Source of the DNA: Armigeres subalbatus
Lineage: Eukaryota; Arthropoda; Insecta; Diptera; Culicidae
Length of the DNA stretch: 64,000 bases
NCBI RefSeq assembly: GCF_024139115.2
Contig: NC_085140.1
Location: 232,812,371 to 232,876,370 of the forward strand
Direction of reading: 5' to 3'
The notes below the pieces were generated by a model. That model did not search any database. It was not told the origin of the DNA and worked only from the letters and a program-made list of their open reading frames with translations. The position numbers and the translations under genes were made by a program. Positions 1 through 64,000 of the stretch are shown here, one piece after another. Each line of letters begins with the position of its first letter. The first letter of the stretch is position 1.

Positions 1-3000
1 GGTAGTGCAGCCTGGGCACTGTTGTCCTTCTGACATCAGCTAGAGTGAGAGGGTGCGTCCTGTGGGGTCTGCCTAGGATGTGGTGGGTTTCGACAGTGGG
101 CTCTGTTGAACTTCTATAAAAAGCTGCATGTGTCCCCAAGCAGGCCCTATCAAAGCGACCGTGTGCCGCTCAAAGCGCACTAGCCTAGTCCTGGTGTTGG
201 GTGGGACTTTAAACAAATTTGACCCGACTGATCGAGCGTCTGTCCACCAAGGAGGTGCGGCTCCAACAGCGTCTGTTCTGGCATCCAGCGGCTGAGTATG
301 AAATGCTATTCCCCGGAAGCTATACCTAAGATGGCAGCCCCATCCCGTTGGATAGGGAACCTTGGGCCAACAATCTACTGTTCCCGAAACATCAATTTGT
401 TCGAGAATCCGATAATGAAAGAATACGGACTGATTTTACGGCGACGACTCTTAGCGCGAAACAACGGACACGAATAGGAACATGGAACGTAAATTGGCAC
501 AACTTGCCAATGAGGCACGCCGCATAAAGCTTGAGATCCTGGGACTGAGTGAAGTCCGTTGGCCAAACTTTGGAGAACACAGAACGCTGTCGGGACAAGT
601 TCTGCTATACTCTGGTTTACGAGGTGAACACGCTCCCCGGCATCGCGGAGTTGGCTTCCTACTAAGCGCTCAGGCACACTCTGCGCTTATGAAGTGGGAA
701 CCTATAAGTGAAAGGATAATCGTTGCCAGATTTAGAACACGGGTCCGAAACCTTACTATAATCCAATGTTATGCGCCAACCGATGCTGCCGATCTGCAAG
801 ACAAAGAGAACTTCTACAGTCAACTCAATGCCGTCGTAGATAGAATTCCGAAGGGTGATATCAAGATCTGTTTGGGCGACTTCAATGCGAAGATCGGATC
901 CGACAACTCGAACCATGAGCGCATTATGGGACGCCATGGTCTCGGAAAAATGAGCGAAAACGGAGAGCTGTTCGCAGAATTTTGTGGTAATAACGACATG
1001 GTGATCGGGGGATCGCTCTTCCCTCATCGACCGGTTCACAAGGTCACGTGGGTCTCCCGTGACGGCTTTACAGAAAATCAAATCGACCACATCTGCATCA
1101 GCCGAAAATGGAAACGGAGCCTTCTTGATGTACGGAATAAACGTAGTGCCGATATCGCGTCTGATCATCACCTCCTCATCGGCGAAATACGCCTGCGCAT
1201 TGCGCGGATTCGTCGGCAGGAGGAAAGAGTTGGACGACGATTCAACACACGCCGACTGGAAGATGCCACGGTGAAACGGTCCTTCGTTGAAGAACTGGAG
1301 ACGCGTGCTGCAGATATTCCGGAAGGTGGCAGCGTGGAAGACCAATGGACCGCCATCAAGAATGCCTTCATCGCCACCAGCGAGAACAATCTGGGCGAAC
1401 TACGCACCCAGAGAAAACAATGGATCACCGATGAGACCTGGAGGAAGATAGAGGAGCGAAGAGAAGCCAAAGCCGCGATAGAGCGATCGAAACCCAGAGG
1501 AGCCAAAGTCTTAGCCCGTCAACGATACACGGCTCTTGAGAAGGAAGTAAAACGCTTATGTCGACGGGACAAGCGAGCGTGGGCAAACTCTCTGGCCGAC
1601 GTAGGAGAGAGAGCCGCCGCAACTGGGGACATTCGCCTCCTCTACGATATCTCACGACGCTTAAGCGGGGCGAAGATGAATGCAACGATGCCTGTGAAAG
1701 ACGCGAATGATCAGTTATTGACCGACCCAACTGACCAGCTGAAACGCTGGTTTGAGCACTTCGACCAACTTTTTCAAGTGCCAACCAGGCCATCACCACC
1801 TCGGCATGATCTGCCTAGGATCCGACGTATAACACGTGTCAATACCGAAGCTCCATCACTGCTAGAGATTCAAACAGCCATCCAAAGCATGAAATCGAAT
1901 AAAGCCCCCCGCATATCAGCCGAGATGCTCAAAGCTGACCCCATGACATCCGCTCAACTACTGCATCGTTTATTTCGTAATATCTGGGACACCGCAACTT
2001 TCCCGGTCGACTGGATGCAAGGTATCTTAGTAAAGGTGCCCAAAAAGGGTGACCTGACTGTATGCGATAACTGGCGAGGCATTATGTTGCTGTGTACCGT
2101 TCTCAAAGTTCTGTGCAAAATTAACCTAGCCCGGATTCAGGAGAAGATCGATGTGATTCTCCGGCGGCAGCAAGCCGGATTCCGTGCCGGAAGATCCTGT
2201 GTGGACCATATTGTCACGCTCCGCATCATTTTGGAGCAGGTCAACGAATTCCAAGAGTCCCTTTACTTGGTATTCATTGACTATGAAAAAGCTTTCGACC
2301 GTCTCAATCACGAGAATATGTGGGGCGCCCTGAGACGCAAGGGGGTTCCTGAGAAAATCATCGGCCTCATCGAAGCACAGTACGAGGCCTTTTCGTGTAG
2401 AGTGCTGCACAATGGGGTCCTGTCCGACCCTATCCGGGTCGTAGCTGGTGTGAGGCAAGGATGTATTCTATCACCGTTACTGTTCCTCATCGTAATCGAT
2501 GAGATTCTGGTAGATGCGATTGACCGTGAACCAAACCGCGGGCTGTTATGGCAGCCTATAACCATGGAGCACCTAAACGACTTCGAATTGGCGGATGACG
2601 TTGCACTACTCGCGCAACGGCGCTCTGATATGCAGAGTAAGCTCAACGACCTTGCCGATCGCTCCTCCTCGGCAGGTTTAGTCATCAACGTCAACAAAAC
2701 CAAATCGTTGGATGTAAACACGGTGACTCCTTCCAGTTTCACAGTAGCCGGGCAACCAGTGGAGAATGTTGAAAGCTTCCAATATCTTGGTAGCCAAATG
2801 GCGTCAGACGGCGGTACTAAGTCGACATAGGCGCACGGATCAAGAAAGCAAGGGCTGCCTTTGCGAGTTTAAGAAATATCTGGAAAACAGGCAGATAAGT
2901 GAACACACCAAAATACGAATTTTCAACTCTAACGTGAAATCTGTGCTGTTATACGCTAGCGAAACATGGTGTGTATCAGTGGAGAACACTCAACGGCTGC

Positions 3001-3398
3001 AGGTGTTCATTAACAGATGCCTGCGGTATATAATTCGGGCCTGGTGGCCTCACAACTGGATCTCAAACAACGAGCTCCATCGTCGTTGTCACCAGAGGCC
3101 GATAGCAACAGAAATTCGGGATCGGAAGTGGGGCTGGGTCGGCCACACTCTACGTAGGGGCGGAAACGAAATCTGTAAGCAAGCATTAGACTGGAACCCA
3201 GCGGGACATCGCAGCAGAGGCAGACCCAGAGGCTCATGGCGGCGAAGCCTCAATAAAGAAATAAAAGAAGTCGACCGAAATCTAACCTGGCAACAGGTTA
3301 AAGCGATAGCCGGGCATCGCTCAGGATGGAGATCTTTCAAGTCGGCCCTTTGCACCACCGGAGGTGTACAGGATCCATAAAAAAAAAAAAAAAAAAAA
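1..3398 (+). mobile_element. RTE-like non-LTR retrotransposon, frameshifted copy
   Basis: The unit consists of a GC-rich leader (1-481), one long endonuclease/reverse transcriptase frame, a short 3' part and a run of 20 A (3379-3398). The leader from about 80 to 230 closely matches 47,790-47,950 on the plus strand and about 59,150-59,320 on the minus strand, so all three are 5' leaders of related elements. The 5' end may lie before the window, so no TSD can be checked. RTE elements usually end in short tandem repeats; the plain poly(A) end here is somewhat different from the AAATG tail of the neighbouring element. Frameshifts near 490, 2,820 and 2,885 make the copy inactive. Confidence 0.85.
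470..3380 (+). pseudogene. Endonuclease/reverse transcriptase of RTE-like LINE (broken)
   Basis: The longest open stretch is 482-2830 (782 codons). The AP-endonuclease domain covers residues 1-240: SEVRW with the metal-binding Glu near residue 24, GDFN at 132-135, QIDH at 200-203 and SDHH at 227-230. The reverse transcriptase domain runs from about 500 to 745: QAGFRAGRS near 564, FIDYEKAFD near 598, GVRQGCILSPLLF near 656. The catalytic box reads LADD near 702 instead of the usual F/YADD. The ATG at 482 is probably not the true start: the family's TWNV endonuclease motif lies just upstream (470-489) in another frame, so a small deletion occurred there. After a stop at about 2829 the C-terminal part continues in another frame to 3380 (SETWCVSVENTQ region). 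KAPRISAEML suggests another small deletion before the RT core. Confidence 0.85.
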
Positions 3399-4189
3399 TT
3401 GTAGTGAAGTTGCACAAACCCCCATATATTTTTTGATGGTTGGTGCTCAAGTTGGCGCTTCGGTCGTTCGTGTGTGATATTGTTGGTCGAATAAATTGAT
3501 TGTTCGTGTCGCTGTTAGTGAAACTTGATGGATGTTTGAATAAACGAGAGGTGGAGTCAATGTTGGTCAAACTGCTTGACCGTGTGTATGTTCTATTAGG
3601 CGGCGCAAAATGCGCAAGGAAGCATAATTAATTTCATAGTAAGTAAATAGTCGAAAGTGAAGTACGCGTAAATAGAGTGTTTTAAAATTCGTTTAAAAAT
3701 TCGTGTTAAAGAAATCCGTAACTCTGCGAAGCCAAAAATTTACCAAAATAAATTCAATAATGCAGTTGAGTAAAAACCAAATAAAAGTTCTTTCCTAAGG
3801 ATGCTAGAGACGCAGAATATATTGTAGCTTGCATCACAGCACCAACGAATGTTCACCGATGAATACATAAAATTGTATTTACTGGATATACAATACAGTG
3901 GATTTTGCTGGAAAATAAAAAGTGCTGGAGTACAAGTGAAATGTCTGTCAAAGCTCAGCCGGAATGAATTGCTCAATTTTGGGCGTGGCCACGTTAATCT
4001 CTATTTAGGTCTCTATCCCTATTTTTGAGCCTTATAAGTGGATCTTTACACTTTTACATCGGCGGTATCTTAACGGGAATACATTATCCACGTGTTCTCA
4101 AATTTAGCGCCCTGCAAAATTTCAGCAGTCTGGTTGCGATTTTGCTGTTTGTGAATCATCACTTTCGCATTTTTGTCTTAATACCGGGC
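3399..4189. other. No gene seen
   Basis: AT-rich DNA between two LINE copies. I see no coding frame with recognisable content, no inverted repeat and no tandem array here. Confidence 0.5.
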
Positions 4190-6797
4190 CGGGATACAAG
4201 CAACCTTATGGAAGATCGGGTAACCAACCCCGGTGGGAACTATGATCGTATGCTGACAAGGAAGAGGGGGTTTGCTCCTCTCCGGAGGTGCAAATCTTAC
4301 TGAGCGTCTGTTCTCCATGTCAGGACTGTCTCACAACAGCGTCTGTTCTCCATGTTAGGGGAAGCTGATCATCGTCCGAGTGCTAGCGAGGGACTCTAAG
4401 TGAAACTGTGCACCATGGTCCACCGAGAATAAGGAGGAATGGTCCTCCGGAACTTTAGGGGATTTGGTGTCAGGCCCTGCAAGCCAGCCTTTAATAAAAC
4501 ATAAGCAACGAACAATCAACAAGAGAGTACAGACCGAAACCGAAAAAGGCGCGTGATCGGATGGTGGCCGATCAATGAGAGAATGTGCAGGTTGAGGATC
4601 AAAGGCCGGTTCTTCAACTTCAGCATAATCAACGTCCATAGCCCACACTCCGGAAGCACTGATGATGATAAGGATGCATTCTACGCGCAGCTGAAACGTG
4701 AGTACGACAGCTGCCCAAGCAACGACGTCAAAATCATCATAGGAGATTTGAACACTCAGGTTGGAGGAGGAGTTTAGACCGACTATTGGGAAGTTCAGCG
4801 CTCACCGGTTGACGAACGAAAACGGCCTACGACTAATTGATTTCGCCGCCTCCAAGAATATGGCCATTCGCAGCACCTACTTCCAACACAGCCTCCCGTA
4901 TCGGTACACCTGGAGATCACCACTGCAGACAGAATCACAAATCGACCACGTTCTGATCGATGGACGGCACTTCTCCGACATTATCGACGTCAGGACATAT
5001 CGTGGCGCTAACATCGACTCTGACCACTATCTGGTGATGGTGAAACTGCGCCCAAAACTATCCGTCATCAACAATGTTCGGTACCGACGACCGCCGCGAT
5101 ACGACCTAGAGCGACTGAAGCAACCTGATCTCGCCACTGCATACGCGCAGTATCTCGAGGCAGCGCTGCCGGAAGAGGGTGAGCTCGATGGGGCCCCTTT
5201 TGAGGATTGCTGGAATACAGTCAAAGCAGCCATTAACGACGCAGCGGAGAACAACGTCGGGTATATGGGACGAAGTCGGCGGAACGATTGGTTCGACGAA
5301 GAGTGTAGACAGATTCTGGAGGATAAGGACGCAGCGCGGGCGGTCGCGCTGCAGCAAGATACAAGGCAGAACGTGGAACGTTATAGATGGAAGCGGAGAC
5401 AGCCTTTTTCAGGAGGAGTAACGCCGCCTGGAAGAAGCCGAGTGCGAGGAGATGGAACAGCTGTGCCGTTCTCAAGAAACACGCAAGTTCTTCCGGAAGC
5501 ACAACGCATCCCACAAAGGCTTCGTGCCGCGAGCCGAAATGTGCCAGGATAAGGATGGGAGCATCTTGACGGACGAACGTGTGGTGATCGAAAGGTGAAA
5601 GCAGCACTACGAGGAACATTTGAATGGCGTTGAGAGTACAAGCAGTAAAAGTCAAGGCAGCGGAAGAGATGACTACGTCAGTTCAGCGGACGATGGAAGC
5701 CAACCAGCCCCCACCTTGAGGGAAGTTGGAAGGGAAGGGAAGTTGGATGCCATCCAACAGCTAAAGACCAATAAAGCAGCTGGTAAGGATGGTATCGGAG
5801 CCGAGCTCATCAAGATGGGCTCGGAAAAGCTAGCCACTTGCCTGCACAAACTGATAGTCAGAATCTGGAAAACTTAACAACTACCGGAGGAGTGGAAGGA
5901 AGGGGTTATATGCCCCATCTACAAGAAAGGCGACAAGCTGGAGTGTGTGATCTTTCGAGCGATCACCTACCTTAATGCCGCCTTCAAAGTGATATCCCGG
6001 ATCATCTTCCGTCTTCTGTTCACCATGAGTGAATGAGTTCGTGGGAAGTTATCAAGCCGGCTTCGTTGACGGCTGCTCGACAACGAACCAGATCTTTACT
6101 GTACGGCACATTCTTAAAAAATGCCGTGAATACTAAGTCCCAACGCATCATCTGTTCGATGATTTCAAGGCAGCATATGACAGTACAGACCGCGTGGAGC
6201 TATGGAAAATTATGGACGAGAACAACTTCCCTGGGAAGCTTACCAGACTGATCAAAGCAACGGTGGATGGTGTGCAAAACTGTGTGAAGATTTTGGGCGA
6301 ACACTCCAGTTCGCTCGAATCGCGCCAGGGACTAAGACAAGGTGATGGACTTTCGTGCCTGTTGTTCAACATTGCGCTAGAAGGTGTCATGCGGAGAGCC
6401 GGGTGTAACAGCCGGGGTACGATTTTCAACAGATCCAGTCAATTTATTTGTTTCGCGGATGACATGGACATTGTCGGCCGAACATTTGAAAAGGTGGCAG
6501 AACTGTACACCCGCCTGAAACGTGAAGCAACAAAAGTTGGACGGGTGGTGAATGCGTCAAAGACAAAGTACATGCTTGTGGGCGGAACCGAGCGCGACAG
6601 GGCCCGCCTGGGAAGCAGTGTTACGATAGACGGGGATACCTTCGAGGTGGTCGAGGAATTCGTCTACCTCGGATCCTTGCTAACGGCTGACAACAACATT
6701 AGTCGTGAAATACGAAGGCGCATCATCTGTGGAAGTCGGGCCTACTACGGGCTCCAGAAGAAACTGCGGTCGAAAAAGATTCGCCACCGCACCAAAT

Positions 6798-6806
6798 GTG
6801 TCATGT
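6798..6806. repeat. TSD of SINE (left copy)
   Basis: GTGTCATGT, identical to 7,102-7,110 on the other side of the SINE. Confidence 0.9.
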
Positions 6807-7101
6807 CTCTCTCTCTCTCTCTTATTGGCATTACATCCCCACACTGGGACAGAGCCGCCTCGCAGCTTAGTGTTCATTAAGCACTTCCACAGTTATTAAC
6901 TGCGAGGTTTCTAAGCCAGGTTACCATTTTTGCATTCGTATATCATGAGGCTAGCACGATGATACTTTTATGCCCAGGGAAGTCGAGACGATTTCCAATC
7001 CGAAAACTGCCTAGACCGGCACCGGGAATCGAACCCAGCCACCCTCAGCATGGTCTTGCTTTGTAGCCGCGCGTCTTACCACACGGCTAAGGAGGGCCCC
7101 C
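6807..7101 (-). mobile_element. Feilai-like tRNA-derived SINE inside RTE copy A
   Basis: A full-length SINE of about 295 bp on the minus strand. The tRNA-like head is at the high-coordinate end, with an A-box-like TAGCCGTGTGGTAAGACG (about 7,076-7,093) and a GGTTCGATTCC B box. The common Aedes-type body follows, with a CT/GA-rich 3' end. Perfect 9-bp target-site duplications GTGTCATGT lie at 6,798-6,806 and 7,102-7,110. It separates the RT codons ending in RTKCVM from the C-terminal part beginning YKTLIRPVV. Confidence 0.9.
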
Positions 7102-7460
7102 GTGTCATGTACAAGACGCTTATAAGACCGGTTGTCCTCTACGGACATGAAACATGGACAATGCTCGAGTAGGACTTGCAAGCACTCGGAGTATTCGAGA
7201 GACGGGTGCTTAGGACCATATTTGGAGGTGTGCAAGAAGACAGTGTGTGGCGGCGAAGAATGAACCACGAGCTCGCCCAACTCTACGGCGAACCCAGTAT
7301 CCAGAAGGTAGATGGGCAGACCAGGTGCAAAACGACTTGGCGAGCGTGGGGCGTATTCGAATATGGAGAGATGCGGCCTCGAACCATGTATTGTGGCGTC
7401 AAATTGTTGATTCAGTGTTATCTGTTTAGATGTAGACTAAATAAATGAAATGAAATGAAT

Positions 7461-8974
7461 CCCTTAGTTCCAAAACTGAGGTTCATACAACAAATGAAAT
7501 GATTTTCGTTTTCAATTTACGAGCAAAATACCACAAATCAGTTTAAAAGTCGCTTATTGCGGTTTGGCAGAACCCCGACCAAATAATCTCGGAGTTTTAT
7601 CAATTAATCAACTAACGGCAGTCACCAGTTGATTTCTTTAGTCGTAAACTAGCAATGTGGCATATGAAAATTGACTAGTTGTATTCTTTTAATGAACGAT
7701 GCTTCTAGTTAACTTTAGCTTCGAGCTTCAAATAAATTACCATTAGGTTACTGAACTTTTGTTGTAAAATTTGTATGCTGTGTGTCAAGTAGATAGACAA
7801 ACCCAAGCACAGGAAGTCTAAATAATTTTCATATGAGAATATCCTCCATTCACAGCATATTACATCAATCAATGAAAATCAGATTTACAATCAGCTACCA
7901 AGAACATCCAAAAATGCCTCGAAAAGAAAAAGAATAAAAATTTCATGTCTACCGAATTCATTCCACCTTTTTTATCGCAGCACCGGAAGAACCACTTCGA
8001 TCCCATTTGGGCTTTGTTCTTTGCACGATTCAAGCATACCTTTGCCGTTTCGCACTGATAGAACTGATTTCCCGTGTGCTTCTCCGAGACGATTCTTTTT
8101 CATTCCTAAGAAACTCCACAAAAGTTCTTTATTTCGAATCAGTGAGGTGAGATAATAATTGATAAAATTACATCGTCCGCATCTCTGCTGCCGAGGCGAA
8201 AAGTAAAGCTAGACCTATCTTCGTAGTACCGACTCCGAGCCCGAGTCTGACGGGCGAAGGAAGAGCAGAATTGTTACACGATTGCGAACAGAGGATTGAA
8301 CCAAAAGGAATATCCACGGCAAATTGACAACAGAACACGAGCAGTAAGAACATGTCATTATTTCTGACAATTTTCGAATCATTTTTCACTTTTTTCCTCT
8401 ATCGCAGCCTTCGAATTGTCTAAGATAGCGAGTATGCCAACGCCAGACTGGAAATAGACAAGATTAGCCTTCACTGTAATGCGGCAGCAGAGCTGACTTT
8501 TCGAAGACAAAAGAGTGACAGTCTTGAGCCAATAATTAACTGGGTGTCATTGATGAATCAGTATATTTGTGACAGTGTTGGTTGGCCTGTCACGAAAACG
8601 TGATGTGAGTAGGTCAGTGCTGCTTCTGTAGCTATGAAGGTGCATAGCACGTAATGCAAAATGAAAATAAAATATCCGTATGCATCATGAATGCATTCCA
8701 TAATAAACTACGAACTACGATTCTTTTTAGGAAACATAGATACGACAGTCTGACTGGAATGAACATTTAAAAGATAAGTTCAACTTTAACCAGCTAAGGC
8801 TTGTACTATTTACCAACATGTTTCTATTTTCGTAATCAAAGAGTTGCAATTGCACTAGCTGCATAGTAAATTATCAAGTAACGCATTACGGTTAAATTTC
8901 AGAAGAAAATGTGTTTATCTATCAAAATCGTTGAAAAATCTAAAAACATTACGAAATATCTTTCTTCGTCTCTT
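7461..8974. other. No gene seen
   Basis: AT-rich non-coding DNA. A 73-codon minus frame (8,168-8,389) has a hydrophobic start but no recognisable family. No repeats were recognised. Confidence 0.45.
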
Positions 8975-9720
8975 TCCGGGCATTGCCATTTCATATATTA
9001 ATATTCATCGAGCACTACCACAGTAATTACCTGCAAGGTTTCCAAACGAAGTTTATCATTTATGCATTTGTTGAGAAAAGAACGAATACTCTAACGAGCC
9101 GGGTAGGGTAGCCGTAACCTTAGTGGAGGTAGCCCCGACAGTGGAGATAGCCGGGTTTTAATCAGATGTTTTGTAATTAAACACTTTATTATGTTTTCAG
9201 TTGATGCATCGTACTATAAATATGTTGTTAAATCCAACTTACCATAAGATATCTCTTGAAATACTTTTGATAACTTTTCCTTTATATATTTTTTCTCTCT
9301 TTTTATTATTGAGAATTTCAACCCGAGTCTGGTTCATCTCGTTTCCTTAATAAAATTGACTCCCTTGTACCTACAGTGGAGCAGCTGTACAATACTGGCG
9401 AGTCTCATGTATCAATGGAGCACCACTATTGGAACCAAAATAAGTGTTTATCGCCACAAACGGGAACAATGTACTCATTAGTGGTGCACGCAATATTTGG
9501 TAGTTGTTGATGTTAAATAGCAACAATCTTATTTTTGTTGGCATATTTATTAGTTTATCTATTGTTTAAGATATGAACTCTGTAAATTTTGCATAATTAT
9601 CGATTTCTTTAAAAATATTTTCTTTGATGGATTTACCAATACCTCCACTATTAGTACCATTACCCTAGTCGAGAAAATTTCACACCCAAAAATTTTCCAG
9701 ACCATCAATGACTATTCGTT
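8975..9720 (-). mobile_element. Old SINE copy split by a MITE
   Basis: 8,975-9,103 aligns with the 3' body of the Feilai-like SINE (GGGCATTGCCATT, GAGCACT-CCACAGTAATTA, AAGGTTTCCAA). Its continuation GTCGAGAAAATTTC...TTTTCCAGACC is found after the MITE at 9,669-9,705. The copy is much more diverged than the other SINEs and its tRNA head is missing. Confidence 0.6.
9104..9668. mobile_element. MITE-3: TAGGGTA-ended TIR element
   Basis: Imperfect terminal inverted repeats of about 28 bp: left TAGGGTAGCCGTAACC then TTAGTGGAGGTA, right the reverse complement of TACCTCCACTA...CATTACCCTA. The probable target duplication is TA. It lies within a decayed SINE, whose two halves rejoin when this element is ignored. 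No coding frame. Inner copies of the GTGGAGRTAGCC motif repeat near the left end. Confidence 0.6.
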
Positions 9721-9820
9721 GTTGTTAGTTGTAAAATTACTCAATCTAGTTCACGTACATTTATAGGCTGGGTGTTGCTAGGCCTAATGCACGATATTGG
9801 CGACTGAGGTTAGTAATGTA

Positions 9821-10458
9821 TAGGGTGTCCCAGTAAGTATAAGCACGATTTATAAATAACATTACGACTTTGCTTTTTGGGAAAATTGATTATTGTGTCG
9901 CTTTTATGTCTTTTACTATGCTTTACTGCAGTTCAATGTCACTTCAACACAGACCGTTTGTCAACGATTTGTGATCAAGCCCGCTGCCTTAACATGCCTT
10001 TACAAATGTGCCTTTGTCAAACCCAAAAAAGGTCAATAGGAATTCCTGGGAATAGCTTAGAGAATCCTTCTCCTTGAGTACGGATTCGACTCCTTTTTCT
10101 TTATACCAGGCTACCGAGTCCATCGCGTAATACATTGGTGCCAAATCCGGACAAAATATTACTGGGTTATTATGTTTACGGAAGATGGACAGTAGCCGTC
10201 GCCACTAAAATTCCCAAACCGTAATTGAAAAATTTCATACATTCCCCAAAAAATTTTTTTTTCGTTTTTTTTTTTGCCAGAATACGTAATTTTGGACGAA
10301 AATAAAGAATATCTAATTTTGACCAAAAATGTTACATATGCAGTTTCTCAAACAAATGGTTCAAATAATTATGCAACGTAGTGATCTGTTGTTTAAACGT
10401 TTAAACGAAAAGAACAGTGGCGCATCAAAGTCGTGCTTATTCTTTCTGGGACACCCTA
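9821..10458. mobile_element. Mariner-like short TIR element with a peptide ORF
   Basis: Terminal inverted repeats of 27 bp differ at two positions. They begin AGGGTGTCCCAG at the left (9,823) and are mirrored by CTGGGACACCCT at 10,446-10,457. TA dinucleotides flank both ends, as expected for Tc1/mariner insertion. The interior of about 580 bp has no transposase but holds the signal-peptide-like frame at 9,877-10,077. The element is non-autonomous. Confidence 0.75.
9877..10077 (+). pseudogene. Possible small secreted Cys-containing peptide (fragment)
   Basis: The frame of 66 codons opens with a strongly hydrophobic stretch (LIIVSLLCLLLCFTAVQC) that looks like a signal peptide. It continues with a short mature part containing spaced cysteines (ICDQARC, MCLC) and ends in KRSIGIPGNSLENPSP. 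The first codon is TTG, not ATG. No in-frame ATG lies between the upstream stop (9,853) and the hydrophobic core, so this is either an exon fragment that needs an upstream exon, or a captured and decayed gene. It sits entirely between the TIRs of a mariner-like element. I do not recognise the family. Confidence 0.35.
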
Positions 10459-10460
10459 TA

Positions 10461-10955
10461 CTACGCCATCACAGATGGATTCCATTAGAAACGATGCATA
10501 AATAAGTACCGAACATGTTAGTCAGCAGACTACGATTAAATGATTCGCCATTTGTGTATATGAACATTCACCTTCTATCTGTCTATTGGAGATACTGCGG
10601 TTGTTCCTACGAGATTTATGCATCACGCTTCTGGACCGGATATCCGGCAACAGCTGGCTTCGCTTATTCAGAGCAGTGGAAATAATTTGCGTGATCCTTA
10701 CCAGTAAATGGAAATTGGCAATGGAAAGTACGTTAGTTATGGTGAACTCAGTTCTGGAAACATAAAATTGCAATAAATGGTGATCTCAAAAACTTTTGTC
10801 AATCATACAAATAATCAATATTCCTTGTACAACTGTTTCATTTTTCATAGTTTCACACGGCCAGCAGTTGCCAAACGTTATTACAATTTTATATAAGACC
10901 CGGATATTCTTGATGTTAGTCATGAGCGTGTGTGTATGTATGTGCGCAAGATAAA
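10461..10955. other. No gene seen
   Basis: AT-rich sequence between the mariner-like element and the start of the degenerate repeat block. No coding content or inverted repeats recognised. Confidence 0.4.
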
Positions 10956-12450
10956 ACTTACTAATCTTTTAGGCACTTATCTTGAATCGATTTGCTTGCA
11001 ACAACTCCTGCCCCATTAGTTCCTACTAAAATTGGCCATATCAAACTATGGGCTTGAAAGTTTTTGCAACGAGGTTTTTTATAATGCACAGAAAAAACAC
11101 GTATGCTCGGTATGATGAACGCATCTGCCCAACAAAGTGGCCTAATGATGTCATTTTTTACGAAGATTTCACGTTCCGATCTGGGGTTTTTCTCTTGAAT
11201 CTGCCAAAACTAGTATTGAAAGAACTAAAAGGATGTTGAAATATTTTTTTCCGGATATCCTAGGTCATCCAAGCTGTTCTGGAGCATGTACCCTTGGATT
11301 TATCAGAAAATATGCCTAGAAACAAAATGTCCTAAGCTGTGATATATGTATCCAAAAACATCTATGTGATCATAAGACATGAAATTATCGTGTGCGGAAT
11401 AAGCGTTAACTATTTCAGGGTCTCCAAATCGTCCTGGAGTTCAGAACATGCGATTCACTTAATCAACTAAGCCTGTCTTGGTACAGTGATCACCACGTCA
11501 CTATCCAAGCCGTTCCTGGGTGGACGTTAGGCAGAATAACAACGATTTCAACAATGCTTGTTCTCTAATATGGCCCTCCGCTAATCTACAGTTTCTATTC
11601 ATTTCACACTTGCCGCTCGCTTACGGTGTCAATCGAAGGAGTTCACCCATAAGATTGGACCCATTTTTCCCATTTTACAAGATATTACAGACCTGTTTGG
11701 TTCTCCAGAACGTCCTGGAATTCAGAACATATGATTCACCCGATCAGCAAGGTCTTGAATGATGAGTCTGTACATCGCCAACAATCCTAGAGAGTCCATC
11801 GAGCCGACAGGGATTCAAACATTATTTTCACAAGTTACTAAAAATCTTTTTGTTTCTTCAAAACATCATGGAGTTTAGAACATACGATCACCCCGATAAA
11901 CTAAGTCTTGAATGATGTGTTCGTGCATCGCTTAAAACCCCAGCGTGTCCATCGAGTACCTTGAACATCTTGTTAAGAAAAATTGAATTAACATGAGGAA
12001 CATATACTTATTGAATCGTCCTGGAAACATACCGATGATGACGGCATTTACATTTTCCTGATTACCAGTTGACTGAAACTCGAGAACGTGTTGAAATGCC
12101 CTGAACATCTTGAATTCAAGAAAATTGGGTTGACATGATGTACATATACTTATTAAACTATGTTAAGTGTGGAGAAAAGACAAAACAAGTTAAAAAATTT
12201 TTGTTGGGATCTTGGGATATCCTGGGTCATCCAAAACGTCCATGAGTCCAGAACTTGTGATCTACAGCCTCGACACTAGCTTTTTTCGTCATTAGAAGCT
12301 TGGATATGTATTCAACCATATCCATAACAACTACCTGCCGTTGAAAAGACAGGGTCAGATGGTTTTGGGATATCCTGAGTCATCGAAGCTATCCTTGAGT
12401 TTAGAACTTGTGATCTACAGCCACGAAACTAGCTGTTTTTGTCACAAGAA
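10956..12450 (+). repeat. Unnamed degenerate repeat family, plus arm
   Basis: Diverged units of roughly 150 bp recur, each with a core like TCATCCAA-NNGTCC-TGGAGTTCAGAAC. Cores are near 11,265, 11,425, 11,695, 11,855, 12,225 and 12,375. The stretch 11,165-11,450 aligns clearly with the reverse complement of 30,760-31,040 (shared AAAACTAGTA, TGTTGAAATATTTTTTT, GACATGAAATTATCG, CTCCAAA-CG-CCTGGAGTTC). It is not coding. The same family occurs inverted at 18,200-19,300. Confidence 0.6.
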
Positions 12451-12587
12451 GCTTGAATATATGTATTGATCTTGATAATATTCACTTCATTTTAGGCCTT
12501 CAGTGGTTTTCCTAAGCATTTAACTGTAAGCATTTAAAAAAATGTCATACGTGCGACTATAACGTTGTCACAGTGCAAAAATGCTTT

Positions 12588-12698
12588 AGAGGGTATCTTT
12601 TCCATTATTAATAACATGCTCCTATATCAATAACATTCGCAAAACAAGGAAATTTAGGCTCAATTTGTGTCGTGTTTTGTTGTTATCCGGGGTGCTCA
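12588..12698. mobile_element. MITE-1 copy, left half (split by hAT element)
   Basis: Diverged match to the left half of the complete MITE-1 at 43,467-43,688 (CATTCGCAAAACAAGGAAAT versus CATCGCAAAACAAAGAAAT). The right half resumes at 18,016. The 8 bases at 12,691-12,698 are duplicated at 18,016-18,023. Confidence 0.55.
12691..12698. repeat. 8-bp TSD of hAT element
   Basis: GGTGCTCA; a perfect second copy is at 18,016-18,023, directly outside the other TIR. Confidence 0.85.
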
Positions 12699-12829
12699 TA
12701 GAGGTGTGCGCCGCCGCACCACACCACCGCCGACGACGCTTTTTGTTACGCTGCCGCCGACAATTTTGCATCGACGCGTCGCCGTTCAAACTTTGTCACG
12801 CCGCTGATCTATATTTTTTCACGCCGATT

Positions 12830-13080
12830 CAAATTTGTAGAAGTTCACAGGATTGCAGAAGTGGAAATTCCAAAGATTTAATGGAATTTCCTTAGAACTT
12901 CCCGATTAATATCACGTTGAAACTCCAGAGATTTTTTTTGTGAAAATGCTAATGATTTCCTTGAAAATTCCATACAATTTTCCGTTGAAATTTCGAAAAG
13001 CGTAAAAACGAAGACGAACTTTCAGTGGAAAATCCGAAAAATTTCCCGTTGAAACTCGTTAAAAATGTTTTAAACGGAGA
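12830..13080. repeat. Degenerate AATTCC/TTTCCG repeats (left subterminal)
   Basis: Short diverged motifs such as GGAAATTCCAAAGATTT and AATTTTCCGTTGAAA recur about every 30 bp. The same motif class fills 17,260-17,935 near the other end of the hAT element. Confidence 0.5.
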
Positions 13081-13084
13081 AGGG

Positions 13085-13255
13085 CTGTTTTGCAGAAAGC
13101 CATTTGGCTGAATGTCAAAGGTCGAAAGTCGTTTGACCGAATATGTCATATGACTGAACAAACCAATTGGCCGTTCAAATAAAAATAAATCGGAGAAGGA
13201 CTGTTTTGCCTATCTTGACCGAATCTTTTTGCATGAAAATGTCGTTCGGCCGAAC
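13085..13255. repeat. Degenerate 17-bp TTTGGCCGAA-type repeats
   Basis: Units of the form TTTGGCCGAATATGTCA recur with many changes on either strand, since the core GGCC is self-complementary. Confidence 0.55.
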
Positions 13256-13394
13256 CTTTTGCTAGCTTAGCATAGCTTTAGCTTTGACTGACTCCCATAT
13301 CTATTGTTGCTTCTCCGTGGTTGACCAGTGATCAGTTGATCAGTGAAATTATACAAAGAATCAACTGAATGGTTGACTGGGATCGTTCAAACAT

Positions 13395-13660
13395 TCTTCT
13401 TCTTCAATGGCTCTACATTCCATCTGGAACTTGTCCTGCTTTTCAACTTAGTATTCTATTAGCATTTCCTCAGTTATTAATTGAAAGCTTTTCTATGTCC
13501 GCCATTGCATGAGTATGTATCTTGTGTGGCAAGTACAATTGATACAATATTCCCAGGGAGTCGAGAATGTTTCCCGCCCGCAAACATCCTAGATCGGACC
13601 GAGAATCGAACTCGCCATCTCCTTACGCCTTTGCTCGCAAGGCTACTGGATACCCCGTTT
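13395..13660 (-). mobile_element. Second tRNA-derived SINE family, minus copy
   Basis: Reading the minus strand, the tRNA-like head carries GAGTTCGATTCTCGG (B box) near 13,595. The body then resembles the Feilai-like SINE but with different wording (CTCGACTCCCTGGGAATAT, GAGGAAATGCTAATAGAATA). It ends in GAAGAAGAA. A fragment of the same family is at 37,660-37,785. Confidence 0.6.
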
Positions 13661-13984
13661 AAGCATTATCAGTGCGCAAGTTTCACTGACTCAAATTTCA
13701 ATTGGCCAATAGCGGCGTCAGCCACGTTCTTGTAGTCAGTTAGGAAGAGGAAAGGAATATTAGTAGGTGATTTTTGCTATTTGAAGACCGTGTTTACTTC
13801 TGCGTCTCCACAAAAATCACAGGTAGGATTATCAGTTAGTAGGTAGTCATCTTTGGATCTGTATTCACTCTGATAAGTGACTGTTGCATCAATTTAGCCA
13901 GTTTTTTTACAAACTGATTTTAACAAAATATTATTCGTCTGCACAAAGCAGAAAGAACTAACTACCTGTATACCTAGCAGGAAC

Positions 13985-14400
13985 ACGACCAAACGCGCAC
14001 CAATTGCTTTACTTCTCGACCGAACAAAGCACAAGAATACCGGATCGCATGAAGTGTCTAAGAATCGAGCATGAACACAATCAAACGCGTTCTCCGCACC
14101 ATTCAGCCCAGCACGATCCTCCAAACATGAATCAATGTACTTCACGGTCCTCCGACGAGAAAAAAAATCACATCATACACGCGCGGGGGCAATTTGACCG
14201 AAACGGCGCGCAACACTAACACACGACCTTCCAAATACAAATCAATTACCTTCGCTGCCCTCGACGAGAAAAAGTTACACCATGCACGCCTGGAGGCATA
14301 TGCAAACGGTCGACAAACGCGTCTAATCTTGCGCTAATTTATTTACTCAACGACCGCACAATGCTTGAACCCGGATCGTGCGACTACTTTGCGTCTTAAT
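13985..14400 (+). repeat. Diverged tandem-like repeats with CAAACGCG motif
   Basis: 13,991-14,060 and 14,314-14,390 share CAAACGCG, a CTTTACT/ATTTACT stretch and CCGGATCG. 14,117-14,165 and 14,226-14,274 share CCAAA-A-AATCAAT and CCTCGACGAGAAAAA. Non-coding. Confidence 0.4.
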
Positions 14401-14410
14401 ATGAACGCAT

Positions 14411-14695
14411 TGGGGCCCTCCTTATCCGTGCGGTAAGATACGCAGCTACAAAGCAAGACCATGCTGAGGGTGGCTGGGTTTGATTCCTGGTGCCGGTCTA
14501 GGCAATTTTCGGTTTGGAAATTGTCTCGACTTCCCTGGGCATAAAAGTATTATCGTGTTAGCCTCATGATATACGAATGCAAAAATGGTAACTTAGAAAC
14601 CTCACAGTTAATAACTGTGGAAGTGCTTAATGAACACTAAGCTGCGAGGCGGCTCTGTCCCAGTGTTGGGATGTAATGCCAATAAGAAGAAGAAG
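14411..14695 (+). mobile_element. Feilai-like SINE
   Basis: Full-length, 285 bp. tRNA-like head with A box (TATCCGTGCGGTAAGATACG) and B box GGTTTGATTCC; 3' end AAGAAGAAG. Perfect 10-bp TSDs ATGAACGCAT at 14,401-14,410 and 14,696-14,705. Confidence 0.88.
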
Positions 14696-14709
14696 ATGAA
14701 CGCATCCAA

Positions 14710-15590
14710 TCTTGCACTTCTGTCAATCGGTCGAGCCATCTGGCCGAAAATAGAGTTTGGTCGAAATGGCCGTTTGGCAGAAAGGGTCATTTGGGCGAAA
14801 TGGATAACCGGTTGAAAGTATCGTTCGGTTGAATTGATCATATTGTCGGAAAAGTCGTTTGTCAGAATGGTTACATTTACGAACATTTACGGGCCAAATG
14901 CCTCTTTCTGACAAAAAACCATTTCTACCAAACTGAATTTTCGGCCAAATGATCTATTCGGTCAAACAACATATTCTATCAAACGACCATTTTGGCAAAA
15001 TTGAATTTTCAGCCAAGACTAGTAAAGGCAAACAATTGTTTGGATCAAATTACCGGTCTGGCCGGATGTTTCTGTCGGTTGTATCTCGCTTTCAGCCAAA
15101 TAACATTTTCAACCAAATCATTTTCAATCTAATAATTGTTTTGGACTAATCGGCACCAACATTGCATAGGAGCGAAACTGCTTTTGTAAACAAGAGCTTC
15201 TCACATCGCTGGTGGGCAAAGTAGAGGATTCGCTGCTTCCATCAGTGGTGTGGGATCGCGACGTGAGAAGCTCTTGTGAACAAAAGCAGTTTGAAATGTT
15301 AATGCTGCAATGTATTATTTAGTCAAACGAAATGCGGCTAGAAGTCTTTCGGCTTAATGTGTTAATCGGCTAAGTGGCCTTCGAACGAATGGCTTTCCGC
15401 CGAATGACTTTTGGGCGGAGGCCACAAGGTCGTAAGGTGTTTGGCCGAATTTGTCATATGGTCGAAAACGTCGTTTAGACGAATGTAAGGCCGATATATC
15501 GAAAAGTCTTTCGGCCGAACTGGTCATTTGGTTAATAGATTCGTTTGGTCAAATAGGTCATTTGACCGAAAATACTGTGAAAACTTATAT
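14710..15590. repeat. Long degenerate 17-bp TTTGGCCGAA array
   Basis: Units such as TTTGGCAGAAAGGGTCA repeat at 17-bp spacing through most of this stretch on both strands, more diverged in the middle. The array is interrupted by the foldback at 15,175-15,292. Confidence 0.6.
15175..15292. mobile_element. Short foldback element (hairpin)
   Basis: Arms of about 37 bp at 15,175-15,212 (AAACTGCTTTTGTAAACAAG...) and 15,255-15,292 (...GAACAAAAGCAGTTT) are nearly perfect inverted copies around a loop of about 42 bp. It interrupts the 17-bp repeat array, so it is probably an inserted MITE. Confidence 0.65.
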
Positions 15591-15651
15591 GTGAATATGT
15601 ACGTTATGTGGAAGATATTGATTTGGAAAATGTATTTGAGGTAACCACTTT

Positions 15652-15725
15652 CCCTTCGATGGGACTCGAACCCATGACCCTACAGTACGCTACACTGGTG
15701 CTTTAACCAACTAAGCTACGAAGGA
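15652..15725 (-). tRNA. tRNA-like sequence (anticodon AGC), probably SINE-derived or pseudo
   Basis: A 74-nt cloverleaf can be drawn. Acceptor TCCTTCG with CGAAGGG (one G-U). D stem GCTT/AAGC. Anticodon stem with one mismatch and loop GTAGCGT, giving anticodon AGC (Ala). T arm ATGGG-TTCGAGT-CCCAT. Internal promoters fit well: A box TAGCTTAGTTGG and B box GGTTCGAGTCC. No T-run terminator follows closely, the anticodon stem is imperfect, and the surroundings are repeats. A tRNA-derived repeat is more likely than a working tRNA-Ala gene. Confidence 0.4.
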
Positions 15726-15745
15726 CCTCCGTCGTCCTTCGCAAC

Positions 15746-16114
15746 CTAGGGGCTACTGAACGAGCTCGAGATTCCCAAATTGGACGCATAGTCGAAGGGA
15801 GTTGGCTTGAGAAATGGATTGCGAGTGATTTGACTATGCGTCCAATTCACATATGAGTTTTCATAACATTGTAAATTAACGTCCAAGTCGAGTGTTTTAA
15901 TCCCCGGAAATGGGCAATTAACTTTGATTGAACTTATTATAGACAATACACAGAAATTCCTTTTAAATTTTCCGTTTAAACATTGCTTTTTGTATTGAAA
16001 CTTTTTGTTTCGTCGTTGAAAACATTGACACTTGTCTTCAACGACTGCTTCCCCGATAGACCAATTGTACCCAATGGTTGTGATTGGTTTCCTACCCGCC
16101 GCTGCAGTATCCAT
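15746..16114 (-). other. Open frame of 122 codons, unknown
   Basis: The frame starts MDTAAAGRKPITTIGY and ends GISSSFSSP. It contains several cysteines and no hydrophobic segment. I recognise no domain. It lies directly upstream of the tRNA-like sequence on the same strand, within repeat DNA of the hAT element, so it may be chance or part of an unrecognised repeat. The short dyad CGAAGGACCTCCGTCGTCCTTCG-like sequence at 15,719-15,740 lies between them. Confidence 0.15.
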
Positions 16115-16123
16115 GCGCTATCG

Positions 16124-16343
16124 TAGGGGAACGGTTCGGCACTTCATCCCATAGCTCCTATTTCCATCCCATCAAAAACAAAGCAATGGAAAGGAATTTG
16201 GTCTGTTTATTATTTTTGTGATTTTTTTCAGCAGTGAGCACGCATGAAGACAAAAAGAAGCGACGAATTTGGTGCCGTATTTCTTTGTTTAGTGATGAGA
16301 TGGATATATGTTCAGTGAGATGGAGATTGGAACAGTTCCCCTA
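16124..16343. mobile_element. MITE-1, complete copy
   Basis: 220 bp with TIRs TAGGGGAAC / GTTCCCCTA and probable TA duplication. Inner inverted parts: CTTCATCCCATAG near one end and GATGAGATGGATATATGTTC near the other. The copy at 43,467-43,688 is the same family in the opposite orientation. Confidence 0.75.
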
Positions 16344-16367
16344 TATGTAAAAATAGCCAACATGAGG

Positions 16368-16657
16368 CCCTCCTTAGCCGTAAGGTAAGACGCGCGGCTA
16401 CAAAGCAAGACCATGCTGAGGGTAGCTGGGTTCGATTTCCGGTGCCGGTCTAGGCAATTTTCGGATTGGAACTTATCTCGACTTCTCTGGTCAAAAAAGT
16501 ATCATCATGTTAGTCCATGATATACACATGCAAAAATGGTAACCTGGCTTAGAAACCTCGCAGTTAACAACTGTGGAAGTGCTTAATCAAAACTAAGCTG
16601 CGAGGCGGCTCTGTCGCAGTGCAGTGTGGAGATGTAATGTCAATAAGAAGAAGAAGA
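16368..16657 (+). mobile_element. Feilai-like SINE
   Basis: tRNA head and body as in the other copies, 3' end AAGAAGAAGAAG. TSDs of 13 bp with one change: AGCCAACATGAGG at 16,355-16,367 and AGCCAGCATGAGG at 16,658-16,670. Confidence 0.85.
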
Positions 16658-16755
16658 AGCCAGCATGAGGTGTCTTCAACTACGCCTACCAAATATTTTT
16701 TGATTAAGGTGCTTATTTTCGAGATATGTATTAAACATTAGATGATTTCCGTCAT

Positions 16756-17047
16756 CTTCTTCTTCTTATTGGCATTACATCCCCACACTGGGACAGAGCC
16801 GCCTCGCAGCTTAGTGTTTATTAGACACTTCCACAGTTATTAACTGCGATGTTTCTAAGCCAGGTTACCATTTTTGCATTCGTATATCATGAGGCTAACA
16901 CGATGATACTTGTATGCCGAGGGAAGTCGAGATAATTTCCAATCCAAAAATTGCCTAGACCGGCATCGGGAATCGAACCCAGCCACCCACAGTATGGTCT
17001 TGCTTTGTAGCTACGCGTCTTACCGCACGGCTAAGGAGAGCCCCTAC
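16756..17047 (-). mobile_element. Feilai-like SINE, opposite orientation
   Basis: Minus-strand full-length copy: tail CTTCTTCTT at the low end, B box complement GGGAATCGAACCC at about 16,968, head ending near 17,045. A possible imperfect TSD is TTCCGTCAT (16,747) and TTCAGTCAT (17,048). It lies tail to tail with the preceding SINE, about 100 bp away. Confidence 0.8.
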
Positions 17048-17259
17048 TTCAGTCATACTGATTTCCAAATGTTAACTCTTTGTGTACCGCTGTAATACTG
17101 TCAAAACTTGCAATTGTCAATAAAAATTCATATGTGCAATCACACATAATTAATCGATGATAATTGTCAAAAATCAAGGTTACCAATTCGAAAACTATCC
17201 TCTTTTCGCTGAGTCTGGTGCTAAGTGCTCGGCGTGGAAACCCAAAGGTGGAAATTAAA

Positions 17260-17935
17260 TTTTGGGATTTATGCGCAATACCGAAAAGTTTTCCTTGAAA
17301 ATAAAAAAAAGCGTAGAAATTCTGAAGAATTTTAGTAGAAATTTCAGAAATTTTCCGTGAAAACTACGAAGAATTTTCTATACAAGTTTCAAAAAAATCT
17401 CGAGCAAGTTCTGTATTTTTTGTTTAAATCCAAACATTTTATTGTTGCAATCTACATTTTGAACAATCTCCTGTCAAAATTTCGGAGAATTTCTCTAAAA
17501 AAATCAGAGAGGTTGCCGAGAAAACTCTTCAAAGATTCTTGCGAATATTTCAAAGAATTTCATGCGTAAATTATTATATAATACTCAACAGATATTTTGA
17601 TGAACTTTCCGAATTTGAAGTAATTTCCCGTATAAAATCTTAATAATTTCTCATGTGAATTCCAAAGATTTTTCTACGGAATATATTTAAAACAATTTTA
17701 CTTTGGAATTCAAAAGAGCTTCCCTGGAAATTCCAAAGAAATTCTTGTGAAAACTTCAAAGTAGTTCCCGTGGAAAATCTGAAATCAATCTTTTCGAAAA
17801 ACCTATAGATTTTTTTTAGGGAAATTCATAAGATTTTTTCGGCAGTATTCAAAATGTTCTCTCCTTAATGTCTTGAATAAGTCCCGAAAAAAAATCCGGA
17901 AAAATATCTTTTAGAAATGAACGCAAAAAAATGCC
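17260..17935. repeat. Degenerate AATTCC/TTTCCG repeats (right subterminal)
   Basis: Many diverged units such as GAATTCCAAAGATTT, AATTTTCCGTGAAA and AAATTCCAAAGAAATTC, spaced about 30-35 bp. Open-frame-like stretches here are by-products of the repeats. Confidence 0.55.
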
Positions 17936-18015
17936 ACGCCGATTCACGCCGCCGCCGCCGACCATAATTACACAAACGCCGCCGCTGACAATTTTCGGAC
18001 CGGCGCACACCTCTA

Positions 18016-18134
18016 GGTGCTCACTGCTGAAAAAATCACAAAAATGAGAAATAAAACAATTTGCGCACTAATTCTTTGTTTTCGAATGGTATTGATTTGG
18101 GTACATGGTATGAATTCAAGGAGCAGTTCCCCCT
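18016..18134. mobile_element. MITE-1 copy, right half
   Basis: CACTGCTGAAAAAATCACA-AAATGAGAAA matches the middle of MITE-1, and the sequence ends in CAGTTCCCCC at about 18,132. It continues the left half at 12,588-12,698 across the hAT insertion. Confidence 0.6.
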
Positions 18135-18199
18135 GGCAGCACAATTCAGACTGATCTGGTTAGGTTACCCATATATGACTAAATTTTGTTGTATATGAG

Positions 18200-19305
18200 T
18201 TATATGAACTTATTTTCAACATGTGTGAGTTTTCTGTAGCTCAATGCTCGATAGCATACTTTGCAACGATGGCAACGTTGAGAAAATATTTCTTAGCCAC
18301 TGTAGGTTTGTAGTCCCATATGAAAGTATAGTTGGATAAGCCAAATAAAAAACTATCTTATGATGCCTGTAGATTATCAGGAGAGGCAATGGATATAGTT
18401 GAATACGTATCAAAAGTTTGAGTAGTAAAACTGTTGATTGCACTTCAAGGATAGTTTGGATGACCCAGAACATCCTAACTAAGGGAGATATAATGGGTGA
18501 GGTTGAAAATTTTGTTTAAAATAGCAACTGACAACTGTTGTTCGCAAGTCACGAACTCAAGAACAGTTTGGATTACTAAGACACCTTTCTATTGATGTGA
18601 TGAACAGGTTTGAACATATTTCGATACATTGAGTGACACGAAACGCGTTTTTGAAAGCTTAAGGATTCCCATGCCAACAATAATAAGAATAAGAAAAATA
18701 TTAAAGCTTTGAGTGCTGAAAAATATTTCTTAGCAGCTGGAGATCTCAAGTCCCGATCTCAAGGATAGTTTGAATTACCCAGAATATCTCAAAGCTATCC
18801 TACGATATCTGTTGACGTCCCAGGAGGTGTAATGGTTAAAATTGAATGCATATATCGAAGCTTTGAGTACTGAAAAAAAGATTTTTTTTTGCGACTGTAA
18901 ATTTGCGGCTGTAGATGTTAAGTAAAGAATTCACGGAAAGTTTGGATGACCCAAAATGTCTTAAAACTAGCTTACGATATCTGTAGACCTCGAAGAAGAT
19001 GTAATGGATACAATATTGAAGCTTTGAGTACTGAAAAAAGATGTTCTTGCAGCTAAAGATCTCAAGTGCTGAGCTCGAGGACAGTTTGGATGTTCAAGAA
19101 TATCTCAAACCTATATTACGATATCTGTTGACCAATCAGGAGGTGTAATGGGTATAATTTAATGCATATTGAAGCATTGCGTACTGAAAAAGATTTTCTT
19201 GCAGGCGTAGATCTCAAGTTCCGAACTCAAGGACAGTTTACATGACCTATAATATCCCGATATTATCTTACGGTATCTGTTGACCAAAACGATTTTTCTG
19301 GCAGC
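18200..19305 (-). repeat. Unnamed degenerate repeat family, minus arm
   Basis: On the minus strand the core GGTCATCCAAACTGTCC recurs. Plus-strand cores AGTTTGGATGACCC are near 18,450, 18,555, 18,765, 18,930, 19,080 and 19,225, mostly 145-165 bp apart. Each unit also has GATATCTGTTGACC- and GAAGCTTTGAGTACTGAAAAA-like parts. It is inverted relative to 10,956-12,450. Confidence 0.6.
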
Positions 19306-19309
19306 TGTA

Positions 19310-19600
19310 GATCTTTCCAATGTACCTATCGTCTTTTTCACCTGCACCTCCACTTTTTCAAGTATCTTCACCGTTATTGACACGTCGTCTGCAAAATTCA
19401 CTATTTTAACTTGCCACAGCAGCCTCAACGTCAGGATTCCTTCATACATCCCGTTACAAAGAGATGAATCGAATATGGAGTCCTGAGGAACGCCCGCTGT
19501 AATAGGCATCGACTTATGCTCTTCGTTTATGTCGTGCACTAAAACTCTGCTCCTTGTGGCAATCTGAATTGTCAAGCTCGATGGCCCATTTTGATGATGT
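19310..19600 (-). pseudogene. Reverse transcriptase fragment, R1/jockey-like LINE
   Basis: The minus frame 19,159-19,575 contains ITAGVPQDSIFDSSLCNGMY, equivalent to the GVPQGS-LGP-LWN box of R1-type reverse transcriptases (the Gly after Gln and LGP changed), then VKIVNFADDVSITV with the FADD catalytic box, then EKVEVQVKKTI. The match fades into the degenerate repeat at about 19,310. Only about 90 residues of the palm are left, with no endonuclease or tail. Confidence 0.7.
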
Positions 19601-19879
19601 CCTATAGCTTCCCGAAACGCCGTAACACGTAACGCACTGAGCCTATGAGCTCCAGTTTTTGCGATGCGCTGTTTCGTGCTGCATCAGGATTTAGTAGGCC
19701 CATACGATTGCAACACTCCTGGTGATTGCTGTGAGTGCAGTCTTCGCCGTACATCCATCTTCGCGCTAGAGCTTCCATCAGGATATATCTCCGTGTGTTT
19801 GTTACTTTGCTGCCTACTCTCCAGCCCAAAAATCATTTCTTCAGAAATTACTGCAATCAATGGATACAAATAAATGTGA

Positions 19880-21361
19880 ATTGACGAAAATAATGGGACC
19901 TAGCTCCCTACAATGACCTTTCTTATTTTTTTTACTACACTTTATAATACACGGAAAAAGCACCATCACCGCTAGGTGACGTTAACTAGGGTTTTCAAAT
20001 TAAAATTCGTATCTCGCAAAATTAACATAATTCCTTTAAATTTTTCAACATTATTGGACATTTGCTATGAGAATTGCTCACGTTTTAATTTTCACGCAAA
20101 TATGGCCACGCACGTTTCTACTATAAAGTCTATTATATTGTTATTTTAACCTATTCAAATAACCATTAAAGACCTTGCTTTTTAAAGCCCCAATCGTTTT
20201 TCTATTATCAGTTCAGTACCGAAGAGTAAAACAGGAAGTTTAATGTTGTTAATTGCAATAACAATAACTACATCAAACATTTAATTGAAGGCTTACAAAA
20301 AATTTATCAGAATATTTGTTTAATGAAGTTGGGAAGCACCGAGCTGATGATGTCTTCTAGATTACTAATCCTGTCTAATAGACGCACTTCACTAGCCGCG
20401 ATCAGATAAGCTGTCAAACTTTCATAACCATGTTAGCGAACTTAGATCAACGAAAGTTTAGTAAAAGTGTTCCGTGCAAAGTTTTCTGCCGATGGGTGTT
20501 AACACGTTTCAGTGGGGGTAGCTTCTGCGTCTAATGGAGCGCTTTCTTCACATGGTGCGCCTTGTGGCCATCTTCCAGCAGCATGGCAAGTAAGAGAGAC
20601 TGGCAGTGATGTCTGACGCCGACGATGATGTTGATGATAATGCTTCTGGTTTGGAAATTTGTAGGTGCTCTGAACGTGTGAGCATTAGATACCAGGAACG
20701 AGCAAACTCGAGCACATCGGGGTGTGCACCACTGCCGAAGGAAATGAAATTAATTTTATCGGTTTCTGATATCGGCGGAACTGCTTGAAGCGAAGTTGGG
20801 CCGCTTCGAAAGTGGCGATATAATAAACAAGTTTAGCTCCACCGGAAATTAGATACTCTCTTATAATAAAAGACTTTGTACCACAGTCGCGTTGCCATCA
20901 GCAGAAGGGCAAATGAACCAATGTTTAGGTGTAGTGCAGAGAAGTTAATTTGCTTAACAGCGAAGTTTGCTTAATAATGGATGCCTGCCGGAATGGAAGC
21001 TGATTGGTATGCTTTGCCACCTATTAACAAGATCAACGGAGCGTGCTGCGATGTTTTGATTGTCTTCTTGTCGTGCTCGTCATTAACATTGTCCTTCTCC
21101 GGCTGCAGTTCAATTAAATTAGCAATGAGGTTTCATGACGAGGTTCATCAATCAGATCTCCGTTTGGAGGCATTATTCCGTTTCAAAACATTAAAGGACA
21201 AATGTTTAATAGGATTTATTTTTTAGATTTCTGTTTTCAATATATAAGAGGCTGCCAGGACCGGAACACTATGCCATTCCATGCATAGACTCTTTTCCGA
21301 ATATGTTGACTGGTACACCGTACTTAGATAAAAAATATAATAATAATTAATAAAAAGAATA
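19880..21361. other. No gene seen
   Basis: Mostly AT-rich. A 60-codon plus frame (20,606-20,788; acidic MSDADDDVDDNASG) is of unknown value. No repeats recognised. Confidence 0.4.
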
Positions 21362-21487
21362 TAGGGGAAATGTTCCGATCTCCATGAATTCACTGAACAT
21401 ATATTAATCTCATCGCGCAAACGAACTACGGTATCAATTTCGTCGCTTCTTTTTGACAACATGCGTGTTCACTGCTGAAAAAAAATT
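21362..21487. mobile_element. MITE-1 fragment next to RTE copy B
   Basis: TAGGGGAAATGTTCCG start, then CTGAACATATATTAATCTCATCGC and GCGTGTTCACTGCTGAAAAAAAATTCA match MITE-1 up to its middle, where the RTE tail begins. The second half was not found beyond 24,833, so it was either lost or not preserved at the RTE 5' end. Confidence 0.65.
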
Positions 21488-21524
21488 CATTTATTTAGTT
21501 TACATCTAACCAGATAACACTGAA

Positions 21525-22990
21525 TCAGCAATTTGACGCCTCAATACACTTTAGAGGCCGCATCTCTCCATCCTCGAATGCGCCCCACGCTCGACAAGTC
21601 GTTTTGCATCTGGTCTGCCCGCCTTGCCCGCCGTGTTCCATGCCGGATCGTAAGCGAACACCATCTTTGCAGGGTTGCTGTCCGGCATTCTTGCAACATG
21701 TCCTGCCCATCGTACACTTCCGGCTTAGGATACTGGATTCGCCGTAGAGTTGGGCGAGCTCGTGGTTCTTTCTTCGCCGCCACACACCGTCTTCTTGCAC
21801 ACCGCCAAATATGGTCCTAAGCACCCGTCTCTCGAATACTCCGAGTGCTTGCAGGTCCTCCTCGAGCATTGTCCATGTTTCATGTCCGTAGAGGACAACC
21901 GGTCTTATTAGCGTCTTGTACATGACACATTTGGTGCGGTGGCGAATATTTTTTGACCGCAGTTTCTTTTGGAGCCCGTAGTAGGCCCGACTTCCACAGA
22001 TGATGCGCCTTCGTATTTCATGACTAACATTGTTATCAGCCGTTAGCAAGGGTCCGAGGTAGACGAATTCCTCGACAACCTCGAAAGTGTCCCCGTCTAT
22101 CGTAACACTGCTTCCCAGGCGGGCCCTGTCGCACTCGGTTCCGCCCACAACCATATACTTTGTCTTTGACGCATTCACCACCAGTCCAACTTTTGTTGCT
22201 TCACGTTTCAGGCGGGTGTACAGTTCTGCCACCTTTGCAAATGTTCGGCCGACAATGTCCATGTCATCCGCGAAACAAATAAATTGACTGGATCTGTTGA
22301 AAATCGTACCCCGGCTGTTACACCCGGCTCTCCGTATGACACCTTCTAGCGCAATGTTGAACAACAGGCACGAAAGTCCATCACCTTGTCTTAGTCCCTG
22401 GCGCGATTCGAACGAACTGGAGTGTTCGCCCAAAATCTTCACACAGTTTTGCACACCATCCACCAATGCTTTGATCAGTCTGGTAAGCTTCCCAGGGAAG
22501 TTGTTCTCGTCAATAATTTTCCATAGCTCTACGCGGTCTATACGGTTGTATACTGCCTTGAAATCAATGAACAGATGGTGCGTTGGACCTGGTATTCACG
22601 GCATTTTTGAAGAATTTGCCGTACAGTAAAGATCTGGTTCGTTGTCGAGCAGCCGTCAACGAAGCCGGCTTGATAACTTCCCACGAACTCATTCACTAAT
22701 GGTGAACAGAAGACGGAAGATGATCCGGGATATCACTTTGTAGGCGGCATTAAGGAAGGTGATCGCTCGAAAGATCTCACACTCCAGCTTGTCGCCTTTC
22801 TTGTTGATGGGGCATATAACCCCTTCCTTCCACCCATCCGGTAGCTGTTCAGTTTCCCAGATTCTGACTATCAGGTTGTGTAGGCAAGTGGCCAGATTTT
22901 CAGGCCCATCTTGATGAGCTCAGCTCCGATACCATCTTTACCAGCTGCTTTTTTGGTCTTTAGCTGTAGGATCGCATCCTTAACTTCCCT
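21525..22990 (-). pseudogene. RTE reverse transcriptase, copy B 3' half
   Basis: The best preserved frame is 21,525-22,466 (313 codons): RQGLRQGDGLSCLLFNIALE, CFADDMDIVG with intact FADD, VVNASKTKYM, then the C-terminal YKTLIRPVVLYGHETWTML and RTIFGGVQEDGVWRRR. Upstream to 22,990 the fingers/palm part is frameshifted (DLVNTVYRPRRA-type remnants around 22,500-22,800). It is near-identical over much of its length to copy A. Confidence 0.85.
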
Positions 22991-22997
22991 CAAGGTG

Positions 22998-24178
22998 ATG
23001 ATGATGATGATGATGGTCCCGCCACATACCCCTACAAAGGTTTGAGCTGGACGAGTTATCTTTAAGATAATTAAATAAGATCAATGTAATCGGTTTTGCA
23101 AACAAACGATCCGATTGTATATACAGATATAAAATCCAAAATAAAATTCCATACTGTACAGCAAAAATAAATTGGTAAAATGAACTAAAGAACTACACCT
23201 AGAATTTTTGTAATCAACAGTAGTGATACATGGAGCTAATCAAAAGCTAAACTTGTGAAACCTCTCGCACAGATTTCAAAAGCTCCGCCAAACATCGCGT
23301 TCTTTTCACAAACCAATATCGCAATCTAAAACTCACATGTATCTGAACATGGATCATTAGGTTCGACAACCAAACTTCAAAACTTGTGTAACCGCTCCGT
23401 CGATAACAAAAGTTTCGGAACAACCGCGAGTACAAAATAATCTACCAGAAGGCTTACTACTAATTCAAGAGCATGATTCAACAGTTCGAAATATGCAAGT
23501 TTTTAAATAAATTCAAAATCATTCATATCTGTAATCCGCGCGCGATGCTCAAACTTTTGTAGACTACACAAAGAAAGGTTAAAAATAAACTACGTCAATA
23601 AATTAAAATCCATCATCATCATCGAGGCGAACGTTATAGCTTATTAATGCCTCAATAAATAATAAAAATAAAAAATGGTCCATAAAAATCATCCGTTGTT
23701 AAAAACTTCGTCAAGATACATGTGTTAACAGGTAAAAAATTGCCGGGTAGCTGTTCAAAAGGCAGCTTTGACGTGTGAAATACATTGTCTCTTAAACTGC
23801 GTTAGCGTGACTGCACGTTTGATGTGTGAAGGCATCGAATTGAAAACATTTATACCTTTAAAAACAAAGAGTTTTGTGAAGCGCCATACAGAAAATAGGG
23901 TGTTCTCACATTATCCGCGTGTCTAGTATTATAACTATGAATATCACTTCCTCTTTCAATTCGATCACACAAATATCGAGGCAGTAAACCGCTTATTACT
24001 TTAAAAATGAACACCATAGTCAAGTACACTATTCTTTGCTTCACTGACAGCCATTGTAAGGCGTCCAACAGGAAAGTTGAGGAAGTGAATCTATCACATT
24101 TTAAAATCAAACGCATTATTTTATTTTGAAAGCGCTGCAATCTCGATATTTGTGTTTCGTTAGCCAAGAAAAGGATGG
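22998..24178 (-). mobile_element. 5'-truncated LINE fragment (CR1/jockey-like) nested in RTE copy B
   Basis: About 1.18 kb, minus strand. At the 5' end a frame (about 23,850-24,165) gives ISRLQRFQNKIMRLILKC, LQWLSVKQRIVYL and GLLPRYLCDRI, the C-terminal tail seen after the RT in CR1/L2/jockey-type LINEs. A long AT-rich 3' UTR ends in an ATC repeat (CATCATCATCATCACC). The six bases CACCTT on the minus strand (AAGGTG at 22,992-22,997 and 24,179-24,184) flank it as a short TSD. Confidence 0.7.
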
Positions 24179-24180
24179 AA

Positions 24181-24833
24181 GGTGGGGGCTGGTTGGCTTC
24201 CATCGTCCGCTGAACTGTCGTGGTCATCTCCTCCGCTGCGTTAACTTTCACTGCCTGTACTCTCAGCGCCATTCGAATGTTCCTCGTAGTGCTGCTTTCA
24301 CCTTTCGATCACCACACGTTCATCCGTCAAGATGCTCCCATCCTTATCCCGGCACATTTCGGCTCGCGGCACGAAGCCTTTGCGGGATGCGTTGAGCTTC
24401 TGATAGAACTTGCGTGTTTCTTGAGAACAGCACAGCTGTTCCTTCTCCTCGCACTCCGCTTCTTCCAGGCGGCGTTTCTTCTCCTGAAAAAGGCGAGTCT
24501 GCTGTCTCCGCTTCCATCTATAACGTTCCACGTTCTGCCGAGTACCTTGCTCCAGCGCGACTGCCCGCGCTGCGTCCTTCTCCTCCAGAGTCTGTCTGCA
24601 CTCTTCGTCGAACCAATCGTTCCGCCGACTTCGTCCCACAAACCCGACGTTGTTTTCCGCTACGTCGTTAATGGCTGGTTTGTCTGTATTCCAGCAGTCC
24701 TCAAATGGGCCCAATCGAGCTCACCCTCTTCCGGCAAGGCTGCCTCGAGATGCTACGCGTATGCAGTGGCGACATCAGATTGCTTCAGTCGCTCTAGGTC
24801 GCACCGCGGCGGTCGTCGGTACCGAACATTGTT
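24181..24833 (-). pseudogene. RTE copy B, endonuclease-RT linker remnant
   Basis: Minus frame 24,298-24,714: GPFEDCWNTDKPAINDVAEN, RRNDWFDEECRQTLEEKDAA and KRRLEEAECEEKEQL, matching 5,190-5,600 of copy A. The linker is rich in charged residues. It ends at about 24,833 where the match to copy A stops. Confidence 0.8.
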
Positions 24834-25029
24834 GTCAATTTTATTCCTTCAGGTATGCAAAGTACCAATGGTACGCTTTACCCAGCATTTGCCATGCCTT
24901 CCTACGGTATACATATTTCGACGAAGAATTCGCGTTTCTTCACATTTTGACCAAATCATAAATTATAGGTTTGCTCGGTATCTGTCCCATCATAAATAAC
25001 ATGCTTCTCAATTTTTGATGTTTTCTTAT

Positions 25030-25112
25030 TATTTGGCCGAAAGGGTCATTTGGTCGAACGGATAATTTGACCAAACGGGTCATTTGGCTAAAAGCGTCGT
25101 TTGGTCGAAAGG
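25030..25112. repeat. 17-bp TTTGGCCGAA tandem array
   Basis: Five consecutive units of exactly 17 bp (TTTGGCCGAAAGGGTCA, TTTGGTCGAACGGATAA and so on), the clearest copy of this motif in the window. Short matches recur at about 25,997-26,035 and near 63,500. Confidence 0.8.
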
Positions 25113-26035
25113 GTGAAACTCGCCAGCTCACGGGAGGGTATGGTACCGGGTCGTTACGCTACTTCAATCACCCCTCTACTAAAGGTGAGGATGAATCGGT
25201 TCTTCGCAGGAGGGAACTATAAACGGGGCCATCATAAAAAGCGCTAATGCGGTTGGATGAGCAAAGCTATTTGATGTAGAAAGGGGGGGGGGGTATCTAT
25301 ACATGCAGTGATCTAAGAAGGACGAGGCTTGGTGGTCTCTTTGTGGACCCGGGAGGACGACGCAACGAAAATTGGTGAAAGGCCTTCTAAATTCATGGCT
25401 GCTCTTTCTTGCAGATTGCTACATCTGAGGCTAATTCATTTTACAATTTTATTGGTGACGTCACATTAAAGGGTACTTTCTTGTTGATTTTGGTGCGGGT
25501 TTAATGTTTTCTGGCCGGCGTTTGCGGAATCTGGAGGAATGGCTAATCTGACTCGATCTGGCCGCTCTGGGCTCTGGTGAGGCTGATTTACAATTCAAAT
25601 ACGCGCGCACTACAACTTCTTTCAAAGATCATTATGCAAAAGAGAAAGATTCCAGGTTTTCCCACTTCTTTTAAAGCCCTTCATAGCATAAATTATGTTT
25701 TATGTTTTTAGTTTGCCCATCCTGTTGCATTTAGCACCCCCTATGGGCAAGCTCAAATGGAACAGGGCTGTGCGTCTTTTGCCCGAACTCAAACTGCTCG
25801 AACGTCTATCGCATCTGGTCACACTTGGTATGACGTGAAAGTGGAACACGAACTCACTCGTGAGATGATCATCAACCAGTGAGTGTGACAGTTCCGAGGA
25901 GTAACTTTTGGAATGGTCGTATCGGGAGGGATTAGTGACAGAAATTCACTTGTGGTGGAGCCAACAAGTTCATATTGGAACCGAACGGTTACAAGGGTAA
26001 TTAGGCCGAATAGGGCATTTGACCGAATAGGTCAC
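25113..26035. other. No gene seen; G-run
   Basis: Includes a run of 10 G at about 25,279-25,288. Coding content is not recognisable; the 65-codon plus frame ending at 26,110 runs into the foldback. Confidence 0.4.
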
Positions 26036-26037
26036 TT

Positions 26038-26213
26038 GAAAAGTGAGAAATTAGGAGTGAGAAGAGAGACGTCTCAATTCTCTTTCCTCATTTCTCACTT
26101 CTCACTGTAAAAAGTGAGAAGCACGAAGTGAATAGTGAGACGTCTAACTACTCACTTCACGCTTCTCATTTTTACAGTGAGAAGTGAGAAATGAGGAGTG
26201 AGAAGTGAGACGT
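26038..26213. repeat. Foldback of AGTGAGAAG repeats
   Basis: Near-perfect arms of about 54 bp at about 26,086-26,133 and 26,137-26,197 (CTCATTTCTCACTTCTCACT / AGTGAGAAGTGAGAAATGAG). The palindrome GAGACGTC(T) occurs in the centre and at both outer sides. The arms are made of short GTGAGAAG units, so the structure is both a tandem and an inverted repeat. Confidence 0.7.
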
Positions 26214-26219
26214 CTAAAA

Positions 26220-28435
26220 TACCAAAAATTAATAATTTGGGAATAACATTCCCAGGTATTTTAAGTACCGATGTCCACATAGCGGGTTTTTAAGCTGCGT
26301 GCACACCGCGTCCAAGCAAGGTACCTAGCATCAAAGGAAGTAATTTACATGTATACTGTAAAGAGCTGTAAAGCAACTAAAATCATCGCATAATCATGGA
26401 CCCGATGGCCATCAAAAGATAGATCGACAGTTCGCTCTTCTTTTGTTCAGAACTTTGATCATCAACGGGAATCTTAGACTAATGTTTCCAGTCCCACAAA
26501 AAGGAAGACAAACGTGAAGTGAACTAATGCTAAGTTTAGACAAGGAAAGGGAATCGAACAACTCCCAATCGAGCATTGAACGAAACTTGAACGTCCAATT
26601 CGGCCATGAAAATCAAATTTATTCACCTTCTGACACAACGTGCATCGTTACGTACCCAAACACATTATTCTACGATGGCACAAATACGTTTTCCCTATTG
26701 ATCGAATGAACGCCTTCTCCCTATTGAACCACACCAGATTGATGACGAAAACGTTTGTACTCATATAACATGAACGAATAATGATATTAAAATAGATATT
26801 GGTGCTAAAATCATTTCGTACAACTTGATCAAAGTAAAATTGCATGTTTTTTTGGTTTTGAACATTTCGTACGGAGTGATTTCAACACCAATATCCATTT
26901 TCCTAAGCTGATAGAATATTTAAAAGCTTTCGTCTAACTTCGTTTACTACTTGTATGATGAAAGCTCCAAACAGTCTCCTTTCGCATACTCTGGCTTTGC
27001 AGCTGCGCATCTAGGCTAAGAAAGGCCCTGAACCGGATCGGATTATGACGATTTCGCTCCTCGGTGCTTTATAAGATGTTTTCTGGTGAGAAACATTTTG
27101 AACCGAGTGACGAGATAACCTCGGTCTGCAAGCTTCTCTAGAATAAAAAATTGACAGTACATCTTGTGAATTTAGTTAAATTGATTTCTTTGTAAACACT
27201 AATGAAAAACAAAGACTCTGTCTAATTTCTCGAATTAAACTCATATCAAGTAACAATTCAATAATTACAAATTCTGAATAATTAAATGGAAACGCAGCCA
27301 ATATTATAAAGCAGGAAGATCCAAATTCAGAAGGTACTTGGAATCTTGAAGCATGATGCAAAATTTACTACACTTGCGTTAATTAATGTTTGAACAGGCT
27401 CTAACAATGTAGTGAGAATTATTCCACTGCCTGAGTTTTTTTTTCATATATCCGTAATATATAAAGGTTCATTTCAAAAGTCGTTTTTAGATTGAAGATA
27501 TTTCCATATAATGCAGTTTTGTTGTCCGTAAAATCAAAAACAGCAAAACAACGAATGAAGCGTACCAAATGGAGAGGAAGAATAAAGAAAGTTAATTTAT
27601 TCACTAGTCAGCTAACAAACTTCACTCAATTCGAAGCATTGTAGAGGAGTATCCCAAACGAGTTAATATTCGCTTTGAATAGCCGATAAATTTATTAAAA
27701 TGTACATAAATTAAATCAGTTCTGTTACCCTGCCGTGATTTTTTTCCATCAGTAGGCCCTCCTGATCCCTCGATCCAGTTGGCTTCGAAAAACGACGAGA
27801 AATTTGCGAACGTTATCATAAACCTAAGGTTTTATTACCCGAAACCGTTGCATTTCCACAGCGGGATTGGCCGCACAAACGTGAAAATTTACTGTAACAG
27901 TTAGCAAGCAGGCGACCATATTCACGATGAGCGGATGAAAATATCCGCATTGCTATTCATAGGAGCGGATAAATCGCTCGATTTCCTGCTAATTGTTTTG
28001 TTCGGCAGTGAATAAAATGTTTTGATTTAGCAAGATTTTTGATACGTTTGAATTGTTAGCATTGTTTGACTTTTATGAGTAACACAATGAAACTGCGTTT
28101 TGAAATGTTTTTAATGGAAATTATTATTGAAACTTCCTGTGCTTGGGAACCAGCAGCCCTTCATTGTGTTCTAATAACAGGTGTCATACGTAATTGCTGT
28201 TGTTTCAATGCTATGTGCTAAATGCTGTAGGCAGTCCAGCTTTCATAATATTATCAAATATGATTTAAGCATATTCTATTGAGTTTATTTGCTTGTTGTG
28301 AGCTATTGTTGTAGTCCATACTTTGATGGCTTGTTGAATATCCTGATTTATCCACCTAAATGTGGTTTTGCTTTTCTCATTATTGAAATCCGACCTTTTG
28401 TGATCAATACAAAATTTCATTTATGACAATAAGAT
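26220..28435. other. No gene seen
   Basis: AT-rich. Several short frames without recognisable content. No clear transposon ends seen. Confidence 0.4.
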
Positions 28436-28439
28436 TCCA

Positions 28440-28690
28440 CAACTTAATGCTTTTTCACAATTAATAATTGCGTAGTTTCTAAGTCAAATTACCATTTAAA
28501 TAAGCACGAATGTCTATGCTCCTGCACCCAACCAGTCGATTGTGTATGCCCAGATTTTATACAATAATTGTCAGATTTGTGTGGGAAGTTGATTAAATAT
28601 TACCAAAACATCGTCTTGACGAGACAGGTATTCGACCCCAGCTGGATTCTGCATAGTCCGCTCAAATGCGGATTATACTGACTCAACATT
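28440..28690 (-). mobile_element. Strongly decayed SINE
   Basis: CTTAATGCTTTTTCACAATTAATAATTGCG-AGTTTCTAAGTCAAATTACCATTT (in parts) matches the Feilai-like 3' body on the minus strand. AGGTATTCGACCCCAGC at about 28,627 is a degraded B box. Heavily diverged. Confidence 0.5.
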
Positions 28691-29610
28691 TTCTCAACTC
28701 TAATTAATCCCCAGGTTAGCACAATGTGCAATAACTACATTATAAAAATAAGCAACACCACACAAATTCTTTCCTAATGTCATGCCCTACGTTATGTGTC
28801 TTTCCCCACTTAATACAACTTAAAGCGATAATGTTGTACGGATAAGCCTCCCGCCATTGCAAAATGGTTCAACACTTGGTGGCGACCGCTGAACGTAAAT
28901 AACCTAACCGACACTCGATAAAATCTAGCAGAATTTTAAATTATTTACCCCACCACGGTGTGATTAATTAAATTCACAGGCTTATGCGCTTTGTCCTGCG
29001 GTCGTCGCCATGGCACAATGCAATAATGAATGTACCTCGTTTGTGACGAGTACAAAAGTGCACCAGTTTAGACAGGAGGATACAAATCGGTGGGGGAGCT
29101 AAACCAGCAACAATTTACCATTTTGACCACGTGTGAATCAGAACACCGGGTCAGCAGGATGAGGCCGGCACGGTTCCGGTTCGTGTGGCCACCGTACGGG
29201 TCGGGAGTGATTGATTGCTAAGTGAAACTCAAATGTCGTGAAAGTCATTTTAATTTCCGGAATTTCAAACGATACTGATTATCGTTGTCTATTGGCGCCA
29301 CCACCAGCAGTAGCCTAGCTTGGACTTCTTAGACTTCTTTACGTAGTAAATTCAACATTCATACAAATAACCTAGTGTATTTTGACTTTTAAGTCATAAT
29401 GGTTTTAGTAGAGCTGTCTTGATCAACTTCACCCCAAACCAGATTATTCAAAAAATGTGTGATAATTTAATTTATTTAAAAAAATGCGAACGCATTTCAG
29501 AAAACTAATGTTGGTGATCATTGCAACGTATAGCAGTACATGTTTTGAAAATATTTGTTTCGATTTAAAATGTAAACACACATTGTTATTGCATGTTTTG
29601 TCTTAAAAAT
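28691..29610. other. No gene seen
   Basis: Non-coding sequence without recognisable repeats. Confidence 0.35.
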
Positions 29611-29614
29611 GATC

Positions 29615-30204
29615 ATCTTCCCCCCAGTTGACGGTACTCCAAAATGCTCTGGAGCTCAGCCCACGGTATTTATCGTCCTCATCGTCAGTATAGGTACTCC
29701 ACCAATCCGGTTCAATAGGCATATCACAAGATGCGAATCCAATTTTCTTGAATACGAATTGCTCAAGGTACTCCAAAATGTCCTGGAGTTCAGCCCACGG
29801 TATCTATAAGCTTTTTTTATGTCTTTATTAGCGAGACTTTCAGCCCAAGACTGGCTCGTCTCGTATCTATAAGCTCAATCAAGGCTTTTGCAATGTCCTC
29901 ATCGTCGGTATACCCCCAATCCTGTTCAATGGGCATATACGGAGCATGCAAACCCAATTTTCGTGGATACGGGATCTTCAAGGTACTGAAAAATATTCTT
30001 GAGCTTAGCTCATAGTATCTACCAGATCAATCAGCATTTTCCCTATATCCTCATCATCGGTATTTCCTTAATCCGGTGTAATAAGCATATGATCCTAATT
30101 TCCATAATACATAAGATCCAATGTCTAAGGTGGTCCAAAATGATATTGAGTCAAGATGCACAATGACAATAATTATAAACTGCGATTTGCTCTATGTTTA
30201 CGGA
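29615..30204 (+). repeat. Unnamed degenerate repeat family, plus segment
   Basis: Units with GGTACTCCAAAATG-CTGGAG-TCAGCCCACGGTAT near 29,635, 29,768, 29,975 and 30,130, spaced about 130-200 bp. The wording relates to the repeat at 10,956-12,450. Confidence 0.5.
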
Positions 30205-30214
30205 CTTGGATGAT

Positions 30215-30480
30215 TCTTCTTCTTCTTATTGGCATTACATCCCCAACCTGGAACAGAGCCGCCTCACAGCTTAGTGTTCATTAAGCACTTCCACAGTTAT
30301 TAACTGCGAGGTTTCTAAGCCAAGTTACCATTTTTTGCATTCGTATATCATTAGGCTAACACGATGATATTTTTATTCCAATCCGAAAATTGCCTAGACC
30401 GGCACCGGGAATCGAACCCAGCTACCCTCAGCGTGGTCTTGCTTTGTAGCCGCGCAACTTACCGCACGACTAAGGACGGC
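30215..30480 (-). mobile_element. Feilai-like SINE
   Basis: 266 bp on the minus strand; a stretch corresponding to GGGAAGTCGAGAC is deleted. Perfect 10-bp TSDs CTTGGATGAT at 30,205-30,214 and 30,481-30,490. Confidence 0.88.
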
Positions 30481-30754
30481 CTTGGATGATCAAGGCCCTC
30501 TGGATGATCCGAACTACAAAAAGAGTCTATACAGTCGATCCTCTATTAATCACTAATGACTCAAGCATACATCGAGATATGGAATAGAAGTTCGTTGGAA
30601 AAATGTTCGTTAGAACCATCAGAGTAACCGAGAAAATATGTTTAGTATGGCATCATTAGCTTCTACGAGTAGATATCGAATCATGGAGGCCATATTGTAG
30701 CTTGTGAATGAATGAAATCGTGATTAGCACTAAACGGATACATCATTCAGGACT

Positions 30755-31045
30755 TGGTTGATCGGGAAGATCGCTGTTCTGAACTCCAGGCCGTTTTGGA
30801 GATCCTGGAATAGGTTACGTTAATTTAAAACTCGATAATTTCATGTCCTATGATTACATAGATATTTTTGGACATATTCTCAGCTTTGGACAATTTGTTC
30901 TTTTCCGATGCGTTCGAGAATATGTACTCCAGAATAGTTTGGACAGCCTAGGACATCCGAAAAAAATATTTCAACACCCTTCTGGTTCTTTCTTTACTAG
31001 TTTTGGCAGGATAGATCAGAAAAACCCAAATCTGTACGTTAAATC
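30755..31045 (-). repeat. Unnamed degenerate repeat family, minus segment
   Basis: The reverse complement aligns over about 280 bp with 11,165-11,450, the best evidence that this is one dispersed family. It lies opposite to the segment at 29,615-30,204 with a SINE between. Confidence 0.65.
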
Positions 31046-31257
31046 CATGTAAAAAAAAGTCTTCCTTAAAGGGTTAAAGTGGGTAGGTCAATATCCCTAG
31101 TAAGCATGTACCAGCCACCGGTAGTGGACCGATGCCACAGGCGATGATGAAACTTCGTCGGCAGTCAACCGCTCAAATAAACCACGATCTCGCCAGTAGA
31201 TGGCGTCTGAATTTACACTCAACTAGCGGATGTCAGACTTTTGCAATTCTGCATAAG

Positions 31258-31442
31258 AACCCGCCAAAATCTTTGTAAGAACTGTGCATATGAAAAATTG
31301 TTTGATTCGTGTACAGAAAGGGCAAACTTCGTATATAGATATTGTAAAGAAAGCATGTAAAACTGTATGGTCTTATACACCATCTGTATTAGAATCTAGC
31401 AATTTCGCATATGCCCAGTTCTTATATTGATTTTGACAGGTT
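31258..31442. mobile_element. MITE-4, complete copy
   Basis: 185 bp with imperfect TIRs of about 35 bp: AACCCGCCAAAATC... at the left and ...GATTTTGACAGGTT at the right, containing TAAGAACTGKGCATATG. A second copy at 59,375-59,745 is interrupted by MITE-2. Confidence 0.65.
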
Positions 31443-31501
31443 AGTATACAAATCTGACTTCCGTTGGTTGGGTTCAGCGACGAATTAGGTTTTCTATTCG
31501 G

Positions 31502-31788
31502 GGCCCTCCTTAGCCGTGCGGTAAGACGCGCGGCTACAAAGCAAGACCATGCTGAGGGTGGCTGGGTTCGATTCCCGGTGCCGGTCTAGGCAATTTTCGG
31601 ATTGGAAATTGTCTCGACTTCCCTGGGCATAAAAGTATCACCATGTTAGCCTCATGATATACGAATGCAAAAATGGTAACTTGGCTTAGAAACCTCGCAC
31701 TTAATAACTGTGGAAGTGCTTAATGAACACTAAGCTGCGAGGCGGCTCTGTCCCAGTGTGGGGATGTAATGCCAATACGAAGAAGAAG
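31502..31788 (+). mobile_element. Feilai-like SINE, best preserved copy
   Basis: A box TAGCCGTGCGGTAAGACG, B box GGTTCGATTCC, body and tail GAAGAAGAAG all intact. A 12-bp direct repeat ATTCGGGGCCCT at 31,496-31,507 and 31,789-31,800; at the 5' side it overlaps the SINE's own GGGCCCT start. Confidence 0.88.
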
Positions 31789-31800
31789 ATTCGGGGCCCT

Positions 31801-33952
31801 AACAGTCCAAACATTTCGTCCGTCATGACTAATAATATCCGGATTTGAAAGCTTAAAAATCTGTATCAATCAACCGACGACCAAAATGCAAGGGACTTGA
31901 TATTTCTGATCTACCTACTGCTGACAAGTCACTAATAAGCCAAATTAGTTGACTGGATGATAGTGGGTGGGTTTGTTTATTTAAAACCGTGACGTCATGC
32001 CCGTTTGAAGACTTGTTTCATAGTTCATTTGGAGACAGAGGATTTATTTTTGCCCGTCCATATATTCCACTATTTATACCTATTGGTAATTAAAATTAAC
32101 ATGCCGTTAGTTGTGCTGCCTTGCCTTTTTTCTATCGCAAGATGTTACAAAACATATTTACAGTAATTAATCGATAACATTTTTCTGCAAAGGGTCATTT
32201 CCTAGAAAGGTATTTGGTTATGAAAACTGTCGTATTTAATATCACTTATTTGATTATACTTTTATTCCTTTTGTTGTAGATTTTACAAAAACATCTTTAG
32301 TTTTGCAAAGATTTGCGGACACTATAAAGATTCTATGCACCACCCGTTTTTTATTTTAAAATGATTTTCCCGTTGAAATCCCAATGATTATTTAAATAGA
32401 TTTTATTCTATATCGTGCATTAGATAAGTATAACCAAAATTCACACGATTATCTCATACCATGGATATCAAAACCTCGTTCTGTATTTCCATAATATGTA
32501 TATTGTTTGCAGTCCGCAGAATACAAGCATCCAGAAACCGATAGACACAAAAATCAATATTTTATTCAAACACCAAACTTCTGCACCCTGGAATGAACTT
32601 TTCCCAAAGTTAGTATGATTGAGGTATGAATCATTCTTGCCGCAGACTATGACAAAATCCCACACACTCATGGGAGAACAAGCTATTTTTCTAATCCAAA
32701 GTGTCGCATTGGCAAACCGAATATTGTTGCTAGAAGTTGCTGTCTGCGGGAAAGTTGTGCTCCGTTCCTCGTCACAACCTCATTAGCGTCAGCTGGCTTC
32801 CACGGCACGCCATAACCAAAACTGTAGAATAGGGAACCGATCGGGTGCGATGTTGGGGGTGGCATTCTGCTCTGCTGTGATTTGTCGGCTCGGTACATTG
32901 TCTTCACTCAACCGTTGAAATGGAAACGAGAGTTAGTCGACTTTGGTTGGGTGTTTATGGCAAGAGACTTTTCCGTATTTGAGCACGAAAGATCAAGGAT
33001 TTTCCATTCGTACGGAAATCTTGAAAAGTTGAATGAAGTTTTCTCGACAGCCATCTGTCAGCAAGCAAGATTTCTAGCAGAATGTGCTTGAACTTATCAA
33101 ATGAAAAGAGAAAGAGAACTGGCATGCTCTTGGTTTTCGGGCCTCTTACAAAAGTTAATTCTTGGTGTGTATATATTGTTGCTACGTATATGATTTAGTC
33201 ATCAATCGATTGCAAATTTATCTAAGATTCAAAATCACCATTGAAGTTTAATAATGTTCAATAGTGTACTATTGATTTGTGCTCTGTTCTCAAACACTAT
33301 TTTTCCCACAATCAGTCAATTATCACATGATTTCACCCCCCCCCCCTCAATCAGTTTCCACCGTTTTATTTATGGCATACTAGTCGAATCTGCCTGCTGG
33401 GGTTTTTTTTAGATTGACAGTTAAATCGTTTGGTTGATTGCAGCGTCGCACTCTAGATCGATTTCAGTTTTAGCTTTATGGATTTGTTCAGAACAAATCA
33501 AAACTTAATAGTTTGATAATTTTCAAACTTTCCCATCAAAATTAGAAGATAGAAGAAAGAAAAAAGAAGATGCTCAATTACGGAACGGATTGGTGGGGCC
33601 TAAAAGTTGGAGGGAATGGTCTTTTATTGACTTGCAGAGCAAAATGACACATAATAGTAGTTTGTGCAACTAGTTGCAAAAAGATGATTTTTCCAGCACG
33701 AGTTGTACGTGTATCCAACGAGGCTTGTCGAGTTGAATAAATTCCCCGAGTGCTGAAAAAATCGAGTTTTGCAACGAGTTGCATACGCTTTTTTTGCAAT
33801 GACGAAAAATGGGCTTTGATATGATAAATTTGTTCCAAAAGTTACAGTCTAATTCACTTGACATGGTCATGACATGGTTGCCAATAAATCAAGTTGCTGC
33901 AGAGAACAACTAGATTCCATGTTATCGTGCCACATTGCATAGCATGACATAC
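31801..33952. other. No confident gene
   Basis: Non-coding apart from the weak candidate at 32,683-32,907. A C-run lies at about 33,340. Confidence 0.35.
32683..32907 (-). other. Possible host exon, unknown
   Basis: 74 codons with fairly balanced, GC-richer codon use than the surroundings. Contains TSHPIGSLFYSFGYGVPWKPAD and RRQQLLATIFGLPMRHFG. The first codon of the open frame is GTG; an ATG is three codons further. No splice signals can be confirmed. I do not recognise a family, and a chance frame cannot be excluded. Confidence 0.2.
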
Positions 33953-34417
33953 CATTAAGCCAGTGATCCCCAAAGTGCGGCCCTCGAAGCCTTTTCCTGC
34001 GGCCCGCGAAGGGTTTCAGAATATACACTACATGTGGCCCATTGACAAACATCACATCCAGGAAAAGCTTTCATCGTGTCCAGTTTTTCGTTGTATATCG
34101 AGTTCACATCATTATGATGTTCAAGAAACATATAAACCAAGAATCTTTTTATCATCATGATTAAATAAATTTTAATATATAACGTTTTTAGGTGAAAATA
34201 ATGTTGTCAAACATTGCACCCTAATATGAATTCTTTCATTCTTCAAAACAAGTTAAGTTGTGGCAAAATTCGATTGGAAACTGCTTGATTTATAATTCCA
34301 GAAAATGCGTCATGTTAACGTACTTCACACTACGAAAAATGTTCAACGAAATCAAGATTTTGTCATGCTGCGATTAGTTGGGATGATGAAGAAAAAGTTT
34401 CCGGAAAATTCAATTAA

Positions 34418-35971
34418 GGTACACTGGGGGAAGTGGAAAAAGGGGGTAAGTGTAAAAATCGACTCGAAAAATTGTAATTGTACATACTTTACAGTTTTTA
34501 CCACATCATAACATTATTCAAGAATATACTTTGATGCTCACACTAATACTATGTTGAAATTTGTATAATACATACACTAACACGGTTAATGCTTGAACTG
34601 TAATTTTGGGTTTCGCGAAAAGTTGATTTTTGAATTCATAAAATCAATTTTTATTTGCACCGATTGTCCTTTTTTCAAATGAATTTATATCACAGGTGAC
34701 CATTATCTTATATATAAAAATGAAATAGTCTGTGTTCGTATCCGCATAACTCGAAAACGGCTGGATGGATTTTTTTCATTTCTTCAGCAGAAACATTCGT
34801 TATAGTTTCCGACGGGTTTATATGATATTTCCTAATGGGAAAATTACGAGTAAAGTTGAGCAAACCGTGAATAACTAAAATTGTGATTCCTATGGGAACT
34901 TTGCATGGGCAGTTCGGAATGCACATTCTCGCCTACTATGCAGGACAACGTCTGCCGGGTCAACTAGTAATACAATAAAACTAATCATATTCAATTGGTA
35001 GTGGTTTGTACCAAGAAAGCAAATAATTCATAGATTTTACACTTACCCCAGGTATCAAACACTGCAGGGGAAGTGGATAATGTTTCAATTACGCATTTTT
35101 TTTTCTTCCCTCTAGGGTTTATTTCGATAGCTGTGAATCTTAATATGTTTCTTCTTTGTTATCATTGTGATTCCAGTGGTCATTGGACTAATATAAATGA
35201 GAAAATGCCTGATTAATCCACCTATCGGTATTGATGCTTTCACATGTTTTACATATGAAAAAAAAATGTATAAGAAAGTTAAAAATAGCACTGATAGGTA
35301 AATGTATTGTATAATTCACATTAATTTTTATTCATAACAAATTTTGCCGTTGAATGCAATTTTTTGCGAACAAATGGGTTAAGGACAAATGCTTGAGAAT
35401 AGCTGATATTTTTTTACGTTCTTTGCGCACACACATACATACAAAAACGCACATACAGACATCATCTCTATTCATTGAACTAAGTTGATTAGTTTATAAT
35501 CCTGTAAGTCCCATTTTTCCTTTAAAAAGTTCATCTTTGGGGTGAACATATAGACTTTACGTACACTTAGTGTTCGAGAAGGCAAAACCAGCCCTCCCCT
35601 AGCTATTACGAGAATTCCTTGAGGATCTATTCCGTTAAGGTAATGAAATTATTCCACAAAAGATATTCAGAGCAATTATCGTATTGATTTTAGTTATATG
35701 CAACTACTCATCACTATTGAAGGTCAAGGTAACATGGGTTTTCCACTTACCTCATCCCACTAGGGAAAGTGGAAAAACAACTTCTAATTTTAAAATCTAT
35801 TTCCATAAATTTCAAGCGACCAAAATGGTATGAATTTCCGCACAGTTGGTGCAAAATTGACTGTTTTTGATAGCCCATTTTGATTGAACCCATTTAGATC
35901 ATTTAAACTGGTTTTACACTAATTCAAACATGCACTATCGGTTTTTCCTTTTCCACTTCCCCCAGTGTACC
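34418..35971. mobile_element. TIR element with GGTACACTGGGGGAAGTGG ends
   Basis: 23-bp inverted ends: GGTACACTGGGGGAAGTGG (34,418) continuing AAAA, and its complement ending GTGTACC at 35,971. Related GGGGAAGTGGA motifs recur inside (about 35,068 and 35,763). Target duplication uncertain: TA inside the ends, or TTAA/TTAC outside. No transposase; about 1.55 kb including a Helitron. Confidence 0.7.
34706..34967 (+). mobile_element. Non-autonomous Helitron-like element
   Basis: Starts TCTTATATATAAAAATG after an A and ends ACGTCTGCCGGGTCAACTAG before a T, so it fits the Helitron rules: 5' TC, 3' CTRR (CTAG), insertion between A and T, no TSD. The start and the GACAACGTCTGCCGGGT end match the widespread insect Helitron type. 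262 bp, no Rep/helicase. Confidence 0.8.
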
Positions 35972-36810
35972 TTACTTGGAAATAATGAAAACACGGTAAA
36001 CAGTTCAGAGTTCAGATTTACTCAACTTTCTATTCAATACTGCTGGTAAGTGGTTGTAGTTCGACTGGGATAATTGTTCTTATTTTCTGAATTTGTTAGA
36101 TTGAGATATTCAAACGGGTTTACATTTGCAGAGTCGGACGTTTCGGCCCGTTATTGAGTATTTTTCCTGATGAGCATTTTCCTTGAAAAAAGATCAAATA
36201 AAAACGAGTCGACACGTCGCAAAATCCGCACAGCCGTGTGCCCAGCAAAACTAAAACTGATATCCCGTCAAAAATTAGGCTTGTTAGCTGGGCTTCGGCA
36301 AATTAATTGCTGATTTTCAGCAATTTTGACAAATATCTCAGCGAAAGACATGTTTGCTGGGGCTCGGCTGTGCAAATCTCTGTAAAAGTTGAACAAATCG
36401 CTGAGATCCCGGTAAAAAAATAAGTGTAAAAAAAGTTCACCTGGCTTCAAAAACACGTTTCAAACATGCTGTCGTTATTTGCAACAACTTTCATTGAAAA
36501 ATAATCATCGAGGATAAAAACGGTCGACAGATGTTTATTTGGTAAAATAGTTTTGTCAACTAAGCCGAGGAGGTTTTGTTGCGATAGTAAAATTACACGC
36601 TAAGTCCGCTATCGCCGAAGTGTGTAATGTAAATTGTCCCTACAAAGTGTATGTTTTTTTAAACAGATTCTTTGATTACTTTGTATTATACTTCAAAATT
36701 CAATTCGAAATGATAAACAAATATTGCAGATATACCGCGGCCCGCTTCAACAGTTCAAAATTGCTGTGTGGCCCTCGATAGTAAGCAGGCTGGGGACCAC
36801 TGCATTAGGC

Positions 36811-37145
36811 GATAGGTATTCTTTGTAGAAATTTTGATCGACCTCTTCTTCGAACTTGGCTCATGATAAAAAATGCCAATATTTGTTCATTGCTGTATGG
36901 TTGGAAGACTAGCACCGATGATCAATATAAAATAATGTTTTACAAATTTTACCACTGCATCTTGTCTTAACTTATGCGCCTTGTTTATTCTTTCGTATGT
37001 GGCTTTAAACAACAAAACATTTAATTGCATATTATTCGGCAACTCGGCCGTACGAAAACCATTTTTTTGTTAAATATCTTGGCTGTGCATATGCACAGCA
37101 TATGTTTCGAAATGGACAAATTGATATGAAATTTGCGAAAAAGAA
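36811..37145. other. No gene seen
   Basis: AT-rich spacer between the hAT element and a tRNA-like sequence. Confidence 0.4.
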
Positions 37146-37151
37146 TCCACG

Positions 37152-37223
37152 TGTCTTGGAGGGACTCGAACCCTCAACCTCCTACTCTCTAGATAGGCGT
37201 GATAACCCCTACACAACAAGACC
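37152..37223 (-). tRNA. tRNA-like sequence (anticodon AGA), probably pseudo or SINE head
   Basis: 72 nt fold as a tRNA: acceptor GGTCTTG/CAAGACA with one mismatch, D stem GTG/CAC, anticodon stem CCTAT/GTAGG, loop CTAGAGA (anticodon AGA), T arm GAGGG-TTCGAGT-CCCTC. The short variable loop does not fit a tRNA-Ser, which should have a long one. The A box is weak. Probably a tRNA-derived repeat. Confidence 0.35.
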
Positions 37224-37377
37224 ACTTAACGGTCACGTTTGCGGAAAAGCCATCAGAATCCGAGTACCAACCTCCACCGCGGTTAGCTCTCTTTTTTGCA
37301 AATTGAATATCTTTCGGATGCTTGATTTGTCCAATCTCCACATTTGCTTTACTGTTGTATATCCACAGCCAAAACAT

Positions 37378-37645
37378 TGATTTATTTGGCTTACACCTAA
37401 ACATCTTACATTGCACCCCACGCTCGCCAAGTCGTTATGTACCTGGTCAACTCACTTCGCTCGGTGCGCTCCACACCTTCTTGTGCCTGCTGGATCAGAA
37501 GCGAACACCATCTTCACAGGATTGCTCTCCGGCATTCTTGCAACAAACCCTGCCCATCGTACCCTTTCGGCTTTAAGCTACATTCTGGATACTGAGTTCA
37601 CCGTAGAGCTGGGCGAGCTCGTGGTTTATCCTTTACCGCCACGAG
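37378..37645 (-). mobile_element. RTE (copy A/B type) 3' fragment
   Basis: On the minus strand this matches the last coding part of RTE copy B: YGELSIQNVA-like around 37,590, the AGCCGAAAGGGTACGATGGG stretch equivalent to 21,710, and a decayed tail at about 37,380 (AAATAAATC). Only the C-terminal segment remains. Confidence 0.7.
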
Positions 37646-37659
37646 CGAGTATGTACATT

Positions 37660-37785
37660 GAATACAAAATAGACCGGTCTAGGTGGGCATAGAAAGCTTT
37701 CAATTAATAACTGAGGAAATGCTCATAGAATACTAAGTTGAAAAGCATGCCAAATTCTAGTTGGAACGAAGCCATAGAAGTACAA
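37660..37785 (+). mobile_element. Fragment of second SINE family
   Basis: GGGCATAGAAAGCTTTCAATTAATAACTGAGGAAATGCT (in parts) and ATACTAAGTTGAAAAGCATG, ending in GAAGA, match the complement of 13,400-13,520. Confidence 0.6.
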
Positions 37786-37789
37786 GAAG

Positions 37790-38270
37790 ACCCTGTGGTG
37801 AAAAAGTATTTCAAAGAAACAAAGAAAAACCAATTTGGTTTTACATAAGAACGGCTTAATTGATTGGCATAAAATTCACTCAAATATGGGGATTGAGAAA
37901 CTTTTACAAAAAATTGATAGTAAGAGTGTTTAAGGCACTTTATAACCCCCGTGGCCTCATCAAAAGAAACACTAAGAAGGTCCCAGGTGGTTTAGTTTAT
38001 CAAAGTAGGCCTAAGGGGCTGAGAAGTAGTTGCATAAACGACATACTGCTGGTATATGAATGTTAAATGTTAAAAATTCCCTCGCCCGATGACGGCAAGT
38101 TTTAAATTCCGCTGCTTAGTGGTTCACTACTGGGAATACACTTTTTCGCACAGGAGTCACAAGGGAATATTAGAGGATGCTTATCAAATTTTATTTCTTT
38201 GATTTTTTTTTTAATTTGTTTATCTTTATCTTCAGTATTAACTGTACAGACTAATTTAAAACTAGTCACC
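37790..38270. other. No gene seen
   Basis: Non-coding spacer before an RTE fragment. Confidence 0.35.
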
Positions 38271-38274
38271 CTTG

Positions 38275-39410
38275 TAAAACAAATCGACCACGTTCTAATC
38301 GACGTCAAATTCTTCTTCGACATCACGAACGTCCGCACCTACCGTAGTATTGAATCCGGCCACTACCTCGTTGCAGTATGTTTGCGCTCAAAACTCTCGA
38401 CAATGTACAACACGCGTCGGAGTCGTCCGCCGCTTCTAAACCTTGGGTGGCTACAAGACGGTAGACTAGCCCAAGACTACGCGTAGCAGCTGGAAGTAGC
38501 ACTCCCAACGGAAGAGCAGCTAGGCGCAGCATCTCTTGGAGATGGCTGGAGAGATATTCGATCCGCCAATGGGAGCACCGCAACCGCTGCACTAGACACG
38601 GTGGCCCTGGATCAGAGAAACGACTGTTATGACGGCGAATATGAGCAGTTAATAGAAGAGAAGAATGCAGCATGGGCGAGATTGCTGCAACACCGCACGA
38701 GGGCGAACGAGGCACGATACAAACGGACGCGGAACAGACAAAACTCGATTTTTCGGAGGAAAAGCGCCAGCAGGAAGATCGAGACCGTGAAGAGACGGAG
38801 CAACTGTACCGCGCTAATAACGCACGAAAGTTCTATGAGAAATTAAACCGTGCACGTAAGGCCTCGTGCCACAGTCCGATATGTGTAAGGACATAACAAA
38901 CGAGCGTGAGGTGATCCAAAGGTGGCGGCAGCACTACGAAGAGCACCTGAATGGCGATGTGGCAGGCAACGGTGGCGGTATGGTAATGACCCTAAGAGCA
39001 CGCGCGCAGGACATACGACTTCCGACTCCGAATCTCCAAGAAATCCATGAGGAGATCAGCCGGATGAAAAACAACAAAGTCTCTGGAGTTGACCAACTAC
39101 CAGGAGAGCTGTTTAAACACGGTGGTGAGGCACTGGCTAGAGCGCTGCACTGGGTAATTACCAAGGTTTGGGAGGATGAGGTTCTGCCGCGTACCATCCA
39201 TGGTGGGGTGCTGATGGCGGACGGTACGTGGAGGAGGCGAATGAACCACGAGTTACATCAGCTGTTGGGAGAACCATCCATCGTTCACACCGCGAGAATC
39301 GGAAGGCTGTGGTGGACTGAGCACGTAGCCAGATCCGGTGAAAATGGTTCTTGACAACGATCCGACGGGCACAAGAAGGCGAGGTGCACAGCGGGCAAGG
39401 TGGTATGGGT
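38275..39410 (+). pseudogene. RTE endonuclease/RT with RT core deleted (copy E)
   Basis: 38,275-38,490: endonuclease end (QIDHVLIDVKFF, SIESGHYLV). 38,500-38,880: charged linker in changing frames. 38,866-39,180: [42 protein letters not shown]. The frame then jumps directly to GGVLMADGTWRRRMNHELHQ, which in copy F (46,699-47,289) lies near the C-terminus. The whole palm with FADD is thus missing, by one internal deletion at about 39,195-39,205. After TARIGRLWWTEHVARSGE the frame ends at 39,354. Confidence 0.8.
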
Positions 39411-40205
39411 GGTTGGTATGGGGAGGGAAAGTTGAATTTTCCATTGTAGGTACTGACTGTGGCGGTTCCATATTGAGCGCTGGAAATGAGAGAGCCTATC
39501 CCGAGCAGCACAAGTCAGACAAAATTGGTTGCAGCAACTTGAGTGTGACTAAATCATGTCAAATATGAGTTACGGTAACCTATGTGGAACATGTGTGTGT
39601 GACTGGGGGTAATATTCCGAATATTTCACTCAACAGCTGATTGGCCATTCGAATAATTATTATTAATCGGTTTTATTCCAGGTAGCAAAACTTTGGTCAT
39701 GGTCAGGCATTGAAAAAAATCAGATCATGAGAAAAAATCGACTAAATTCATGCCAAATTGTACTCTACTGCGGTCTTATCGCTGATGCTTTCTAGATCGT
39801 TGAAATTTGGCGTTCGTTGATTCAATGTTTAAAGATCTTCATCGCTTACCAATGGGAGACAACTGAGCGAGGCAAATCACTTGGTAACCTAACAATGAGT
39901 GTTGTTACCACACGCTGTTAGAAAAATCTTTTCAAACATTAGGAAAATTAAGTCCGCTATGAGAATGGAACTCTGATACACTGCATGGGAGGCTTTGATA
40001 CTTTCTCTCCTCCATCCCAGCGCAACTTGAAAGCAGAGTGAATAAAGCAATACAACTAATGTGTTTTGGTTTTATTCTATTAGAGCAAGCGTTACGCAAA
40101 TGATCCAGTCGTATCTTCCCTGGAAACCATACCAAGTTTGGCTTGGCGAACTCTGTTGCTCGTTGTTTACACAGCAACGATCGCTCATTAGATCATTGCT
40201 GAATT
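39411..40205. other. No gene seen
   Basis: Non-coding spacer between RTE fragments on opposite strands. Confidence 0.35.
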
Positions 40206-40209
40206 ATAT

Positions 40210-40890
40210 CATTGCTCGTCCACTTCACCACGTCCACGTCCACCCTTGCTTCAGCACGATCGCCAGCGCTGCGTCCTTCTCCTCCAAAATCGGTTTGCAC
40301 TCTTCGTCGAACCAATCGTTCCGTCGTTAATGGCTGATATAAATGTATTCCCAAAAACCTCAAGAGGGGTCCAATCGAGCTCACTCGCTTCCGGCAACCC
40401 AGCCTCGAGTATGCAGGACGACACCAGGTTGCTTCAGTCGTTCTAGGCTGTGTTGGTAGAATCATACTCAAATACCAATCTTCAAGGCTTCATGCACGAG
40501 GTAACTCTCTAGCGATTCTGTAGGGAGAGAATCGGGCTAATTCAATGCATTCAACCATATAGAACACGTAAAAATCATGCAATGATGCAAATCGTGATTC
40601 AAATCATGAGCAATTTTCTGGGCCATGATTTTGATGGGATTTGACTCACTGACATGTTGACGCATCAGATAGTGGTCAGCGTCGCTGATAGTGCCACGAT
40701 ATGTCCTGACGTCGATAATGTCGGAGAAGTGTCGTCCATCAATCAGAACGTGGTCGATTTGTGATTCTGTGTGCAGTGATGATCTCCAGGTGCACCAATA
40801 CGGAATGATGTGTTGGAAGTAGGTGCTGCGAATGTTTATTTTCTTAGAGGCAGCGAAATAAATTAGTCGTAGGCCGTTTCCGTTCGTCAT
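40210..40890 (-). pseudogene. RTE endonuclease fragment (copy G)
   Basis: Minus strand 40,655-40,890 encodes NGLRLIYFAASKKINIRSTY, TESQIDHVLIDGRHFSDIID and DADHYLM, the central and final part of the AP-endonuclease. 40,220-40,450 continues with the linker (RNDWFDEEC-type), after about 200 bp of unrelated sequence with repeated AATCATG words. No RT part. Confidence 0.8.
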
Positions 40891-43466
40891 CGTCTATCAC
40901 CATGACAGCTGTTCCCAGCTCGTGTGTGTTACCGCAGCTCTGATATGTAGGTGGCGTGATTATCTGTTTTATTTTTCAGGGTCCACGTATCGAGCTCAAA
41001 TTTTGACACATTATTATTTTAGCCAAAATGAAAATATAAAAAGGTTGAGCTATTCAAATTTCCAATTTCCACAAAATAAATGACCCCCTGGTACCTATTA
41101 TGCATGAACAAAATCAATATTATCTGACGTTTTTGTAGGAGCCGAAACTGATTAGAAGATATGCCTTTGATAGTCGATGGAAGCTATTTCTCGAAGAATA
41201 GGAATAGCGGTACCTTAATCAAAAATTACCTCACATCAAGTTGGAGAAATGTATGGACATTACGAATTTGAACGAAAGGCTATGTTACTCCTTAGCGACA
41301 TATGGTAATTCACCTCATTATACCTGAGTTAACTGTGAGCATGTTATTTTGCAAGAGAACTGTAGCAACAGAACTGTTGCCAGCTGGAAATGTTTCAAAC
41401 AAAAACATAGGACAGTTTTGTGTTCTAGTCGAACGTTCTACGAACGATGTCCCATGCATGAAAAATCTGCATCAGTTCATACAACTCGAAAGCTTGTCGT
41501 TTGGATATATTCTCTGACCCTTATGTTAATATGTAGTTCTTTTCAAATTGTGCTTTGTTAAACTACATTTTCAATTGTTTCATCTATCTCTGGATGACAC
41601 CTTTGATGCAGCGTGAAGAAAATCAATCAGTACCTGCATCATCTCGAATATGCCCCTACAGGCGCGGATGATAAAATAAATGGCACACAGCAGACCAGAC
41701 GATGTGGTGCTCGCCATGGCACTCTCAAACTGTTGAAAATATGGCTCTCACAAACCAGTAGTTTGTTCTCAGGATATTGCCTTCCTTTGCCGTCAAACGA
41801 GGAGGCAGAAGTGGTGATTTATTGTTTGGATTGATACAAAATGATGGATTGCAGCGATTTACTGCTGTGCCTAGATTTCAGCATGCATTGCGTTGATTAC
41901 TTTTCATCCCGGCATTTATTGAATGTGATGTAGCATAGGTACGTGGCCGGCTGGACGCGATCAGTGCAATCAGCTGAGTGCAGACAATACAATGGGATAG
42001 TTAATGTGAAAAATGAGTTGAATCGCGTCACAATTACGGCGAGGAACGAAATTTTCACATTGATTTGTGAATTGTCGACAATTTGCTCCAGGCATATTCT
42101 GGCCCTCATAATCTGCCAAATCCAAGCTTACTGTACTTTGGGTCGAAAGGGTGTACGTAAATAATCAACGAGAACGAATTCATAGTTATCTCTACTGGCT
42201 GTATATTTTCTACAAAATAGGCACATGTTGACATTGTGCTTCATATTTTTCAAATGATGAAGAAAGCTGCCTTCTTGGCCTAATGAATTGTATTGCCCAC
42301 CAAATAAAAAACGGATCGATAGCTTTTCGGTACAGTTTTGATGTACAAAAATGGTAAGAATATTAAGGGGAATTTGATCGTAAACTTTAAAAAGTACGGA
42401 CCCAACAACTCCATGGCTTTCAAAGAGTCACCCGTGTAAAATGTGTAAGCATTTGTCTAAAACCATCGGAAATTTGGGTTATAATTCTTGGAGGGAAAAA
42501 TAGACGCAACGGTTGCAAAAATGCTTATTTATTCTCTTCTTCATAATTTGCGTTATAACCTATGCCTATGACGAGCTATGTTCATTTCCCTTGATTTGAA
42601 ACCGACAAAAGTTCTGGCTAATGAGATCGATAAACTGCTCGAATCAAACCGTTCGACCCGTTTTTTGTGCAACAACTTTTCCCTATTCCTAGCTCGTGTA
42701 ATTGGCCAGATCAGCTACCATGCCTACTAGAAGAAACAGAATTTCTGTTTTTGAACTGACCGACTATTCTCTTTGAGGAAAAACTCATAAATTCTAAATA
42801 TAGGTTATCAACCACCAATAAGGACTATGAAGGCGCCCATGGCGAATTCACAGTTGCTGTTCTGATAATCATGCAGATGTACCAATTAAAAATTTCCTGT
42901 CGATATTTCTCCCCACCTGAGAAGCTTTTTTATAGAAGCATGAATATACATACGGTGATAGGGCGATGGCGAGCAAAACATTGATTTCCAGAGTGAATAA
43001 TGAATTCCAATACTGTAGCTTAAGAAAACCGCAGTAGATTGGTTCTGAGAATTATTTCAATAATATATTTCATATTTCTATCGTTTAACATTTAACATTT
43101 TAACCCAACAGACATAAGTTAAACAAACACTGATTCTAAAACGTTCAAATTAAAAAAAATTATATTCGTCCTAAACGTCCTCGGTAACTGAAACATCTAA
43201 AAATGCATTGGTGCGTAGATTACGGCTTCTGATGCGGATGTTCAGAAGTCTGCGTATGTCAGGGCAGTCAATCCGAGATGAATGTTGACTTAGGAGCATC
43301 ACGACGAATTCTCAGGAGATCAATTTAATTTATTCTTCACATATCTTCATATCCAGGTAATTCCAAGGCAGATACCTTAAAGCGAACCTAACGAACTTTT
43401 TATGCACTGCCTTTATACATTGGATTCCATTCTGGTAAAAGGTGGACCAAACGGATGAACAGCGAA
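40891..43466. other. No gene seen
   Basis: 2.6 kb of AT-rich DNA with only short frames of no recognisable content; no TIRs or arrays recognised. Confidence 0.4.
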
Positions 43467-43688
43467 TAGGGAAACTGTTCCGTTTTCCATCTCATTGAAC
43501 ATATATTCATCTCATCGCAAAACAAAGAAATAAAGCACCAATCTCGCAAACTTCTTTTTGCTAACACGCGTGCTAACTGGTGAAAAAAAATCACAAAAAT
43601 AAGAAACAAAACAAATTCCTTTTCATTGTGTTGGTTTTGATGGGATGGAAATAGGAGCTATGGGATGAAGTGCCGAACCGTTCCCTTA
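43467..43688. mobile_element. MITE-1, complete copy, opposite orientation
   Basis: 222 bp; starts TAGGGAAACTGTTCCG and ends GCCGAACCGTTCCCTTA. Aligns end to end with the reverse complement of 16,124-16,343. Confidence 0.75.
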
Positions 43689-44490
43689 TATAATATTATA
43701 ATTTAATTTTTTTTTCTCCTGGTAATCCCGCTCAACACATGAAATCTATCGAGTCATGAAGCTGAAATTCCCCGATGAAATGTGAAGTTCTTTTTATCAA
43801 GTTCTATTGCTACATTTTTCCAGTTTAATGATTCTATTACATATTCTAATTCAGGACTAAAATTTTTATTCTCTCTATCCATCATCCACAATTCAATTTA
43901 AATCGCCACCTACAACATTCGCAGTTGTTCCTAGTATTACAAGTATTTTTTTACAATCGTTGTACCGCTGTTGAAGTTAATACTGCCTATCTCTATAACA
44001 TAATTCATCTTTTGCGATAAATTTTTATATTATCTCCCAATCTGAGTGCCGACCACTTCACTTTTTTATAATTCTTCTCTCTTTTCCAAGTGTGGATCAT
44101 CCATAGCGTCGGATGCCTCACTTACCTTACATCGTTTCTGTTGTTTCGTCCTGTTTCTCATCACAACCCTTTTCCCCGCTACACCCCATTCGTTATCGGT
44201 CTGATGGTCCGACTCCGTTGTTAAGTATATTCCGATTCCGATTCTTTTGTTTGTTTATCTTTCCCCACAGGCTTCCTACCACGTTTTGTTTTTGAATTCC
44301 GTTGCTCATGTACACCCGTAGTGGTGACGCATGGTGTTTCACTCACCATAAGGTGCTCATTCATGATGTCATCTTGGTGTTGGTTTTTTCCTCTTCCGGT
44401 GTAACCGCAGTGGGTGTGCTCGGGAGTTCACTTCTCGTTGTAGTTGTTTATTAGTTTTTTAAAAAAAATTAATTTTTTTTTAAATTATTA
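43689..44490. other. No gene seen
   Basis: T/C-rich non-coding sequence ending in poly(A)/poly(T) runs (44,455-44,480). Confidence 0.4.
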
Positions 44491-44498
44491 CTATTTTC

Positions 44499-44696
44499 AA
44501 AAGATATTTTAGTTACTAGATAAAGATTGTCGCTTCTGTTCCCTTTGTTCTGCTGTCCGAAACATGTGTGGTACATACCTGTCAAATCGTATGGATTTTC
44601 CTTCTTTGACATTTAGCTCCCCTATCCTCGCCAGCAAAAGATGTTCCGGACAGCGACGACAGCGACAATCTTTATCTAGTAACTAAAATATCTTTT
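44499..44696. mobile_element. MITE-2, copy 1
   Basis: 198 bp with perfect TIRs of about 36 bp starting AAAAGATATTTTAGTTACTA. 8-bp TSD with one change: CTATTTTC (44,491-44,498) and CTGTTTTC (44,697-44,704). Almost identical to copy 2 at 59,392-59,589 in the same orientation. Confidence 0.85.
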
Positions 44697-44723
44697 CTGT
44701 TTTCCCATGAACGTATGACAAAT

Positions 44724-44980
44724 CAAGCTCTATCTGGAATAAGGGCGAATGTCGCAAGAGAGAATTCTCTTCGCCGACTTCCCCTCTTTTAAATTAAAGT
44801 GACAAGCAGATGATTTCGTTGCGGTTTTTCCCCTCAGAATGAAAGAAAACAATGTAAACTTGCATTCTGTGGTGATAAACCGCGAAGAAATCCACTGCTT
44901 GTCACTTTTATTTAAAAGAGGGGAAGTCGACGAAGAGAATCCTCTCTTGCGACATTCGCCCTTTTACCAGATAGAGCTTG
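44724..44980. mobile_element. Foldback MITE with about 95-bp arms
   Basis: Starts CAAGCTCTATCTGG and ends CCAGATAGAGCTTG. The arms continue inward through GGGCGAATGTCGCAAGAGAG, ACTTCCCCTCTTTTAAAT and GTGACAAGCAG, leaving a loop of about 60 bp. A short AAAT repeat at both sides may be the TSD. It lies only 20 bp from MITE-2. Confidence 0.8.
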
Positions 44981-44984
44981 AAAT

Positions 44985-46280
44985 GATCGATAAATAACTG
45001 CATTTTGATCCATAAAACTTCAAGTTTGCGCAATTTTTATAGTGATGATGATCCATAATTTCAGTAGTATGATCCATAGTTTTGGCAATTTGTTTCATAA
45101 TTTTGGGATATGATCCTTAAATTTGATCATAACGCTTGGAAAGAAAGCCAATGAAACTATATTAATTATTCCATCATTTTTTTAAATCTTTGGATCATTT
45201 TCCATAGATTTATGGATCATTAAATGATGTCATACGATCATGGAAAAATAGCAATAATTTTAATGTTTTTCTAGACCACGTCTTAAACAAACATATTTTT
45301 CTATTGGGGGTTCCCGCAATATTCTATGGATTAATGGTAGCGTTATACGAAACATTTAGGTGTTATTTACGGATCGTTTTTCAATGGATCATTCTTTATT
45401 GTTTTAATGCAAAGTATGTTTTGCCGTTAAAGATCATGCGCAGGAACTTGTTTTGTACTCGTTGGAGTATGGGATGATGCGTTTTGGTGCAGCGGTCCCT
45501 TTAATCTACTTACATTTGGGCATTCTACATCTCGATAACCTTTCTATCTCGATATCTCTCTATCTCGATGTATTCTGGTCATATTTTGTTCAGGATTCTC
45601 TCTCCCTATGTCGATATATTCCTATTTCTAGGCTACTAGACCATTTGAACAATAAAAAACACATGAGCAACAAGAAATGACTTTTGTTTTGTTGTCGTTT
45701 TTCATAACAACGAGCTTTTTTCAATCAAGTACTCATTTCAATTCTCCTTCCATTCCTCCATCTCTCCTTATCTCGATGGTCCCTTCAATATCGAGATGTG
45801 GAGAGGCGACTGTATAACGGAACTCCATGATGCTGGGCAACCTCAAAATTGTTCGTTGCACGTCCTCTTCCTTCTTGAATTTGATAATCACCAACATTTC
45901 GTTTTTCTCCTTATACATGAGCATGAGCATGATTGACCGCCCACGGTTGCTACTCCGTTATTGCCAGATCAGCTGTAGTTACACAGAGAACAGATGAAGT
46001 TTGGGACTAACATCATCTTCAATGTGTAAGAATTGGTGACCCAAAAAATAAGCAATACCAGCGCTGGCAGTGTTCGAATGCAGGTCAATTAGGGAATAGG
46101 TAGGAAATTGTTGACGTGATACTCGCTTTGATAGAAGCCGACGAGTCATCTTCACTTCCACGAGAAATCACTGGGATGTTGGATATATGGGATAGGGAGT
46201 GTGCAGGGTTCGTTTTGGTCGACGGTATGTCGTGTATAGCGTGTAGTTTGATCGATGAAAACAATACTATTTTTTTTAAA
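44985..46280. other. No gene seen; TATCTCGAT motifs
   Basis: 45,000-45,300 repeats ATGATCCAT-like words. 45,525-45,790 contains several copies of (T)ATCTCGAT and its complement. A minus frame of 65 codons (45,733-45,930, KEKNEMLVIIKFKKEED) overlaps these and is not recognised. Confidence 0.35.
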
Positions 46281-46283
46281 AGG

Positions 46284-46575
46284 CCGCCCAAAGCGGAACA
46301 AATTTTCGGTGATCGACTGATCGTTTTGCTTACCGCACAAATCAGAATAAAACTATGATGAGTGATGACCGGCCAGAACGACCGGCTTACTGAAGAAAAC
46401 ATGTCTAGACGCGATTTAAACTTTTACTTTCTAAAAAATTTACACACGCATGAAGCAGAACAGAATTTCGGTTACCGGCCGATCGTTCTGCTTGCCGCAC
46501 AAAGCAAAACAAAATTTCGATGACCGGCCGATCATTCTGCTCACTGAAGAAAACACGTCTTGACGCGATCGTTCT
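46284..46575 (+). repeat. Diverged direct duplication with GACCGGCCGATCGTTCTG motifs
   Basis: 46,284-46,420 and 46,450-46,570 share GCGGAACA-ATTTCGGT, CGATCGTT-TGCTT-CCGCACAAA, GATGACCGGCC and ACTGAAGAAAACA-GTCT-GACGCGAT. Non-coding. Confidence 0.5.
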
Positions 46576-46698
46576 ACGTCCAATACAAAACACGAACAAA
46601 TCTGCACTGAACTGTTTGTTTCACTTTCCAATTTACTCGCCCACACAGCAGAATCAGATATTTTGATAACCGCGCGACCGTACTGCTTTTATTTATCA

Positions 46699-47717
46699 TC
46701 AGACTAAGGCCGGAGTGGCCTGTGCTGCACCTAAAAGACTTCTCCATTCAGCTCGGTTCATGGCTGCACTTCGCCAACCACGCAGTCTGCGGAGGGTCCG
46801 CAAGTCGTCCTCCACCTGATCTATCCACCTTGCCCGCTGTGCACTTCGCCTTCTTGTTCCCGTCGGATCGTTGTCGAGAACCATTTTCACCGGATTACTG
46901 TCCGACATTCTGGCTACGGCCCACCGCAGTCTTCCGATTTTCGCGGCGTGAACGATGGATGGTTCTCCCAACAGCTGATGCAACTCGTGGTTCATTCGCC
47001 TCCTCCACGTACCGTCCGCCATCTGCAACCCACCATAAATGGTACGCAACACTTTCCTTTCGAAAACTCCCAGTGCGCGTTGGTCCTCCACGAGCATCGT
47101 CCAGGTCTCGTGTCCGTAGAGAACTACCGGTCTTATAAGCGTTTTGTAGATAGTCAGTTTGGTACGGCGGCGAACCCTATTCGATCGGAGTGTCTTGCGG
47201 AGTCCAAAGTACGTACGATTTCCAGCCACTATGCGTCTCCGAATTTCTCTGCTGGTATCATCGGCGGTCACCAGTGAGCCCAAGTACACGAATTATTCAA
47301 CCACCTCGATTTCGTCATCACCGATAGAAACTCGTGGTGGGTGGCTCACATTGACCTCTCTTGAGCCTCTTCCTATCATGTACTTCGTCTTCGACGTGTT
47401 GATGACTAGTCCAATCCGTTTAGCTTCGCTTTTCAGTCTGATGTAGGCTTCCTCCATCCTCTCAAAGTTACGTGCCATGATATCAATGTCGTCGGCGAAA
47501 CCAAATAACTGGACGGACTTCGTGAAAATCGTACCACTCGTGTCAATCCCTGCCCTTCGTAGCGATGTTGAATAGCAGACACGAAAGACCATCACCTTGC
47601 CGTAGCCCTCTACGGGTTTCGAAGGGACTCGAGAATGCCCCTGAAACTCGAACTACGCACATCACCCGCTCAATCGTCGCCTTGATCAACCGTATCAGTT
47701 TATCCGGAAATCCAAAA
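46699..47717 (-). pseudogene. RTE reverse transcriptase, 3' half (copy F)
   Basis: Minus strand. The RT palm at 47,293-47,595 has LFGFADDIDIMARN (FADD intact) and INTSKTKYM. 46,699-47,289 gives YLGSLVTADDTSREI, YKTLIRPVVLYGHETWTMLV, RTIYGGLQMADGTWRRRMNH and the end MNRAEWRSLLGAAQATPALV. Same subfamily as copy E. The frame breaks once at about 47,290. It is joined at 47,717 head to head with a 5' leader on the other strand. Confidence 0.85.
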
Positions 47718-47718
47718 A

Positions 47719-48045
47719 TGGGGGGCAGCAGGGACTATGTCCAAGGGCTTGACGATCCCTCCCCAGGCCATCTGCGAGTTGTGGCGCCTGCCTAGGATGT
47801 GGTGGGGTTTGACAGTGGGCCCTGTTAAACCTCTATAAAAAGCTGCATGTATCCGCAAGTAGGCTCCGCCAAAGCGACCGTGTGCCGCTCAAAGCGCACA
47901 AACCCAAGTCCTGGTGTTAGGTGGGACGCTAAACAGCCCTGACACGACGGCCCTCCGACGAGACAGGAGGTTTGCGCAGGCCCAATAAGCCGCCTTTAAA
48001 AACAACTATTACGAACGACATAGAAGCGACCGTACTGCATCCAAC
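47719..48045 (+). mobile_element. RTE 5' leader, inverted relative to copy F
   Basis: GGGACTATGTCCAAGGGCTT, CTGCCTAGGATGTGGTGGGG, CTATAAAAAGCTGCATGT and GTGTGCCGCTCAAAGCGCAC occur in the same order in the leader at 1-230 and, on the minus strand, at 59,090-59,377. It ends near CCCAATAAGCCGCC...ATTACGAAC. Confidence 0.85.
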
Positions 48046-48308
48046 ATAAAATACAAGTTTACTCTTTACGATTTATCAACTTATATTTATTCCGTGGATT
48101 ATCCCGCGATAAAGAAAAAATCTCACAAACCGACGCGCACTTCAACACGATCTATCAAGCACTCTTCATTTTGTATCACAAAGATTGCTTCTAAATCTTA
48201 CCCTTACCCACATTCAGCATATACTAAATTAATATTACTCTACGCATTCTTTATTTTCATCCTAGTGCTCAATTACATACCTTACGCCTCACTGAATACT
48301 TTTTATGA

Positions 48309-48422
48309 TAATACTATGTTCGCACTAGGGCCTTGTAACATGTTATTCGGCTATCTTGATGAGCTTTCGTTTGTCGATAATTTGAATAACATGTTATTCA
48401 GGCCGTAGTGCGAACATAGTAT
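48309..48422. mobile_element. Short hairpin MITE
   Basis: ATACTATGTTCGCACTA at the left and TAGTGCGAACATAGTAT at the right are perfect inverted copies; GAATAACATGTTATTC-type inner parts pair as well. About 114 bp. Confidence 0.7.
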
Positions 48423-48429
48423 AAGGTAC

Positions 48430-49226
48430 ATTGCGGTGTAACTATTATAAATTATCGTCGTATGGCGATAAAAAAAATATTACGTTTACTTACTTACAAC
48501 ATTACACTTACAAATTTTAAACTACCTTATTTGAAACAGAAAATCCGCGTTAAAAAAACTTCACATATTCACACCACCTCTGAGTACTTAAATAAAATAT
48601 TCGTACAAACTTGATTTAGATTTAGAACATATTTTTTTAAGAAAACAATTTTGAGCTTTTTAGTGGAATGTTTTCACTTGTCATAAGACGAGTTTGTACA
48701 ATTCCATTTAGTTAAGTGACATAATTTTTGTAAAATGTGACAACGATCACGATCAGGAAAAATCTGATTTATTGACAATAATTTATTGATTATAACAACT
48801 CAACCTGCTCAACCTAGAAAAACTAGAAATCCCGAAAGTTTGATAAAACGAAATTGGGTAAACAACAAGAATCTACAGTAAGCCTTGCATGCAAAAGCGT
48901 AGGATTGCCAACCCGGAGATGGCAAGTTCGACTCTCGGTCCGGTCCAGGAGGTATTCAAGTGGGTATACTTCGTACCTGCCACACAAGAATGCCCGGCGC
49001 ATTCAAATTAAATCTACTGTGATTTAAAATTATTCAGATACCTCTGGCAATACTGTACTACACAAAAATAAAATCAGAAATATTATATGTTATAATAATG
49101 TTTACTTCTTGTACAGAATTTGCATTTGCCGCGAGTTTATCCAATTTATTGGAATATGGGGTAGGTTCTATTGTTCTACTGTTCTGGTTCTACTGTTACA
49201 ATTGTCCAGATAAAGGTTTATGTATA
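48430..49226. other. No gene seen
   Basis: AT-rich left flank of the LTR element, with only the tRNA-like remnant. Confidence 0.4.
48877..48955 (+). repeat. tRNA-like (SINE head) remnant
   Basis: GGATTGCCAACCCGGAGATGG, a B-box-like AGTTCGACTCTCGG and CGGTCCAGG resemble a tRNA-derived SINE head. No complete cloverleaf could be drawn. Confidence 0.3.
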
Positions 49227-49231
49227 GAGGG
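49227..49231. repeat. TSD of LTR element (left)
   Basis: GAGGG, identical to 57,868-57,872. Confidence 0.85.
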
Positions 49232-49649
49232 TGTCGGGTTTTTTTCTTTTCTCACAAGCAAAACACGAATTGCAATATTAAATGCATTTTATATTTCACA
49301 TATTTTTTCAATTTTTTCTGTTTTTCTTCTTTTTTTTTGTTTACATTTTTCACTCCGTTCTCTATCACTATCGTCACATAACTGACTCTCTTTTGCCACC
49401 TCCACGATGTCAACGAATCTGTCGCTCCGCTCAGAAACCTCTTGTTTCTCTGTCGTGTCTTTCGGAGCTCTACACTCAAATAAATTCATAAACGCTTTCT
49501 ATATATTAATTATTTCTTAAATTGTATCTTTACGCGCGTGACTGGCGCTTTCATTATTATTTCTTTTTTTAACTGATAACTACGAATAAGCTAAGTTGCT
49601 GTATTATTATACTGAACTGAATTACTATATTATTATACTATTCTCTACA
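49232..49649 (-). repeat. 3' LTR (418 bp)
   Basis: Plus-strand reading TGTCGGGTTTTTTTC...CTATTCTCTACA. Nearly identical to 57,448-57,867; visible differences are a T-run length, CACGATG/CACTATG and TCTGTCGTG/TCTGACGTG. AT-rich at the end that is the minus-strand start. Confidence 0.9.
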
Positions 49650-49670
49650 TCCTCCTCCTCTCCTACTCCT
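49650..49670 (-). promoter_or_regulatory. Polypurine tract
   Basis: Minus strand AGGAGTAGGAGAGGAGGAGG followed by A and then the LTR: an unbroken purine stretch except one T, touching the 3' LTR as required for plus-strand priming. Confidence 0.85.
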
Positions 49671-50029
49671 AATCTTTATATTATATTAACATACAAATAA
49701 TATCAACCCTGAATTGTTCATTACATTGTTCCGTAATATAGCCGGCAGAATTTGAAGCTCTGGAAAAATAAGAAACAGTCAACATTCAGCTAATCAAATT
49801 AATGATTTGGAACGAAACTTACCTACGATCTGAAAAAAACATTTATTAATAATGTGATAATTCTAAACTTCGTTGACTAATAACAAGATGAGAATTTTTC
49901 AGGTTAAATAATATCTTACTTACAATTAAATTTTATCATAAAAAATAAATGGAGAGATCCAAGCATTTCGTTTCATTTTTTCTAACTAAATAATGGCAAA
50001 CGCTAATCTTGGCAATGCAATCATGTATA

Positions 50030-53000
50030 GAGCTCACAAGGCTTCAGCACATCAAACCTGCATCAAAATCAGAAGACTAACAAAAATCTCCTTTACATCT
50101 GATACTCTATATGTTCGTCCTCTACTGTACCAGGCTCCAGAACATCAATCCTGCATCAAAGTCAGAAAACTATCAAAAATATTCACCACATCTCATACTC
50201 TATATGTTCTATCTCTATACGCAAAGCAACTACTGATCTTGGTCATGCCATCATGGATAGAGCTTACCAAGCTCTAGAACATCAATCCTGCATCAAAATC
50301 AGAAAATCATCAAAAATCTTCTACACATCTCATACACTATATGTACTATCTCTATACGCAAAGCAACCACTGATCTTGGTCATACAATCATGGATAGAGC
50401 TTATCAGTCTCCATAACATCAATCCTGCATCAAAATCAGAAAATTATCAAAAATCTTTCGACATCTGATACTCAATAGGTTTTTTCTCTACTCTACCAGT
50501 CTCCAGAACATCAATCCTGTGCATCAAAGTCAGAAAACTATCAAAAATCTTCTCCACATCTCATATTCTATATGTTCTATCTCTATACGCAAAGCAACCA
50601 CTGATTATGGTCATGCAATCATGGATAGAGCTTACCAGGCTCCAGAACATCAATCCTGCATCAAAATCAGAAAACTATGAAAAATCTTCTCCACATCTCA
50701 TACTCTATATGTTCTATCTCTATACGCAAAGCATTCACTGATTTTGGTCATACTATCATGGATAGAACTTACCAGGCTCCAGAACACCAATCCTGCATCA
50801 AAACCAGAAAATTATCCAAAATCTTCTGCACATCTGATACTCTATATGTTCGTCCTCTACTGTACCAGGCTCCAGAACATCAATCCTGCATCGAAGTCAG
50901 AAAACTATCAAAAATATTCACCACATCTCATACTCTATATGTTCTATCTCTATACGCAAAGCAACTACTGATCTTGGTCATGCAATCATGGATAGAGCTT
51001 ACCAGGCTCCAGAACAACAATCCTGCATCAAAATCAGAAAAATATCAAAATTCTTTCGACACCTGATACTCAATAGGTACTTTCTCTACTCTACCAGGCT
51101 CCAGAACATCAATCCTGCATAAAAATCAGAAAACTATGAAAAATCTTCATCACATCTCATACTCTATATGTTCTATCTCTATACGCAAAGCATTCACTGA
51201 TTTTGGTCATACTATCATGGATAGAGTTTACCAGGCTCCAGAACACCAATCCGGCATCAAAACCAGAAAATTATCCAAAATCTTCTGCACATCTGATACT
51301 CTATATGTTCGTCCTCTACTGTACCAGGGTCCAGAACATCAATCCTGCATCAAAGTCAGAAAACCATCAAAAATCTTCTCTACATCTCATACTTTATATG
51401 TACTATCTCTATACGCACAGCAACCACTGATCTTGTTCATACAATCATGGATAGAGCTTATCAGTCTCCAGAACACTAATCCTGCATCAAAATCAGAAAA
51501 ATATCAAAAATATTTCGACATCTGATACTCAATAGGTACTTCCTCTACTCTACCAGGCTCCAGAACATCAATCCTGCATCAAAATCAGAAAACTATGAAA
51601 AATCTCTACTCTATATGTTCTATCTCTATACGCAAAGCAACCACTGATCTTGGTCATGCAATCATGGATAGAGCTTACCAGGCTCCAGAACATCAATTCT
51701 GCATCAAAATCAGAAAAATATAAAAAAAATCTTTCGACATCTGATACTCAATAGGTACTTTCTCTACTCTACAAGTCTCCAGAACATCAATCCTGCATCA
51801 AAGTCAGAAAACTATAAAAAATCTTCTCCACATCTCATACTCTATATGTTCTATCTCTATACGCAAAGCAACCACTGATCTTGGTCATGCAATCATGGAT
51901 AGAGCTTACCAGGCTCCAGAACACCAATCCTGCATCAAAATCAGAAAAATATCAAAAATCTTTCAACACCTGATACTCAATAGGTACTTTCTCTACTCTA
52001 CCAGTCTCCAGAACATCAATCCTGCATCAAAATCAGAAAACTATGAAAAATCTTCTCCACAACTCATACTCTATATGTTCTATCTCTATACGCAAAGCAA
52101 CCACTGATCTTGGTCATGCAATCATGGATAGAGCTTACCAGGCTCCAGAACATCAATCCTGCATCAAAATCAGAAAACTATGAAAAATCTTCTCCACATC
52201 TCATACTCTATATGTTCTATCTCTATACGCAAAGCATTCACTGATTTTGGTCATACTATCATGGATAGAACTTACCAGGCTCCAGAACACCAATCCTGCA
52301 TCAAAACCAGAAAATTATCCAAAATCTTCTGCACATCTGATACTCTATATGTTCGTCCTCTACTGTACCAGGCTCCAGAACATCAATCCTGCATCGAAGT
52401 CAGAAAACTATCAAAAATATTCACCACATCTCATACTCTATATGTTCTATCTCTATACACAGCTGATCTTGTTCATGCAATCAGGGGTAGAACTTACCAG
52501 GCACCAGAACAACAATCCTGCATCAAAATCAGAAAATATCAAAATTCTTTCGACACCTGATACTCAATAGGTACTTTCTCTACTCTACCAGGCTCCAGAA
52601 CATCAATCCTGCATAAAAATCAGAAAACTATGAAAAATCTTCATCACATCTCATACTCTATATGTTCTATCTCTATACGCAAAGCATTCACTGATTTTGG
52701 TCATACTATCATGGATAGAGTTTACCAGGCTCCAGAACACCAATCCGGCATCAAAACCAGAAAATTATCCAAAATCTTCTGCACATCTGATACTCTATAT
52801 GTTCGTCCTCTACTGTACCAGGGTCCAGAACATCAATCCTGCATCAAAGTCAGAAAACTATCAAAAATCTTCACCACATCTCATACTCTATATGTTCTAT
52901 CTCTATACGCAAAGCAACCACTGATCTTGGTCATGCAATCATGGATAGAGCTTACCAGGCTCCAGAACATCAATCCTGCATCAAAATCAGAAAAATATCA

Positions 53001-54115
53001 ATATTCTTTCGACACCTGATACTCAATAGGTACTTTCTCTACTCTACCAGGCTCCAGAACATCAATCCTGCATCAAAATCAGAAAACTATGAAAAATCTT
53101 CTCCACATCTCATACTCTATATGTTCTATCTCTATACGCAAAGCAACCACTGATCTTGGTCATGCAATCATGGATAGAGCTTACCAGGCTCCAGAACACC
53201 AATCCTGCATCAAAATCAGAAAAATATCAAAAATCTTTCAACACCTGATACTCAATAGGTACTTTCTCTACTCTACCAGTCTCCAGAACATCAATCCTGC
53301 ATCAAAATCAGAAAACTATGAAAAATCTTCATCACATCTCATACTCTATATGTTCTATCTCTATACGCAAAGCATTCACTGATTTTGGTCATACTATCAT
53401 GGATAGAGTTTACCAGGCTCCAGAACACCAATCCTGCATCAAAACCAGAAAATTATCAAAAATCTTCTGCACATCTGATACTCTATATGTTCGTCCTCTA
53501 CTGTACCAGGCTCCAGAACATCAATCCTGCATCAAAGTCAGAAAACTATCAAAAATATTCACCACATCTCATACTCTATATGTTCTATCTCTATACGCAA
53601 AACAACAACTGATCTTGGTCATGCAATCATGGATAGAGCTTACCAGGCTCCAGAACACCAATCATGCATCAAAATCAGAAAAATATCAAAAATCTTTCGA
53701 CACCTGATACTCAATAGGTACTTTCTCTACTCTATCAGGCTCCAGAACATCAATCCTGCATCAAAATCAGAAAACTATGAAAAATCTTCACCACATCTCA
53801 TACTCTATATGTTCTATCTCTATACGCAAAGCAACCACTGATCTTGGTCATGCAATCATGGATAGAGCTCACCAGGCTCCAGAACATCAATCCTGCATCA
53901 AAATCAGAAAAATATCAAAAATCTTTCGACACCTGATACTCAATAGGTACTTTCTCTACTCTACCAGGCTCCAGAACATCAATCCTGCATCAAAATCAGA
54001 AAACTATGAAAAATCTCATACTCTATATGTTCTGTCTCTATACGCAAAGCAACCACTGATCTTGGTCATACATTCATGGATAGAGCTTACCAGGTTCTAA
54101 AACAATAATCCTGCT
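50030..54115 (-). repeat. Satellite 1: alternating 137-bp and 92-bp units
   Basis: About 35 units begin at CCAG(G/T)CTCCAGAACA and continue ATCAATCCTGCATCAAA. Long units (137 bp) carry an extra part with ATCTCTATACGCAAAGCA and GATCTTGGTCATGCAATCAT; short units (92 bp) end TCTCTACTCTA or CCTCTACTGTA. Long plus short gives a 229-bp dimer (for example 53,047, 53,184, 53,276), and larger blocks repeat at 459 bp (50,677 to 51,136; 53,318 to 53,777). Long overlapping frames with no stops are by-products of the repetition. Confidence 0.92.
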
Positions 54116-54164
54116 ACAAAACCAGAAAAAAAATCTTTTCCACGTCTTAGGTTTTCTGCAACTT

Positions 54165-56530
54165 ATCCAACTGAACGCAGAAGGCATCAATGACGCACCA
54201 CCCCGATCGAGGATTGAATTTTCTCGCAACTGATCCAACCGGATCAAACGTTCAAAAAAACATTTGTGAAACACCAACCCGATCGAGGATTGGATTTTCT
54301 CTCAACTGATCCAACCAAATCAAACGTTCACAAGACATTTGTGACGCACCAATCCAATCGAAGATCAGATTTTCTCTTAACTGACCCAACCGGATCGAAC
54401 GTTCACTTGAATGCAGAAGGCATCAATGACGCACCAACCCGATCGAGGATTGGATTTTCTCTCAACAGATCCAACCGGATCAAACGTTCACAAGACATTT
54501 GTGACGCACCAACCCGATCGAGGATTGGATTTTCTCTTAACTGATCCAATCGGATCGAACGTTCACTTGAATGCACAAGGCAACAATGACGCACCAACCC
54601 GATCGAGGATTGGATTTTCCTTCAACTGATCCAAACGGATCAAACGTTCACTAGACATTTGTGACGCACCAACCCGATCGAGGATTGGATTTTCGCTCAA
54701 CTGATCCAACCGGATCAAATGTTCCCTTGAATGCAGAAGGCATCAATGACGCACCAACCCGATCGAGGATTGGATTTGCTCTTAACTGATCCAACCGGAT
54801 CGAACGTTCACTTGAATGCAGAAGGCATCAATGACGCACCAACCCGATCGAGGATTGGACTTGCTCTCAACTGATCCAACCGGATCGAACGTTCACTTGA
54901 ATGCAGAAGACATCAATGACGCACCAACCCGATCGAGGATTGGATTTTCTCTCAACTGATCCAACCGGATCAAACGTTCACAACACATTTGTGACGCACC
55001 AACCCGATCGAGGATTGATTTGCTCTCAACTGATCCAACCGGATCGAACGTTCACTTGAATGCAGAAGGCATCAATGACGCACCAACCCGATCGAGGATT
55101 GGATTTTCTCTCAACTGATCCAACCGGATCAAACGTTCACAACACATTTGTGACGCACCAACCCGATCGAGGATTGGATTTGCTCTCAACTGATCCAACC
55201 GGATCAAACGTTCACAACACATTTGTGACGCACCAACCCGATCGAGGATTGGATTTGCTCTCAACTGATCCAACCGGATCGAACGTTCACTTGAATGCAG
55301 AAGGCATCAATGACGCACCAACCCGATCGAGGATTGGATTTTCTCTCAACTGATCCAACCGGATCGAACGTTCACTTGAATGCAGAAGGCATCAATGACG
55401 CACCAACCCGATCGAGGATTGGATTTTCTCTCAACTGATCCAACCGGATCAAACGTTCACAACACATTTGTGACGCACCAACCCGATCGAGGATTGGATT
55501 TGCTCTCAACTGATCCAACCGGATCAAACGTTCACAAGACATTTGTGACGCACCAACCCGATCGAGGATTGGATTTGCTCTCAACTGATCCAACCGGATC
55601 GAACGTTCACTTGAATGCAGAAGGCATCAATGACGCACCAACCCGATCGAGGATTGGATTTTCTCTCAACTGATCCAACCGGATCGAACGTTCACTTGAA
55701 TGCAGAAGGCACCAATGACGCACCAACCCGATCGAGGATTGGATTTTCTCTCAACTGATCCAACCGGATCAAACGTTCACAACACATTTGTGACGCACCA
55801 ACCCGATCGAGGATTGGATTTGCTCTCAACTGATCCAACCGGATCAAACGTTCACAACACATTTGTGACGCACCAACCCGATCGAGGATTGGACTTGCTC
55901 TCAACAGATCCAACCGGATCAAACGTTCACTTGAATGCAGAAGGCATCAATGACGCACCAACCCGATCGAGGATTGGATTTTCTCTCAACTGATCCAACC
56001 GGATCGAACGTTCACTTGAATGCAGAAGGCATCAATGACGCACCAACCCGATCGAGGATTGGATTTTCTCTCAACTGATCCAACCGGATCAAACGTTCAC
56101 AAGACATTTGTGACGCACCAACCCGATCGAGGATTGGATTTTCTCTCAACTGATCCAACCGGATCAAACGTTCACAAGACATTTGTGACGCACCAACCCG
56201 ATCGAGGATTGGATTTTCTCTCAACTGATCCAACCGGATCAAACGTTCACTTGAATGCAGAAGGCATCAATGACGCACCAACCCGATCGAGGATTGGATT
56301 TTCTCTCAACTGATCCAACCGGATCAAACGTTCACTTGAATGCAGAAGGCATCAATGACGCACCAACCCGATCGAGGATTGGATTTTCTCTCAACTGATT
56401 CAACCGGATCAAACGTTCACAATACATTTGTGACGCACCAACCCGATCGAGGATTGGATTTGCTCTCAACTGATCCAACCGGATCAAACGTTCACTTGAA
56501 TGCAGAAGGCATCAATGACGCACCATTCCG
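54165..56530 (-). repeat. Satellite 2: 75/85-bp units, 320-bp higher-order repeat
   Basis: Units begin GACGCACCAACCCGATCGAG and contain CAACTGATCCAACCGGATC. Type A (75 bp) ends CACAAGACATTTGT; type B (85 bp) ends CTTGAATGCAGAAGGCATCAAT. From 55,077 to 56,357 the order A-A-B-B repeats exactly four times (75+75+85+85 = 320; starts 55,077, 55,397, 55,717, 56,037). The left part (54,165-55,000) is less regular. It shares no sequence with satellite 1. Confidence 0.95.
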
Positions 56531-56534
56531 TTCA

Positions 56535-57421
56535 AGGATTTTGATCGATTATATCTGCAATACATTTACCACACTCTGTATTGTTCGACGAAAAAAATGT
56601 ATAGCAAAATCTAAATTATGTATTGTTACGATACTTAACAACCCGTATATTGTCAGATTCTCTGGATGTGATACACTGCACGGCTTTTGTTATGTTCCCA
56701 AATGAGTGCATAAAATGCATAAAACTTCACGCGGCGAATGACTGTCGAAAGGTACGGCCGTGTCAAACCATACATCGCAAAGCTATTCACCCATAAGAAT
56801 CAAGTAAACTGGGTGCAAAAAAGCGCACCTGTACCTTTCCTGAAGGGTACGCCGCGTGCAATTTTGAGAAAATCAGACAATACTCTATTGCGAAAGCTAT
56901 ATTTACAGTTCATTACATAGTTCATAACACCACATTCTAATTTATTTCTATTATTGTCTTTACAATATATTCTATAACAATTTTATTGCTATATCATTCA
57001 AAATTGGGTAGTGCTACAATTAAATGTATTGTTTTTATTTTTTTTATTTTCGGGAATTCACAATGTGCTTTTTTATTGTTAATGTTAAGATTGATTTGAA
57101 AAAAATCATATTTTATTTTGCTCATAGTTCGGTTCCATTACAATAACATTCTCAAACAGCCCTGTGTTGTTAGAACTATAACAACATCTCCAACACCCCT
57201 GTATTAATCGTCTGCACATCAACTGACCCCGGCATCATTTTATTTTTCATCACCATTAACGAAAGCAGAATCCGGAAAACATAGAAAATAAAGTAACTTA
57301 CTTGAATGAGGCAACATCGAAAATAACATCAAAGCACGTCTTTCGTGCGTCAGTCGAAGAAATAAAAAAATGACCACCGAGCGGAAACACGTTCCATAGA
57401 AAACACTTGCCGTTCAGGGAG
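56535..57421 (-). other. Leader region of the LTR element
   Basis: Unique, AT-rich sequence between satellite 2 and the primer-binding site. Contains GGTACGGCCGTGTC and CCTGAAGGGTACGCCGC near 56,750-56,850. No gag frame. Confidence 0.5.
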
Positions 57422-57446
57422 CGTAGATTCACTACCGACTTGGCCA
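57422..57446 (-). promoter_or_regulatory. Primer-binding site, tRNA-Ser-like
   Basis: One base after the LTR the minus strand reads TGGCCAAGTCGGTAGTGAAT, then CTACG. The plus-strand equivalent CTACCGACTTGGCCA resembles the 3' end of insect tRNA-Ser (CTACCGACTGCGCCA), the primer used by 17.6/297-type gypsy elements. The likeness extends further into the GGGAGCGTAG part of the tRNA's variable/T region (57,418-57,427). Confidence 0.65.
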
Positions 57447-57447
57447 T

Positions 57448-57867
57448 TGTCGGGTTTTTTTCTTTTCTCACAAGCAAAACACGAATTGCAATATTAAATG
57501 CATTTTATATTTCACATATTTTTTCAATTTTTTCTGTTTTTCTTCTTTTTTTTTTTGTTTACATTTTTCACTCCGTTCTCTATCACTATCGTCACATAAC
57601 TGACTCTCTTTTGCCACCTCCACTATGTCAACGAATCTGTCGCTCCGCTCAGAAACCTCTTGTTTCTCTGACGTGTCTTTCGGAGCTCTACACTCAAATA
57701 AATTCATAAACGCTTTCTATATATTAATTATTTCTTAAATTGTATCTTTACGCGCGTGACTGGCGCTTTCATTATTATTTCTTTTTTTAACTGATAACTA
57801 CGAATAAGCTAAGTTGCTGTATTATTATACTGAACTGAATTACTATATTATTATACTATTCTCTACA
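57448..57867 (-). repeat. 5' LTR (420 bp)
   Basis: Nearly identical to the LTR at 49,232-49,649. Transcription of the element should start in this LTR and run towards lower coordinates. Confidence 0.9.
57468..57707 (-). CDS. Small charged ORF within the LTR
   Basis: 79 codons beginning MNLFECRAPKDTSEKQEVSE, rich in Lys/Glu/Ser, ending in an AT-rich hydrophobic tail. The other LTR has the same start (49,289-49,489; T for S once), but a length change in the T-run alters the end. The first 50 residues are thus shared between the LTRs. It resembles no known LTR protein and may be chance. Confidence 0.25.
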   Translation of the reverse strand: MNLFECRAPKDTSEKQEVSERSDRFVDIVEVAKESQLCDDSDRERSEKCKQKKKEEKQKKLKKYVKYKMHLILQFVFCL

Positions 57868-57872
57868 GAGGG

Positions 57873-58690
57873 TAGAGAGACATATGGAAAGATGTTAGAA
57901 CCCATGAGTGCTCTGAACCAATGGCTTCTTCAATAGATGAAATAAGAGAAAACGACGCATGTACATTTCTAAACTAACAATACGAACAAATCAGAATGAG
58001 CTCACTAAAATCCTTTGACCAGCCTAGATAATAATTGAGCAACCTGTTATACAACTTGCTTATCCGATGTTCCGTCTCATGCGTCCTTCTACCAAGTGTT
58101 GATAGTTTTTAGATGCCTTTCACGTCTTCCAACTTTCTCCAGCGAGCTTCAACGATAGAGTCAACGAGAGGTTCACAATTGCAGGTAGCGGTCCCTCAAG
58201 CTATTGAAATATGGCGCCAGACTTATCCGGTTGATAAACCCAAACTTGGTCTGCTTCGTCAATAGAATTCGTGTTTGTGAAGGTACTTGTTATATTCAGC
58301 TATTAATACTTTTTGGAAAATTGGACGCGAGAAATTTTAAACGTCTGCACTCAGTCGCGACCAGGGGGAGAAGGGGGAGCACTCAATCCCTACCCCGACA
58401 TGTACTGGTTCTAAAATGTAAACAACAGTGGTCATTCTCTACCACATTTTTGTTATGGCGAGGCAATTTTTATGCACACTTTTGTTTTCGAAATTTTATC
58501 AAAATTGAACACTCAATCATGCAGCAAAACGATGTGGTATGCTTGAGATACCTGCTTGATTAAAGAGACTCGAAAAAGAATTTATTTGCAGTAACTAACC
58601 CAATATAATTATTTGCAGTAACTAACCCAATAAAAAATTCGCATTAACGATTGCGTTCGCATTAACGATTAACGAGAACCCCCATTAACG
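57873..58690. other. No gene seen; short tandem motifs
   Basis: At 58,586-58,700 a TTTGCAGTAACTAACCCAAT word is doubled and CATTAACGATTGCGTTC repeats three times. The 119-codon plus frame 58,204-58,563 is not recognised. Confidence 0.4.
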
Positions 58691-59089
58691 ATTGCGTTCT
58701 AAGCTTCGATGCAGAGTACACGAGCTTTGTTCGCCAGTGACAGGCGTATGGGGCCCTTGGTCGCGACATACTTCGATCTCCTTTCGTTTTTCTCCTTAAA
58801 CATAAACAACAAACTGTCACCCTTCAAAGTCATTTTATCCGCATCTGTTGGCCCCGGACTTCCTCGATCAAATCGCAATCTCAAAATTTGTTCTCAGTTC
58901 CATGTTCTTAGTTCCAAACCCAGACAAGAACTATAACGTTGTAATAATCACCTAATCTAACTATTTGAACACGTCCTCTCACGGCGAAGCTTGATCACGA
59001 ACTGTTTTGGTTCTATGTACTTGGATATTCATGTCGTTGGCTGTGTCTTTGCCGATTATATCGAGTCGTATTATCTCTTATATTGTTCG
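58691..59089 (-). other. Unrecognised sequence downstream of RTE leader
   Basis: On the minus strand it follows the leader at 59,090-59,377. A 61-codon frame (58,699-58,884) has KEKNERRSK; no endonuclease motif is visible, so the leader is probably truncated here. Confidence 0.3.
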
Positions 59090-59377
59090 TAATGATTGGT
59101 TTTCCAGGCGGCTTATTGGGCCTGCGCAAACCCCCTGTCTCGTCGGAGGGCCGTCGTGGGCTGTTTAGCGTCCCACCTAACACCAGGACTTGTGCTTGTG
59201 CGCTTTGAGCGGCACACGGTCGCTTTGGTGGGGCCTACTTGCGGATACATGCAGCTTTTTATAGAGGTTTAACTAAGCCCACTGTCAAACCCCACCACAT
59301 CCTAGGCAAGCCCCACAACTCGCAGATGGCCTGGGAAGGGATCGTCAAGCCCTTGGACATAGTCCCTGCCGCCCGTG
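59090..59377 (-). mobile_element. RTE 5' leader, minus copy
   Basis: More than 250 bp closely match 47,719-48,045 in the opposite orientation (GGGACTATGTCCAAGGGCTT, CTATAAAAAGCTGCATGT, GCCCAATAAGCCGCC). Confidence 0.85.
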
Positions 59378-59745
59378 TATAAGAACTATGCAAAAGATAT
59401 TTTAGTTACTAGATAAAGATTGTCGCTTCGGTTCCCTTTGTTCTCCTGTCCGAAACATGTGTGGTACATACCTGTCAAATCGTATGGATTTTCCTTCTTT
59501 GACATTTAGCTCCCCTATCCTCGCCAGCAAAAGATGTTCCGGACAGCGACGACAGCGACAATCTTTATCTAGTAACTAAAATATCTTTTAACTATGCATA
59601 TGCGAAATCGTTAGATTCATACACAAAAAATGTAAGCTCTCATACAAATATTGTTAGCAAAATTTGCAACATTGTAAGGTCTCATACAATATTTGTGTAA
59701 TAATCTAGTAATTTCGCATTTGCCCAGTTCTTATACAGATTTTGG
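59375..59745. mobile_element. MITE-4 copy interrupted by MITE-2
   Basis: The left remnant TGTATAAGAACTATGC joins, across MITE-2, to ATATGCGAAATCGTTAGATTC and ends CCCAGTTCTTATACAGATTTTG, matching 31,258-31,442. The outer left end is missing at the RTE junction. Confidence 0.65.
59392..59589. mobile_element. MITE-2, copy 2
   Basis: 198 bp, nearly identical to 44,499-44,696. Perfect 8-bp TSD AACTATGC at 59,384-59,391 and 59,590-59,597, lying within MITE-4. Confidence 0.9.
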
Positions 59746-59749
59746 TAAA

Positions 59750-62700
59750 TTCATAAAAAGAATTGTAAGCGAATATAATAATCATCGGTTGAGTGTAAGG
59801 GTGGAGCCAGAGTAGACGCTACCGCGCGATGCGTCACGACGCAACAGTGCAATTTGACATTTCATTGATGATAATTGTTATTACTTTGCGTGAGTCGCAT
59901 CGCGTCGCATCGCACGTTGCGTTTATTATGGCGGACACATAAGTTGGAAGCTGAATGGCTCCAGGGCATTGAAAAATGATTCTCGGAATAGGATAGATTC
60001 AACGCCAGGGACCAGTTGAGTGGATCGTTTCGTGCATTTCGGCTTTTAGTCGAACCAGAAGCTATCTCTACCCGGAATCGTTGGATTGACCTCGGCACTC
60101 GTCTTGTCATTCGTTGAAGTAAGAAAGTGCTGAGGACTTGAGCTGATCAATGAATATGCTGACTAGGTGAAAGAGTAGTGTGAGTAACGTAAAAGCCTTT
60201 CACAGATGCAGGTCGTCGGCATCGGGGAGCTTGCGGCGTCTGAGTAGGATAAACCCGACGCCGAGGACTATCTTAGTACATTGGGAGTACGTTGAGAGGT
60301 AAATGGCTCTGAATGATGTGGTGCTGAATGGTACGAGGAATAGATTCAAAAGGCTCAAGAGTTTGGTGAGCTTACAAGAGAGCACACGAAGATGAGATTT
60401 ACAATCGAAAGATTTTGTATGTCTAATAATCTTCTAATTTTTTTAGCTGCGTCGTCGATTTTTTTTTTCATTACAAAAAGCTTGGTATTGAAAAATATCT
60501 ACTTCGGAATTTCGTTTGATTTAATTAAAAATCATCATTAACTACTTCTATTCATAAATTACAATCTATCTAAATATGTTGAACTCCTAGCAAATAATAA
60601 CCCTCGTCCTACTTATCCTTACTTAGACTCAGCTACACGTGATCGATAACGCCTACAGCTGCAGTGGGAATAGCTGCACCCCCATTCGACAAAGCACTTC
60701 TGCAAAAACTTTGACCCAAAAAGTTCGACCACGAAGTCGACGAAATCGCTCTGTTGCTTTATTAATTAATATTTTTTGCATGTCCTGAATACGAACCATT
60801 CCTGCAGCTCATAGAGATAGAACGACTATGAGGCACTACTAGTACTGGCTGCATGATCTGAACAAAAGTTGAGCATCCCAGATGACGAGGTGCTTACTGT
60901 TGCACGTATTGGCCTGTTGAATGCCTTGCTCATAGCGGGAGCTTTACTGCTGCATGCAGTCTTAATTATTATGTCAAATATACTTCGAGTCGAAAATAAC
61001 AAGCTTTATAGTCGGGAATAATTTTCACTACTTCAAAAGACAAACCGTGAGGACACTGACCAATCTGGCACACGAACAGCATCGTTTTCTAGATTTGTTA
61101 CCTGAATGAATCAAACGGCTGAGTGGTACGTGACAAACAATTCAATTGGTAAATATACTTTCCCCCATCCTACACTCTTTCCACGATGCGGCAGCAGGCT
61201 GAAAATACTCGAAACAGACAAGAAGAAGAAAAACGGCTTTTCGATGCAATAATAACGTTCCAGAGCAGTCTGAAATTAATTAGTCGAACAGACAGACCGT
61301 TTTTCCTTTTCGCCCCCGGCCAAAGACACTGGGATTGCATGATGAAGAGTATTTGAAAAGTTTATTTCGCGAAACTACTCATTTAAGGAAAACTGTGTCA
61401 GTTACCGTCCTCTCGTCCCGTTGCCGACGACAAAAGCAGTTCGCGACACGGCTTCCATAATGAACCTAGTAGTAATAACGAGCTGGAAGCGGAAAACGCG
61501 AGTAAAACGATTACGACTTTTCACGTTATAAAGATACGCGCCCGGTTCATTCGCTGGCTGTTTCCGAGGAAGAACTTTTACCGTGTTGAATCCTTTTATT
61601 ACCACTGTTGCAGAGCTTAATGCGGCAGCTAAGGATGGAGTGCTCAAAACCGTGGCACGATTTGGCACAATCACGACCGATGGGTAAGTGTTTTGTTTGT
61701 CATGCACTAAATCCATTAGAAAACTGTGGTTAAAGGAGTGTTGTTGGATAACAACTCGATTTGTTGTAAGCGCCAATCGGCAAAGTTGTGCGGAAACCGT
61801 ACTACGGATTCATTCGCATGGTTCATTAAATAAAGGGTAAGCAATCTGAGTCCTATTTTGTTAAGAATTCTTATGGACATAGTTGGAAGAGTACGAGACC
61901 GGCTAATATCCTCCATCTCACAATTTGAAGAACACACGTCAGGTGATGCGTTCAGTGTAGTGAACTTAAAATGTAACTTGGTTCTTGCTCCCTCGCAACA
62001 CACGTTCAGAAACATTTACAGCTCTGTACGCTGAACGTATTGTCTTGAATGTGCACACGAAAATCCGAGATGAATTTACTGTATGTGAACAGTTTTATAA
62101 AACCCACCTTACCCTTAAATAAGGTAGACAAAATACTTTTGTTCGATCCGTTCGTGCTCCGCATGTCACCATACTTCTCCATTTCAATTTGTAAATTTGC
62201 ATGGGCTTTCGGAAGCGAAACAGAAATACAATAAGAAACAGCTCGAATAATGTTTGAATACGAGAATATTGATCGGCTTCTTTACTTCATAATATAAGAC
62301 TAGGATAATTTATTGCCTGTTTCATCAATGTTCATAAATAGACAAAATGCCTCGCCCGTTAAGAGGGATACAAATAATTCAGTAGAATTGACAGTTTGGC
62401 GGCTTCCTGTTACAAACCAATTAACTACATATGAAACAACCAGGATGATGCAGAGCGTGAATCGTCTCTATGAGCACGTGTGCGGGAGAACATTAATTAA
62501 TTGTTCCAAAAGCCACAAAACCATCGAAACTATTTGGTTTTCGGTGTTCAGTATATGTTCGCTAATCATAAACAGGTAGACCAAAATGCGGTGGTGATTA
62601 CAAGCAAGTGTTAGGTGAAATTAGCTCTAATTAATGGTTGTCACCATGGAGCCTGTAGAAATCCTTCCAAACTGATCATGGGAGTGAAACCATTCGCATG

Positions 62701-62785
62701 CAGCAGTAGTATGTGGTTGTTTAATTACTGTCTGGGAGCAATACGAAATTTCGTGAATGAAATCAATCCAGACATTGAGATGTGG
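59750..62785. other. No confident gene
   Basis: Several open frames exist on the minus strand (60,200-60,385, hydrophobic with SFRAIYLSTYSQ; 61,402-61,776; 61,716-62,015), none with a recognisable domain. 59,820-59,930 has repeated GCGTCGCATCGC-like words. No transposon ends recognised. Confidence 0.4.
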
Positions 62786-62789
62786 CACA

Positions 62790-63470
62790 ATATATGTATA
62801 CTAGAATATTCATCAGTTGTCTGGGCTCCTTTTTACCAAAAGAGCATAATGCGAATCGAAGCAATGCAGCGCAAATTCGTCCGTTTCGCTCTACGTTGTC
62901 TTCCTTGGAATGACCCAAATAATTTACCCAGCTATGAAGCACGCTGCCGACTTATTGGTTTAAATCTGTTAAGTGATCGTCGAGACGTATCCAAGGCGCT
63001 GTTCGTTTCAGATCTTCTGCAATCGAGAATTAATTGCCCCGCTTTGCTTTCTCAATTGAACCTTAATATACCCTACCGCCAACCTCGATCATCCACTTTC
63101 ATTTCTCTGAAAGGAACTCGTACAAATTATGCGCAAAATGAGCCTTTCACTAGCATGTGTTGCACTTTCAATCGTTGCTCCACCGCATTTGATTTTCATC
63201 TTTCCCGGTGTATTCTTCGGAAAAGGTTCACTACACTCTTCTCAACATCCGAAAGTATTACACATTAGTCCAGGTAGCTTTATTGATGTATTTTTTGTAT
63301 AATGTTGAGTAATCCGGAAATTAAGTTTAAGCAAAATTATGTATCATTTGGAAATATTGTTATCTGTTGATATAAAAGAATAGGAGGTTTTGCGCCCGTT
63401 CGAGGAAGATTCCATGAATAATTCTACTCAAACGGGCTTTTTCCTGCTCCAAATAAAGAAAGATAGCTGT
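62790..63470 (+). pseudogene. Jockey-like LINE, C-terminal fragment
   Basis: The end of the plus frame to 63,268 reads LEYSSVVWAPFYQKSIMRIE, RKFVRFALRCLPW, YEARCRLIGLNLLSDRRDVS, KALFVSDLLQSRINCPALL and FNRCSTAFDFHLSRCILRKRF. This is the post-RT tail typical of jockey-clade elements. RT and endonuclease are absent (5' truncation near 62,790). An AT-rich 3' UTR with AAATAAAG runs to about 63,470. The sequence before codon 57 of the open frame is unrelated. Confidence 0.8.
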
Positions 63471-63540
63471 AGTAAGGGATCGGTGTCAGAGAATTTGACC
63501 GAACGGTAATCAGGCTGAATGAGCAGAAGGAAACAAAAAG

Positions 63541-64000
63541 TGAAAAATGATAAGTTCTTCCTGCTCCTTGCCCCTTGTTTCTTCTTCCTTTTTCTATCTT
63601 TCTTTTTTTATCTTTCTTCCTTTTTTTTCTTTTTCGCTCTTCCTTCTTCTTTTTTACTTATTTCTTCTCCCTTTTTCTTTATTTCTTTTCCTTTCTTTCT
63701 TATGTCTTCTTTCTTCATTTTTCTTTTTTCTTTCTTCTTTCTACTGTCTTCTATCTTCTATCTCCTTTTTTGTTCTTTCTTCTTATTTCTTCTTCTTTCT
63801 TCCTTCTTCTCTCTCCTTTCTTTTTTCTTTCTTCTTTCTTTCTCCTTCTCTCCTCTTTCTTTCGTCTTTATTTTCCTTCTGCCTTTTTTCTTCCTTCCTT
63901 CTCTTTCCTTCTTCTATCTCTTTTTTCTTCTTTCTTCCTTCTTCTTTCTCTTCTTCTTCCTTCCTTCTTCCCTCTTCATTCTTCTTTTATCCTTCTTTCT
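63541..64000 (+). repeat. Polypyrimidine (TTC/TTTCTTCC) low-complexity tract
   Basis: At least 460 bp made almost only of T and C, with TTCTTTCTT, TTCCTTC and CTTCTT words, continuing past the window end. Confidence 0.95.

Follow-up and report, generated by a model that had tools for sequence, protein, structure and literature searches.

Structure of the element

The window (the whole 64-kb stretch of mosquito DNA that was analysed) contains a complete LTR element of 8,636 bp, recognised by sequence inspection, which lies on the minus strand at 49232–57867. Its 5' LTR (420 bp, 57448–57867, minus strand) and 3' LTR (418 bp, 49232–49649, minus strand) have TG...CA ends and differ by two substitutions and one 2-base indel within a T-run. 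The unstranded target-site duplication (TSD) GAGGG is present directly outside them, at 49227–49231 on the left and 57868–57872 on the right. On the minus strand, the 5' LTR ends in ...CCCGACA and is followed by a single base, A, then by TGGCCAAGTCGGTAG at the position of the primer binding site (PBS, 57429–57446), which is putatively tRNA-Ser-like (two mismatches by eye to a fly tRNA-Ser). The PBS is conserved in 12 aligned leaders, a count that is not independent because these leaders were picked by a PBS pattern. At the other end a polypurine tract of 21 bases, AGGAGTAGGAGAGGAGGAGGA (49650–49670, minus strand), abuts the 3' LTR and aligns with its equivalents in sister copies. The near-identical LTR pair, the TSD and the positions of PBS and purine tract agree with a first-pass annotation of this DNA, as does the minus-strand orientation.

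The interior is composed of five parts, all on the minus strand. The 5' leader (56541–57447) carries a splice-donor-like GTAAGT at 57296–57301, found in 12/12 aligned leaders, and an unstranded MITE-like insert (56647–56883) that is inside the leader matches of copies L051 and L053. A coding role of the leader was rejected: in the window, the ATG that directly follows the LTR begins a frame of 49 codons, which stops and frame shifts disrupt in other copies, so that it is not preserved between copies. The leader is followed by array B (54191–56540), made of 75/85-bp units in a 320-bp higher-order repeat, by a spacer (54131–54190) also present in the sister copy L051 (97%), and by array A (50039–54130), in which tandem-repeat analysis gives units of ~92 and ~137 bp and higher-order periods of 229/459 bp. 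The 3' tail (49650–50038), of which about 180 LTR-proximal bases align to other subfamilies, contains a GT-AG intron of 63 nt (GTAAGT...TTTTTCCAG, 49760–49822, minus strand). The two arrays total 6,442 bp, or 74.6% of the element, in line with the 6.5 kb or so of satellite reported at first pass, which had also noted the lack of gag-pol. Among stop-to-stop stretches on both strands there is no gag-pol-sized frame between the window LTRs: the longest is 84 codons on the sense strand and 152 on the antisense strand, and the 20 longest are all antisense, mostly within the arrays. In other copies, too, the interior is largely arrays, the L018/L024 copy being read at its two ends.

Copies elsewhere in the genome

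Among the marks of the element are the LTR ends TGTAGAGA...CCGACA, ATGGCCAAGTCGG and the purine tract. A 20-base LTR/PBS junction pattern (at most one mismatch) has 108 genome matches versus 10 for the reversed control, which is above chance, although some of the one-mismatch sites come from another repeat without visible LTR context (one site sampled). Three PBS sites were probed about 3 kb inward; two have relatives of array A and one has neither an array nor a long ORF.

Nine copies were read at both ends, their ends being defined by the LTR termini and not by the TSD (for L062 the second LTR was recognised solely by its outer end and TSD). All nine have perfect 5-bp TSDs, mutually different. 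In eight of them both arrays are present, their order being the same even between subfamilies whose LTRs are about 70% identical, and one copy, L058, has array A without array B; more than a dozen other loci that match the leader, the PBS or an array lie outside these counts. Array spans range from 2.6 to 8.0 kb in eight copies. LTR pairs differ by K2P 0.0024–0.0196 in seven copies, the window pair by 0.0048. Full-length copies that hold satellites and have TSDs of their own, the test of mobility set beforehand, are thus present elsewhere, and these LTRs neither occur only here nor lack the satellites elsewhere.

Copy L024 (TSD CCATA, 2 differences over 412 sites between its LTRs) is without exactly the 62-nt counterpart of the tail intron, which is kept in the other seven of the eight alignable tails. 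Two more copies, L022 and L062, have no alignable tail, so that they are silent on the intron and are outside this count. L024 was read over about 3.4 kb at each end, the middle of about 10 kb being left out. Such an exact loss points to an RNA intermediate, and this single copy suggests one for the family.

Movement of the arrays with the element

Array B of the window is colinear with that of L051, which lies on another large contig, at 98.3% identity over 2,411 bp. Within the window the units diverge by about 5% (B) and 13% (A), far more than the LTR pair, and therefore the arrays predate this insertion. They do change, since their lengths differ between sister copies (2.4 versus 3.1 kb for B, 4.2 versus 3.4 kb for A). 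Nine different TSDs, a shared array order, colinear B arrays and the intron loss together lead us to conclude that the arrays travel inside the element, as blocks and in separate insertion events.

That this movement accounts for the spread of such arrays in the genome, as also proposed at first pass, is doubtful. Among the matches listed genome-wide, a match to the family LTR, leader or PBS is no more than 15 kb away at 19/23 places with array A and at 19/30 with array B; at the other 11/30 array B places no family mark was recognised in the vicinity. These figures come from 38 of 683 candidates scored for A and 40 of 345 for B, with one or few places per locus. Some of the unmarked array B places may be free satellite.

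Discussion

The window element is very probably a recently inserted member of a non-autonomous mosquito LTR retrotransposon family, in which an LTR-driven RNA containing the arrays would be reverse transcribed and inserted whole by proteins supplied in trans. The first-pass proposal that an LTR element moves satellite arrays as cargo holds for the movement, given the TSDs and the colinear arrays. The word cargo is itself doubtful: array B is better conserved than the LTRs are, and the arrays may thus be the body of the element and not a passenger. Between subfamilies I and II, with about 70% LTR identity, the majority unit of array B differs at only 2 of 84 sites and that of array A at 16 of 136, and single B units are about 91% alike between subfamilies versus about 95% within subfamily I. 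These figures make it quite conceivable, if somewhat less than probable, that the arrays are selected parts of the element, B being a repeated cis-acting module (for packaging, dimerisation, or as a protein-binding/insulator array as in gypsy) and A a second one. However, L058 is an inserted copy (TSD CCAAG, LTR K2P 0.010) that holds no array B. Moreover, a variant of B in L062, TTGAGCG, also predominates in L018 and at those sites is carried by around half of the group-II units; the groups thus overlap to some extent, and template switching could have kept B uniform through exchange. RNA folds of two B units beat shuffled sequences only mildly (z −1.7 and −2.2), and those of two A units do no better than these (0.6 and −0.9). 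A bolder version, which we put forward tentatively and consider rather unlikely, is that the element is a gene-less retro-parasite with the satellites as its working body, the near-fixation of the B unit at 30% LTR divergence marking a selected multi-copy cis-signal. If so, a satellite could be maintained and amplified by selection on retrotransposition, and not by unequal crossing-over alone.

It is also possible, though doubtful, that the arrays form a removable intron, the leader donor pairing with acceptors that lie in array A or in the tail, with a spliced RNA free of satellites and only the unspliced RNA transposing. The donor, GTAAGTT, is found in all 12 leaders, and the signals TGATGCAG/G and G/GTAAG are present in array A units, where the two coincide 31 times in L059, 27 times in L058 and 21 times in L061, against 10 times in the window. 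Searched with this strict pattern, L062 shows none, the units of L067 are by eye without signals, and the RNA that gave rise to L024 would have lost the tail intron yet kept the arrays. The related reading of array A as mini-exons is a weak rival. Returning to transposition of the arrays as part of the element, it is very improbable that they grew or were acquired within the element after insertion at the window site: the length differences between sister copies would fit such growth, but it is contradicted by arrays that are shared and colinear between copies, other subfamilies holding the same two in the same order, and by units more diverged than the LTRs. Least credible is that a single locus with arrays gave rise to the copies by segmental duplication, the LTRs being incidental, since, despite the duplicated flanks of L052/L053 and L054/L055 (the only other pairs covered by flank-to-flank comparison), the different perfect TSDs contradict it for nine copies, the 1-kb window flanks match 0/12 fetched loci and L024 shows precise intron loss.

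Tat/Ogre elements of plants are LTR elements with internal tandem repeats, and the insulator array of gypsy is far shorter than the arrays described here. The kind of element is already known in mosquitoes: 38 non-autonomous LTR elements with tandem repeats (cqUNK) were described in Culex quinquefasciatus, and passive spread of repeats by retrotransposition was proposed, in Marsano et al. 2012 (PMC3286476). In the parts of that account used here, including its Table 2, cqUNK elements resemble the present family in having LTRs, PBS (several of them Ser), PPT, mostly 5-bp TSDs, tandem repeats and no coding sequence, and no master copy was found for them. In contrast with the two arrays that persist here through diverged subfamilies, cqUNK repeats are given as not family-specific, and these parts report neither inter-copy array transfer nor intron loss, the comparison being by description and not by sequence. 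Likewise by description, the Mag-lineage Ty3/gypsy elements cqgypsy_24, _25 and _66 (PMC3286476) have 5-bp TSDs, a Ser PBS (_24 and _66) and 5'-UTR tandem repeats, at a position that corresponds to array B here, but they have ORFs and shorter LTRs (198–304 bp). The same paper relates that LARD/TRIM elements have LTRs, PBS and PPT without genes, as here, where the interior is mainly two satellite arrays, and mentions the 5' UTR insulator array of Drosophila gypsy. That array is a tandem repeat block after the leader, as is array B. In plants, dispersed LTR elements hold tandem arrays, as here, and are a source of satellites, but according to Vondrak et al. 2019 (PMC7004042) the arrays within them are short and expand mainly at primary constrictions. 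What appears to be new is the transfer of arrays as blocks, probably through RNA, and their retention across diverged subfamilies. The copies provide direct evidence, for one family, for the conjecture of 2012 on passive tandem-repeat retrotransposition in mosquitoes. With its dated copies, its subfamilies, its solo LTRs and the marker of intron loss, the family offers a clean system in which to ask if retroelements seed dispersed satellites and if selection acts on the satellite units.

Several other readings were rejected. For the piRNA satellites tapiR1/tapiR2 (sequences as given in PMC9781653), the best window matches carry 10 or 11 mismatches of 29–30. A hammerhead or retrozyme does not fit, as Rfam at gathering scores gives two tRNA matches in the window and none in the element. 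Five short patterns have no exact match in viral and prokaryotic contig collections, and the only literature match to the array letters is an Acinetobacter paper. The frequent GACAATGGCCAAGTCGGTAC sites were discarded as a helper: one sampled site (L064) has no LTR end recognisable by eye, and 2 kb further in (L065) open stretches do not exceed 87 codons.

In the proposed cycle, a promoter in the LTR would drive an RNA that runs from the leader through arrays B and A into the tail, a tRNA, presumably tRNA-Ser, would prime reverse transcription, and the proteins of a helper, perhaps of the Ty3/gypsy Mag lineage, would insert the element, possibly to this day. No helper gag-pol with the family LTR was found among the 150 of 6,494 PF05380 candidates scored, a scan outside which gypsy-type families lie and which speaks neither for nor against such a partner. 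Because the element is inserted as a whole, each event would plant about 2.5–8 kb of satellite at a new site, where arrays could lengthen and shorten between copies and be removed by LTR–LTR recombination. Four single LTRs were found (the TSD is perfect in two, 4/5 in one and truncated in one), and a solo LTR and a full copy occur in the same flanks, with TSD GTCAG.

Array-bearing copies of the element

The element on the minus strand at 49232-57867 (the window is G000:C2:232812371-232876370 of a 1.336-Gb genome) proved as the first-pass annotation had described it from sequence, with a pair of LTRs (49232-49649 and 57448-57867; 2 substitutions over 418 aligned positions, plus an indel of 2 bases), the TSD GAGGG outside each, a purine tract and a primer site positioned as a minus-strand element requires, and two arrays, A (50039-54130) and B (54191-56540), that together fill 6,442 of its 8,636 bp. 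Its longest sense-strand stop-to-stop stretch has 84 codons.

The LTR as query has 40 matches in the genome. We compared 12 fetched regions and the ends of one further copy (L018/L024). Nine copies, the window's included, are known at both ends, and their TSDs are perfect in every case, no two being alike (in element orientation, window CCCTC, L051 ATACC, L053 GTCAG, L058 CCAAG, L059 TACAG, L060 CATGA, L061 TCTAT, L062 CAGTT, L018/L024 CCATA). Other array-bearing copies with different TSDs, named in the first-pass annotation as a check on mobility, thus exist. Outside this set are more than 12 loci that match the leader, the PBS or an array, and L063, known from one end only. Of the four single LTRs, two have perfect TSDs: GTCAG at L052 and, amid locally repeated sequence, CGGGC at L056. 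At L054 four of the five positions agree, whereas L055 is missing its 5' end. L057 survives as a decayed fragment.

Transport and loss of the arrays

The whole of the window's array B aligns with that of L051 in a single alignment (2,411 bp, 98.3%), and leader and tail show the same identity (98%); array B of L051 extends about 0.7 kb further towards the leader, and part of array A is rearranged between the two. Units within the window differ by about 5% in B and 13% in A, far more than the LTR pair (K2P 0.0048), and the arrays therefore predate the insertion. The leader also contains a MITE-like insert (56647-56883; terminal inverted repeats imperfect by eye), with 1,763 genome-wide candidates, mostly of 88-89% identity among 40 scored. 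Since it falls inside the stretch of leader that matches L051 and L053, it too was carried along.

Concerning the RNA INTERMEDIATE, eight tails can be aligned, those of L022 and L062 not among them. In seven of these (window, L051, L053 and L058-L061) a GTAAGT...CCAG stretch is present, its length running from 62 nt in L060 to 63 nt in the window. The tail of L024 lacks it to the base, the remaining junction joining ...TTTCGTTG to AGCTTC..., in a copy whose TSD is CCATA and whose LTRs carry 2 differences over 412 sites; array A adjoins its tail and array B its leader. The simplest reading is that a spliced RNA, arrays included, was copied and inserted. A candidate splice-donor sequence is found in all 12 aligned leaders, a set chosen by a PBS pattern and therefore no independent count for the PBS itself. 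The proposal that an LTR element moves satellite arrays is upheld by the separate TSDs, the colinear array B and the tail-intron loss, and satellite transport by retrotransposition is well supported.

L052 and L053 are one insertion in duplicated flanks (pieces 98.5-99.2% identical, about 400 kb apart in the assembly), a solo LTR in the first and a full copy in the second, so that recombination between LTRs is able to remove the satellites. These flanks may represent a real segmental duplication or an assembly artefact such as an uncollapsed haplotype.

Subfamilies and the status of array B

LTRs are 97-99% identical among the window, L051 and L053 (subfamily I) and 93-99% among L058-L061 (subfamily II), with 68-72% between groups; that of L062 belongs to neither. 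The order leader-B-A-tail, with both arrays, holds in the window, L051, L053 and L059-L062, and is visible at the two ends of L018/L024; L063, from its 5' end, has B, then A. In L060 array A is split by an insert (5045-7618, element orientation) that introduces a further tandem repeat (5.7 copies of 167 bp). B also adjoins A at two places without a recognised LTR (C3:150499002/150500375 and C3:402399699/402400378). Several diverged array-B matches (76%) lie in G000:C1918 between 24326 and 33347 and in G000:C3 between 279462651 and 279467102, and no match to the LTR, leader or PBS of the family lies closer than 15 kb; they may be free satellite or an unseen subfamily.

Majority units of subfamilies I and II differ at 2 of 84 sites in B and at 16 of 136 in A, whereas their LTRs are about 70% alike. 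This contrast between B and the LTRs does not come from averaging alone, since single B units are about 91% alike between subfamilies. The TTGAGCG variant of array B in L062 predominates in L018 and occurs often among group II units; B units are therefore not cleanly separated, and exchange by template switching is possible. In L058, which has array A and no B, an element lacking B has inserted, unless B was lost afterwards. The arrays move with the element, but the word "cargo" of the first-pass annotation may be wrong for array B, which, judged from its units, is perhaps constrained.

Primer site, helper and relatives

A helper for the family was looked for at sampled PBS sites and among the 150 of 6,494 PF05380 candidates scored in the genome, and was not found there; the helper-supplied movement of the first-pass annotation remains a proposal. 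The PBS junction pattern, with at most one mismatch, has 108 genome matches against 10 for the control, and 17 of 32 exact places are at loci also reached by LTR, leader or array searches. Three other exact places were sampled about 3 kb inward: two have diverged array A, the third neither array nor long ORF. Some one-mismatch places, among them L064 (G000:C1:24680640-24681140), have the element's GACAATGGCCAAGTCGGTA plus nearby GCGCTCCC, an arrangement in L064 that resembles the element's PBS region yet lacks a recognised LTR end; a common, tRNA-derived origin is conceivable. A tRNA-Ser-like gene at 37151-37223, of only 73 nt and with scant room for a long variable arm, is perhaps tRNA-derived.

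This kind of element is already known from Culex: Marsano et al. (2012; PMC3286476) describe 38 elements with tandem repeats, without genes and without a master copy, and suggest passive spread of the repeats. They also give three Mag-lineage gypsy elements with 5' UTR repeats; as a lead, the 5-bp TSDs and the putative tRNA-Ser priming of the present family would fit that lineage. PMC7004042 offers a plant precedent. Among the open-licence PMC papers listed, titles and abstract openings yielded no Aedes counterpart, which may still exist.

Elsewhere in the window, two repeats of about 200 bp (44498-44696 and 59391-59589) are 99% identical, and the two ends of the repeat match each other almost exactly in inverted orientation; on sequence they are classed as a MITE pair. 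A 782-aa open frame at 482-2830 looks by eye like a non-LTR retrotransposon endonuclease/reverse transcriptase.
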